A model generated the notes under the pieces. The model did no database searches and was not told where the DNA came from. It saw nothing but the letters and a program-made list of their open reading frames with translations. DNA of 64,000 nucleotides from Jaapia argillacea MUCL 33604 (taxonomy: Eukaryota > Basidiomycota > Agaricomycetes > Jaapiales > Jaapiaceae): assembly GCA_000697665.1 (NCBI GenBank), contig KL197709.1:2293599-2357598 (forward strand), written 5' to 3'. Position numbers and translations under genes: made by a program. This document shows, piece after piece, positions 1 to 64,000 of this stretch (positions are counted from its first letter, which is position 1; each line of letters starts with the position of its first letter).

Positions 1-2427
1 ATCAAGTTTGTGTAAATTATTGTACTCGTAGTTCTCGTTATTCATCAATCTGTTTTCTCGTCTTCGTTTATGCGATTACATTGAGTCTGAAGCACAAGAT
101 GCTACACTCTTCAGACGACCTACTTATCCAATGTTTGGCTACCTGAAACTACAACCCTCCACGAATATGTTTCCTCTGTTGCTCTACGTCATCTACAGCC
201 CTACTGGCCAACAGTCCTACCTATCCTTGAAGGAGAACCAACAGACCCTACAAGAACCTACGAAATTGTCCTTTTTCCAATTCAGCCTACAAATCCAGGA
301 CTATCCAATGCGCCTCGCTGACCAATGTCAACCAACATCGACCTAGGTTACATCCCTTTTTTTTCCAGATGGACAAGGTAGGATCTTGAGATGAGTTGTG
401 GGCCACGTGATCAAGTTGTTCAGTAAACTCAGTTAACCGTTCCTGGAACCACCTTCTCAGCCATTCTGGATTGATTCAGCTCATTGGTCGCTTTTTGGCA
501 AGATCCAGCTCGATTCTGCCAGACCGACTTTTCACTGGGTAATCAGCCCTGGCACGGTTCGTGCAAACTACATATATATGTCATGCACACTACTCAGCAA
601 AAGTTGAGCTAAACTTATAAGTGATTATGGCAAAATTTGTCCTATAACTGATTGTGGCACCCAAGCAGCCCAGATGTAATCACCATACAACACCCTTGCA
701 AGTGGAGACGGCTCCACTGGCAGTTCTGACAACCGAGCTTCAAGACACCACAAATTCTCACAAGAGGTTTTGGGATCTCACAGCTTGGTGCTCCAGTGTA
801 ACAATCTCTCGTAACCAACTCGTAACAGTGATAATTCTCTGGCTGTGGATGCATATACCTATCCTCTAGCCATAAGTTAGACCCTCTGAAGATCTCATAC
901 AAGGAGAAAATATGTACATAACTGCTCCTTATCTATGCTTGCTAGCTAAGCTACGAAAACTACATACGGATGACCCACCCATTCGGTAGTCAACTCCTCT
1001 CTGACCAGCTGTAAACCAGAGAGGGGCAAGGTATTGTCATTTCACGGAAATTGGGAGGGCACCTGATCGAAGCAAGCGCGAAGGAGGGTGCCCGCCAGAT
1101 AGAACGATAAGTATTCTGGAATTGAGGTATTGATATCATGCAGCGGGAGGCGGGATGTAGCCAAGTTTGGGTATTCCAGTGTCGAATGCTGTGTTGAATG
1201 GGCAAGCCTTTGCTGCCTTTGCTGCCAGTGTCGGCAGAAGGGTCAACGAGTGTCGGTACATATATTTGTGTGTGCCCTAACATTTTAGGGTGGCATGGTC
1301 CAGTTGGATGGCGCCTTGTTATAAATGGAAGCCACGAGGCACCGAGTTCAAATCCCGTAGTTAAAGTAACTAGCTGGTACCTACAAATAGAAATTCCTTA
1401 AAGAGGCGGGAGAGGCGGGCAGGACCCCGGAAGAATTGAAACCCCTTGAGCGATGTCAGAGCTGGGTGACGCATGGGGCTTCAGAGAAGAGTGCAAATAG
1501 CTTTTGGCCCTTTTGTTTTGATTCTCTTATAGGATGTGGGGCTGGGACTTGCAAGTACTCATAAGAAGCGCCACTCGGTGTTACGGGTAGGTTATCACAA
1601 AGTTATCACCAGATGCGGCTGTTGTCCCTGCCTCATAACATGGCCAGGTGATTTTCTCGGATTATGGCAGTTATAAGTACTTATACGCGCTCATAAGCCA
1701 ACCTCACATTTTTCTGAAGTAACATCTTGCTCTCATCGGATACCGGTCCTCTGAAAGACTCACATTGCTCTCGAACGCCAAGTTTTCCAAGTAAAACCTC
1801 CCCGATACCACACCCCGAGACTCTTTCTTTTCAACACGAACGACACGTAGCATAGTTGCAAAGTTTAATTAACTCAGAACAATGTTTTCGAAACGGGCTT
1901 GCCTCCCCGGGTGTCGATCTGTGCACTCCTTATAAGTGAGAAAGTTATGTGAGTCGGGGAAGTCGGTAAGAGCTTCCAGCTGGTTGCATATCAATAGTCC
2001 AAGTGACGCCGTTTACACTCAGGGATCTTCATATACCAGCACAGCATACCAAACAGCAATCAGCCCACATTTGTGACGGGCACCGTGGCAACGCCTGCAA
2101 GATTCTTGCTCATGTTGGGGCAAGCTCCTGATGGCCCACCGAGTTTTTACCATCTTAGGAAAGGTTTCTCAGCAATGTTCCTGAGCGGAAAGGAGGGACT
2201 TTCGACGATTGATGTGCAACCAGCTGCCAGCAAGCCTAAGCGGACATTCAGCGACACCAAGGATTGACATTCGGTTCACCGAAGGGGAAAAAGGAGTGTT
2301 GGGTTCGTGTCATACGATGCTCAGATGCTCAAATGTCACTTTGCGTATGTACCGCTATCACTTTGCCCGAGAAATTCAGTGCTCGTTTATTGCTCTTTCA
2401 TAAAGCAAGTACACTGCAAGACACCCC
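1..2427. other. Gene-poor left end, unrecognised sequence
   Basis: No reading frame here resembles a protein family I know. The longest open stretches are under 130 codons, overlap on both strands and have no convincing splice structure. The base composition is patchier and more AT-rich than in the gene-dense part. Short motifs recur loosely: a TTATAAGT word occurs near 615, 1670 and 1930, and a GATTATGGCA word near 622 and 1660. This suggests decayed repeat or transposon DNA, but I cannot name a family or draw ends. A tRNA-like promoter pair lies inside and is listed separately. Confidence 0.5.
1291..1360 (+). other. tRNA-like segment with A and B boxes (possible SINE head)
   Basis: Positions 1296-1307 read TGGTCCAGTTGG, which fits the RNA polymerase III A box. 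Positions 1346-1355 read GTTCAAATCC, which fits the B box. The spacing is that of a tRNA gene. A full cloverleaf does not form: I find no matching seven-base acceptor halves, and the D and T stems have mismatches. The segment is therefore better read as a degenerate tRNA gene or the tRNA-derived head of a short interspersed element. It lies in a gene-poor stretch, which suits a repeat. Confidence 0.35.
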
Positions 2428-3335
2428 TCAAGACCTTCTCTTCCATACAACCATTTGTTGCCGACCAACGTGGGATGGTAAACCGTGTTCTGGCACCTTG
2501 TTGTGCACTCGATCCCAGTCCGAGCTCAACAGCTCCTCGTAATGACTGGGTTCAACGGGGAAGGGAGGCCCAGAGTCCGTTTGGTGGAGAGGAAAGACGA
2601 GGGTTATTAGGTACCCTCCCGGCTTCACCAAGCCTGTCATCTGACGAGCCCAGTCTGGCCTCATGGTCGGCAAGATAGCGACGAAAAACCTGCATGTTGG
2701 TTAAGACCAAGGAAACGGTTATATGAAGGTAGTTATCTCACGTGTAGTCATAGACTAGGTCAAACTTCTCCGTTTCTGGAACCGAAAATGTGAAGAAATC
2801 TACGATCTCAAAGGAGGCCTTCCCTGAGGTGGGGGGAGAAGATGCCAAAAGTCTGATTAAAGGCACGGATGTTGTTGTCATCAAACTCAAAGAAAACGAA
2901 AGAACTCACTCATTTGCTGCATCGACGGCGGTCTGCGAGATGTCCACACCCAAGGTGTCCAGTCCAAGCGAGGACGCGATAAAAATCGCATCATAACCCT
3001 ACAGCCAGCCATGTCTTGTCAAACATACCAAGTAAACGCGACAAGAGGTGAAGCTTACCCTACCACACCCCGGGACCAAGGCTTTCCCAGACTTGGGGAG
3101 GTCCAACTCGCCAGACTGAATGAGATCTCGAAGCGGGGGTTGGACTTGGCCCGCATCCCATGGCGTAACCTGTTCCTTCCTACACAAGGTATAATCTCAG
3201 AACCTCAGACATTGGTAAAGCGGTGAACGCGACACACCAAGCTTTGTCCCATCCTGTAGGTCCTTCCTTGGCGAGTTCCTTCAGTCGAGCTCGATGCGCT
3301 TCGTTGCTGATGACGTGCGGAAGATGTGTGGACAT
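2428..3335 (-). CDS. Thiol/halide methyltransferase-like protein (TPMT family)
   Basis: This is a SAM-dependent methyltransferase of the thiopurine/thiol methyltransferase family, whose members methylate small thiols, bisulfide or halide ions in the cytosol. Five exons are inferred. Exon 1 is 3335-3238 and exon 2 begins at 3179; later introns carry clean GTAAGC or GTGAGT donors. The spliced protein is about 225 residues, normal for the family. Visible features are an N-terminal TPWDAGQVQPPLRDLI block typical of this family, the SAM-binding motif VPGCGRGYD, an acidic LGVDIS after the second strand, a DLVYDYTFF motif, and a C-terminal segment with PGGYLITLVFPL. The start at 3335 is the first ATG in frame with the conserved block. 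The gene is isolated in a gene-poor region. The exact substrate cannot be read from the sequence. Confidence 0.85.
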
Positions 3336-6221
3336 TGTGTAGGAGACTTGTGCAGTCAATGGTCAGCGAGGAAAGAATATATACACAAAGGCATAGTCAG
3401 GCAGGTCATCAAGGCCGATCCTGCTGATAAGCCTGACAGCGGCCTCGGGCAGAGGATGCGATGACCGAGTTACCGCAAATGGCAAAAAGTTAATCCACGT
3501 GCTACCAGCCACTTTGACCTCCAACTACCCGTCGCCAAGCAAATTCAAAGCTCGTCAACGACCCTCTTCGCCTGTATTCTACCTGGTTGAGCCTGGATAT
3601 GCTTTTCTGGAGACTATGGCTATGATCTTTTCCACCCCTCTTTGATGGACCTGGCGATTTTGAGGCCTCTCTGGTGGAATGTTGACCCGCCGATGTCGCC
3701 AGTTTTCTTACCGTTGGCTGGCGCAGAACCTGCAGCACACAAAAGTGAAGATGCAACCGTTGCTCTTTGATATACGTTTATGTGGCTCAACTCTCCGTTT
3801 TTTGGCTCGTATGCTCTCAATCTTGCTTCCAGTCCCTCAAATTGCTCATCTCGTTGATAACTTCACCATTACAACACTTTCCTGCGAATTGCACATGTCC
3901 TGAGACACGGGTATGACTACGCGGAGGGTGCGCCAAATCGAAGAATTTTAGACCCGCTAGTACAGGTTCAACTTCACCGTGGCCTGGGGCATCCACTCCC
4001 CTGGCGCGAACAGGTGCACCTCGGGATCTACCGTTTCACGGCTTCTTTCTGTGCTTCTTCCAGAGGTCACGGCTCTGGGTCTTTGAGTATCGCACCGGCG
4101 GGCGAGTCTTCTCGAAGGGTCCTTTTGCTTTTTACTCCAAAGCCGTTCTCCGAGGATTTCTTGGGCCGGTTTGGCGACAAGGCCCCTCCTCCGTCCAGTC
4201 GGGATGTCGTAATAACCCCATATGACCTGCGTATCATGCGCGGTACTTGTCTTTGGTCTCCTTTTGTCCCATTCAATTCAAGCCAACCCTGGAGTTTACA
4301 ACACTAGCTTGTTTGTATTGGCCTCATGGCAAGGGCCCCTGACCCCACATTTATCCTCCACACGAACAAACCCCGCTCTGCTGGCCCCCATCGACGGACA
4401 GTCGTTGGAGTCATCGGCTGAACTCACGCCCTGCGTCACAGAACTATATTCATGCTACTCTCACAATCCACCGACAGCACGACCTGCCATTTGACAGGGA
4501 GGTGCCGACTTTCATCTGAAGCGATGGGAAATAATGTGGCATCCAGCCAACTTCGATGAGAAGATCGGTGTATTCTTATCAGCCTCGTCTTCTCCCGATA
4601 GCTTGGAGGGGGCACTACTGATTAGCACGGGTCCTCTTTATCCAAACTGCGCACAACGACACGGAGAATGGTCACGCTCTCCTCCTTCCTTATGGCGCTG
4701 CCCATTTCTGACTCGAAAATTCCAGACGGACAAATCGGTACAAGCCTGGCACCGACGGCTAGGTCGAGGCGTCATTCCATCAGCACCACCGAGAGTAAGG
4801 GACCGTAAGTACATCAACACCTCTTTTGTTTTCAAGCTCTTTTGTTTTAATGTCAGAATTTCACGTGTACGGCGTGAGTGGTTGGTGTACACGATGTATT
4901 GCATACGAGAGGTAAGTACGTCAATGTCACACCGCCTGAGAATGCCCTCATCACCTTACTGCTTGCTTCTCATGACACTCGCCGAAGACTCGAACCCCCT
5001 CACCGGCAACGCCACAAAGCTGGCCAACGTTCTTGCAGTATTATTGATTTGCCGAACGTTGTCCTTCGACTTCTCTAGCCGAAGGCTTCCCTTAATCGAC
5101 ATTCCTGTGCTCGAAGCAGAATGTAGATAAAAGAAATACAAATATGTCGATGTCACGCTCCGTAATCTCTGTTAAGGAAAACCCTGCATCGGAGATATAG
5201 CCTTGAGTTTGTGTTATGAGAAACTATGTGCAGGCGAGACCCTTGGCAGAAAAAGAATTTCAGCAACAACATCGATGAACATTACACCATGTTCTCGAGT
5301 CACTAGCCACGAGCACTCGATTGCAGAGACATGTAAAGAAGGCGAGGGGCTCGGATCTCGGGGGACGAAGTGCGTATTGTGCCCAGACATCTCACGATCA
5401 ACAGACGAGACGGATGATCCAGAGAGGCGTCTAAATGGCACGGACCAACTGAAATATACTAGGCGTGTATGAGAAGTTTCTGCTCTTGGGTACTCACATG
5501 GTTCTATCACGAAATGGATTGACGTTAATCGACCAAGTCGACAATATGATGCCGCAACAAATTTGCGAAACGATCTCGATATCCCATTGGGGGTTTGCGG
5601 TGATGATTTTGAGACTGATCAGGAGTGCTGATAATAGCTTTGTCATGGCAGAGGAGAGTTTCATTTCCAGGGAGCTGGAATGGAGGGTTCATCGGTACGA
5701 TCCGCAGGATGCGACTGCTCGGATGGGCAGAGTCCACATTAGAACAAGATCGCCTCATTCACGCCTTCAGAGGAATGCAGCCTTCCGCAAAACTGATATA
5801 GTTCAGGTAAATCGTCCAAAGGAGGGGTATCACTGAGGCCTGATAGGACGCTATAAATGAAGGGTACTTGATTACGATAATCGTGACACTCGTGGAATCA
5901 GGAAGGGGAACTCACGAGAACCAAACATGTTAACCTCGTCAAAACGGGATCTTTTGGAGAAGGGCATACTTCGCGTATTCGTCGCTCGGAGTGGAGATTC
6001 GTGGAAGCGGGCGGCCGAGACGGCCGATCCCATGTCATGAGAAAAGGTTGAGCAGAGTGAGGCGACGGCGTTCATATGTTGCTTAAACGAATCCTAACAT
6101 GTCATTATTGTGGGTATCTCTTGAATACAGCGGCATGTGTAACATCATGTCGCTGAGGGGGGTATGAGTGGATGACAGGTGTAGCTAACGTCGGCCCGGC
6201 ATGATGAGATAGTTTGGATAG
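3336..6221. other. Gene-poor stretch with unresolved coding-like frames
   Basis: No family was recognised. Several open frames look coding-like but do not join with good splice sites. On the plus strand there are frames at 3679-3903, 4014-4307 and 4534-5130 (198 codons). On the minus strand there is a 67-codon frame from 6075 with a possible GTGAGT donor near 5911, and open frames at 5525-5758 and 5214-5510. The frames switch often and none continues into a full domain. This may be an untyped lineage-specific gene, a decayed gene or decayed repeat DNA. The 3' flank of the dynein light chain gene forms its right end. Confidence 0.35.
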
Positions 6222-6843
6222 TCATCCAGACCGGATAGCAAATGCAATGCATACACAGATGATGGAGTCCTAGTGATCAATCTCGTGAGTTCTGGAAGGG
6301 CTCGCGGGTAGACAAGCGAAGAAATCCCACATTAAAGAACACTTCTTGAGCGACGACATCCGAATCTTCCCAGTGACAAACCATATCCGCCCTGCGAATA
6401 ATCCTTGAGCTAAACGTCCAGAATCATCGTAACCAACCGACACACTCACCGGCCTCCTTGACCAAGATTTTCATTTATCTGTGTCAGGACTATGTATTTG
6501 CTGGTGAAGCATTCAATACGAGCGCTGTAAATCCGTGTGGGCGATATCACTTACAATCCCCTCGGTTGGATCTCTATGTCGCGACATCAGCTCCGGCCTC
6601 AGTCCCCACGCTTGAGTGATGAAACTCACCTAACATCCTCTCCTTTACCCTCTCTCCGATATCTTTCATCCACTCCTTCACTCTCGGCCGATCTCTTACG
6701 TCGGGCCAGACAGCAGTTTGTAGTGTCGTTTGTAATAATTTCTTCATGTACGCCTTTAAGAGGTCAGAGTCAAATTTTGGCCGGGGGGATGCTGCATCCG
6801 ATCGGGGAGTGGTAGGAGAACGCATTCCAGAAGCACTGGCCAT
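6222..6843 (-). CDS. DYNLT1: Tctex-1 family dynein light chain
   Basis: This is a light chain of cytoplasmic dynein, binding the intermediate chain and cargo adaptors on microtubules. Five exons give about 127 residues, close to the usual 110-130. After a short Ser/Pro-rich N-terminus comes the helix LLKAYMKKLLQTTLQTAVWP, then ERVKERMLEIQPRGFKYIVL (Tctex helix 2 into strand 1), NENLGQGGRADMVCHWED, and the C-terminal strands ending DSIICVCIAFAIRSG. All introns are short GT-AG types, and the last exon encodes only the final strand. I chose the ATG at 6843. An in-frame ATG at 6885 would add 14 residues with no family support. The gene shares a 191 bp head-to-head promoter with PEX11. Confidence 0.88.
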
Positions 6844-7034
6844 GTCTAGCTCAGAATAATCAAGAAAGTATCCAAAGTTCTGCACAAGATCAAGAGTGCA
6901 ACTTCACGTCGCAATTGTCGAAGTCCGTTGGTTTGGAGTCATGTGGCAGCCACGTTGCGCTTGACAGCTGTTTACCGCGCTCACAGAAGCGCCGTTGTCA
7001 CTGCACACATACAAGGCCACCCGAAATTCTAAGA

Positions 7035-8495
7035 ATGTCCTCCATCTCATTCCCTTATGGACCTGGTCATTCGCCTTCTGCTTCAACCTCTTCCAACAAC
7101 CATGACCCGCAAGGATACGACTACTCCACCTCTTCTTTCGAAAACATGTCGGCTTCGTCGTTTACCATGAACCCATTATCTTCTCACCCACCTCGCACTC
7201 CTCGGACTTCGATCATTTCGCAGCAGAATCAAGTGTATGGGATGGATGCTTATGGTGGGGGTGGGAGAGAGGAGAACGTGGATGACCAGGCGGTCCCACC
7301 CGAAGATGAAGTGGTCATTGAGGACAAGGCTACCAAGGAGGCGGCTAGTAAAGTCCGCAAGGAAGAAATTTGGAGGGACTTGCTCACTTCGAGTACGGGA
7401 AGAGACAAGACTCTTGTGAGTAACCTAATTAACGTCCGAAGACGCTTGGTTCACCATACTTTTAATAGAAAATCTTTCAATACTCTCTCAAAGTCTACTT
7501 GCTATTCCACTATACACTATCGTTCAGCAATGTGCTGCGCAAACAAACGAGACCTCCTTGGGAGAAGGAATTGGTCAACCGACTCGAGTCCACAGTCTCC
7601 GGGTTCTCCCTCTCTCGGTACGAGCGCCCAACCTGTTTCCGATACACAGTGCCCATACTAACCTCGTTCATGCAGGCGCTGCCTCATTCTCTTCGAGTGG
7701 TTAACACCCCTAACCTCCGTCCTCGCCAACCATCCAGTCCCGTTCTCAACCGGCGGTGCTAAATCCAAAGCAGTCGCCAAGAAACCTCTCCTCCATACCC
7801 TCCTCCATACACCCCCGCCAGTCCTCCTCGACCTCGTCAATGGTTTAGCAGACGATATCTACACCTTCTCCAAACTCGGCTTACTCGGTAAGAAAACCGG
7901 TGAACGAGCAGGTCGGTTCGCGGATTGGTGCTGGTTTGCGGGGACGCTCGTGGCATTAGTTGAGAATAGCGTCGAGATGGGTATCACTGCCAACCTAGAG
8001 CGAGACAGTAAGAATTCTTCTCGGACCCCTCTCTAAGATGATAATCCCAAGAGTTAGCTGACTTTTTTGTGGTTTGTGTTTAGTGGAAGCGCGACTTTAC
8101 CAGGAATCAATGTCGGGAGCGACTGCCAAGTCGGGGTCGACCGCCGCCGCCGCCAAAATCGATGAAACGGGTCTGCAGAGGCTTCAACATAAGAACTATT
8201 GGCTGCATATGACACGTCTGAAGCTCTGCATGGACCTCATCTTCGTTTGTGAGTTGTGTTCTTTTCTTACACCACGACGAGGGTTGACGGCTTGTCTTGT
8301 CAGGTTACGACGTGTTCAAGCTGAAACGAGGGAAGAAACCTGTGCAAGCCTTCGCTGGCCTTGCTGCTGCCATCCTCAGGTATGTTTTACCCTCATTATC
8401 ATGATCGTAGACCATGTCGCTAAGGTGATTTATCCAGTACGATGAAGCTGTACGACCGACATAGCAATGCTCTGATCAAAAAAGCGACTGCCTAA
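7035..8495 (+). CDS. PEX11: PEX11-family peroxisome division protein
   Basis: This is a peroxisomal membrane protein that elongates and divides peroxisomes. The protein is about 380 residues. It starts with some 120 low-complexity Ser/Pro/Tyr-rich residues. The PEX11 domain then opens with KIFQYSLKVYL after the first intron, and continues through PPWEKELVNRLESTVSGFSL and RRCLILFEWLTPL. A membrane-associated segment contains ADWCWFAGTLVALVENS. The last exons carry an Ala/Ser-rich insert, a helix with LKLCMDLIFV, and a tail ending KLYDRHSNALIKKATA. Six exons are joined by short GT-AG introns. ATG 7035 is the first in frame. The long N-terminus resembles PEX11C-type fungal proteins. The 3' end faces the 8.7 kb gene tail to tail. 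Confidence 0.88.
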
Positions 8496-8731
8496 CCTGT
8501 TGTTCACTACCTATTCCATATACCCCCCTTAGTTATTAGCCTGGAGATGGCTCGGCTACAGAGGCGTTTGTTCCAAGATGCTCTGGTGTCGGGAAGTGCT
8601 GGGACTTGCGCGTCGTGGTCATCTGTGTTCATCTTTAGATATTTAGTACAATCTTCTGAATTTTGGTTAATGGGAACACCATCACTTACGGTGAAACTCG
8701 GGTGAACGTCGATTCGATTCTGAGTCACTCA

Positions 8732-9176
8732 CTACCACCAAGAAAGCCAAGAACGTCCCGTAGGCGTGGCAGCTCCTCTCGAAGTGCTGACATGTTTGGA
8801 TACGGGGTTCAACTCTATTTGTTCCCTCTCCTTCTGCAAAGCATCCACCTCGGCTTCCAAAGCCTTCACCCGCGCTCTCGCTTCCTCCAGGTACTTTTCA
8901 TGCGACAAGTTAGTCTGCAACAATTGTAACCCCTACCAAACCACACGTCAACATTAACTTCCAAAGAAACGAGCTAAGCGAAAACGGTGGACTTGCCATG
9001 TATACCGCCGAACCGAGGATGGCGATAGGAATCATCCCAGGGACGACATCCTCGTACCAAAGTGCATGAGCAGATTTTTCGCCCGATTTCGATGCATATC
9101 CCCGTTGTCCTATACGAACCCTGGTACGTCGTAGATGGTGAAAACGTTGGAAACTAGCCATCCCGCGAGAAGTCAT
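8732..9176 (-). CDS. Small mitochondrial single-pass membrane protein with coiled coil
   Basis: I do not recognise a named family, though the layout is like small fungal mitochondrial inner-membrane subunits. The N-terminus is rich in Arg and hydroxylated residues and lacks acids for about 35 residues (MASFQRFHHLRRTRVRIGQR), as in an import signal. A WYEDVVPGM motif precedes one hydrophobic helix (IPIAILGSAVYMGLQLL). A charged heptad-like coiled coil follows (HEKYLEEARARVKALEAEV), then a short Ser/Thr tail ending WLSWW. Two exons are joined by an intron whose best donor is GCAAGT at 8996 (a GC-AG intron). A GTATAC donor at 9005 also keeps frame but drops three helix residues. The start is ATG 9176, or 9161 for the inner Met. 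A complex I accessory or assembly role is possible but unproven. Confidence 0.65.
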
Positions 9177-10141
9177 GTCCAGCACTGCCGCCTTAGTACA
9201 AGAGCTGAAATTTAGGGACTAAGAATAAATGTTGCAGGTTAGCTAAATATAGGTTGTGTTGGAAATTTGAAAGCTTAAATCTGTTTATGGGTATGATTAT
9301 CCCAGCCATGAGGTGATCTTCGGAGGTGAATACGGTCGATCCTCCGAATGAGACAGCAGAGGGACTACTCTAACATCTGCTCAACGCGCAGAAAGGGACA
9401 TATGTACGAGTCGCAATATGGGAGACGCATCACTTGCACAGGTCGCTCGAATCAGTAACTGAGACACATGTGAAGATTTATATCACCAGCTTGCAGAAGC
9501 TCCGGAAGTGCAGCGCCTACAGTCTCTACTTTGGGTTGTACCAGGGTCAATCAAGGGGTCAATCCAGCAACAGAAAATCTACAAGAAAGCAAGCTAGTTG
9601 CTGCTTGAAGACCTTGCCCAATTTTGAAGACTTTGATCGGAGAAATTAGCTCCAAGCCACTTGCATTCTTAGTGGGCAGAAACTGATTGGCGTTGTTGGA
9701 TTCTCGTCGCCTTTGGTTGTGATAATGTAGTTCCATGTCTACCCTTTTCACATTGCATGAGCGAGTGAAGCTAGTGAAGTTGTAGAGTGAAGGGTGGTAG
9801 TTTACCGTGATTTGCGGTGAGGGAGGGCCGTTAATTTGGGCGATTGTGGCGTGGGAAAGACTGGTACGGTTGCGGCCCCTGACGTCCGTCTGTTTCCAGC
9901 TAGACTTTGACATTCTGTGCCAGTTTCCTCGCTGCCCCGCCTTTCTCACATTCCTTTTCCCTTGTCCATCCTAACGCCCTATTTATATAGGCTCTCCTTT
10001 CTTTAGCCCCTTATCCTCCTTCTCCCATCCTCTTCTTCGTTCCCCACCAGCCCACCGCCGTTGCTCACCAGTGCCAGCCGGCCTGGATTGTAATCCTATC
10101 GCAACCCTTGGCGCTCATATCGAAAATTGCTTTCGCTTATC
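9177..10141. other. Intergenic region upstream of TVP38
   Basis: This is a head-to-head interval between the 8.7 kb mitochondrial protein gene and TVP38. A minus-strand frame at 9551-9949 (132 codons) is open but matches nothing I know. It runs through what could be a short intron, so I do not call it a gene. The last 180 bases are strongly pyrimidine-rich on the plus strand, as in fungal core promoters. Confidence 0.45.
9980..9990 (+). promoter_or_regulatory. TATA-like element of TVP38
   Basis: The string TATTTATATAG lies about 150 bases before the TVP38 start codon. It is followed by a C/T-rich run with no ATG before 10142. Position and context fit a core promoter and leader for the plus-strand gene. 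Confidence 0.4.
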
Positions 10142-11692
10142 ATGGAGAGTCACAGTAGCAGCAGTAATGCGCCTAACCACTCTCCGCGAGTAGGGCCGTC
10201 GTCCAGTCCTCTACGACAGTACATAGCATCAATTCCACACGCACAGCCCCTCTCGACGCTCCCTTCATCTTCCCATCAGCGATCGGAATCCCCATCCAGA
10301 TACGCACGCGCAGTAAAGATGGAGGCGTCAACGACAGAGTCATTGTCAGAGAAAGCGACTCCTCTGGCTGATATCTCGAATCGCGTCGATATGCACCAAC
10401 CGGAATTTTCGGAAAAGTCTCCCGCTCCAGCCGGTTTCTTCTCCGTGATCCCGCCTGCCCAATCCTTGTCGTATTCTCATCACAATCACCATCCGTCACA
10501 CAACTCTTCCCAACCTTCACCACATTACCGCGCTCCCTCACCGTTGCTCATCCCAGTGCGATCTTCATTCGCACCGACCTCCTCGAGCTACACCCGTCCG
10601 CGTGGACTCCGGATAGCGAACCTCCTTAAACCATGGATCCCTTTAATCTTGTACGCTATCACCAGTCTCGCCGTTCTTGTTGCTATCGGTTTTTGGAAGT
10701 CAGAGGTATTCCAAGGTAGGCCTTTAGCCACATCATCCCCATCCGAGCCTCCCTTCACATGTTTTTCGCTGAATTTTCGGGGGCAATTCGCTGATCGCTT
10801 GTCATCTGATCATAGGTCTCGACGACCTGTCGCATTGGTTGCAGACCGACGAATACTATGGCTATGCCGTTCTCTTCACTCTCATTTTCATCACTTGTTT
10901 CCGTATGTCCTTCATCATCCTTGAATATCTTGAAACTTCATTTCTAACCAAAACGTGTCCGATCATTAAACAGCTCCTGTACCACTATATTCCACGCTCA
11001 TTATCTTATCGGGTTATACTTACGGTCCTTGGACCGGTGCTATCATCTCCTATTTCGCAGCTCTCGTCGGCGCGCTCGTTGTATTCGTACTCTCACGCTC
11101 ATTCCTCCGCTCCTCGATATCCCACTGGCTCAACCAGACTCCCTCGATCAAACGCGTATGTCGCGCCATCGAGAAGCGTCCGAAACTTCTCTTCCTGATC
11201 CGCCTCGCGCCGTACCCGTATAATGTCATGAACTGCCTCTTGGCAGCCTCACCGACTCTCACGCTGCGAACGTACACCGTGTGCACGGCTCTGTCGTTAT
11301 TCAAGGTCATCATTCACACCAGCATCGGGAGCTCTATCCACTCGTTCGCCGGATACCATTTACACGGCGCCGACGGTATCGCGGAGGAGACCAAGCCAGA
11401 GGAGGAGAGTCAGCTGAATACAATATCCACCGTCGTTGGAGTCGCCCTTTGCATTGCCATCTTGGCTTATCTCTCCTACGTCGCCCGCAGAGCAGTCGAC
11501 GAGGAGCTGGAGGACGACATTCTGCATTCTGCGGATAATGAGGAACGTCTCACTTTCCTCAGCGCAGACGATCTAGAAGCCAACAATTCGGCACCCGAAC
11601 ATCAATTCATGGTTGAATCACCGTTCCGTCCCCGACCTTCACTTAGTTGGGAGTCGGCGCCTCCGCCGATTCTCGACGCGAGGGCGTTCTGA
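10142..11692 (+). CDS. TVP38: Tvp38/TMEM64-family Golgi membrane protein
   Basis: This is an integral membrane protein of the Tvp38/DedA (SNARE-associated) family. In yeast, Tvp38 resides in Golgi vesicles. The roughly 460-residue protein has a 160-residue Ser/Pro-rich cytosolic N-terminus and a first membrane helix (WIPLILYAITSLAVLVAIGF). The family core follows: YYGYAVLFTLIFITCFPP, then LSGYTYGPWTGAIISYFAAL with the conserved glycines, an FVLSRSF segment, and the diagnostic FLIRLAPYPYNVMNCLLA re-entrant motif. A C-terminal helix (VVGVALCIAILAYLSYVARR) and an acidic tail end it. Three exons are joined by introns 10715-10815 and about 10903-10971. Start 10142 is the first ATG after an ATG-free leader. 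Confidence 0.9.
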
Positions 11693-12698
11693 TGGGGACT
11701 ATGGTGATACCGTAGTAAAGAGAGGAGATCGATTCTTGGACTCATTAACATGTACTGCTCTTTTCGTCGATGAATTGGACTCTTGGTTGAATTTTGGAGA
11801 CTTGTGTGTAAGTGTAGCTGGTCGACTACCAAGCTTGGGACCCTCAAAACCGGACACGTCTTCGCTCTTGGCTCCATCTCTATTCATCAATGGAGTAGGG
11901 AGCTGTTGGTACGTGATAAGGACTCCACTGTACAGGTGCTTTCACGTTTTCCTTGGCGGCTACATCGCCCGGCCCACAGTAGGTAAATAGGGATTTTTAG
12001 TTTACTATTTCGTTGAAGTGGTCTGATGCCATTCCGTCAACGTTGTTGAACGGATTCGTGTGGATGTGGGCGGGTTCTCAGGCTTCGTTTCTTCCCTTCA
12101 ACAGACTTCTGATTTATCTCAACTCCGCTTCCAAAAAGAACCCCCAATACCCAAGAACCCTATTTCCGATCGACCCGATCGATCTTCTTTGCTTCCGCGT
12201 CTTCCTCTTACACTCCCAGTTCTTCTCACCGCCCATGTGCATTGTTCGCAACGTGACTGCCCTATCGGTCTCATCATTACAACGGCGGACCCCCGATATT
12301 TCCGTTCGGTGGGAGCAACACTGTGGAGCGACAGAAAAATATATTGTCTCGCGAAAGAAAAAGAGGAAAAACTGCACGTTGGCATATCGAATACAATGTC
12401 ACAAGGGGCACGGAGGTATCGAGAGGACGGTTGTGCTGGCCGTTTGCAACAATAGGAGAGAAAAAAGAGCGTGGCAGAGTCGCCTGGTATCCTGATTCAG
12501 AGGGGGGGTAATCTGGTAAACATCGACAACAATCACAAAAAAAAGAGACAGGGAAAAGTGAGAGGTGGAGGCATCCACAAGAACCGGAGCGAAATAAAGA
12601 GCAATTCGAAAGGGTGAAGTGTGTCCGTTGCACTGACAAGGATCGTAATGCGACGTGAGAAAGGTGTCGTGTAATTATCTTCTATGCGGCCCAGATGG
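11693..12698. other. Tail-to-tail intergenic region
   Basis: This lies between the 3' ends of TVP38 (plus) and the HSF-type gene (minus). Open frames on both strands around 12,013-12,640 overlap one another, lack domains and look like chance frames in 3' untranslated sequence. I see no further gene. Confidence 0.45.
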
Positions 12699-15195
12699 CT
12701 AGAGGTCCCCCGCCGACTTGACGTACTGGGGTAGATGCTCGTTCATCGGGACGAATCCAAAGTCGGGCGAGTCTGTCGAGGAGTGGTGGGAAAGGTTGGA
12801 TAATCGAGTGATAGAACGAGCGATGATAATCAATCAAGCAAAGACTTTCGTCAGTTGTCAGTTGAATCACCGAGCTAGCGGTTTGAGAGAAAAAAAGATG
12901 AGAATGCGCGGAAACAGACGAAGGAGAGTTAAAACAAGTGAGCATTATCGCGCCGCGAAGCAAATAATGTACGACAAAACCACGACGGAACGCATCCTCT
13001 TCTGATACAAAGTCAAAATGAAGATCGATACTCACATCTATTAACATCCGCCTGTCCATATCCTCCTTCACCATGTCCAGTCCCAGGTGGCGTAGCAGCG
13101 GAACTCGCACTAACAGAGCTCGCACTCGTAGAGGGTCTCAATTGCCTCCCGTATGCTTCGTGCTCTCCACTCGGCGCCCAACCATGACTGCTGTGTGGAT
13201 GCTGGGGCTGATGGTGCGGTGGTGTAGTATCCATCGCACTATCTCCTCCGCCCGCCGAATAAGCGAAATCTCCTTGAGAAGGATTGAAACTATACGAATC
13301 GACCGAAGGGAGTTGGATCATGCTTCGAACTCGAGGCATTGCGGACCCAGAGTGGTGGTGATCGTCAGGTGGGTGTGGACTTGTCGAGGGCCGGCTGTCG
13401 TTTGGGCCATGGTGATGGTCGTAAGGAGAGGGATATGGGCTCATGGCTTGACTATGCCTCCGACTTCCTTTCGTGGGGGCAACTCGCAAGCTGCCCGTAC
13501 CGTTGTGATAGCTTTTGGAATGGGCCGACGGCGGCCGAGATCCAGGGGAAAGCGGTCGGTGGGCACTCGAACCTGGTCGGCTTCCATACCCATCTTCATA
13601 GGGAGGCATCGAGGACATGGATGACACTGAATATCCAGTATTGGGTCGGCTATCGGGGGAGGGGATAGAAGAAGCCGTCGTCGGCATGGAGGAGTAGGGT
13701 GACGAGTAAGAAGTATTGATAGTTGGTCGTTGATGTGATGAATGCGCGTGCGAAGACGAAGGGTGATGATACCCAGACGACGAGTAGCCTGATCCACTCG
13801 AGGGGTTCAACAATGAGCTAAGGCTACCCGAATGGCTCGAAGCCCCACCGGCATTCGAACCAGCACTCCCGCCCATGCCCCAACTCGATTGCTGAGGCGG
13901 TTCGCTCTGAGTGTAGGGGTATTGGCTCCCACCTCCACCAGGACCAGACGACGAGTATGGGCTCAGGCCAGGCAAGCCGTTGTGGGTAGGGGCTCCACCA
14001 TACCCTGGTTCCTCACCAGGGCTGTTGAGAGGATAGCCACCGGGGGAATGGGTGTACATGCCACCGTGCCCCATTGCACTGGGTGGATCGGAAGGCACTG
14101 TCAAGGGTGGCAGTGCACCCCGCATGCCACCAGGGTGAGGGTAGCTGCTGCCCCACCCTGCAGCAGCAGCGCCACCTTGGCTGAGGGGGGTAAAGCTACC
14201 TGGAGCAGAAAAGCCTCGCTGCCTGCCCGAGTTCGATATCGGCTTGGCGCCGTACGAAGAAGGAACTTGGAAGGGAACAGGGTTGCCTCCATGCGGACCC
14301 AAACCAGTGGCAGAGCGAGATCCCTGTTGGAGGGATGCGGGGTCCGTATCACGCTTTTTGGGCTTGGGCAGTCGAGGAGGCACGCGCCGCTTGAAGTTGG
14401 CAACGACCTCAGCAGGTGAGTGGCGGTTAAGTGTGGGGTGTGCTGAGGAGGCAATGATCGATCTCGAGATACAAAGAAGCACGAACTGCATCACACTTAC
14501 ACCAAGTCGAAGCATCGGGATCGTCAATAGCAGGATCGACATTGCGTAGGTTTACCTTGCGCATGAATCCATAGATCTATGTAAGGCGAGGCACAGTCAG
14601 ACATTGGACAGATGTAGGAAGTACCAGGAAGAGAAGAAGGAAGACACGGACGTTTAATTGCCGAGAGAAGCTAGCGAAGCGCGACTGGCGATACACACTT
14701 GGGAGAACATGAAGGGCGAGCTGTTCTGGTTTTTCAACAATGATGTGCTCCCCTGTTGGATCCCAACGTATCATGTGGTGATTTTCTGGACGCTCAAGCA
14801 GACTAGCAATGGACCACGAGCCAAGAAAAAGCAGCGAAAAATTATGTCAATTGTGAATTGGGAGAGGTACATTTACGGGAACGAGGTACACACGCGTATA
14901 GTTTTGTCAAGAAGGTAGCTTGCGGTTTCCCTCCTCCGGTTGCAGACTCTGTTTTTGGTTGGGCGGGCTGCTGGGACTGCTGTTGGGGTTGAGACTGATC
15001 TGGAGACTTTTGTGCGGACTGGGGCGAGTCGAAATTTTGGTCCGAACCATTTGTACTCGTTGAACTGGAAGAGATGAGGGTGGGGGGGTATACGAGGTCA
15101 TTGTTGATGGGGTACTGCTGGTTGGAGTCTTGTGGGCGATGGTAGGGCTGCTGTTGGCGGATGGGATACGAGTTGGGTGGGTAGAGGTCAGCCAT
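12699..15195 (-). CDS. HSF-type DNA-binding transcription factor
   Basis: This is a nuclear regulator with a heat-shock-factor DNA-binding domain, about 660 residues in five exons. Residues 1-90 are Gln/Ser/Pro-rich. The HSF domain begins ATFLTKLYALLERPENHHMI, crosses two introns, and includes the recognition helix FASFSRQLN joined to IYGFMRKVNLRNV. A basic stretch (RRVPPRLPKPKKR) that could serve as a nuclear signal follows. The remaining 450 residues are Ser/Gly/Pro/His-rich and disordered. The recognition helix has SRQLNIYGF where Hsf1 has VRQLNMYGF, so this is probably a divergent HSF-domain family, not Hsf1. The tail appears to splice over a long 260-base intron (about 13,035-12,775) to a last exon encoding SPDFGFVPMNEHLPQYVKS. 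Start is ATG 15195; an in-frame ATG at 15267 is an alternative. Confidence 0.87.
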
Positions 15196-16424
15196 GACTT
15201 TGTCAAAAGAGGCAGGACGAAGTGACGGAATGATGAAGGGAGGAAGCAAGTTCGAAACAGAGAACAAAGAGGGTGGCGGGACGCAAGCAAGCAGGTCCTT
15301 TGCAGTTATGGGGATAAATATAAAGTCTAGCTATAAACCGGTGGAGATCACAAACACCACCGGCACTATAACACAGTCACACCAGTAACACAGCCGTCAC
15401 ATTGAGTCACAGCCGGTGCTGACGTAAAGGAGGTTTGCGGCAGTTCGGCAAGGCTTATCCCCGATTCTGATTGGGCGGCAGATGTTATCGTATACGGCAG
15501 GGCTCATCTCGATCCTGTCATTCTGGATTCGTCTCATCAGATTCACGCAGCTTCATTCACTTTGCAGCAGCGTTGTATCCTCCAACGGCATTTCTCTCAT
15601 CGCTGCTCTGTTTGCCTGCCCATCCTCCGTGTCACCTTTTAACGTTCAAGGGTCTGCCTTCATTTCCGCACCGCGAATGCCCTAAAAAAATTACTGCTTC
15701 ACGATGGAACAAACCCACCCCAAATAAGGGATTGGGCCCAATTTATCCACGCGACAGCCACCCTAGCGCCGCTCTCCCGGATGTCCTCTGTTTTTTCCCT
15801 CCGTTCCATCGCGTCATCGCACATTCGACGGAATCCAGCCTTTAGCTCTTTTAGTCGATCAACTAGACCCTTCTCCACTTCTCTCACTGATAGATCTACA
15901 GCCACGGCGTTTAAACAATTCCTTCCCTCCTTCCAACTTCCTCGATAAACATCCTCGGTCATCCTGTCAACCTCCCTTTTCTTCCACCCACATCTGCATC
16001 TCAATTTCCCCTCCTCCTCCCCCCTCATCCTGCCCAATCACCCCCGTATCGCCATCTCATCACCTCTCATCACCTGCGCCGACTTTCTTCTCTCCTACTC
16101 CCTTTTTGGGAAATCGTTTCTCCTCGGTGCTCGGTGCTCCCGTATCTAGAGTCTTTCAGAGTCTCCACCCCAACGACCACTCGCAATTCCAGATACACTC
16201 TTTTTCATCTCGCAAACCTCCGGCAACAACATATGTAATTCCACCTTCTGTAGAACGCCTCCATACAAACCACAATCTTGTCTGGAATCTGCGATCTAGC
16301 TAAGTAACTACCTTGTCCAGAGGCAGTCTGGCACATACTTCTGTAATCCACCAGCTATATCTGACCATCGCGCCGCATTCATTCGGGTCCAGTCTCATTG
16401 ACGCCAAAAAGCTTATTGACTGAC
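15196..16424. other. Intergenic region with long pyrimidine-rich tract
   Basis: This is a head-to-head interval between the HSF-type gene and the unresolved plus-strand gene. Positions 15,900-16,110 are strongly C/T-rich on the plus strand, which looks like a plus-strand promoter or leader. An ATG-less open stretch at 16,106-16,303 has no known domain. No gene is called here. Confidence 0.4.
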
Positions 16425-17839
16425 ATGGCATGGACATCTGCTTCCTTGGTATCCTTCATTCGACATATTAATGGAGCGGACCTTGTGCCACTTGTCAATC
16501 TCAGTCTCAATGATGAACAGATACAGTTGGTTCATTACCTCAAACGCACTTCCTTCTTCAGTTAGTCACGGACCCAAACCATCCTCGTACCAAACTCTCT
16601 CTTGTCTCCGAGGACCGACCCGTTTGGGCGCACAACATCGTCGGTCACGTCGCCCGGACCTCCTTTCCTCTGCGCAATAAAGTTAACCTTGATAACGAAC
16701 TTGCCCATTTCACGTACAAGACCAACCCCACAACGACCACGCCTCCACGTTTCCACATCAGAAAATCTGTGAAAACGTTCCAGTCCGCCCCCGCGGCCAC
16801 AGTGGCTGGAGCGGATGTTTCCTTGCCATCACAGCTTGCAACCATCTCCATCTCCATCATCACCTATACAAGGACATGTTGAGCTCATGTCGGATTGCCC
16901 ACGCCGTTTATGGGCCGGTTAACGGTGGGTGTGATCTGCAAGATAAGAAGACCCACCAGCGTGACACACGATCTTGTCACGCCTTCCACATGACGCTCCA
17001 TCCCATTCAAACCCAAACCAAACTCTCTTTCCAGATTCTTCAGCCGATTTTCTCATGTATGCATGCATGACATCCACAGTGACATTGATTCGGGACATGG
17101 GTTCTACATACTCGGAGAGCCTCACTCGGGGTACTGGATTGCTCGTTTTCTCAAATCATCATTGCGCACTTGCCCGAACCTTGAGAAAAACGATGATGAG
17201 ATTATGTCGAAACCGTTTCCCCAGGCTTACCTCGGGTTCCCTTGCCGAGTGATAGGGGATTTGTAGGTGGGTCCAACAAGTGTCGACATGCCTTTACAGC
17301 AGCGTTCCGGACTCCGCGAAAGAGAGGAGATTGTGAGAAGTAGATTCTCAAGCAAGGGAGATTCTTGTGGGTTCGTTTGATCAGTTGAACCCTCCTTCTT
17401 CCAAAGTCTGAGTTTGTCGAACCACAGCTTGTTCTGACCCAGACCCTTCAGTGCCACCCGATTCTTATCAGCTTCCCTATCCATCCGGAGTGCACAGGTG
17501 AGTGATTGAATCCCGAGTAACTTGCGTGACCTTCCCGCTCGAGGTCGGCACCGCGAGGTGGACCATGCATACAGGGACTATTTGCACGGCCGTCTCACGG
17601 TGCACGACCTCCTGATTTCACTGGCGTATGGACTCGAGTCGGATTGCGCGACTCTCCGACCCGTCGGCTGGAATCTTCCTTTTCATTAAACCCTGATTCT
17701 TCCACCTCAGAGTCATGAGACGGTTCCGTTTACCCGCCAAGTATTTCTGGACTATGTCTTCGACGTAATGGCTATTTGGGGCGCACGTTCTGGAGACGGC
17801 AAAGTCAGATTGGATGGCCGATATCTGATCAAGTTGTAA
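16425..17839 (+). pseudogene. Unrecognised gene or gene relic with a frame conflict
   Basis: I do not recognise the family. Several plus-strand segments read like real protein in succession. From ATG 16425 the frame encodes INGADLVPLVNLSLNDEQIQ and ends near 16,562. A second frame from there encodes DPNHPRTKLSLVSEDRPVWA and continues about 100 residues. A third, near 17,060-17,265, includes SGHGFYILGEPHSGYWIARF. Later pieces encode VDHAYRDYLHGRLTVHDLLI and, before the stop at 17,839, FLDYVFDVMAIWGARSGDGK. Some joins could be introns, but the 16,562 change has no good intron. Either the gene has decayed, the sequence carries an indel, or my splicing is wrong. The pyrimidine-rich leader upstream favours a gene that was once expressed. 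It runs tail to tail into the reductase. Confidence 0.35.
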
Positions 17840-17915
17840 CAGGAAACATCTACGCCCAACTCAGTGGTCTACATTCGTGTGCCCCGTCCATTAAAAGCCT
17901 CATATCCACCTAACC

Positions 17916-18734
17916 TTACCAAGGAACCGCTTCACCTTTCCAATCCCACACCCTCCCCCTCTCTTCCCACCCCAACGTTTCAACGACACCAGCAACCTTC
18001 TCCGCAGCTTCATCTGGCTCAAACAACTTCCCCCCCTTCTTCTTCTCCACTCCCTCCCAGAAGTCCTTGCTCAAGTCCGTCTTGACAGTACCAGGATGCA
18101 CACCCACAGCTATAGCTGGCACCTTCTTCGACAGGAGGTATAGATCAAACGTCTTGATCGTTTGGTTCAACGCAGCCTTGGACGAACGGTAGGAAAACCA
18201 TCCGCCCGATTTGTTATCTGATATAGAGCCGACTCGCGCAGAAACGTGAACCCACTTGGAGGGGATGAGCGGTTGGTTTCCGGTTACAGATTTTGTGGCG
18301 AAGTTGCGAGGTGGTAGGAATCGAGAGAAGTGTTTGACGAGAAGAAGGTGGGATATGACGTTGATCTGATAGGTTTGTTGTATGGTAGCCAAGTCTAAAT
18401 CTGAAGGTTGCCTCTCAGGATGTAGCATCCCTCCCGTAAAGAAGGCCGTCTGGATATAGGAATGAGCACCGTTGGGGAGGCTTGCTTCCAGTGCTTGCGC
18501 CGCCGCAGAAATGCTTTCTTCGGAAGTGAGCTCCAGATGAAGAAGGTTGAGTCTCTTGGGATCAATCGTCTGGGCATTGAACGAAGAAAGAATGTGTTTG
18601 TGCACCACTTCGGGGGTGTCTGAGCGGTGAGTGGCGTAAACAGGCAGGTTTGTCGTTCGAAGGAAGTGGCGGGTAAGGGCCAAAGAAAGGCCTCGCGTAG
18701 CCGGTGCGACGAGAATGAATGGGTTGAGAGACAT
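17916..18734 (-). CDS. Short-chain dehydrogenase/reductase
   Basis: This is an intronless, 272-residue NAD(P)-dependent oxidoreductase of the classical SDR fold, close in layout to the C-factor-like group. The Rossmann start is atypical: FILVAPATRGLSLALTRHFL replaces the usual TGxxxGIG. The central NVISHLLLVKHFSRFL corresponds to the N-containing helix. The active site is present: Ser in WVHVSARVGSI, then Tyr and Lys in YRSSKAAL. GVHPGTVKTDLSK is the usual PG-motif after strand 6. The start at 18734 places the first strand immediately after the Met, as expected. A longer in-frame ATG at 18,821 adds residues with no SDR counterpart. The substrate is unknown. It is the downstream member of a three-gene minus-strand run. 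Confidence 0.85.
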   Translation of the reverse strand: MSLNPFILVAPATRGLSLALTRHFLRTTNLPVYATHRSDTPEVVHKHILSSFNAQTIDPKRLNLLHLELTSEESISAAAQALEASLPNGAHSYIQTAFFTGGMLHPERQPSDLDLATIQQTYQINVISHLLLVKHFSRFLPPRNFATKSVTGNQPLIPSKWVHVSARVGSISDNKSGGWFSYRSSKAALNQTIKTFDLYLLSKKVPAIAVGVHPGTVKTDLSKDFWEGVEKKKGGKLFEPDEAAEKVAGVVETLGWEERGRVWDWKGEAVPW

Positions 18735-18975
18735 CTTGACGCAAGACGATGGACTCTGAAGCGATGTCTTGAATTGCAGGAGAATTCCCTGATTCTGATC
18801 CCATTGGCACGCCACCGCCACTGTATGTCGCGATCGGGAGACGCGTCAAGCTCATGTGCCATATGTTTCTCCGTCGATTATTACAATGTTTCTGCGGCGG
18901 GTGTAAGAGCATGGAGGTAAGCATACAACCACGATGCATTTCAAGTGCATGGCCATTTACAACAAATATAGTCGA

Positions 18976-19920
18976 TCATTCACCAACAAAGTCACCTTCA
19001 TCCTCATCCCACCCAAGTGTCTCCGGCGCAATTCCCAGCTTGCGAAGCATAGTTCCCAAGGTATCCGGTTTCCTTTCCTCTTCCTCCATCTCAACATCAG
19101 GAAGGGTAGACCCCCCATCCTCATTCGGAGGGCTCCTCGAGTCATCCCAATCCCAACTTCCAGGGGCACTCTTCTCAGCGCCATCATCCCATCCGAACTC
19201 TCCTTGAAAGCCTGAATTTCTTCTATCTCCACTGCCCCAGCTCACTGCGCCTCGACTTTTTCCACTCTCGCTCGAGGCGGCGTTATCTTTCACCAATCCC
19301 CAAACCTCCCAGGCCGCATCCCTTCCAGCCTCCTTCCACTTCTTGACCAATCCCTCCAATTTGTCTTCATCTTTGTCTTGCTTAATCTTGACAGCCCGTC
19401 TCAAAGCCTGGAGCTTTCGTTCAAGCGACTGAATGGTGGGTGTAAACCGCACCCCGGAAGCGGATGAAGGGATATTTGATCCCGAGAGTGGGGATTTGAA
19501 TTGAGAAGAGGCTTTGAAGGTGAAGTCTTTCGTTTTTGGCGTAGCGGATAACGATTTGATGGGATGCTCCGCCAACGGCCCTTGCAGGGGTGCTTCCTTA
19601 GGTTTAGGCTCATCCACGGCCTTCTTTTCTTCCGGAAGCTTCTGTCTCTCCGCGGGCGCGGCTGAAGGATGAAATTCGATCCTGGAAGAAGTCGATGTCT
19701 CCAGTTTCATGAGTGGGGATCGAAATGGGGCCGACAACTTCTTCTGCTGAATTCTATGAGACGCGGCTGTTGGTCTTCGTGTCCTTGGCACATCCAAAGG
19801 AGATTCTGTCGTCTTCTGAAACAGATCACGTCACTCGTACATCGGTCACCGACCAATGAAAAGAACAAGACATACACGCCGTTTCTGAGGAGTTTCGTCA
19901 TCCGACGGGGACTCTGCCAT
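18976..19920 (-). CDS. Sfr1/Mei5-like recombination mediator (Swi5 partner)
   Basis: This is the likely partner of Swi5. Swi5-Sfr1 (Sae3-Mei5) helps Rad51 and Dmc1 filaments in homologous recombination. Two exons give about 288 residues. A short first exon (MAESPSDDETPQKRR) joins through a GTATGT donor to a Ser/Pro/Lys-rich disordered N-terminal half. The family core then appears as a helix pair: SLERKLQALRRAVKIKQDKD and LVKKWKEAGRDAAWEVWGLV. The C-terminus carries LGTMLRKLGIAPETLGWDED, which matches the end of Sfr1/Mei5 proteins as I remember them. The middle is rich in Trp-Asp and Gly. The helix pair and C-terminal motif are the basis for the call; the disordered half gives no support. Confidence 0.65.
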
Positions 19921-20040
19921 CGTCGTTATGTCCTAAAGGACACATATCGTCGTTGGTGAATACAACGAGGCAACAGTGCGTGGGAATAAAGACATACGTC
20001 CAGGCCATTCATGCCATCATTGAGGTCAAGGGGTTCGCTG

Positions 20041-22367
20041 TTAGGACGTCTGGGGGGAACGGACCTTGCCCGACTTCGCTTCGATGGTTGACGGACGGGC
20101 ATCCTGGGAGGAGACGAGCACCATCCCTGAGGAAGACAACTGGGAATAGGCTAGAGGTAGGACAGTGAAGTGAGACTGGGGCGTCGTGTATATGCGATGT
20201 GTGGCTTACAGTTTCGCTGTGGGGACTTGTGGGAGAGGATGTGGCGTTGAAAACAGGAGGAGACGAAGACGGGGGAGAACTGCTCGGGAAAGTGTTGTAA
20301 TCATCATCCAGCCCCTGCTCGGCCTGTTGAACAGGTCAGACAAGACAGTACAAGGCAATACTTGGAACTACCTCGTCCTGATAATTGTCACGTTCCCCAT
20401 CTGCGCCTGCATACAAGCCTTGCTTCGAACCTGGGTTGGTCGATGGCGAGGACGAGGGTGTAAATGCGGATGTATTCAGAGTGTTGGAGATTTGGCGCGC
20501 GGGAGACGATGGATGGAACCAAGGCGACGACGACATTAGGACATCCAGATCTGGGGAGGACGAGGGAGGTGACAAAGGCGCAAGTGGTGAGGAAGAAGCA
20601 GGAAGACCAGTAACGTCAGCAAGCAGAGGTGACAAAGTACTATCTCCACGAGACGGGGTCTTGATGGTGAAGGTGCATTCCGAAGGTATGGCTGGAGCCA
20701 TAAGCGTGTCCGTTCCAGAAGGGTCGCCAGCATGATGGGAGGATATAGGTAATAGCAAATGTGAAGCATAGGACCTCCCTTGAGGTGGTGACGATGGATT
20801 GTACGACACCACAAGAGGCAGGCGTGAGGACGAAAGTTCCGTGTCAGAAAGAGATGAGATACTAAGGGGTACAAGAAGTTTGGCAGGGGAAGGCGGGGGC
20901 AGATCCATGACGACATCCACCAAGTCAGGTGCGGAAGGTGTAGAGGCAGCCATTGTTGCAGGATCCTCTTCGTAATGCGGAACGGGATTGTCTGCCGGAT
21001 GAGTCGGAATAAGGCGAGGCGACAGATGGTTTGGGAGATGTATCATTAGAGATAGACCGAGCGCATCAGATCCAAAGTTAGCAGGAGAAAGGGGGGTAGC
21101 AGTAGGTAATCCCGTGACCACGGTCGCTTCAAAGTCCTCGGAAGATGTCAATCGGGTTTCTTCGGTTGCCCCTTCTCCTAGGAGGTTGGGATGGGAAGAA
21201 GATGGGGGCACCGCATCTCGGGGTGCATGGTTTGTGAAGTCAAGGGGGAGGATCGTGGATGAAGGAAAAGACGAGACGTTTGAGTCTTGAGAAGACAGTG
21301 AATCAGAGGCGTTCGACAAGGAAGTCATTTCAGAATCTTGGCCTGGCTGGAAGGGTTCGGTCCTATTGGGAGGGCTGGGTGAGATTGGAACCAAAGATGC
21401 CATGTATATAAACGGGGATGGGGTGACATCTGGTGCGTCTTCGTGTATGCGTTCCGGGGCAATCAGGTTAATGCCAGGTAAAATTGGACTGGGCGGATTA
21501 TTGTCATAATTGAGAGGGTTGTTGGGCCCTTCAGGGCTCAGTTGGAGGTCGACGTCGTTAAGAGGATTCGTTCGTGAAGAAGCCGTAGCAGTGAGGAGAC
21601 GGGGAGAGTTGAGGACATCCTGTGACTCAAGGAAGCGAGGGACTGCGCAAGAAACCGAGATACAGGTTGGCGGTGGTGTCGCCAATTCGGTTCGATCGGG
21701 AGGAAGGACGAAGAGTAAAGGAGCTGCTTGGGCGTGATTCGGCGTATTTGAAGCAAATAAATCGTCCGGCGAAATACTCGGATCGAGAATAGTAAGCGGA
21801 GCAATCTCCTGCGAGACCGACGCCTCTTCAGTGTCCAAGCTATCAGGGTTGCACAAGGGCTTCAAATTCGCAGGTTGTGTCCGAGTAGTGGTGCCTCCCG
21901 TCTTTGTGATTCTAGCGAGATCATCCGGACCAACGTCCACGTCTAAGCTCTCTGATTGTGGGGGGCGTGGGCCAGTTTGGAATCGACCGGTTGTGGAGAA
22001 GTGGGATCCTGATCCGAGGGGAGGGAGAGAAGAGTCGGAACCGGAACCGTAGATGCGATCTGCGAGGCTGGTGGCGGGCTCAAGCCGGGGGCGAACGGGA
22101 AGGCTAGCCCCAAGAGTCATGACGGGGAGAGGCGCAACGACCGGTGGATTGGGAAACATAGGAGGCGAGATGGTATCTCCTGGAGCCCTGCGTAGTGTGA
22201 TAGGACGTTCCTCTAAGAGGGTGGTGCTCGTGGCATTTCCTTGGATAATCAGTGTCTCGGAGGGTGCCCGCGCGTTCACAAGCTGCATAATGGTCAGAAC
22301 GTAGGGGAGCTCGAATTTATCGAGAAACCGACATTGGGTTTGTCTCTGGCCTCGAAGATGATTGCAT
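20041..22367 (-). CDS. Large Ser/Pro-rich disordered protein, unknown
   Basis: I do not recognise this protein. About 720 residues come from four exons: a short first exon from ATG 22367 (MQSSSRPETNPMS), one very long exon (about 22,288-20,370), and two short 3' exons encoding AEQGLDDDYNTFPSSSPPSS and a tail ending KSGKVRSPQTS. The protein is low complexity throughout, rich in Ser, Pro, Leu, Thr and Asp, with repeated SSSP and PPSSP blocks. It has no folded domain, no signal peptide and no membrane helix. Many SP/TP sites suggest it could be a target of proline-directed kinases, which is inference only. The first donor (GTTTCT) is weak, so the start is less certain than the rest. It lies upstream of the Sfr1-like gene. 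Confidence 0.6.
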
Positions 22368-22730
22368 CTTGACCCAGCGACGTCAAACTATTCCTCACGT
22401 CATTCGACGAGGTGAGCGCCGGATGTGACTATATGCGTTCTGTTAGAGAATCGATTTCATTCAAAGACATGGAGAACGAACGTCTTTGTTAGTATCTTGC
22501 ATTGTTTGCTCGTCGGTTTCTCCTCAAAGCGAGGGGTTATTGTAGGTCTGAGCACTTCTTCAGGGTCGAAAAGACAGTCGCGTCGGTGACAGTGTACGGA
22601 AAGAGACGCGATCGACGGTAACACGTGGACTCCGTTGTGGCGTAAACTTGAACGCCCAACAAATCCAATCTGCCCCAGTTCTGCATTGGCGGGTTCCATT
22701 CCCCCCTTCCCTCCTCAAAATTGCACGACC
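22368..22730. other. Head-to-head promoter region
   Basis: This separates the disordered-protein gene (minus) and the CLASP gene (plus). Short frames on the minus strand here have no domain. I see nothing beyond presumed shared promoter sequence. Confidence 0.4.
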
Positions 22731-25700
22731 ATGGACGAAACAAATGTGGAAAAGCTGGTAAATCAAGCAAAATCTAATGGTATGTTCTCCATATATTACT
22801 GATGTCGGGTAGGCTAACCCTGTGTCCAGATGTGGACGCCAAAATAGACGCCATTAGTAAACTACAGGCAGAATTTGAGTCGGGAGTAGAGGTGAGTAGA
22901 GTCGGTTGCCAGCGCTTGGGAAAGCGAAGGGGGACAAATGAATCTAAAATCCTTTCATTATCTAGATCACGGACACAGATTCACTAATTGGCACGCTTAA
23001 AGCCTGTCTCCGTATATCCAACCAACACCTACAAACGGCAACTCTCTCTGCCCTCCCTCCTTTCCTCCCTCTCGTTGTATCCCGAAACGTCCTCTCAGCA
23101 TCTCGTTCCTCGACACAATCTCCGACAGCGTCGACGTCCTCAACAACATCATCGGCAATCGATGTTTCCACCCTCCGTCACGCTCTCGTTGCCTTTCTTC
23201 CTTCCCCTGGCGTGATCGACCGCCTGGGAGACAGCAGAGATAAGCCGCGAGATAAAGCTCGCGAAACTCTCGTCATATTGGGTGGGCTGGCTTTTCGTTC
23301 GGGAGGTTCCTCGGCTGCTGCTAAGGCTCGGGATAATAAGGGTCCTGAGACACCCCTTGCTATCTTTGAGAGATACCTCAAAGAGAGTGGTCTTGGTAGC
23401 AAGGTATGGAGAGTGAGGGAACAGGTTCGTTCATTTTGATTGCCACTTCGTCCATTTGAAGCTGAGGAAACATCAAACAGTCCATCCTCACCCTAGTGCA
23501 CATCCGAAGGACTCACCACCTCTTTCCCATCCGGCCCTACTTAACTCTCCTAGTACAAGCACTGGAAGATATGGACGGGAACGTCCGTGAATGTGCCCGT
23601 CAATCCATAGTGGAGCTCTTCACTGGTCCAGCAGTCTCCGACGGTGCCCGGGCAGACCTCAAGAAAGAGCTCACGAAAAAGAACGTAAGGAAGACTATCG
23701 TCGATGCCCTACTGAGCCAAATTCTTGCTGGTGGGCAGAGCAGTGGGGGAGCAGGGGCGAGCGGCAGTGAGATGGGTTCGGAGAATGGGGACGCTGGTGT
23801 TAACGGTACCACAAACGGTGCGGGTGGAAAGGGAGGATATTTGCCTCCTAGTCTAGCGTTACTGAATAGGAGTCGGAGTGGACCCGTTGCTGTTGGGAGG
23901 ACTGTGAGTCAGACGAGTGTTGGGGGGAGTCTTTCGAGACCCGCTAGTCGTGCTGGAATTACTCCTCCGACACCAGTCACACCCACAAGCGAGACTGCTG
24001 CAGAGGTCAAACCTGTCTATGTATGTCTCCGTCTCAGTACCGTGGTCGCTACACTAACGGTGATTACCTCCTATAGATTGCTTCGATCAGAGATCTAGAA
24101 AATGAGTTTGCGAGGATGCAGAAACCGTTTGAGGTGTGCCCACTTTTGACCTCACGGACGGCCTGACCTAACATTCCTCGTCTCTTGAATAACCAGGGAA
24201 AGGAGTCAGAACACAATTGGGGGGCGCGTGACCAAGCAATCACCCTCGTACGAGGGATGTTAAAAGGAGATGTTCATAACAGATATAACGAGACATTCTT
24301 GGCCTGTCTGAAGAGTGGTTTCATCGACTGGTCCCTCAAAACTGTAAGAGCGCATATCTTCGGTCTCATCGACTGCTGCCAGATACTCATTGACCCTCGC
24401 AGCTTGCGAGTTTACGAACGACCGTTGCCTCAAACACGTGTTCCCTCTACGCAGAACTAGTGGCGGCTCTGGGAACATCTCTTGACCCAGTCTGCGACAC
24501 GCTTTATGTCAACCTCTTTCGCATGACCAGTTTAACCAAGAAAATTATAGCCCAGCAATCCCAAGATGTTGTCACGAGTCTCATCACCCACACATCCGCC
24601 CAACCCAGGTTGGTCATCCCGCTCCTCTGGACGACTTTGCAAGACAAGAACGTCCAGGCGAGAGTTTATGTCGTGGGGCATTTGAAGACGTACATGGAAG
24701 TTCATGGTGCGCGGTCAAAACATGCTATTGAATCCACAGGTGGCCACGAGATTCTGGAGAAATGCGTCAAGAAGGGATTGGCAGATCCAAACCCTGGTGT
24801 GAAAGAGGGTGCGAGGTTAGCTTTCTGGGTCTTTGATAGCGTCTGGCACGAAAAAGGTCGTGCGATTATGGCATCGCTCGACACGACTTCCCGCAGGAAC
24901 CTCGAAAAACTCTGCCCAGATCCCAACGCAGTGGTGCCATTACCGCCGACAACCCCTTCTGCGAAGAAAACAAGCGTGGCTGCCGCAATTGCCGCTACCA
25001 GAGCAAAGGCGAAGGCTGTCGCTACGGCTCCTCCGACGTTAAGACATCAAGCAACCTCCTCTGCACATGCAGCGCGCACTACGTCACCCCCCTCTAATCG
25101 TGTTTTTTCACCCACAGGCGTTACTCCTCCCAGACCGAGCTCGCCACTCTCTGGGTTGTCACGATCAATGTCTCCCCCAACCTCACCTGGATCACGATCG
25201 AGGATCGCGTCCTCTGGTTCCGGGACGTTAGGCCGAGCCACCAGTAGCGACACTGGTATCCCGACGATGAGGCCACAGCATGCTCGGTCGACCTCTGGGG
25301 CCTCCACAGGCCGGCCTGCCACCCCTCCCTCTGTGACCAATGTCGGTGCACGAAGTCCTCCTTCGCCTTCTCGCTCCAGTCCGACGGATCCGTTCACTGC
25401 GAGGAAGCGCATACCTTCGACTTTTGGAGCACCGACCCCTGCGCACGTGTCACCTACGGGACGTGGGTATGCAACCTTGAGGAAAGCCATGGAAACAGCT
25501 CTTCCTGCTTCTCCGGAATCCACTACGGCGTACGTTAATCGAGCCTCCCCAACCCCGGTCGCTCGTCAAAACGTCGCGAATCGAGGTTCCCCTACCCCTG
25601 CACCCCGAGTTGCAGTAAAGGCGCATGTTTCGGAAGAGGTTCATTCGCTGCTCTCTCGTCGGTCGCTGTTACTTCCGAAGATGAATAGTGGGAGCGACGA

Positions 25701-27475
25701 CGAGTCCCTCCTGCTTGCTACTCAGATACCTGTTCCTGACGATGACAGTGAGGACGATATGGGGGATTCCGTCAATCTTATCTCCTTTTCCACTCCGTAC
25801 GAATTGTACCCTCCTCCGTCAGCGCCGAGATCATTCACGGACTCTGCAAGATCTCCAACTTCGCCAGACACGAATGTGCTCTCCACATATTCTATGTCCT
25901 CCCCTCCAGGAGGATCAGAGGTGGTGATCGAAGATGCTATGCGTGCTCGTGCTGAACAAGCTGAAAGTGCCGCAGAGCGTCTATTGGAGCTTGTTGAACC
26001 AGACGAATTGAGTACATCCAGTATTCACTCGTCTCTCTTGATGCGACCAGAGCCGCAAATGGCAACACCAAAAGCCAAAGCAAGAGCTTCTGTCGCTGCT
26101 GCCCTTAGAGCTGGGCCGCCTCCACTGCCAGTTACCCCGGTGAACAGAAATACCATGATCTTGAGACAGGCTGCGCTATTCAAGGATAGCCCAGCATATA
26201 ACCCTGGGTCCTCTTCGTTACTGGATGTCTTGAAGGACCGGAAGCATGAGACAGGTTGGTGGTTGAAGCGAATGACGAGTGAGTTCTACTTTGACACTAA
26301 TCAATGATCTGAGGCTGATGGACAAATGTAAAGTCGTCGAGCAAGGTACACCTCTTAGGGCTGTCGAACCCGCCGAGCGTGTGCGCGAGCTGCAGACCTA
26401 TATCGCTCGACTTGAAAAGGGTGATGGGGATATCATTGCCGTATTCCGAAAGCTGGCGCTACTGTGCATTGAAAATCCTTTGAGTGATTCGATCGCGTCC
26501 ATGGACGGGTTGCCAGACCCCTCGACCCCTTCTCCCTTCTTTGGCTCCTCACGCTCGTTGCCATCTCTCTACTCCGATATGTGGGACAAAGACAGGAACT
26601 TTGACAAACTGTTCAGAGCTTTGATTACCTTCCTCGATCCTTCAAAGGTAAACTTCATTTTCCGCTGGAATCCGGGTCTGTGTCGCTAACCTCGATCGTT
26701 CAACCCGCTTTCAGCCCCAAGATGAGCTTGAGTACGCATTGATCGTACTTTGGGAGATGCTCTCGAATCAGGCACCCTATCTTGAAGGTCAGGAGGCCGA
26801 GTTGTTCTCCGTACTGCTCCAAGTCCGATACTGTAACAAACTTAATGTGAGTGTTCATCTTGAAATGGCCACCTGATGTATTGAGGGCTTCTTCTTAGGT
26901 CCTGGAAGCTACGAATACGATCCGAGATGCCCTGACGAGTCGCATTGAACCCGTATATGGCTTAACGACCCTTCACGCGTGTCTACGGGCATTCCACGCC
27001 GCCCCAGTACATCCTTCATCAACTATTGAAGTCAAGTCGGGTACATATGCCTATGGACTGGTTGCTATGGGCAAGTTCGTCCTACGCCTACCGGCTGAGG
27101 TATTGGAAGACGAGTTACCTCGGTTGAAACCTACCTTGATATCTGTCAGTTCTTCTTAACTGGGTCATCGGTCGACACATCTTAATCACTTCCTGTTCTC
27201 AGGCTCTGAACGATACCACATCTCTCGTAGTCCGAGAATCGGCGGCTGCAGCTATCATCGCAGCGCAACTGGTCCTTCGAGACGAAAGTCATCTCTTTTC
27301 GCTCCTTGACGGTCTCGCAGACGAGAAAAAGAATCTCTTGACATATCTCTTTGATAAACACGGGGCCAGAGGCGTTGGACAGCCTCGAGGACCTTTGGGC
27401 ATGGAGAGATTGGAGAAGGAGATGAAGAGGCTTGATACTCGGACTAGTACCCCTCCGAGAGCTCCTGCCGCATAG
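22731..27475 (+). CDS. CLS1: CLASP-family microtubule-associated protein
   Basis: CLASP proteins bind microtubule plus ends and the spindle midzone, promote rescue and support spindle stability. The protein is about 1,300 residues in a dozen exons. The N-terminal part is a TOG-like array (LIGTLKACLRISNQHLQTAT, ALEDMDGNVRECARQSIVEL). The CLASP N-terminal domain then follows with NWGARDQAITLVRGMLKGDV, ELVAALGTSLDPVCDTLYVN and PLLWTTLQDKNVQARVYVVG. A long Ser/Pro/Arg-rich middle, typical for microtubule binding, spans about 24,950-25,600. The C-terminal TOG domain includes LPRLKPTLIS, LNDTTSLVVRESAAAAIIAA and LFSLLDGLADEKKNLLTYLF. The start at 22731 opens a short exon (MDETNVEKLVNQAKSN). The alternative names are Stu1 or Cls1. 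Confidence 0.88.
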
Positions 27476-27781
27476 AGTTGTGGCTTGTCCCCTTTTACAT
27501 CCTCTTCCCTCGCCGTTCGTCCTCGGTTTGCTGTAAGTTCTGTTAATGCTCTCCCTTTTTCATCGCTCTACGTCTTCTTTATGTTCATGGAAGTAGATTA
27601 TGTTGTACAATGCCTTTTTGTGTAATCGTTTCAGATTCGAATTTCAGCACGACGACGTGAGTCGAAGTTATGTGGATGTATTATATCATAATTGAGGATT
27701 TTACTTCCAATAAAAGGTCGGCCGTTTTCGCCCCTCAAGATGGGATCCACGTAGTGATTCGAAGTTCTGGGAAGTGCCCAT

Positions 27782-29064
27782 TCACCACGATCGGCGACGC
27801 ATCATTGGACGGATTTTGAAGAAGTAGTATGCCACGCCAGCTAGGAGACCCCCAATGTGACCTGCTGTATCGGTTGAGCTCCGCTACACAAGCAATCAGT
27901 CCAACAGTCAGCCAAGGAAAAGTGAGGGGGATGGACGGGGATGTATACCTTGTCCATGATAGCACTGCCAGCATCCCACACGAATATTCCAGAAACTACT
28001 AGCCAGGCGGGGATGGGTATGATGCCGTATAAAGAAAAGGTTGATCTTGGAGACATAGCGGCCAGGAATGATATGATGGCGTAGCCGGCACCTGGTTGAA
28101 ATTGAACAGGTAATCGAGATGCGTGGTATGGATTAGTTTGCTATTGCAAGATTGGAGGGAGGAGAATGAGACTTACCGCTGGCGCCATGAGAGGAAGTGT
28201 CTCTGTGTTTGTATCTGTGCCATGCTAGACTCGTGAGACTGCAGACTACCCCGCCTATTCGACAGGAAACGGGGTTGGTGTCTGACTAGGACGCTTGAGT
28301 TGGATATGGACTGACCTCCGAGGTATAGAGTGAGGAATTGGGCGTTACCGAGAACACCTATCACGGAGGGTGCCATGAAGTAATATGTGAAAGCGTTGAA
28401 GAAGATGTGAGCTGTGTCTTCGTGGGAGAAGCATGAAGTTAGGATCGTCCAGCTAATGAAGGGGGGTGGGAGGTTGGATTGGTCAATGATGGGGAGAGGT
28501 GGTATGTATGAACGACTAGGTACGAACTCACATCCTTCCTTCTGATACGTTTCGCATGCTAACGGTGAAGTTATCTCGGAACCACATATACGGACCTATA
28601 TCCCGTTGGGACGTCTATTGTGGTGGTTCGCTAAGACAGCCTCACTAGGTCGAGAAAAGACCCAAACGTACCGCCCGATCCCTGGCGTACTGCCAACCCA
28701 AGAATACTATTCCGTTCACAACCAAGATGCCCCAGAGGACGATGGGTTGGGGGATAGAATTGATCCAAAGCTGCCATCGGGGTGGTGGACGGGGAGGTTT
28801 TGAAGAACCTCCGGTGAAACCTGACCTTGTGGATCTGTGTGTCGCCTTCCAGATATCGTTCTTCACGAATTGGAGGATGCTTGGGTAGAAGGAGGTGTGA
28901 GGGTTGAAGTAGTTCTTGGGAAAAGCAAGAGAGGATGAACGAGAGGAATTGAGAGGGACAGCCAAGGTATATGCTCTGCGAAAGCTGAATGATCCTAGGT
29001 TTCTGAAGCAAGGGTTCTTGAGAAGAGGCGCAAGGGCTCGAAGGATGCGGGTCGCGTTTGCCAT
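27782..29064 (-). CDS. PCP1: Mitochondrial rhomboid protease (Pcp1/PARL type)
   Basis: This is an inner-membrane serine protease that cleaves membrane-embedded substrates such as Mgm1 and cytochrome c peroxidase in yeast. It has about six exons. The first 60 residues are basic and Ser-rich like an import signal (MANATRILRALAPLLKNPCF). A first helix (PIVLWGILVVNGIVFLGW) precedes the rhomboid core. That core includes WTILTSCFSHEDTAHIFFNA, the catalytic serine in HGASGAGYAI and the catalytic histidine in DTAGHIGGLLAGVAYYF. The C-terminus ends IRPMMRRRSW. The donor after GAS is GTAAGT, so the catalytic loop is split by an intron. It shares only 93 bp of promoter with TRS20. Confidence 0.92.
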
Positions 29065-29157
29065 CGCGGTTGGGACAACCGTTGGAAACGATCCCGCCCG
29101 TTACCAAACGTAGCTACACCGACTTGTCCCACGCCGCCATCGTCAACGCTGAATATC

Positions 29158-29888
29158 ATGTCCCACCATTTATTCATTCTATCTCCCTCAGATTCGCCAT
29201 TATACAGTCTAACACATTTCTCATCAAAACCAGTTCAGTCAGTTTCGTCGCCCCTAGCTTCCAACTTGCCTTCGTGGTCTACTTCTGCCTTTGCTGGGAC
29301 TCTGACTTCGCTTACTGGCGCTTCGAGTGCTACTCAGTCTCATCATGCACAAGGAGGCGGAGGATCTGGTGTGAGGATGGGTGGGGGACAGGATAGACAT
29401 GTTATCCAAATGATTGCGAATGCTAGCTTGGATGTGATCGAGGAGGTTATGCGGAGGGATAGTGCAATGTACGCCCATCATCATCAGCTCCGTGCTCTCC
29501 GTGATGCTGATGCTGATGTTGTTTCAGGTATCTTAAGTCTGTGGACAAGTTCAATGAATGGACGATATCTGCATTTATTACTCCAGGAAGTAAGAGCTAT
29601 GTCTTCCCAACAAATGATCGATGGTCGGCTTGATGCTGGGCCCGAGAAATAGATTTCAAGTTTCTCCTCCTGCACGAGAGCAAGAACGATGAAGGGATCC
29701 GATCATTTTTTAATGAAGTATGGGAGCTCTACGTCAAGGTGAGGCTGATGTCCTCTAGTCCCTTTCTTGTCTATTTGGTGACGGGACTGCCATAGACGAC
29801 CCTAAATCCCTTTCATACCGCACATACGCCCATTCGGAGTTCTGTCTTTGACACACGGGTGCGTGCGAGCGCCAAAAAGTATTTGTGA
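29158..29888 (+). CDS. TRS20: TRAPP complex subunit 2 (sedlin/Trs20)
   Basis: This is a core subunit of the TRAPP tethering complexes, acting in ER-to-Golgi transport and autophagy. Four exons give about 178 residues. The longin fold begins HLFILSPSDSPLYSL. A Ser/Gly-rich insert of about 50 residues then replaces a short loop of other sedlins. The core resumes with DRHVIQMIANASLDVIEEVM and continues with YLKSVDKFNEWTISAFITPG. Next come FKFLLLHESKNDEGIRSFFN and the C-terminal helix ending VFDTRVRASAKKYL. ATG 29158 starts directly in the first strand. The insert makes the protein about 35 residues longer than the human one (140). It is divergently paired with PCP1. Confidence 0.93.
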
Positions 29889-30585
29889 AGGGGTGTAGAG
29901 GTGACAGGTGTACGAGAGTAAACCCTTTTGTTCGGTCGAGCCAGGCGAGCAGCAGACCAACACATGTTGTGTGTGAAGAGGAGGTTGTCTATTGTTCTTG
30001 TGTTGTAGTATTGTTGTAGATAATCCGTGGGGCAATGCAGTTTAGAGTGACCGAGGTCCGTTGTGGATACACGATTGCGGGAGGGGTCGCCAGAATTGCC
30101 ACTCTGACTGAGACCGTTTGGGTTGCCAGCTCTCGTTTGTCTCTGGACTCGTCTGACGCTTTTCTTCATCCTTATACACCTCTTTCTTCTATTTTATATA
30201 AAACTCTTCAAACATATCAACCGCAATCGCGAATTCATCGACAATATCTCTTTCCCCCCCTTTTTTCTTTCAAAGATCCTGCTACTGCTCGCCCCTTTGC
30301 CCTCGTCAGTCCAACCCTTGTCGAACCGACATCCCAATCTGCTCCCAGAGAGTGTCTCTCGTCCAGTACCCATTTTGCCACTGTCGTATTAAAACCAGCT
30401 CCAAGTCCGTGTATCCCTCTTTTTGTCGTACTGCAGCGCAGTGGCTGACCGAGCACTCCCTTTTATTCTTTATCTACAGGTGTATTTCAGCCCAGTCACC
30501 CACTGCCCTAATCAATAATCCCCTCCAGACAATCATCGTTTTTGCTTTTCAATAACCACCGTCGTCACCCTCGTATCGATCCTCC
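29889..30585. other. Promoter and leader region of the Gln-rich protein gene
   Basis: This lies between TRS20 and the next plus-strand gene. A TATA-like TATTTTATATAAAA lies near 30,190. It is followed by a pyrimidine-rich tract (about 30,240-30,270) and nearly 400 bases without an ATG up to 30,586. This indicates a long leader for the downstream gene. A GT-AG intron within the leader is possible but cannot be proven. Confidence 0.45.
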
Positions 30586-32196
30586 ATGGCTACCACGCCC
30601 GCCCCCAACCCCCGCGCATCCCTTCTTGCAGGTCTCCGCACAGGCGGTGTCCGCTCATCGTCAAACCCAGCTTCCGCCTTCCCTCACAGTGCCGCACCAG
30701 GCGTGTCGTCCTTCAACATGCCCCGTTATGCCTCCGTCACCCTCAATGGCAACCACTTCCCTCCCGAGGACGAAGAAGACGAGTTGGCCGATATGTTCTC
30801 TCAGAACTTTTATATCAACGGTGTCAATGCTAGGACACAACATCAACAGCAGCAGCAACCCCCCAGGACATCTGCTGTCGATGGTCCGAGCAACAGGTTC
30901 TCACAACAGCAGACTGGTGGTCAGATGGGAATGCATGGCGGGATGCCGCTCAGTGCGGCTGCTTATGGCATGCAGGGTGTGCAGGCGCAAGCCCAGGCTC
31001 AAGCTCAGCAGTTGCAGTTACAGATGATGCAGATGGAAATCGTCCGATTACAGGTGAGCGAATCATCAATGGTGGACTTAGTGTGGAGCTGACCCTCCCT
31101 TTGTGTTTACTAGGCTCTACAAGCTCAGCAACAGTATCAGGCAGGCCTTCTTGCCCAGGCCCAGCAACAGCAGCAGTTTCAAGCTGGCAGACGGCCGAGC
31201 GCCTCTTTCAATCCACCCATGACCGCGGGTCCTGTTAATGGTTCCTTTGACGTTCGCACTGCAGCCGCTCATGCTCAGCTCCGTCGGGCGAGTCAGGCCG
31301 AACAACTCAAAGTGCATCTAGGTCTTCCCGGCTCCGATGAACCTGCCCCGTTGAGTGCTGGTCCAGGTGGGAAGTTTGGTAGCCGCCTTGCCCCTGTTAA
31401 CACTAGTCGACTTGGTGTTGACGACGAGGACTTTGCCAACGGCGGCCTCAGTGTTCCTCCTACCCCCAGCCGCACCACCGTGATCAGTGGGGGCACATCG
31501 CTTGGCGGCTCTACCGCCACTGGCCAGGGAAACGAGGGCACGTCCCCTTCTGGTCCCTCCAAGTCTGATTCTGCGGTTTCCTGGAGACGGAGTGGAGCAA
31601 ACAATTCGGTTTTAAACGGAAATAACAGGACTACATCCATGTCCATCTCTCCCAGTGTTAAAATCACACCCCCTCCTGGCGAGCGTGTTTCTCCACCTCC
31701 CGTTCACACCAAGGCTCGTCCACAACCTCTCCGTTTCAGCGTTGCTATCTCGCAGCCCCTCCCTGCCGTTACCATTGACACGGCAGATGGTACGGACGGT
31801 GACGATGGGGAAACATCCTCATTCGGTTCTTCTCGATCGGGATCCCCTCAATCCTCCCCCAACACTCCCCCATCTAGCGGAATTAGCCAACCGCCTCTCT
31901 CGCCGCGCGAAGAGGCTTCAAAGAAGTTATATGAAGGACTTGGTATTGGAAGGCCTGCTCCGACCCCCCAGATTCAGGGTGTCGCAGGTGTTCCCCAGCA
32001 GCAGCAGCAACAGCCGACGACTGTTGCAGGCTACAGGTTAGCCAGCCAGCCGATGAGGCAGCCCCGTGGGCCGCCCTCCGGTGCTGATGAACTCGGTCCA
32101 AAGAACTTTGCTACCAGGATCAGGAGGAAGGCGATTGGAGGTTTGGGGATGTTGATGGGTGCTCGGGAGAGGAGAGAGTTTGTTGAAGTTTATTGA
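30586..32196 (+). CDS. Gln-rich disordered protein, unknown
   Basis: This is a conserved-looking but unassigned protein of about 510 residues in two exons (intron near 31,053-31,113). The N-terminus has ASLLAGLRTGGVR followed by an acidic DEEDELADMFSQNFYINGV motif that looks like a short binding motif. A Gln/Ala-rich helix follows (QALQAQQQYQAGLLAQAQQ), likely coiled coil, with CAG/CAA runs. The rest is Ser/Thr/Pro/Gly-rich. Near the end is PREEASKKLYEGLGIGRP, and the C-terminus is a compact basic block (KNFATRIRRKAIGGLGMLM). These ordered islands in a disordered chain are typical of regulatory or RNA-granule proteins; that role is inference. The start is set by an ATG-free leader. Confidence 0.65.
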
Positions 32197-32892
32197 TTGA
32201 CCGATTGCACTGAGGTGTGACAATGGGTTCTTTCCTCCCTCGTCAGTCCGTTGACTTGATTGATGTTGTATAAAGGATTGCACACGTCGTTCATCACCAA
32301 CCGTTGCATCCACCCCTCCTCCTCCCCACTTTCCTTTTCCACCGTCCTTTGTGATGTTGCTCCGGATTCCGTTGGCATCGATCCGTGTTAATTATGTACG
32401 ATTTTTTGCGGTGTGTATAACCTGCAACGGACATTAGATGCTCGACGCAGCTCTTTTCACATCGCACCCAGTTGGCCTTTCATATTTATCCCGCCGTATC
32501 AATCCTCTTCTCAGGGAATCCCGGGTTAGCGTTCAGTGCGAAAGCCGCGCTGCTGCTGAACGCAGTACACGGGCGACTGTCTTGCCATCCTTGTCGACTT
32601 CACCCGTCATATACAAGTATTAAAAAATTCCACTCGTTGAGCACATCCCGCTTTGCTTGCTTTTTCTATCATTGCAGCTAGCTTCTTCTTTTCTTTCTTT
32701 CTGCCTGACATTGTCAAAGGACTGTAGATAGCTAGTGTTTGGGAAGCTTGCGTCGGTTTCGCCATATGCTGGCAAATGTATTGTTGAGTAATAAATCTGG
32801 TTTTTGAATGGGCAATTTCCGTGATATGATCAGGGCGAGAAGAAGGCCAGTGGGATTCAAAACGGAACGGGGGATACAGAGACGACGAGAGA
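32197..32892. other. Tail-to-tail intergenic region
   Basis: This lies between the Gln-rich protein gene (plus) and ARP4 (minus). Small frames on both strands (for example minus 32,607-33,116 overlapping the end of ARP4) are antisense or untranslated. No gene is called. Confidence 0.45.
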
Positions 32893-34709
32893 TTATTTGC
32901 ATCTTTGGCCCACGATGGGTCTGCCATGTTCCTAAGTTGGCGTGTATCAATAGGCAACTCATGTGAAGATTGGCCAAAAAAAACATACCTGCCACTCCTC
33001 TCGACTGATCCATAATTGGTGAAAGGTCCCAAGACTCGCAAGGATGCTGCCTCCAAGCCACCCACCATATCGTCGTTCGATCGGGTTCCCAGGTGAGTGG
33101 ACTTTGACCTGCGCAATCCCAGGTGAAATGAGATTCGGTTCTCAGCGAAACGAAAAGAGGCGTACGTGGGGGAAGTTTCTTGACATTTCGTTTCCTAGCC
33201 GCTCGTTGAAACCTCCGAATAAGGTCCCGCCTCCGGTTAGGACGACGTTGCTCATAAGGACCTGACGAAGGTCTGGGTCACAGGCATGTAGGCATGCGCT
33301 GATCAGAGCGGGAATAGTTTTCGGTAAATTGGGATTCGATGCCTAGCGCAGACATTTCGCTTCAGGTAGGCAGGGAAGCGGATAAGAACAGGAGATGAAG
33401 ACGCACAACGAGTTCTGGAGAATGGAAAAAGAATTGTTCGCCCACGGCGAACCGTTCGGACCCGAAATAGGTGTTGAAGCCTGTGGGGAACTCGTATTGT
33501 TTTGGTGGTCTCTGCGCCGCCGCCCTGTGCAACGCCGTAAACATAAGACAAGATGAAATTCTGAGCATAACATTGGACTCACTGCTCGTTCCAGCCTTGG
33601 TCAAGAACGCCTGCTACGCTCTGCATCCATTCGTCAACCTCCCTACCTTCTGTCCATGCTCGCCAAGTGCTGGTCGTCTGGGCGATCCGGTCTTCACGAT
33701 AGGCAAAGTTGGGGAGGGCGCCAGGCTCTACTGGCTAGAAGGGATCTCGTTGGAAAGAGTAAACAATAAAGGGGATGTAGATCTACCATCTTGCTCGCGA
33801 TTAGTTGGTGGGGTAGTAACTGGATCGCAGGTCGGTTCTTTGACGGCGAGGTGAGTAGATGCCTAGCATGGGCATGAACGAGCTGAGGAAGGGCGGAATA
33901 GTTGAGGCCTGCTATTGTCAGGGGGGCAGTAATGAAATTGCTTTTTGCTTTACTCGCCTTTCCTCAAGACGAAGCCATCGACCACGGGGGTCACACTGGC
34001 CATGGATTGTCCAACATCTATGATAAGGGCTGAGCCTTTCCCTGCTGCGAAACTGAGAAGATATGTAAGCTACGCTGCTCGAAGGCGGGGGCAAAGACCT
34101 ACGCGTTCAATACTCCAGTATTAGCGATGTAGAAGGCAGGCGCTTGGAACTCCTCAAATATGATTTCCGCCATTCGCTCCCTGTTTGCAGGTGTGTTCCA
34201 AGCAGGCTCCGTGACGAGGATGGGATGTTCTGCCGCATCACAGCGCATCACATCAACCAGTGTATGCGAGATAAGCTTTGGAACGGGTGCAAAGTCGTGT
34301 ACTGTAACAAGACAAAGTACATGAGCTACACAACGATATCGAAGGCAGCGGCCGAAACGCACTGAGGCCATTCTGTAAGGGGTTGCCAATGTGCATACCA
34401 GCTCTCCACATCAAGGGTCCGTTCTGACCGACGTAGAGTTTGGCGCCTTGTGAATCTCCCTCCTTCTTTCCTGTGTCTCCTTCTTCACCAGTTTCGCCCA
34501 TGGTAACATCTCCGCTGGATGGTTGAGGAATGTAACCGTAGGTGGTGGGGATTATGGCTTTTGGAGTATCATCCCCTGCATATCCAGCACGCAGTGATGA
34601 TGTGCCAATGTCAACAACCAAGGCCGAAACCTCATCTGTTTAGATATTTGAAGTCACGTCGTAGCCACACCGCGTTTGAACAATGCATACCTCCACCGTA
34701 TTGCACCAT
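32893..34709 (-). CDS. ARP4: Actin-related protein 4
   Basis: Arp4 is a nuclear actin-related subunit of the NuA4, INO80 and SWR1 chromatin complexes. About eight exons are inferred. A tiny first exon (MVQYGGD) joins to [19 protein letters not shown], the phosphate-1 loop with the Ser usual in Arp4. An insert rich in Gly/Glu/Asp follows. Next come [40 protein letters not shown] and [17 protein letters not shown]. The C-terminus is [20 protein letters not shown], then [11 protein letters not shown] and PIVGQRCK. The stop is TAA at 32893. The EEWQEHG-RCK ending separates Arp4 from conventional actin, which ends in KCF. It shares a 224 bp promoter with ERB1. Confidence 0.92.
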
Positions 34710-34933
34710 TTGTTGAAGCCAAAAGACTGAGGAAGGTAGGAAACCAGAACTAAAGATCTCAGGCTTTAGCTGAAGTTGTGGAACGCATAAAAGCCTCCAT
34801 CAATCTCGTGACGACCGTGTCAAATCTGCTGAAATTTCTTTGGATCTCAATTCTATCTATTCTATTCACTCAGGTATTCTGATATCTTCATTCTTTGCTT
34901 TACATCTCCCTTTCTGGGGATCTGGTCTTGACT

Positions 34934-37606
34934 ATGGCTGTCACCGAAGCCAAGAAATCCTCGAAAAAGAGGAAGCAGATTCACGAAGAACCGGTTGTTC
35001 AAGTCGAGGAAGTATCTCAAGACGTCGGCTTGCAGATGTTGAGTGACGAGGAAGGGGAAGACGAGGATATCGCTTCAGATGATGGCGAGGTTGATGAGTT
35101 CCCAGAGATAAATGTGGAGAGTGACAGTGATGAAGAGGACGAAGAGGATGAGGAGGATGAGGGAGACGAGGACGAAGAAGACGAGGAAAACGAGGACGAT
35201 GAGGAAGAGGACGCTTCGGACGACGACCTTGGGATTTTTCCAAAAGCCAAGACCATCATCTCAGACATCACAGGCCAACCCAAACTTGTATATCCCGAAA
35301 TTGAGCCTGATTACGATTCGGATTCGTCGACAGAGGATGTAAGAAATATCCATCATGGACCCTACCCTTAACCTTATATTGACGCACCTTGTAGGATCCT
35401 AACCGTACTGGCAATGTGCCTATGCACTGGTACGATGACATGCCACACATTGGCTATGACATGAACGGCAAAAAGGTCTTTCGACCTGCTCGAGGGGACG
35501 AGCTGGACAAGTTCCTCGACACTGTGGAGGACCCTTCCTCTTGGTATGTCTTATCATTCTCACTACCCTTCTGATCATAAACTGAGTGACTTTAGGACCA
35601 CCGCCTTTGACAAGTCTGCCCAGACGGACAAACCTCTGACGGCGGAAGAACTCGATATTATTCGAAGACTACAAGCCGGCGAGAACCCTGATGCAAACTA
35701 CAATCCTTATGAGCCCACTGTAGAGTGGTTTACCGGTAAGGGGAAAGAGGAGCTTATGCCTCTGAGTGCCGCTCCCGAACCCAAACGACGATGGGTGCCC
35801 AGTAAATGGGAAAAGAAAAAGGTGAACCCCTCTCACTTCTGACCAGAAGCAGTCGTATTCTGACCAACTCTTCTCCAGGTCATGAAAATTGTTCGGGCCA
35901 TCCGGCAAGGTCGTATCGTCCCTGCCAAACCAAAATCCACCCAACCCCAGTTCTACTCCATCTGGAGTACCCCAACAGATGATCTCCATCCCGCTCCCCT
36001 TCCCGCTCCCAAACCCCGTCTCCCTACAAACGCCGAATCCTACAACCCTCCACCTGAATACCTCCCAACAGATGACGAACGTAAAGAATGGGAAACTCAA
36101 GACAAAGAAGATCGAGAGCGCGAATTTCTTCCTCAGAAATACGGTGCCCTACGCTTGGTACCTGCATACGGCGAGTTCATCCGAGAACGATTCAGTCGAC
36201 AATTGGATCTTTACCTAGCACCGAGAATCCAAAGAATGAGGTTACAGATTGACCCGAATAGTCTGATACCAAAGTTGCCAAGCCCAAGTAGCTTGAAACC
36301 GTTCCCGAACCACAAGGCGTTGAAGTTCGTTCATGCGAAGGGGAGGGTGAGGTGTCTGAGTATCAGTCCGGACGGTGGATGGGTGGTAAGCGGAGATGAA
36401 GATGGGGTGGTTAGCTTGTGGGAGGTGATCGTCGGTAGGGAAGTCAAGAGATGGAAATATGAGGGCAAGATTGGTGCTCTGGAGTGGTGTCCGAGAACCG
36501 ACGTCAGCTTTTTCGTCGTTGGAGTGTATGTCGAGAGAGCCTAGGCACTCTTCCCCTCACCATCACTCTTATCCTGACATTCGTTCGTTCACAGGGAGGA
36601 CCACCTGCACTTTGTCGTCCCGCCAAACCTCCCCTCGCCAGTCCTTGCCCTCACACAATCCTTACTGGCACCCGCTACGCTCCCTCCCGCACCGGCCACC
36701 CCTTCCCCCGTCAAATGGTCGTCGAACCACTCCGTTGATCCTTCACTCGAGCAGCCGATCCTCACTCTCAGTTTACCCCCCTCGACCGGAGTGCCAAAAC
36801 AAATCACCTGGCACAGGAGAGGCGATTATCTCGCTTCAGTTTGTGAGTGGATTGGTCTCCCTCGGAGATTGCGGCTGAACAACATTTCTTCCTGGTTCCC
36901 AGCTAGCGGCGAAGGCCAAGGTGGCGTATGGATCCATCAGTTGTCAAAGAGACACTCTCAGGCTCCGTTCAAGAAGATCAGAGGAGCCGTCCAACTAGTC
37001 TTGTTTCATCCTACGAAACCTCACTTTTTCGTCGCCGTTCGTGACTAAATTCTCTCTCCGAGCCTTCGTTGATCTCCTTTTCCGTCACACAGACCCAACG
37101 TTACGTCCGATTGTATAATCTGGCCGAGCAGAAATTACTGAAAACTTTGATGCCGGGTATCAAGTGGATCTCCTCGATGGACGTTCATCCCTCTGGTGAT
37201 CACGTTATCGTCGGCGGTTACGATCGCAAGTTGTGCTGGTTTGATCTCGAGCTTAGTGACAAGCCTTACAAAATCCTCCGGCAAGTTTCTTCTCATCTGC
37301 CGTACACATGACTTAATTAATTAACCTCTCAAAACTCATAGCTACCATACTCGGGCTCTCCGTTCACTCCAATTCCATCCCACCTACCCATTGTTCGCCT
37401 CCTCCTCTGACGATGGCTCGATTCAAGTATTCCACGCCAGGGTGTACAACGACTTGATGACCGACCCCCTCATAGTTCCTTTGAAGATTCTTCGGGGGCA
37501 TGAGGTCAGTGATGGTCTGGGTGTTTTGGAGGTGAAGTGGTGTAGTCGGCAACCATGGCTGGTCAGTGCGGGTGCTGACGGGAATGTGGCCGTTTGGTGT
37601 AGTTAG
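34934..37606 (+). CDS. ERB1: Ribosome biogenesis protein Erb1 (BOP1 homologue)
   Basis: Erb1 is part of the nucleolar PeBoW complex (Nop7-Erb1-Ytm1) needed for 27S pre-rRNA processing and 60S subunit assembly. The protein is about 780 residues in roughly nine exons. A Lys-rich start leads into a long Glu/Asp run (about 35,095-35,220). The BOP1 N-terminal domain then follows with [40 protein letters not shown] and [21 protein letters not shown] seven-bladed WD40 propeller fills the C-terminal half, including [40 protein letters not shown] and [17 protein letters not shown] at the end. The start is ATG 34934, just before the Lys-rich part. The length is normal for the family. Confidence 0.94.
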
Positions 37607-38613
37607 CTTGGGCTGATCCATGGGGCGCGTCTACTGTTCTTCTGAAGATCTTCTGGTTGACATGTTGTGGTATACGGTGATCGCTTCTTCAAACGCTTGC
37701 CGTCGGCCCATGAACTGCGTCAAGCTGTGGGCGCTTGGAGTGAGTGTTGGATTGACTCGCACTAATCTATATCAGTGGATTATGAGGATATCCGAGTGAA
37801 GCTATCACCGCGGGACGTCTATCAGCAAAGTTCCAACCAAACTTCCACTATCCAAGATTCCGTTTCCTCCACCCTCCCAGCGCAATCTTGGCGCGTGGCC
37901 CGTAACAATCAAACCCATCCCAAAGGTACATTCCTTTGTTGCGATCAAGATCGACAAAAGATCAGATTGCCGTGCTCTTGTCCTCCTAAAATGCAGAGCC
38001 CAAAAGCAGGACAAGCATGATCAACGAAACAATGTCGCCTTTTGCTTCCGAATGCTAAAATGAAATCATTTTGCCACGGTACCGGTCTTCATCAAGCCCC
38101 TTCTGAGCATCGTGGACTCTGCTATCGCTGATTTTGCGTCCTCATTCACGATCCATCGGCCCTAAGGACCTCTGTATTTTGCTGAGCTCTGGCTTCTAGA
38201 CACGGCATCCGCGGGGATCTGTAGCAAGACTCAGCTGTATGATACTGGATCAGATTAGAGCGAATATCTTCTCCTCGGAATCCGAGTCGTGTCCTTGTAC
38301 TCGAACAGAGGGTGCATAAAGCGATGGACGGAAAAGGCAAAGGCCACTGTTTGGAAATGGAGAGAAGCTGACAGCACCTCTATGCATCCCCCCTCCTCAG
38401 GACGGATACCAAAGATGCATCGGTTCCTCTTTTACGTCCCTGCTTGTTCCCTGATGCCCATAAAGCCTGGCTGTTGGCCAGCCATTCTCCACCGCCCATT
38501 CTCCAACGGACATCCTCTTCCCTTCTTTAACTGGTTCCCCTGCGCCTTTGGAGATAACCTCCAATCGACTTACCCGCTTATCGGAGAATTCTGATATCTC
38601 TTCTTGGATCACC
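37607..38613. other. Intergenic region
   Basis: This is a one-kilobase gap between ERB1 and the seven-helix protein gene, both on the plus strand. Short frames (for example plus 38,289-38,594) have no domain. The last 150 bases are C/T-rich and may be the promoter of the downstream gene. Nothing else is visible. Confidence 0.45.
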
Positions 38614-40378
38614 ATGCCTAACTGGTCTGACCCCGCTGAGATTCAAAAGGACGGAGGTGGGTGGCTGTGCAATGTAAAGGCTACACTTGAGAGGATTAAA
38701 CTTGTTCTATCAGATGTCTTCACCAAACTGATGTTCAGTTTGTTTGGCGTCTACGTTTGGGAATTGTTCATCACCAGCGGGTTTGAGTGGTCTTTGATCA
38801 CTGGGAAACGCAAGTTTAAATGGCCTATGGTAGGTCCCGCTATTATTCCCCGTTGAGCACCCTACTGACTTTTGCTCTAGGGTGAGTAGCAGTGGCAGCT
38901 CTGCAATTATCGTAACAGCCTAACCTTATGAACAGTCTTTTTCTTCTTGTGCCGATATTGCATCCTCTGGGCGTTGATTGGATTGTGCGTTCTCTGTGAA
39001 TACGCATCTCATATTCAACTCACATTATCCATAGAATTATCTCGTTCTCCGTTACCACTGAGGTATGTCACTCGGCTGAACTTACTCGGAACTTGTCTCA
39101 TCGGATCCCATTTTCTAGGTTAATTGCATGGTACGCAAATAATCTGCTGTGTAAGTAGTTTCGAGCCATTTACTCACTCCTTATCCTCGACCAGGCTCTT
39201 TATACGTTCAACTCGGTAAGCTGGGTCACTAATTATCTCACCTTCCATACTTACTCACCCAATTTCAGTGGTGTGGCAATATGACAATTCTCAGCGCATC
39301 AACATCCCTTATGCTCCGAACGTAAGACCTTTATTCTTATCTCCCTTACTTCATAACTTACAGGCTACCACAGGGTTGCCCTATGGGAGCGAAGATGGAA
39401 GATTGTTGTCCCCGTCGGAATCCTCTCGCTCGGTCAATGGGCACTGTTGTGGTACGGCATGTTCATCGTCAAGGCTGAATGGGTGCCCTCCGCCAATGCC
39501 TGCGTCGTCGTCAAGAACAACCACGTATTCCTAAATATCGTGTTCTTCTACAGTAAGCGAATCCATATCACGAGCGCGCTTCGTGCTGACGTCGTTCCCA
39601 CTTCAGCCATGGCATTTGATTGCATAATCTTGCTCCTCACAACCGCCGCGTTGATGAGACAGACCTCCCGTTCTGGACTCTGGGATCTCCTTTTCCGAGA
39701 TGGCCTTGTGTATTTCCTTGTCACATTCACTTGCAATTGTCTTCCCGCGGTATGTTATCGCTTTGACGAGATCATTGTCATCCCGTCTGATCCAGACCTT
39801 TTTCTACTCAGGTCCTGAATGTCCTGAATCTCAACGTGATCATGGATGTCGTCGCTACTGTAAGTGCACCCGGCGTCTCCACCCCTTTCCGACGTTAATC
39901 CTTCTTGGAACAATAGGTCCCTGCCGCAACCATCTCGTTCGTACCTGTTTTCCGAGGCTCGACCTCTGAGCTAACATAACATTATAGTGCCATCGCCGCA
40001 TGTCGAGCCGTGATCCGTCTCCAAGAGTTCGCTAGCGGCGATCCTTACATTCACTCTTCATCCGTCACAAATGATGTTCGGATTGCTCGGTACGGTACCT
40101 CAGTGAAGACCCCGCGATACACCACGACTCGTCCAGAGGTCCATGTGACCACCGACCATATCACCATGCATGAGTTCTCGTGAGCACCACTCTTTCTCCG
40201 ATTTGGAATTCGAGCTAACTTGCTATCCACTAGTCCTTCAGCGAATGATGCACCGTATGATGGCCGTATCACATTCAAGACCTCCCTTGACGAATCCCCC
40301 CCTCCTTTTGATCTAAAGTATAAATCCAAGAAGGAAGAAGTTTCCGCCGATGATTATTCGGGTTCAAGCGCTGTCTGA
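38614..40378 (+). CDS. Seven-helix membrane protein of an Agaricomycete family, with micro-exons
   Basis: This belongs to a large family of fungal proteins with seven predicted helices, mostly uncharacterised and sometimes suggested to be receptor-like. About 430 residues are spliced from many short exons. It begins MPNWSDPAEIQKD. Helix 1 holds LFGVYVWELFITSGFEWS; later helices hold FFFLCRYCILWALIGLIISF, VVPVGILSLGQWALLWYGM, VFFYTMAFDCIILLL and GLVYFLVTFTCNCLPAV. The family motif VPAATISSIAACRAVIRL closes the last helix. A hydrophilic tail follows. Exons as short as 12 (39,119-39,130), 21 (39,195-39,215) and 28 bases are needed. One codon (Val after WPM) requires a single-base exon at 38,881. 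The ligand and role are unknown. Confidence 0.82.
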
Positions 40379-41008
40379 ACCATCACCTGCTCCTGCTTGT
40401 ATGAGCGGCGACCTACTGTATCTATCCGTATATTTTCGACCTTCATTCACCACTCTGTTAGCCTCGATCACACTCCTGTAGTTTTAGGATATGTCTTCTT
40501 ATGTTTTCACCACTTTTACCGTGACCTAGAACCGGACAGTAATGGAATACAACTATATAATTTGGTACACACATTGAAAATCTGATGTTGGACAGGAAGA
40601 TTGGAGAAATAGCGAGCAACAACGCGGATATTGAACACTACTTGTTCGACTTGGAGTGACCGGAATGTCGGCGTGGTGGGCCTTTGTGGCGGAAGTTGAC
40701 TTTCGACCGAGGTCGGGAAGTCATTCCTTTTGATAGTCGCCATTGTTCGCGGCGAGAGTTGCGGGGGCCATGTGTGGATATACGCTTGGCTACACCACCA
40801 TCAAGCTCCATCGCATCTACAAGTGGATAGAATGAGTCTGACAGTTAGACAAAGTCCAGTGATGGGACTAACCAGGGGCCGAGGCTGTGTTATTCGCCTC
40901 CCCTTGTGTTTCTGTGAGGAAGAAAACCGAGCAATCAACGACCCGGTTCTTGGCTGAAACATATGATGGACAAAGAGCTCTCCCATCTTCTCTCCCAGAG
41001 GCTTCGGT
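40379..41008. other. Tail-to-tail intergenic region
   Basis: This lies between the seven-helix gene (plus) and the LLP-like gene (minus). A minus-strand frame at 40,516-40,743 (75 codons, starts with ATG) is open but has no recognised domain or splice partner. I leave it uncalled. Confidence 0.4.
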
Positions 41009-41338
41009 TCAGAAACCGTCCACGGTAGAACTGCGGAGCCGCATCAACCCCTCCAGTACCTCGGGGGAGAGATCGTGGTGGTCGGTAAGACCGAAAAGTG
41101 CAAACCAACACCAACCTGGCTCCATCCCGTTCTGGTCTTCCCATCCTTCCCTCTTCTCTTCCTCTTCCTCTTCATCCTCATCCTTCTCCTTGAACTCACT
41201 CGCATCTCGAGTCGTTAGATGGACGAGTTTAGCGTTTAGTCTATTCAGGCGGGCAGCGTGGGTTGCGGCATAGACACCTTCTTCACGCTTTTTGGCACGA
41301 TATGCGCGCTTGGTTTTGGCTCGTAGGGATTTAGCCAT
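41009..41338 (-). CDS. LLP-like nucleolar ribosome-biogenesis protein
   Basis: This is a small basic-then-acidic protein of 109 residues, intronless. Its start MAKSLRAKTKRAYRAKKREE matches the conserved N-terminus of the LLP/LLPH family (yeast Ybl028c), nucleolar proteins linked to 60S subunit assembly. ARLNRLNAKLV follows. A run of Glu/Asp/Lys fills the middle and a hydrophobic patch (GWCWFALFGLTDHHDLSP) comes near the C-terminus. The start at 41338 is fixed by the family signature. A (TGG)n microsatellite immediately upstream lies in the 5' leader. Confidence 0.8.
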   Translation of the reverse strand: MAKSLRAKTKRAYRAKKREEGVYAATHAARLNRLNAKLVHLTTRDASEFKEKDEDEEEEEEKREGWEDQNGMEPGWCWFALFGLTDHHDLSPEVLEGLMRLRSSTVDGF

Positions 41339-41372
41339 TGTGGTGGTGGTGGTGGTGGTGGTGGCGGTGGTG
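41339..41372. repeat. (TGG)n trinucleotide microsatellite
   Basis: About ten tandem TGG units with one interruption (GCGG) lie directly before the LLP-like start codon. They read as (CCA)n in the transcribed strand's leader. No coding role is seen. Confidence 0.75.
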
Positions 41373-41767
41373 TAGGGGGGCGAGATGTATTTCGAGTGGT
41401 TTTGATTCAAGAATAGTCAGCTCTGCGGCCTGTGCTGCTCACAAACTTTCAGAGAATGAATCGGAAGATGCCGAAATTCCTTTTCTGGATATGTTTTTCC
41501 TCATTCCAATTTCTGTTTGAGATTTGGGCTTGATCAAGTCTCAATATTGTCATGACTCTGGCGATGGCATATCACAGCAACAGGCAATATACATCGGGAG
41601 GGACGAAATGGGAACAACGGTACATACGCACATCCAACAAGTGTTTCCCAGTCTCCCCCGCCAAGACGCGTACGTCTTACGGTGCTGTAGCTGAACCCTG
41701 ATGCAACCATGACCGCTCGAAACCTAAGCCTTTTCTTCGATGTCTGGTGTGTTATGGTCCGTATGAA

Positions 41768-42266
41768 TCATTCCGGCGGTGCCTCCCTGTAATCAAGCAA
41801 ATCAATGTCAGCTGAAGGCGATTATTGGATTCATAGGATGGACTTATAATATATAGAACATTGTTACACCTAAAGAACCAAAATGTTTCAGCAAAGAATA
41901 CAACTGTATGAATGGCAAGGCAGATAGGTAGAAGTAGAGCCGCACCGAATGAAAACTTCTCCAAGAGCGCCGTTAGATTGACCATCTTGGAACTCCTCGG
42001 TATTCGCCAGCTAAAATCGGTCTGTAAGAGCCCAAATTATCTGAAAGACGCAATGAAACGCACCTGGAGATTCATATAACCATCGGTGCTGACTAGGAAA
42101 CCCTTGTACTCAAGTCCCCATTTTAGTCGAACATACACCGGCTTGCCAGTGAGCTCTTGCATGAAGGGCTTAGGGTTGACTGGGTTGACCTAACAAACCA
42201 TATATGCGCGTCAGTGTTGGAAGCTACCTGAGATGGGGTTGAAGCTGTGGGACGTACCGCAGACAT
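41768..42266 (-). CDS. SMX3: Small nuclear ribonucleoprotein F (SmF)
   Basis: SmF is one of seven Sm proteins forming the ring on U1, U2, U4 and U5 snRNAs. Five exons yield about 83 residues. The first exon is only MSA. Next come [20 protein letters not shown] and [19 protein letters not shown] (Sm motif 1). The third exon carries [11 protein letters not shown] to GALGEVFIR. The fourth is short and encodes CNNVLYI (Sm motif 2), and the last encodes REAPPE. The final junction is unusual. A precise YI-REAPPE join needs an intron starting ATAAGT at 41,847 and ending TTAC at 41,789 (AT-AC). A GT-AG alternative (donor GTCCAT) inserts one extra Ile. It shares a 174 bp promoter with NC2-beta. Confidence 0.92.
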
Positions 42267-42440
42267 GATGGTGAAAGCAGACTTGTGGGAAGTGCCGAAA
42301 GGCAGCTCGGTCGAACTTGGTCTACATCAACCTTCACCTGTGTCATCGCCTCGTTTGCCGTACTGTCTCTTTCTCAGAAAAGGGCTTCAAACTTTGCTCC
42401 AGAAACTTAATTCTCTCAAAATTTTGAGATCTCCGAAGAC

Positions 42441-43106
42441 ATGTCTGACCGAGAAGGACATTCTGGAGGGCCCCCTCCAAATGACGAGGACCTCTCGCTA
42501 CCCAAGGCGACTGTGGCTAAGATGATCTCCGGTACGTGCAAGAACCTTGCGATCCTCCCCATATTCTCAAAGACTATGATTTTAGAACTTCTCCCCAACG
42601 ACGTGACATGCGCCAAAGAGACTCGCGATCTAGTGATAGAGTGTTGTGTAGGTGAACACGGCCAATGTCATCCGAACTTTCTGCCCATATTCACCGCACT
42701 CCGCTCAGAATTTATCCATCTGATATCCTCCGAAGCCAATGATATTTGCGAAGCGGAGTCCAAGAAGACAATCGCGCCAGACCATATCATCACGGCCCTG
42801 AAAGTGGGTGCTCCCTAAATTGCTTAATCCCATCTTCCTGACCTTCCATCTCCCATAGCGACTCGGATTTGAGTCATTCATCCCCGAAGTGCAAGACGTT
42901 CTGAAAGACCATAAGCAGCTGCAGAGAGTTCGTCCTTTCAGGGAACCCCGTTCCGCGCCACACTAACGGTATGCTTGTAGGACCGAGAAAAGAAAGTCTC
43001 GAAGTTGGAGCAATCGGGGCTGACGGAGGAGGAGCTTCTACAAAGGCAGCAAGCGTTGTTTGCGGAGAGTCGGGCAAAATATGAAGCGCAGGGGCAGCAA
43101 GGCTGA
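42441..43106 (+). CDS. NCB2: NC2-beta (Dr1) transcription repressor subunit
   Basis: Negative cofactor 2 is a histone-fold heterodimer that binds TBP on DNA and blocks TFIIA/TFIIB entry. The spliced protein is about 150 residues. The histone fold starts LSLPKATVAKMISELLPNDV, continues CAKETRDLVIECCVEFIHLI, SSEANDICEAESKKTIAPDH and IITALKRLGFESFIPEVQDV. The C-terminal helix is Gln/Glu-rich (LTEEELLQRQQALFAESRAK). Short introns split the fold at several points (for example near 42,533 and 42,650). The start is at 42441. All hallmark residues of Dr1 are present and the length is near that of the family. Confidence 0.94.
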
Positions 43107-43179
43107 GACTTGCATTGTGATCGACTCTATATTGTATCACTAGCCTCCCTGCTCTATGTACAGTCCTATATTATTACTA

Positions 43180-44601
43180 TCAGTTATGCTGGGCATGACG
43201 TTCCACCAGCTCTCCCAGTCGGCGTTCCGGCGAGTCCCCATTCCACAACTCAACTGCTTCACCGTTGTTATCCGCCCTTGTCATGTGGGGCAGACCCTCT
43301 TGTTCAATAGTGAAGGATGCGGACACCGTGGCATACAAGACGGCTACAACCGATGTGAGAAGGATGGCCCATCTGGAAAGCAAGACACGAACTCACCCTC
43401 ATATACATTTCCCTCAGTGGAAACTAACCCAGCAGCGAGGCCGCCAAGGAAGCTGTTTCCCGCGCCTTCAAAGAATGAGAAAAGCGAGGAACACGAGTAG
43501 GAAAAGTATACCTGTCACTTCCACGACTTTGCCACTGGCGTCATTCCAGAAGGCGTCAATCCACTTGCCACCTCGGGAGCGTGTAGCAACATATGCACCC
43601 ATTCCACCACTTCGGATGATCACGGATCCGTTTCCGTCTGAGCCTATTCCGAATTCTAAAAGCTTCGCACAAGCCTCTTCGATGCGAGGCTTCGTAGCGG
43701 GCAACGGCATTGACAAGATTGACAACGCCTCCTCTGCATTCGGACTATCAAAGGTCTCTGACTTGAGCAAACCAAGACATGACGGCGACCCATGCTGCAG
43801 AATACCTTAGTATTGAAATGGACGGTAAAATCGCAATCAGAGCAGGTAGTTCCTGTGGTATACACCTATCCTTGGTGTGGGTTAGATGGATTGCGGTCCG
43901 GCATAAACCACGCAATCTCACGGACGGGAATGGGTTCATATATGGTTATAGGCAACCATCCATCTATGGCCTGAACTTCGGACATTATGGCGGCTGCTCT
44001 GCTCGGAGAGCAAATGAAGTGGAGGATCCTTGACCTTTCCAGACGCGTATTGACCAAATCATGAGGCGTTATGCGGATACGAGGGGTGAGATATTCGAAA
44101 CTGATAGAGTATGATGAGATCAACGGGGGCTTTCAGAGGACGGACTCAATCGTTGGTACCCTCTGTGATCCCCCCTGTATGAATTGAGGGCACAAGTCGT
44201 CGGACAATCAGGATTGTCTCGGAACAACCACATGTCTTGGCCATAGGAAAGCAGTTTCTGCTGTATAGCATCGGGGAAATCGTGGCCTCGATCAACGACC
44301 ATGCCCAGTCGGTCGGCCGATAACCTGGTCGAACAGCAACGGAGAAGGTTATAAGATCTGCCTATGTGTCATAGAAGGTGAAAGGCTAACCAGATGCGAG
44401 CTCCGATAGATGCATATGTCCCGCCTCCTCCGATCTGTTGGACGAATGAGACGGAGAAAAGATGTCAATGTGAGGTAACGGTCTTTCCTGTGGGTCGAGG
44501 TGTTTCCCTGTCGCGAGACCTTGGTCGTCCAAGAAGGAGAAGTTATCTATGATAAACATTCCCAGTGTCACGAAATGTGGGTGGTCCGCTGAAGCCGCCA
44601 T
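43180..44601 (-). CDS. Mak32-like pfkB-family sugar kinase
   Basis: This is a ribokinase-fold (pfkB) protein resembling yeast Mak32, needed there for L-A virus particle stability; the substrate is unknown. About 370 residues from eight exons are inferred. It opens HPHFVTLGMFIIDNFSFLDD, then LATGKHLDPQ joined to IGGGGTYASIGARIWL, the substrate-side Gly motif. The middle includes RIRITPHDLVNTRLERSRIL and LPALIAILPSISIL. The pfkB C-terminal signature is GAGNSFLGGLAAGLV, with the catalytic Asp of the usual GAGD replaced by Asn. A tail ends LVERHAQHN. The first intron lacks a GT donor: the family-consistent join uses GAAAGA at 44,487 and AACAG at 44,435. Asn for Asp suggests altered or absent kinase activity. 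It is divergent from the phosphopantetheinyl transferase gene. Confidence 0.8.
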
Positions 44602-44877
44602 AGTGAAGGGAGAATCAGAGAGATCTCGGACTGTGCGATTCTTGTCAGATCGCCTGCCAGTGTTGTCCTTGGAAAGTCCGAGGGTTTCAAGTTCACAGGT
44701 TTAAACAGAGCCTTCGTATGACGAATGATCTGCACCCTCCGATGGTATTAAAGGAACATCGAAAGGATCTCCTTTTCCGAACCCACCGGGCAGTTGCTAC
44801 ACAGCCTACAACCGCCAGCAATCAGTCACAAATTCCGGTTTAACACAACGACTAGCAACCACAACCCACACCCAACC

Positions 44878-45923
44878 ATGTCAATGCAAGTCTGGATAGT
44901 ATTGTATGAACCATCTTTGGTCTCGGACGAGGTCGGTTTTTGCCTCAATCGCCTCATCGGAATCCAGCTCATCACCACCCCTTAGCTATATCGCAGGGCG
45001 CTCCGTCTCGTCGATGTTGAGTCACAAACAAGAATAGGTCGCTATTACCGTCGAGACGATGCATGCAGTCAGTCCCTCGTCTCCAAGGAAATGTTGCTCG
45101 TCTGACTCCTTTCTCAAGGATGCCTCCTGGGTCGTCTGCTCCCTCGTCTGCTGTTAAAGCAACGAGGCTTACCGCTGAAATCCATGGTTTTTGGCGCTTC
45201 GGAATCCGGAAAGCCGTATATCGTAAGCTGACCACTATTTTCGTGGATAAAAATATCTGGAAACTCAACAGGCTCGCCGTGAATCCCAGAGAACACCACT
45301 TGACCCGTCAATAGCCTACAATATCTCTCATGACAATGGCTTGGTAGCGATGGCGTTCACATCGGGGGGCCATTCAGCTTCCCAGGTCGGGGTTGATGTT
45401 ATGCAAGTCAAATTGCCACCTCGCGAAACATTCAGAAATTTTGTGTTCAGTTTCAAAGAACAGGTATGTTATCCATTACCAAACTCCTGATCCGTGCCAT
45501 CGTTTGCTCATAAAAGTCTAAATCCTCCGGTGATTGCATTGGACACCGTTACAGTTAACAGTCGTTGAGCAGCGATCGTTGCTAACCCCAGGGTTGTCCG
45601 AGCGGGATGCACTACGGCGCTTTTTCTTGCTATGGACGATGAAGGAGGCGTATACAAAGGCTTTGGGCATGGGACTGGGCTTCGATTTCCGTCGGGTGGA
45701 ATACAACATTGTGGAGAATGTAGTGCGCATCGATGGTGCAGTTCCGAAGGGTTGGGAATTCGTGACATTCGATGTCCACGAAGGCGGGAACCCTTATGTC
45801 GGGGTGACAGCAAGACATATTGGCGGAGAGAAGACCACTGTGTGCCATCGTCCGCCAGGCAGCTGGCTCGTTCGCGCTCCGGCGGATACATTGCTGCAGA
45901 GAGCCATCACAGAACTGCATTGA
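44878..45923 (+). CDS. 4'-phosphopantetheinyl transferase (Sfp type)
   Basis: This enzyme loads the phosphopantetheine arm from CoA onto carrier domains: alpha-aminoadipate reductase (Lys2), polyketide synthases and peptide synthetases. Five exons give about 285 residues. The N-terminus is MSMQVWIVLYEPSLVSDE. After two introns come RCLLGRLLPRLL and MVFGASESGKPYI. The Mg/CoA-binding GxD motif is VGVDVM, and the WxxKEAxxK motif is LWTMKEAYTKALGMGLGFDF. The intron before LTVVEQ is about 90 bases, longer than most here. No polyketide synthase or peptide synthetase gene lies in the window, so it is probably the cell's general activating enzyme. Confidence 0.88.
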
Positions 45924-46073
45924 TCCTATTCTACACACGGTAAGTTATAATGCCAAATTCATAACAAGCCACCCATCTAATAACGATCTATTTACTAGGA
46001 ATTATAGTCCGGAAAAGTATCAACGGAACCGTACTACTTTTTTGATGCGTAGTAATCTTGTAAACCCCCCTAA

Positions 46074-47135
46074 TCAATATACCAGGAAATCATCTGTACT
46101 TATATTTGACTCTTCTCCATCGCGCTCGGGAACGACAACCGAACTCAACGGCCCAGCCTGCCATACCCTTCGATCATGCCCCTCGTCACGTTTGAAAGAT
46201 CCCCAGTGAATGCCACATAGTTCGAAAGTCGAGAGTTCAGGGAGTCCAGCCAGTTTGGCGGCCACTTGTTCATAGAATTCCTGGAAAGGTTGCTCGTTGA
46301 GCAAAGGACGAAAACGTGACGGAAAACTGAGCCTCACAGAGGTCGGTAGGACCGAAAAGTCGTCAACAGCCATAAGGCGGAGATATGCGATGGACGGTAT
46401 ATGTCGAGCGAGGGTGTCAAGAACTGTAACCGGAGCCATCCTCGTCATGGCGCCGAGTGCCGCAATGGGCGCTGTTGACCGAGCCAGATCTCCGATGCTC
46501 TCCTCCGTCAACTCGCCATTGTAGAGGTGCACAGTTTCCACCGGACGTCCGGGGACGATCTCCTTCGCCGCCGTCGCCGACCCGATGAACTGATTTAAAT
46601 TGGGAATGGAGGTTGAGGGTAGGGATGCACACGGATGGTGAGAAGAGGTGGGGGCGGAATCGACTTGGAGCTCGATTAGGGTGGGAGTTTCGGCGAGGAA
46701 GTGCGCCACGTGCGAGTCTAACGGAAACGAGCAAGTGAAGTGCCTCAGATGATGGTATGTCGTATGGGTGCCGAGGCTGGAGTCCAAGACCCAGCTTGCG
46801 TTGGGGTCGATCAGAAGGCTGAGGGACGTAAGTCTCGTCATGCCCGACAATGCCCTGGCGAGGAGTTGGTAGAATGCGGGGAAGGGAGATGTCCGACCAT
46901 CGTCAATAACGATAGAGAAGGACCGAACGGTCGCAGCAATGTCTCGTCGCTTTGCGAGAGTCGCGACGACCGAAATGTTCCGTGCCCAGGGAGACACAGA
47001 GACATGACGATAAAGGAACCGCTGAGATGCTGGACACAGCCAGGAGGAGGTCCGGGCGAGTGAAACCAGGTCTGCAGGGCAGAGGTTTTGGCAGATGCCG
47101 TCTAAGAGTTCGAAGGGGAGGGTGGAAAGAGACAT
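46074..47135 (-). CDS. F-box protein
   Basis: This is an intronless protein of about 353 residues. An N-terminal F-box begins LSTLPFELLDGICQNLCPAD and continues LVSLARTSSWLCPASQRFLY. The rest forms loose leucine-rich segments, as in many Agaricomycete F-box proteins (HLRHFTCSFPLDSHVAHFLA, IPSIAYLRLMAVDDFSVL). By family, it should bind Skp1 in an SCF ubiquitin ligase and recruit an unknown target. I chose the ATG at 47135 because the F-box starts four residues later; an upstream in-frame ATG at 47225 has no support. Fungal genomes hold many such genes. It is divergent from MSD1 (437 bp between). Confidence 0.82.
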   Translation of the reverse strand: MSLSTLPFELLDGICQNLCPADLVSLARTSSWLCPASQRFLYRHVSVSPWARNISVVATLAKRRDIAATVRSFSIVIDDGRTSPFPAFYQLLARALSGMTRLTSLSLLIDPNASWVLDSSLGTHTTYHHLRHFTCSFPLDSHVAHFLAETPTLIELQVDSAPTSSHHPCASLPSTSIPNLNQFIGSATAAKEIVPGRPVETVHLYNGELTEESIGDLARSTAPIAALGAMTRMAPVTVLDTLARHIPSIAYLRLMAVDDFSVLPTSVRLSFPSRFRPLLNEQPFQEFYEQVAAKLAGLPELSTFELCGIHWGSFKRDEGHDRRVWQAGPLSSVVVPERDGEESNISTDDFLVY

Positions 47136-47572
47136 TGGTGGCCTGTATGAAAATGATGGCGGCCTTTTATCAGTTTGCCAGGTGCCTTTCAAGGATGCGG
47201 GGGTAATTGGGGATAGCGAGATCACCGGTGACTAGTTAAGGTGGTGACTTGGACGTGTGAAGGAGCTCAAAGGAACCTTTTCAGAGAAGGTGAGGGCATG
47301 AGCAGGGTCTGAATGGAGAGAACGGCATTGTTTGGACGGCTAGGACTTTATAAGAGACGAACTAATTGGGAGACACCCAACACAGGCATGAGGCAGATAA
47401 AAACCCGAAGAAATCATCGATATCCAATGCACAATTCCAGGTCTTCCCGGCCAAGGTTCAAACGGCGTTCCTCGTCTTACCTAAGCTCCCCCCATCACCC
47501 TCCAACACGCTTCTCTCTTCCGTTCTTTCATTTTTCTGTCTCTCTTCTCACCTATCGCAATATCCTTTGCGA
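47136..47572. other. Head-to-head promoter region
   Basis: This lies between the F-box gene and MSD1. The MSD1 side (47,480-47,570) is C/T-rich. No separate gene is visible. Confidence 0.4.
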
Positions 47573-50392
47573 ATGCGTTTCCTCTCTCTCGTTTCCTCGG
47601 CTCCCCGCACCACGCAGCTGGCGTATGGTACTTATTCTTCCTCCAAACTTACGACATCTTCGGGGTCTCTGCGGCTTAAAGCCAACACCAGAACCTTCTG
47701 CTCTTATTCACGAGCATCTGAAGAATTACGTGGCCTAGCTCACTGTGGTCAGAACCTCTTGCCTTGCCCCACCTACTCCGTCTCAAATTTGACGGTTTCG
47801 TCAGGGCCATACCCCAGTAGGACCCACACATGTGGCGCCTTGACTGCCGCTGACGCCGGTTCTCGCGTCGTTTTGACCGGATGGCTGCAACCTGGACGGT
47901 AAATGACTTGAATATGCTATCTCTTGTAAACCTCGCTCCAACTTCGGATTGCTAGACAAGCGTCCAAGAACGTGGTGTTTTTCCCGATCAGGGATTCCAC
48001 TGGAACAACTCAACTGTTGGCAATTCGTGCTCGTGACGGAGCAAAGGATGTTGTCTCCGGTCTCTCTGATGTTCCTCCAGAATCAACTGTTGTTATCGAG
48101 GGTGAAGTGACGTTGAGACCCGCAAAATCACAACGACCCGTACGCTTCCTTCAAAGCCCTATCTCTAGCGTAGCCGAATTTTAAAAACGTATTGTCAGGA
48201 CCCAACGGGTCAGATAGAGGTCCTGATTGACAACTTTACAGTCTTGAACGCCGCGGACCGCAACATGCCCTTCATGCCATCGGACACCGAAAACCTGGTG
48301 CGTGATTTCCATTCTTTGTAGTTACCGGAAATTCACATCCGGGACACGCTTCCTCCAGGCTAATGAAGATTTGCGTGCTCGTTACCGCTATCTTGATCTT
48401 CGCCGACCTGCCCTCTCTGATAATCTGCGGAAGAGGAGCAAGGTTGCACAACTAGTGCGCTCCGTCCTCCACGACGAAGGTGGGCAAGTCTCATCAGCTG
48501 CTCAATCGTGGAATATCTATGAAACCTTGATCTTTGCAGACTTCCTCGAGGTGGAAACACCTTTGTTGCTGAAATCTTCTCCGGAAGGCGCACGAGAATT
48601 CATTGTCCCCACTCGTATTTCTTCGGACTCTGAACCCTCATTTTATGCCTTGTCCCAGTCACCCCAGCAGCCCAAACAACTACTGATATGCTCAGGCGGA
48701 GTTGACAAGTATTTCCAGGTCGCCAAATGCTTCCGGGATGAAGACGGTCGCAAGGACAGACAACCAGAATTCACCCAAATCGATATGGAGATGGCCTTTG
48801 TATCATGGGGTACTAAGGAACCTGTTACAACTGATAAATGGAGAATTGGAGGACACGAAGTACGTGATGTCGTGGAAAGGATCGTCAAGAGAATCTGGCG
48901 GGATGTCGAACGCATTACTTTGCCCGAGAGGTTCCCAGTATTGACCTACCAAGAGGCTATGTCTCGTGTGAGCAGGTCATCTTCCATATCATATAAGCTG
49001 TGCACATTCAATGCCATTCGTTTCCTTGTCAGTATGGTTCAGATAAACCCGACACACGGTTTGGACTTGAGGCCAGCAACTTTCAATTGGGATCTTCCAT
49101 TCAGTCAATGACCCTCGCTCATTCCCCAGATCTTGGATATTACACATTTACTGCCTTCTACGTTGTGTGAGGCAGTCGAAGGCGATGGGGACATCGTGGA
49201 ATGCCTTATCGTCCGAAGATCGGAAGACACCCCCTTTATTTGTGCCGCAGAAGAACTCATACAGAGCGATGCAAGCCACAAACTGGTAAGATTAATTGTG
49301 GATGGACTGCTGGAAAATCGGTCATGAACACCACTTATAGACAGGGATCACCATCACTCAGGACAACCACTCAAACTGGCTCTTCAACATTCCAGCCGTC
49401 GGCCAATGGTTTTCGCCCACTGATGTCATTCAAGATCCAAAATTAAACCAGAACCTTCGTCTCGACATTGGGGATTCAATATGGATCACTCGTCGTAAAC
49501 GAGCGCCAGAGGTATGTTTCCGAATTTCACATCTACCCACGTAGGTTCACAGCGCCGTCAGGGAGGATCAACAATTCTTGGACAAGTCAGGCTTCAGGTT
49601 GCTGATAAGGCCCATTCACGGGGTACGAGAGATTTTTCGACGTCATCATCTTGATATATGCCCAAACCATCACTCTCAGGAGAGTACACTCCCACAACGA
49701 CCCCTCATTTTCTCTGGGTCACGGAGTTCCCTCTATTCACGCATGCAGACGAGGACAAAGATTTCTTGGCTCATGGGCGATGGAGCAGCTCACACCACCC
49801 ATTCACCGCTCCCATGTGGCAAGACATTGAGGCTATGTACTCAGGCCGCATAGCATCCGTTCGTGTTTTAGGCTGATCTGATAGCTGATCAATCATCGTA
49901 ACTCTCGTCCATCCAATCAGGTTCGCGGCCAACATTACGACCTTGTGTTGAACGGCGTTGAGATTGGTGGGGGATCTGTCCGAGTACACGACCCCGTAAT
50001 GCAAGAGTACATCTTTTCCAATGTGCTGCAGGTTCGTGTTGTTTCACTCTATATAAAGTTAACCTTGCTGTATTCTTAAGCCCGCACGTGCCAGCTTGAC
50101 GACAAAGAGAAGGCTTCATTCGATCACCTCCTGCATGCCCTCAAATGCGGTGCCCCGCCTCATGGAGGAATTGCTCTCGGTAACATGCTCTCTCCATTCG
50201 AATGTAGCACCCCCATCTTAATTTTCTCTACGACTAGGATTCGACCGATTGATGTCCATACTTTGCAAGACCCCATCGATTCGCGACGTTATCGCGTTTC
50301 CCAAAACAAGTGCAGGAACGGATCCTCTTTTCAAGAGCCCTGCACCGGTCAATAAGGAAGTATTGTATCAATATGGTATTCAGGCAAGGTAG
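47573..50392 (+). CDS. MSD1: Mitochondrial aspartyl-tRNA synthetase
   Basis: This is a bacterial-type class II synthetase that charges mitochondrial tRNA-Asp. The protein is about 680 residues in a dozen exons. A Ser/Arg-rich N-terminus ([20 protein letters not shown]) is consistent with mitochondrial import. The OB-fold anticodon domain shows [20 protein letters not shown]. Class II motif 1 lies in [12 protein letters not shown] and [20 protein letters not shown]. Motif 2 is [20 protein letters not shown], followed by [10 protein letters not shown]. After the GAD-like insertion comes [20 protein letters not shown]. Motif 3 is [20 protein letters not shown], then [16 protein letters not shown], and the protein ends GIQAR. 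The introns are short GT-AG types. The bacterial-type insertion separates it from the cytosolic enzyme. Confidence 0.93.
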
Positions 50393-50524
50393 AGTGTACA
50401 TATACCCCATGGAGATCCTAATCCAGGTCATAAACGTGCTATGCTCACGAAATAGAGATCACAAAAAGAAATGCAGGAACTGAGTCCGGCTGATGTATGT
50501 ACAGGGTCGAAGAGATGTGAGACG

Positions 50525-52351
50525 CTAGGACGTCACAGGCACCCCCGCATTAACCTCAGGCGTCCGACTACGCTCTGGCGATAAGTCCGGGGGCGGTGGT
50601 GTTGTCTGGCTGGGGAAATTAACCGAATTTCGAGGGGTGAGAGTATTCTCTCTACTGTGAGAGAAGGTGGATGATGAGGGGTCTACAAGTGTATAAGCTC
50701 CCCATGTACTATCCTCGTGATGGACTCCATTCGACCGAGGTGTTGGGGTCTGATCTACCTCAGGGGTGGTCTTGTCTGACCCATTGGTTCGCGGAATACC
50801 CTCGTCAATCATTGCCAACACACTCCGCAATTTTGACTCCGATTTCCTCGAATGGTGAGCGGGTAGAGTTTGAATGGAAGGATGTGAATGTCGACGTGAT
50901 GATGAACCGGGAGGACTTGTTGAACGTGGCGGAGTGGAAGAGGTCGGTAGGGAGACACCGGGTGATATTGTATCTGCCCACGGTGTGCTTGGCTCCGACT
51001 GGTAGAAACCGCCAGGCGCATTACCGCCACCCGAGTTCATCCAGGATGTGATGTTAGATGAGGTGAGACCACCGTCTCGATGCTCTAATTCAGGTGTTGA
51101 CGTTAGGGGTGTCGCGGCGGGTGACGGTGTGGTAAGGATAGATAGCGGGGCTAGGATACTGAAGATTTGGTCTTCCGCTTGTGGAGGCCCGTAAGAGTCG
51201 AATGGATCAGGAACAGATTGAAGCATAGGTTCGATCACAGGGTCTGAACTAATAGAGCAAAGAAGTTCAGGTTAAAATATCAACGCGACAGCCTACGTGG
51301 ACAGACGTACGCTTTCGCAGTGAACCTATCGAAAGTGTCCAATGTGGAGCGAACAACCAAAGAAACCTATCAGACAAAGTCAATTTTGGATCTGAAGAGG
51401 CCTTAGAAGAAGCTTTACAAACCTTTCCTTGCACAACATCCCACACTTCTTCTTCGTGTTCCAGAACTTCCTGATAATGTTGTCCCTTCAGTTCATCTAG
51501 TTCATCCACCTGTCTCTGAAGGACGGTTAATGCTTCTCGGAAGGACTGTAAATCTGTAAATCGAAGTCAATAGACATCCAGGTCTTTCGTTCGGACGACT
51601 CACTTCTGCCTTTCTTATGCATATTAGACATCTCAGTGTCCCTGATAAACCGACTCTTTTCTCTCAACACTTTCTCATAGGAGGCAGACCGATCCTGATC
51701 GAGTGGTCAGAAAGGGGCAACCTCAAGAGACTCAGGGGCATACCGCTACGACTGAGCGATAGTCATCCAGATGTTGTCTCAGAGGCTTTTCGAATTTTCG
51801 GTCGAGTGTTTCTGACTAGAGAGGCCGGTTACGGTTGATGAGTAGAGCCCTGAGGGGAAAAACTCACCAGAACATGCCAATGATTGCTCATAAGATGGTG
51901 AAGGCCTGAAGCGGCCTGAAATCGAGTCCCAGCTTCATATCTCGGACCTTTCAACCTAATCAACGACCTCAGACCCATCCCTTTCGAAAAAATGGCTCAG
52001 GGACCTACGATGCACATGACTGCATAGCGTCCGCGAATGCGGCCGTTGCAGTAGCCATGGTCACCAAAGCAGCGCGATAGTTGGCACAAGTGGACATGAG
52101 CTGTCAAGGAAATGGATTTTCAGCGGTCAGACAGCACCTAAATCATATCGCACACTCACATTCTCGTATGCCTGTATGCTAGCCTTGAGATTGGCCCGAG
52201 TAATGATCCTCTCTGGACCTTCAGCGCCAAAATTCATGGCAGAGGCATTTGTAGCCTCAGAGAAGGTCGGAGACGGCGGCCCTGGAGGCACAGTATGTCT
52301 CCCAGCATTTGTAGACACTGCTAATGAGCGAAGCGAGCGAGCTCGGGGCAT
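50525..52351 (-). CDS. IMD/BAR-like membrane-curving protein
   Basis: This resembles fungal proteins with an I-BAR (IMD)-type helical domain that bind membranes and cytoskeleton regulators. About six exons. The start is MPRARSLRSLAVSTNAGRHT, then RANLKASIQAYENLMSTCAN, ALVTMATATAAFADAMQSCA, LHHLMSNHWHVL, and LDRKFEKPLRQHLDDYRSVV. SASYEKVLREKSRFIRDTEM and ELKGQHYQEVLEHEEEVWDV continue the coiled helices. The C-terminal 230 residues are Ser/Thr/Pro-rich and disordered. Helix periodicity and the order of blocks support the call; the fold is inferred, not proven. It is divergent from IMG1 with a 170 bp shared promoter, and tail to tail with MSD1. Confidence 0.75.
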
Positions 52352-52521
52352 ATTTCGACGAGGAAAAGCGGCAGAGCTTGAACGCTATCGCTTGGGCGCA
52401 GCGGCAGAGTGGGTAAATGGTGGAAATGCGCACGTGGACCCAAACATATCGGTCCTCGGTAAAGGCCGATCCCTATTCCTGTCTCCATTTGTCCTTCCGC
52501 CAACCATTGCAGTTTGCAGAA

Positions 52522-53043
52522 ATGTTGTCGGGACTATGTCGAGGACTGGCGAGGTCAATGTCGACGGCCACGGCGCCTTACCCGTTCTCTAAAGTCGCCA
52601 TTATCCCCCCAGCACCCGCCGCACCACCCGCTGCTCTACGCCAGGGAAAGGGACTTATGCCCTACCTTCAAAGAACTCTTCCCAGTCCCGAAAAACAAAA
52701 ACTACTCGACACACTCTTTTCGCGGAGACACCCCGACCGTCTTCTCCCTGGCTCGGTGCTGACGGTTATCCTGAATCACGCACCGACGACCTTTTCTGGA
52801 GTCCTATTGTCAATCCGTCGACGCGGACCTGACACGTCTTTCGTGCTTCGGAACGTGATCAATCGGACGGGTGTAGAGATGCAGTTCTTTGTGAGCTCAC
52901 CTCATGTGAAGGAGATTAAGGTGGTGCAGGGTGCTGGAGGATCTGGAGGAAAGCAAGGAAGGAGGATGCGTCGGGCCAAGTTGTTCTACCTTAGAGATTC
53001 ACCAGAAAAGATGTCCGCCATTTCGGCAGGTATCAAGAACTAG
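52522..53043 (+). CDS. IMG1: Mitochondrial ribosomal protein bL19m
   Basis: This is a large-subunit protein of the mitoribosome. It is intronless, 173 residues. The N-terminus MLSGLCRGLARSMSTATAPY is a probable targeting signal. The bL19 fold begins with LLPGSVLTVILNHAPTTFSG, then VLLSIRRRGPDTSFVLRNVI and RTGVEMQFFVSSPHVKEIKV. It ends with the basic GRRMRRAKLFYLRDSPEKMS. The last motif (RRAKLYYLR in bacteria) is diagnostic. The start at 52522 is the one that yields a targeting signal; upstream in-frame sequence belongs to the shared promoter. Confidence 0.93.
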   Translation: MLSGLCRGLARSMSTATAPYPFSKVAIIPPAPAAPPAALRQGKGLMPYLQRTLPSPEKQKLLDTLFSRRHPDRLLPGSVLTVILNHAPTTFSGVLLSIRRRGPDTSFVLRNVINRTGVEMQFFVSSPHVKEIKVVQGAGGSGGKQGRRMRRAKLFYLRDSPEKMSAISAGIKN

Positions 53044-53422
53044 GTATGTTTGTATCCCTCCATACTTGACCTGCGTTATTCACCTTCAAACCCAGACGTT
53101 CTCGTTTCTACCCTCTTTGCAGAGTTAGCCTTCTCGACTGTAGCCAGAGCGATTTATCCGGCGCGGGCACGAAATTGGGGGGCTGGCTCATAATGTGTAT
53201 ATGTCGCAGACAACCTCCAAGATATCGGGACCTGGTGCGGGATAGCAACCATGCGAGTGAATGGACAAGTAACAAAACAACTGCCAGCAATTTTGAAGAG
53301 GGGGTGAAACGACAGATCATACGGTAATACTATGCAAGGCGCCCTCGTCGACTCACAACAGAAAGTCAAGTAAATAGCAAGGATATGCAGGAAAATAGCT
53401 GTACAACGCTCGAGTCCATGGC
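53044..53422. other. Tail-to-tail intergenic region
   Basis: This lies between the 3' ends of IMG1 and PAB2. An apparent antisense frame (minus 53,154-53,615) is 3' sequence of PAB2. Nothing else is called. Confidence 0.4.
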
Positions 53423-54322
53423 TCAGAATCCGCGACCTCTGCCCCTTCAACGAGTTATGAGCTTCAGAGATACAACGGAAGCACAGTAACTCACCTGCCC
53501 CTGCCTCGGTTATAAGGAGTGTAACCTTGATATCCACCACGAAATCCGCCCCGGTAGCCTCCCCTGTAACCACCTCCACCTCCCCGTCCACGACCACGGT
53601 TGAAGCCTGGGACATTCGTCCGTTTGGCCGTGACCTAGATAAGCGTGAACGGAGTGAGAATCTAATCTGACAGATAAAGGGACGTATATACCTTGATCAG
53701 GCGACCCCGGAATAAGGAGTTATCTAATGACAATGCTGCGTCTACATGTTCTGGTTCCGAAAACTCTACATATGCATAACTATGAGAAAAGTCAGTCTTT
53801 AGTGCACCATGGAAGAGTCGGTGAACGTACCCTTTTGGATGTCCAGTGAACTTGTCGCAAAGAATCGTAACTCGGTTGATTGTCCCAGCAGCTTGGAAGT
53901 GTTGTTGAATCTCCTCTGGTGTCGAAGCATAGTCAACCTAACCCCAGACCAGAACGATCAACACTGGCATTAGGTCATCGAGATGTAATACTCACATTCC
54001 CAACATAAACGCTTCTACTATCCGCCATCATTTTGTCGTCCTCGGTTTCCATTGGGACACCAGCATCACTCTCCCCCTCTTGTCCTTTCTCTGCTGCGGC
54101 TTGTAGCTCCCGAAGCTTTTTGGCTTCACGTTCCATCTCTTCTACTCTCTGCTTCATGAGTTCGAGCTCCTGCAAAGCAAGATGAGGGGTGGCTGGGTGT
54201 TCAGTCCAAGTTCGGCTAGGCACTGAGGGTGAGGAGGCGTTACATACTTTGGTCTCTGCTTCCTCGTCATCTTGGATAGTATGCTCGCCGTTTACGTGCT
54301 CTGAGCTGCCAACGTCAGCCAT
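53423..54322 (-). CDS. PAB2: Nuclear polyadenylate-binding protein 2
   Basis: This is the PABPN1/Pab2 homologue, binding nuclear poly(A) tails and influencing polyadenylation and exosome decay. Six exons give about 195 residues. The acidic start [20 protein letters not shown] leads to the coiled helix [20 protein letters not shown]. One RRM follows: RNP2 SVYVGN, then [29 protein letters not shown], and RNP1 YAYVEFSE. The tail is a Gly/Arg-rich RGG domain ([19 protein letters not shown]) ending GRGRGF after a final intron. Coiled helix, one RRM and RGG tail in that order are diagnostic. Confidence 0.93.
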
Positions 54323-56852
54323 GATTGAGTTCAAGTTCAAGTGTGGGGTAGAAAAGCAGGGGTGCTGGAACCTGGTTGAAGTGGTGGTGATGTGTGAAGT
54401 CAGTGAAGTTGGACGAGCTGTGGCCAAAAAGTTCGTTGTAACGTGGCAGTCACTTTGTCACGCATCCTCTACTCGTTGCAGTACTAGTGCCGCCGCTGCT
54501 AAGTGCTAAACACTCGTTCATTGGAACAGAGTCCCTCTCGACGCTATTCTGCTGGAGATCCAAAGCGGTTGCTCGCTTACCGCTTGGATGATGATTTAGT
54601 CGAACCATCACTTACTTCCTAATCACCAAGTAAGTTCTCCGGGATACGTGAGCTCCTCCAAGTCCTCCAACATTCATGTCCGACCATTGGCGGTACCCTC
54701 ATCGGCAGCTCGAGCGTGGCAACATCCTCTGACGCCATTATCAAACCAGATTAAGCCGCAGGGAGACTTCGAAATGACGACGAATGTCTCGTCAAGTTGG
54801 AGTCAGTTGATCTAGTTGGTGAAATCAAGTGTTTTCAGCGACAGTCGGCTCTGAACAAGGTAGCTGATCCCATCGGTAGGATAAAGCCGGAGAGTTGGAC
54901 ATTGTCCTGGAAGGTCGGAGACTGCTACAAGCCGACCTTTTCATTCAATGAAGACGTCAAATGCTCAGGTCGGTAATGGGCTTGCCGCTCGCGACGGCGA
55001 TTAACCAAAGACATGGTAATGGGCGGATATGACAGGATGATGTATACTATATGTAAGTGTTAAGCACAAGCTGTTTCCCTGTCAACGACCTTCGTTTACG
55101 CGTTTGTGGTTCTCAATGACACAGATCTCGAGGAGCTTACCAGTGATTAGATGTGTTACGTTTTGGTGTTTCACTAACTCATCAGGGAGGGAGGGTGTTG
55201 AGCTCATTCGGCATGATAATGCATGAACGCTGCATCTACATAGCGTCTCAGAGAACTAGTGTATGAAGACTTATCATACGACAATTTTTCAGGCGACCGG
55301 CTTTCGCTCCGAGCTGCGTTGAGTGGACAGCAAATAGTAAACGAAGCAGTGCTGCAATTTCATGAAGATGGTACAAAGTAGCGCCATATAGAACCTCTTG
55401 GGAGACGGAACGGATTGACCTCCTCCAGCACGAGGCAAGCAGTGCGACACGAGGCAGAAGTGTCATCAACTTTTGGGAAGGTGATGTGTCGTGTTGAGGA
55501 GCGTGGTCGGAAAAAAGACACCCAGATTTACGTCTAGCGAGGAAATCAACGGGTACTGCGCGGCACCTAAGTCCGTCCGCTCTGTGCAAGACCCTCAATC
55601 CTGTGCATAGAAGTCGAGGTTTAATCGAATAGACGACCTGGATATTGACAGGTGTGTAAAGTGGGGTGAAAGTTTGCAGTGTTTGTGGTATGTCGTCTCC
55701 GAAGACTAGGAATCATCGGTATCGTCGCCAGTTAAGGGATATTCCCTTGGAATATACAACGCCGTCTGCTTCGGTGGAAAGCGGGCATTCGTTATCATCT
55801 AGCCATAACAATTAGTGAAAGAAAGGAAAAATTGGACTGAACACAGTATAGCCGTCTGTCGGGACGGAGGCTCGTCTTGGGCTGAATGTCATCACAAGGC
55901 TGGCATCTCGCCGATGTTATCAGACTTCAAAGCTGCCGATGCCCCTTGGAGAATTGTATGGTGAAATTTCCCGCGATTGAGGAAACGACAAGGGGGGAAT
56001 GTTGTCCAGGGGCGAGCGGAAATGAAGGTTCTAGTGGTATCGTCAAATCAACCGTAATGATGGAATGGAGGGTTCCACCTGGGTGCAGGATGGATGAAGA
56101 GCAAGATACACTCGTTGTTCGGCTGCGACACATTTGTGGGTGTCATGCGGCGCTGCTTGGAGCATCGATCCGTAGATATCTGCTTTGCATGATGGGACAA
56201 AAAGATTGCTGAAGCCTGAAGGCGCACAATAACGAAACTCGCCCCGATGCGGCTAACTTACAATGTCCAAAAACAGTATCTGTACAGAGGGCTTGCTTGG
56301 GCCAACGAACAAAAGCATCTGCGAACGACTAGAGCACCTGTATTGTCCAGTCAGTGTGGAGGGTTCAGCATAGTCTTGTCAACCTTAAAAGTGAAAATTG
56401 AAGAAACAATGACATTCCACATACCAGGAAATGGGAAGGGGGCAGTGCTCAGACTCCGATCGCCCACCGCAGAGCTTCGGTGAGCGGTGACACCGAAGAC
56501 AATCGGAAGGGGCGCTTATTATACTGAGATTAGGCTCGTCAATCTTGAAACCGACTTCCAAAAGCATCTAGCTGACTCGGAGGGCCTATAAGTATCAGCT
56601 GTGTGTCCATATGTAACGCTTGACTTTTCCCCCCGATTCGCCACTCGAGAATAGCCTCGTACGTCAAGTGCAGGTGGTCGTTGCCGTCTTCTTCAGGATC
56701 AACTGCGTGGTTTCAGCCAAATCTTTGTGTTCTACCTTGGTTCTACCAATCCTCCCCTGTACCGCCACGTGGGCGGAATCGTGCGATCTGATCTTGCCGT
56801 AAACTTCGGCCATTTCTCTTACGTGACTTCATCCCTCCCCTTACTTGTTCCT
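54323..56852. other. Gene-poor interval
   Basis: Between PAB2 and the Zn2Cys6 gene I find no complete gene. A minus-strand frame at 55,248-55,598 is discussed separately. A plus-strand frame at 55,886-56,212 (108 codons, Cys-rich) has no recognisable domain. The segment near 56,700-56,850 is likely promoter and leader of the downstream regulator. Confidence 0.45.
55248..55598 (-). pseudogene. Possible F-box-like gene fragment
   Basis: This is a 116-codon open frame. The segment SIRSVSQEVLYGATLYHLHE followed by a Leu-rich run resembles the end of an F-box and the start of its Leu-rich partner in Agaricomycete F-box proteins. The usual LP-start of the F-box is not seen, and no further exons were found. 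It may be a fragment of a decayed F-box gene or a chance frame. Confidence is low. Confidence 0.22.
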
Positions 56853-59800
56853 ATGGCCCATCCTGGTGAAGACGATAGAGCTGCAATGTCCCATCAGCCC
56901 AAGAAGAAACGAGTCGAAGACCAGCCTTTGCCACCAGATGTTGGTCAGAAACCCATCCAGTTACAACGTAGACGAGTCTGGCGCGCATGCGAGAGTTGCA
57001 GGTCAGTAGATCTATCATTTTTATGTGGCTCGGCGATAACATCGTCTTTGTCTGTCATTTCCTTTGGGTATCGCAGGAGAAAGAAGATCAAATGTGACGG
57101 ATGTGAACCCATATGCTCCCAATGTGCCAACTCAGGGACCCAATGCACTTGGCTTCAGACGAAGGATAGGGCCGCCCTGAGCAGACAGTGAGTCGGCCAA
57201 GACTCTCCCTATCGCTAATCTTTGTTTGCTTATCATCGTTGATAGCTATGTTCAAGAACTCGAAGCTCGCCTCCTTCACATGGAATCAGTCTTTCAGCAA
57301 CTCGCACCCACACTCCAACAGCTGAATCAGTCTCCTAATGGCGCGAACATCCCTGATTTATCTGCTGTCCTCTCTGCATCGGGCATCGATCCGAACCTTA
57401 CAACCGCTGCACCGCCGCAGCATATCACCGAACCCTTACAGCCTGGGAGTCCCACCACTTCAGATAAGGCTTCGTCGAATTCACCTCAACCGATCAAAGT
57501 TGAGGATGATGTTTCCGAGTCGTTTGGACAGCTCACCCTTGATGAGCGTGGCCATTTGAGGTGGATAGGCGGCTCGTCCACAATGTCCCTCATACAATCA
57601 TTCCGTGCGCTAACGACGTCGCCCCTCAATCGGCTTTCCCCTATGGAGGACGACCCTCGTGCCCCCGGCCCAAGCGCCAACAAGTTGTACTTCCCCGCGT
57701 CCGTCTGGTTTGGCAAAGTGAAAGCCCTTCCTGGCCCGGAGGAGGTAGAATACCCTGAACGTGACCTTGCTGACAAACTCGTGCGTGCTGACCTGTCAGA
57801 CTCGATTTTCGTTTTCTAACGTCCGTGCAGGTTGATGCTTATTTCGCAAGATGTCATTTTCTCCTGCCTGTCATCGACAAGCCCGCCTTCATGCATCAGT
57901 ACACGATTCTGATGGACAATACCACGAACGTACCGCTTCACAAAAACGAAACTCCCTTCATCGCCCTTGTCTTCGCTGTATTCGCATGCGCCGCTCAGCT
58001 GATTGAAGACCACCGACTAGCTGCCGAAGATGCTGAAGGGGGCGGGATGGGCATGATATACTATGAACGGTAAATTTACTCTTGTGACCTCCGTAACCCC
58101 TCTGACAGTATTTTCTAGCGCTTTAATCCTGCATTATATCAGTCATGCTTCGACCCAGAATGCCCATGTTCAATGTTTCATCCTATTGTCCTCTTTCCTC
58201 TGCTCCGTTAACTGCCTCCCCCAAGCCTGGCTCCTCGTTGGGCAAGCTGTGCGAATGGCCCAAGATCTTGGCCTGCATGTGAGTGGCTCAGAGCCAAATT
58301 TGCTATCCGGGTACTCATCGTGATACATTCTCAGCGGTCTCCTCGGCGATTGCAAGTGCCGACGATCGAGAAAGAAACTCGTCGAAAGATTTGGGCAGGC
58401 GTCTATTCGCTCGATCGGATGCTCGCGCTAGCTCTCGGGCGCCCACTCGGAGTGGAGGACGCCGATTGCGACGTTGAGCCCCCGGCAGAGGTTGACGACG
58501 AGGATCTACCCGAATATTTCAAAGGTGCCCTGAATGCTCGACAATACCCCTCCCTCATGTCTGGTTTCGTTGCTCTCACGTCACTATACAAGATTGCAGG
58601 GCGTGTTCTTCGGCAGGTGTACGCCATCGAGATCTGCAAGGACAATTTAGAACCAGAGAAGCGGGCGGAGTTACAGCGGACGGTCGAATCTTTGGACAAG
58701 GATTTGACCAGGTGGTGCGACGACTTGCCCGCTGTATTCAAGTCCAGTCCCATGGATGAGAAGCAAGTTTCAATGGGTGCCGTTCTATGCAGCCATTACT
58801 ACTCCATCTTAACCACCCTGCATCGTAACTTCCTTCCCGTGCGGAGAGATCAGCCGGTTGTCGTGCGATCGACAGCTAAAGCCGTTTCGTCCGCTCGGGC
58901 CTGTATACGCTTGGCACCATCCATCAAGAACGTGGTACCCCCTTCCCATCATCTCGCCTTTTTCATCCAGCATCTCTTCAGCTCCGCTGTTATCATCTTA
59001 CTATATGCGATGCACGTCGCCGATCCGAAGGCATCGCAGGCCGCCATGGAGGAGGCCAGGAGCTGTTTAACCGCCATCGACTCTTGGGAAGGATACTGGC
59101 CTGGGGCGCGGAAGTGCAAGGAGTTACTGCACGATTTGGCCAATACTGCCTCTGCTGCAGTTCAGAAAACTGCTGCTGCACAACGATCGCCTGCGTCGTC
59201 TACGGGACAGGTTCCTCCCTCCAGTCGGCGGGAACGCAAGACATCCAACGTGATGCTACCCCCCGATGTCGTGAGCACGGAGAGGGCGATCAGAAACAAG
59301 CAAAGAAGAGCGTTTTCGCCGGAGTCTCATCACGCAAGACGATCGCACCATTCGAACCCTTATCCAGTCGATAGTAAGTCTCCAATCTCTGGTATATAAT
59401 CAGTTTCTCAACTCTGCACTATAGCGCATCGTGCCAGATCGACGTCTCGAAAGCGTGGATACGGTGACCCTGATGGTGTTCAAGAGCCCCGGGGTTCATC
59501 ATCTGCATACATGAATACACTGTCAAGCTCATATCCGGGACAGTCCCATATCCCAAGTCCTCACAGCTCGCCGGCATCCGTCAATAGCGTTCCGTCTCCT
59601 ACGATGTCAGCTGCCATCGACCCATCAAAGGATAGTCCGCCTCGAGTGGCGAACAGTTCGACATTTGGTTCACTCCATGTACCTTCGTCCCCCACAAACG
59701 TTCCGTTGCCGTCTTCACCTCGTTTCGACTATAACCTTGGCATGTCGTCGAACTCGATGGGGCATTCACCTGCGGACCATTGGAATGGGGCCAACGCCGA

Positions 59801-60155
59801 CTCAAACAGCCTTAACTTCTTCCCATCAGGTTCGCATCAGGCTCAGGCTCAGTCACCCTATCAATCATCATCATGGCAACAACAGCATGGCGCCAATTCA
59901 GCTTTCCTTGGCTATGATGGCGGCATGGGTGTAGACCAGATGAGCGCAGCCTCTCCTTCTTCGTTCTTCGCACCTCCGGGCCTTCCTTTCCGTGGGCTCG
60001 ATTACATTCGCAATTATACCCCTGGCGGATACTCGGGCACCAGCGACCAGGATGCCCTGTGGCAAACATTCGATGCTGGTGCTTTCCGATATGATCCAGA
60101 ACTCCCTTTCACTATCGGGGATGTCGTCCCCGATAATCAAGTGGGCCACGGTTAA
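56853..60155 (+). CDS. Zn2Cys6 fungal-specific transcription factor
   Basis: This is a nuclear regulator of about 900 residues in at least seven exons. The zinc cluster is RVWRACESCRRKKIKCDGC, then EPICSQCANSGTQCTW, with an intron after the first CESCR. A coiled linker follows (YVQELEARLLHMESVFQQL). The fungal-specific domain includes YFARCHFLLPVIDKPAFMHQ, WLLVGQAVRMAQDLGLH and KIWAGVYSLDRMLALALGRP. A Ser/Pro/Gln-rich tail of about 250 residues follows, typical of activation regions. The gene resembles Xln-type regulators in order of parts, but the target genes cannot be read. The first ATG giving the zinc cluster in frame is 56853. Confidence 0.92.
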
Positions 60156-60574
60156 CTATGGAGGACAAATGAATGGCTATTAGGCTGGAAGGTTCTGATC
60201 GCTGCTGTTCCATGCTCCCTCGTCGATGTTTGTCGTCTGATTGTATTTACTCACTCCGTTGTACCATTAGCACCGTCCTGTATCTCCTGCCGCATCTTAC
60301 GATACATACACGAACAATAATGATACCTACTCTTACCGCTTGTTTGTGCCAATGGCCCAATGTGCATCGGACGTGCTTTGTTCCCGCCCCTTTGAGTTGC
60401 CGGGATCAAATATTCACGCCTGTGATTGCCTTGTTGGGAAATTCGTGTAGCAGCGCACCGGCTCCTTGATATCCGACCAGGTGTACTTCATCTCTGGGGT
60501 TTGTGGGGAAACTGCAACACATCTTGCTGACTACCCTCGCCGTACTATTCACCTTTCTGAATTTGTTCTGAATC
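60156..60574. other. Intergenic region
   Basis: This lies between the Zn2Cys6 gene and the acyl-CoA dehydrogenase gene, both on the plus strand. No domain or RNA gene was seen. A small open frame at 60,173-60,469 is probably 3' leader of the regulator or chance. Confidence 0.4.
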
Positions 60575-62641
60575 ATGGCACCTCATCCAGTCGCTGAACT
60601 TACCTCCCCGTCGTCCTGGGCTATGGTGCGCCTTGCTTGTCATAATCATTAAGCTTGGGCTGATTCTTGGTCAGGTCGAGGACAAGTTCTCACCGTTTGC
60701 AAAAGAAACCCTAGCGAAGTTGATTGCTTTCATAGACGTGAGTTCAGCTAACTTTGTCGTATCCACTTATGCCTGACTGGTGGATGTTGTAGGCGGAAGT
60801 TCTTCCTGCAACCAGAATTGCCCACGCACAAATCCCCGCAGATCCTGAGACGCGCTGGAAGACTGTTGTCCCAATCATTGCAGAACTGAAAGTCAAAGCC
60901 AAAAAGCTTGGGCTATGGAATCTCTTCCTCAGCAAGGCCCACTATCCTCAGTTCGGCGTTCCTTTAACCAACCTCGAGGTATGTGAACCTGTGTGATCGA
61001 ACGGCCACTCCATCTGACACCTCACAGTATGCCGTCATGGCAGAAATCCTCGGTCGATCGGGTCCTATGACCTCCGAGGTTGTCAATTGCTCTGCACCAG
61101 ACACCGGAAACATGGGTATGATCACCTTTTGCGCGTCAGACGTTTGCTCAACCCATTCTCAGAGGTATTGGCTCGGTATGGATCTCCTGAACAGCAGAAG
61201 AAGTGGCTCATCCCCTTGTTGAATGGCGAAATTCGGTCAGCCTTTGCAATGACTGAGCGGTTCGGTAAGTCCCCGATCATCTTTCTCAAAGCAGAGCGTT
61301 ACTTAGGTCACTCTAGTCTCTTCGTCTGATGCTACCAACATTCGGACATCTATCCGACAGGAAGGAGATGAGATTGTCATCAACGGCCATAAATGGTAAA
61401 TAACATCCATTTCGTCGTCTGTCCGTGTTGTTCATCTCCTCTCGATTCCCAGGTGGATTAGCGGGGCTGGTGATCCAAGGACAAAGGTTCACCTTGTCAT
61501 GGGGAAGAGCGACCCCAACAACCCGAATACCCACACACAGCAAAGTGTTGTGATTGTCCCTGCTGACGCTCCCGGTGTCACAGTCGTCCGTCCTATGCAT
61601 GTGTTTGGGTACGACGACGCCCCGGAAGGACACTGTGAAGTGAAGTATGAGAATGTCCGCGTCCCCCTTTCCAACCTTGTCCTCGGCTGGGGCAAAGGTT
61701 TCGAAGTGCGTTTGTGGCAACTCCGAATATCCTTCTCAACTGACGATAATCTCTAGATCATTCAAGGTCGTCTTGGGTTCGTTCTAAACATTCTGATGTC
61801 TCAACTCAGCGCAATAATGCCGTCTTGTACTTAGACCTGGCCGCATTCACCATTGTATGCGATCGATAGGCGCTGCGCAAAACGCGCTGGATCTTATGCT
61901 TCAACGTGTGACTGATCCTTCCAGAAAGACCTTTGGCAAATACCTTTACGAGCATGGTATGTCACTTGAGTTAGCTCTGGAGGTCATTCGGCATTGAACG
62001 TGACTTGTTCTCAGGTTCCGTTGTCGCAGAAATTGCCCAATGCCGTGCCGACATTGAAGGCGCCCGTCTCCTCGTGCTCAGTGCTGCCAACCAGGTGTGC
62101 CCACTCGCAATGCTGATACCTCCGAATTGTTTGACTGATGACATCGCGGGCAGATTGATAAAGCGAGAGCAAAAGGTGCATTGAAAGAGATTGGCATAGC
62201 CAAAGTAAGTCAACCCGCGGCACGGGGTGAAATTATCAATTCATCCTTTACCAGTTTGTTGTCCCAGCCATGGCTTGCCGAGTGATCGATAGGGCCATCC
62301 AAGCCTTTGGTGCCGAAGGCGTTAGTCAGGATCAACCTCTGGCACAAGCCTATGCGGGTTTGAGAACCCTCCGTTTGGCCGACGTGAGTGTCTATTCTTA
62401 CAATCGCCTCGAGTCTGTTCTGACCCCATGATGATTCTGCAGGGACCTGATGCTGTTCGTTGCCTCCTTCATCTCCCATTCCCATTGCCTTGTCTAATAT
62501 TTGCTTACTTTCAAGGTCCATATGCAGCAAATCGGTCAACGAGAGCTCAGACGTGCTCCCGCTTTGGCCAAGCGAACTGCCGAAATCAAGAAGAAAGAGA
62601 GGGTGCTCATGGAACGCCTTGGGATGAAAGCTCACGCATAA
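60575..62641 (+). CDS. Acyl-CoA dehydrogenase, ACAD10/11-like
   Basis: This is a FAD-dependent acyl-CoA dehydrogenase of the type found in peroxisomes or mitochondria of fungi. About 440 residues in ten or so exons. The N-terminal helical domain includes [20 protein letters not shown] and [20 protein letters not shown]. The middle beta domain has [29 protein letters not shown], and [20 protein letters not shown], the last diagnostic for the ACAD10/11 group. The FAD/CoA-binding C-terminal domain has [20 protein letters not shown] and ALDLMLQRV, then [20 protein letters not shown] and [14 protein letters not shown]. The ending [15 protein letters not shown] lacks a clear PTS1. A substrate preference cannot be read. 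Confidence 0.9.
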
Positions 62642-62874
62642 AATGTCTTTGATTGCTGCATGATCAGCCCCTCGTGTCGCCTTCTTTGTTATGGATTAGT
62701 GTTTGTATGAATATTCTTGGTTGGCCTTGAGAATACAGTATGGACAAATGTGCATACCCTGTTCGTCCTCGGTTGAATTGGGCTTGTACTCTTCCGGCAA
62801 CTTACTAGAACGCCAAGTATCCCACGGCCAATTCTCCCGAAGCTTCCAAGTTTCTGACCGTACGTTGACCAGCC

Positions 62875-63369
62875 ATGCTTTCCAACCTCATTCGTGACGC
62901 TGCGCGTCGCGCACCCAGGCTACAAAGATGCATGTCGGCCCATGCATCCACACCTGCCAAACCCCAGCCCAGGCTACCAGACAAGAAAATGCGAGCCCTC
63001 ATTTCCCTGTACCACCAAGCCGACACCTTCATCACACTCGAAAACCTTGATGAGGCAATCGATCGCGCATTCACTGGAGATGACACGCGTGGTATCCCCG
63101 ACCAGCCTTGGGAAAAAGCTTACCGCGACCTCGAGAACGAAGTATGGGACCGACGGTCGAGTTCGAGGGTTGGGGACTGGCAGTTCGCTGATGCTGGCCG
63201 AAGAAGTTGGCATGCTTCATCGTGGAGTAACAGTAGGACTGAGAGAGAGGGTGCAGTTGTGGATGCGCTCTATGGTTTGGATGGGAACAGGCCTGGTTTG
63301 GAAATCCTGGAGGAGGAAGCGAAGAATGCTCATGCGGCTGCTGAGGCGGACCGAAAAGGGAGATCGTAG
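62875..63369 (+). CDS. Small mitochondrial-type protein, unknown
   Basis: I do not recognise a named family. It is intronless, 164 residues. The N-terminus MLSNLIRDAARRAPRLQRCM lacks net acid and looks like an import signal. A well-ordered stretch follows: KMRALISLYHQADTFITLEN, LDEAIDRAFTGDDTRGIPDQ, then WEKAYRDLENEVWDRRSSSR. The tail is polar and acidic with RPGLEILEEEAKNAHAAAEA. Its codon use and flanks look like a real gene, set between the acyl-CoA dehydrogenase and the sirtuin. A role in mitochondria is inferred only from the N-terminus. The start is the first ATG in the frame. Confidence 0.65.
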   Translation: MLSNLIRDAARRAPRLQRCMSAHASTPAKPQPRLPDKKMRALISLYHQADTFITLENLDEAIDRAFTGDDTRGIPDQPWEKAYRDLENEVWDRRSSSRVGDWQFADAGRRSWHASSWSNSRTEREGAVVDALYGLDGNRPGLEILEEEAKNAHAAAEADRKGRS

Positions 63370-63568
63370 AGTGTATGTGATTCACCTCCCTCAAGATGAC
63401 CTGGCGTCATATTGACGTTGTTGAACATGCGCAGTGTGGCCCACTCCGTGACTTCGCTCTCATTTTCACCTCCCAAATAACTTGGATTATCCCCATCTCG
63501 TCGTCACCGCACTGCACATATACGTTATGTCGTTGTTAATTCAAGGCTGGAGACCATTGAATCTTTCG

Positions 63569-64000
63569 TTACTCAAGCCCCAATGCCTCGGGCAGTGTCT
63601 CTTCGCATGGACCCAAAAAGAGAAAATCTCCATCTTTATCGCCGCAACTTCTCTCCAGGTTGAAGACGGCCACTTTCCCTCCGTGTCTTTTCACGTCATA
63701 TGCATACCCAGCGGCTGGATAGACCTGTAATGTCCCAAGGTTTTAGATTCCTCTTTGGAAAAGCCGGAGTAAAACTAACTGTCGAGGATGTCCCGACGAC
63801 CAAGCACAAATCTGCTTTCTCCACCAGCTCGTCGATAGCGTCCATGTGGTGAGGTTCCTCCCCAAACCACACTACTCCTGGACGAGCAAGGCTGCCGCAT
63901 TTTGAGCAAGTAGGCAAGTCGCTCGTTGGTATGTTCGGCTCGATAGTACCTGCTTCAACAAGCTCCTCTGTCCCACCTAAAGCAGGTGCCACTGGCGAAT
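63569..64000 (-). CDS. SIR5-type NAD-dependent sirtuin (partial, cut by window edge)
   Basis: This is the C-terminal part of a sirtuin of the SIRT5 class (deacylase, usually desuccinylase or demalonylase), often mitochondrial. At least two exons are present; the gene runs beyond 64,000. The zinc-binding loop shows [20 protein letters not shown], with the GVVWFGE motif of class III sirtuins and the His after it (EEPHH). It continues [20 protein letters not shown], then across an intron (GTTAGT donor) [40 protein letters not shown], and ends EALGLE. The N-terminal NAD-binding domain is outside the window. It lies tail to tail with the 62.9 kb gene. Confidence 0.9.

Follow-up and report, generated by a model that had tools for sequence, protein, structure and literature searches.

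A predicted one-nucleotide exon between two introns of a DUF6533-like gene in Jaapia argillacea

The locus and its gene model

The window, by which we mean the whole stretch of DNA analysed here, covers 64,000 nt of contig KL197709.1 of Jaapia argillacea MUCL 33604, whose genome of 43.7 Mb comprises 95 contigs. On its forward strand lies an intron-dense gene that we modelled with 13 exons. Exon 1 (38,614-38,829) comprises 72 codons and ends ...KFKWPM on the complete codon ATG. Intron 1 (38,830-38,880; 51 nt, phase 0) follows, with donor GTAGGT, acceptor CTCTAG and the branch site CTGAC, whose A precedes the end of the acceptor by 12 nt. At 38,881, a lone G then stands between the AG of this acceptor and the GT of the next donor (CTCTAG-G-GTGAGT at 38,875-38,887). 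Intron 2 (38,882-38,935; 54 nt, phase 1) has donor GTGAGT, acceptor GAACAG and the branch site CTAAC, whose A is at the same distance of 12 nt from the end of the acceptor. Exon 3 (38,936-38,984) opens with TC, which with the lone G makes up the codon of Val73, and continues with FFFLCRYCILWALIGL, a hydrophobic stretch. The genomic sequence from 38,936 is TCTTTTTC, and the assembly reads CAGTCTTTTTC across the edge of intron 2 and exon 3 (38,933-38,943). The boundaries of exon 1, both introns, the lone G and the next exon had been given in a preliminary description of this DNA, and all of them were correct on the sequence. The single base is thus bounded by AG and GT, the introns on either side are each complete in donor, branch site and acceptor and of viable length, and both the reading frame and the alignment with relatives, described below, need the base.

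The remaining ten exons lie at 39,035-39,062, 39,119-39,130, 39,195-39,215, 39,269-39,321, 39,374-39,552, 39,607-39,749, 39,812-39,859, 39,917-39,936, 39,988-40,179 and 40,234-40,378, also on the forward strand. All exons beyond exon 3 were positioned manually, guided by the frame and by family motifs. For exon 11, a donor at 39,941 was rejected because it broke the frame between exons 11 and 12, and the donor at 39,937 restored it to the end. With the G kept, the model encodes 368 amino acids with several hydrophobic stretches, and the frame is open to the stop at 40,378. The other ten introns are all GT-AG and measure 50-64 nt, so that the 106 nt between exons 1 and 3 (51 + 1 + 54) look like two normal introns. 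Very small exons are frequent in this hand-placed model, five of the 13 being 28 nt or shorter (1, 28, 12, 21 and 20 nt).

The encoded protein resembles DUF6533 (PF20151) by similarity, with profile scores of 21.4 bits for the first 89 amino acids and 17.2 bits for the full protein, both under the Pfam cut-off of 24.1. A weak match of residues 62-131 to cytochrome b561 in Pfam (18.3 bits, under the cut-off of 23) possibly reflects no more than hydrophobic helices common to both. No relative was found when the exon 8 protein was compared with viral contigs.

Paralogues in the same genome

A search of the J. argillacea genome with the first 89 amino acids returned 13 rows at E values up to 10. 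Two were the window gene itself, and the other eleven were assigned, after merging neighbouring rows, to nine other genes (weakest E value 0.08). A search with the full protein added a tenth, L083 (C9:797326-797872); a further hit of the full protein, C22:112677-112823, lay outside the site comparison. These paralogues are distant, with about 32-54% identity to the window gene in the matched pieces. Nine of the ten (L034, L035, L036, L037, L038, L041, L043, L044 and L083) carry a single phase-0 intron of 49-57 nt exactly at the position of intron 1. It follows W[PT]x in each of them and precedes I, V, T or M, with the codon GTN (Val) in three of the nine (L035, L038 and L043). The listing of junctions covered seven of the eight intron junctions sought, L037 falling outside its pattern. 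L040 has no intron at the site and reads W-G-A-V-L-Y-F-A-C-R-Y without interruption, a run equal in length to W-P-M-V-F-F-F-L-C-R-Y of the window gene and with Val in the matching position. Each of the ten other genes examined shows the protein spacing expected from keeping one base. The position of the phase-1 intron 2 is empty in every one of the ten, and none carries a one-nucleotide exon. L038, a close paralogue on the reverse strand, is interrupted by an in-frame stop immediately ahead of the conserved W-P-M motif and is possibly a pseudogene.

A wider search for the DUF6533 family gave 70 rows, with several rows for some genes. From these, 49 loci (L002-L031, L045-L050 and L052-L064) were aligned, none of which entered the paralogue count; 22 of the 49 have a phase-2 intron elsewhere, at query position 18-19, and the remainder could not be aligned clearly or lacked an intron at the site. 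Of the minus-strand loci, ten, with L035, L038 and L040, were read on the correct strand, and L002 and the others not in every case. On the plus strand of L051 (10 kb) no alignment scored above 40. A distant relative, L057 (G000:C3:314600-316100), may have a phase-1 intron placed one codon upstream of the homologous position, on a weak alignment (score 56.5), and this could bear on intron sliding. DUF6533-like genes are numerous in the genome and clustered on contigs C9, C18, C27, C30, C31 and C52, the C9 cluster being nearest to the window gene.

Reading frame and competing splice readings

With the G kept, the protein across the junction reads ...KFKWPMVFFFLCRYCILWALIGL (Met-Val-Phe-Phe-Phe), which aligns without gaps with all ten other genes at the site and bears out the frame argument of the preliminary description. 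With the G skipped, it reads ...WPMSFSSCADIASSGR and then stops, 13 codons past the junction and after 85 codons in total, in agreement with the earlier estimate that joining exon 1 directly to 38,936 meets a stop within about 15 codons. Retention of intron 1, of intron 2 or of both likewise gives in-frame stops. Hence, among these products, only two-step removal yields the protein.

The lone G restores the 368-codon frame. Three single-intron readings, overlooked in the preliminary description and judged to be worse, are also in frame. These came from an enumeration of donors GT or GC within 38,800-38,900 and acceptors AG before 39,000 at a length of at least 40 nt, and they use donors GC 38,810, GT 38,834 and GT 38,852. 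An acceptor in the required frame but lying before 38,929 would leave the TGA at 38,929-38,931 in the coding sequence. Among pairs of GT-AG introns (microexon of 1-30 nt, first donor within 38,820-38,850), a single frame-keeping solution was found, which is the one-nucleotide exon. Spliced alignments were scored with a purpose-written script that holds no dedicated rule for one-nucleotide exons and that left the GC donor at 38,810 unscored. The reading with the one-nucleotide exon scored 163.5, compared with 145.0 for donor 38,834, 107.5 for donor 38,852, 103.0 for skipping of the base and 102.5 for no intron. The calculated U1 pairing energies were -8.8 kcal/mol for the donor of intron 1 and -11.7 kcal/mol for that of intron 2, the latter reaching -12.0 kcal/mol once intron 1 is removed; the rival GT donors gave -4.0 (38,834) and -1.6 kcal/mol (38,852).

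The 106-nt span was shuffled 20,000 times with dinucleotide composition kept and the first six and last three bases fixed. One of the 20,000 shuffles contained an internal YAG-N-GTRAGT with a branch site on each side, a count that serves as a guide and not as a formal probability because the motifs, here and in the variants that follow, were chosen after the sequence had been seen. Relaxing the donor to GTRNGY gave two such shuffles, and keeping the strict donor without requiring branch sites gave ten. Any in-frame microexon of up to 25 nt was obtained once with the strict donor and 14 times with GTRNGY, each per 20,000. On both strands of the 64-kb window, the present locus is the one complete structure of this kind, and 40 shuffled windows contained no complete one-nucleotide-exon structure. 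Across 84 loci of the same genome (239,545 bases, overlapping), no one-nucleotide exon other than this one was found.

On this evidence, the G at 38,881 is very probably a genuine, predicted nuclear exon of one nucleotide, and we hold with good confidence that it is a real exon of a DUF6533-like, multi-helix membrane-protein gene whose two introns are removed one after the other by intron definition. The nearest single-intron alternative would be a 102-nt intron at 38,834-38,935 with donor TAG/GTCCCG (the slash marks the splice site), in which exon 1 gains GTAG, the protein becomes W-P-M-V-V-F-F-F-L with one extra Val, and the spliced junction is predicted to read CCTATGGTAGTCTTTTTC. Such an intron keeps the frame, and the DUF6533 profile does not discriminate between the two readings (17.6 bits with the additional Val, 17.2 bits for the one-nucleotide exon, both below 24.1). 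Weak donors also occur among the paralogues, such as GTACTC in L035 and GTAGCC in L038. Against this stand the difference in U1 pairing between GTCCCG and the GTAGGT four bases upstream (-4.0 versus -8.8 kcal/mol), the fact that this upstream GTAGGT occupies the donor position of nine paralogues, the lack of the extra Val in all ten paralogues examined and the lower alignment score (145.0 versus 163.5). Moreover, the presence of an inner acceptor, a branch site and GTGAGT would then be fortuitous, at the level of one in 20,000 shuffles. We consider this reading very unlikely. The two other frame-keeping introns, a GC-AG intron at 38,810-38,935 (donor GCAAGT) and a GT-AG intron at 38,852-38,935 (donor GTTGAG), are close to negligible: the former would remove RKFKWPMV, whose W[PT] is kept in the nine intron-bearing paralogues, and the latter would add seven residues behind a very weak donor (U1 -1.6 kcal/mol) at an alignment score of 107.5.

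The main residual doubt concerns a one-base error in the assembly or sequencing. If the assembly lacked one base of the true genome at the beginning of exon 3 or close to it, one 106-nt intron could be spliced normally. A single missing base at that edge would suffice, and in the paralogues the first exon base behind the acceptor is G or A. Nevertheless, two complete introns of normal size around a lone base would then be a coincidence of the order seen in the shuffles (one in 20,000), and an intron of 106 nt would be roughly double the size of the model's ten others; we regard such an error as unlikely. It is also scarcely plausible that the gene is decaying, with a base lost and the mRNA out of frame. 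At least one relative does appear damaged, namely L038 with its in-frame stop just upstream of the site, but elsewhere the 368-codon frame stays open through the ten further introns, each of them GT-AG, and the structure that fully preserves it is unlikely to have arisen by chance.

Splicing route, known systems and origin

For the preferred one-nucleotide exon, introns 1 and 2 would each be recognised across themselves and removed one by one, in either order. Should intron 1 leave first, the intermediate would read ATGGGTGAGT, and the resulting ATGG/GTGAGT would offer a strong donor for intron 2. Should intron 2 leave first, the intermediate would read CTCTAGGTCTTT and present TAG/GTC, an ordinary acceptor for intron 1. 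Either order would lead to the mature junction CCTATGGTCTTTTTC, in which G and TC join across both junctions as the codon for Val. Removal of all 106 nt in one step would instead lose the G and give the junction CCTATGTCTTTTTC, with a shifted frame and the stop after 13 codons. Ten introns still lie downstream of this early stop, so the skipped form would probably be subject to mRNA decay.

The preliminary description had offered two options, splicing as an exon or a recursive-like step that retains one base. As we read them, both merge into the sequential removal of two ordinary introns, because an exon of one nucleotide leaves little room for the simultaneous binding of splice sites; strict recursive splicing was not upheld. 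In recursive splicing with a zero-length exon, AG is directly followed by GT at a ratchet point inside an intron. Here one base separates AG from GT, and such a zero-length exon is absent. The [D1,2] stwintron was rejected as well, since no splice site is interrupted at this locus and, once 38,830-38,880 is removed, the complete outer donor GTGAGT is downstream of the junction. In a [D1,2] stwintron the inner intron is described as interrupting the outer donor between nucleotides 1 and 2 (PMC12403724, PMC6616335). The accounts in these papers share with the present case short fungal introns, two consecutive splicing reactions and a central G whose fate depends on the path taken. They differ in that the stwintron G belongs to the outer intron and is retained by one-step missplicing, whereas the G here is exonic and would be lost in one-step splicing.

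Exons of one nucleotide have been reported in the plant genes APC11 (PMC4674806) and VPS55, the latter backed by RNA-seq and RT-PCR (PMC8831610), and in Fusarium CYP621A, which its authors call the second known and the first fungal example (PMC12940212). The term also appears in organelle papers, on placozoan mitochondrial cox1 (PMC5436844) and on fungal mitochondria (PMC12308204, PMC8208691), and non-canonical splicing is the subject of a review (PMC13149111). Our literature search, which took in titles and the openings of abstracts and mostly excluded subscription papers, returned no report of a nuclear one-nucleotide exon in a basidiomycete. As described, the CYP621A case is like the present one in that a fungal nuclear gene has a lone G between AG and GT (AGGGT), a conserved motif stays in frame only with this base and an uninterrupted relative serves as a length marker (PMC12940212); L040, intronless at the site and of the same length, is the counterpart of the intronless CYP621B1 in that study. 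CYP621A differs in being a different gene, from an ascomycete, with an intron span of 139 nt in F. graminearum, and it is documented by 20 orthologues and 18 RNA reads (PMC12940212), whereas the J. argillacea case is known from the sequence of one gene. The exons of APC11 and VPS55 are likewise single bases between two introns and were absent from annotations; they are from plants and are supported by cDNA sequencing, RT-PCR, RNA-seq or constructs (PMC4674806, PMC8831610), unlike our case, which was read from genomic DNA. The APC11 exon is an A within a span of 422 nt (PMC4674806), and it has been studied with minigene constructs in protoplasts. For VPS55 the reported donor is GTRAGT, matched by GTGAGT here, and flowering plants have paralogues with and without the one-nucleotide exon (PMC8831610). 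The J. argillacea exon is thus very probably a rare new example of a kind that these reports had already made known.

Regarding its origin, the phase-0 position is kept in the paralogues, so intron 1 is probably old and the phase-1 intron 2 new. The one-nucleotide exon would then probably have arisen through the appearance of a second intron a single base beyond the old one. Introns 1 and 2 have no detectable similarity (alignment score 2.0, reached by 217 of 2,000 shuffles), and a simple intron duplication is therefore not supported. A search of the genome with the 501-bp region (in which very common words are skipped) found only the self match and no second copy, hence no sign of a repeated introner. 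It is also possible, by analogy with the proposal for CYP621A (PMC12940212), that an exon base was lost and a cryptic one-nucleotide exon was then used. This route would further require an ancestral intron roughly double the length of those of the paralogues.

We tentatively suggest, as a possibility held at well under even odds, that the locus records the gain of an intron one base downstream of the ancestral one and is hence a living intermediate of a one-base intron shift. If so, a gene that went on to lose intron 1 would carry the family's phase-0 intron at phase 1 instead, and one-nucleotide exons would be a route to intron sliding, mirroring the stwintron route proposed by others. A published study reportedly concerns a single-nucleotide intron shift. 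Since its relatives within this genome have retained one intron at the site, the gene offers a direct test of how one-nucleotide exons arise, and the locus could show whether such exons are steps in one-base intron shifts.
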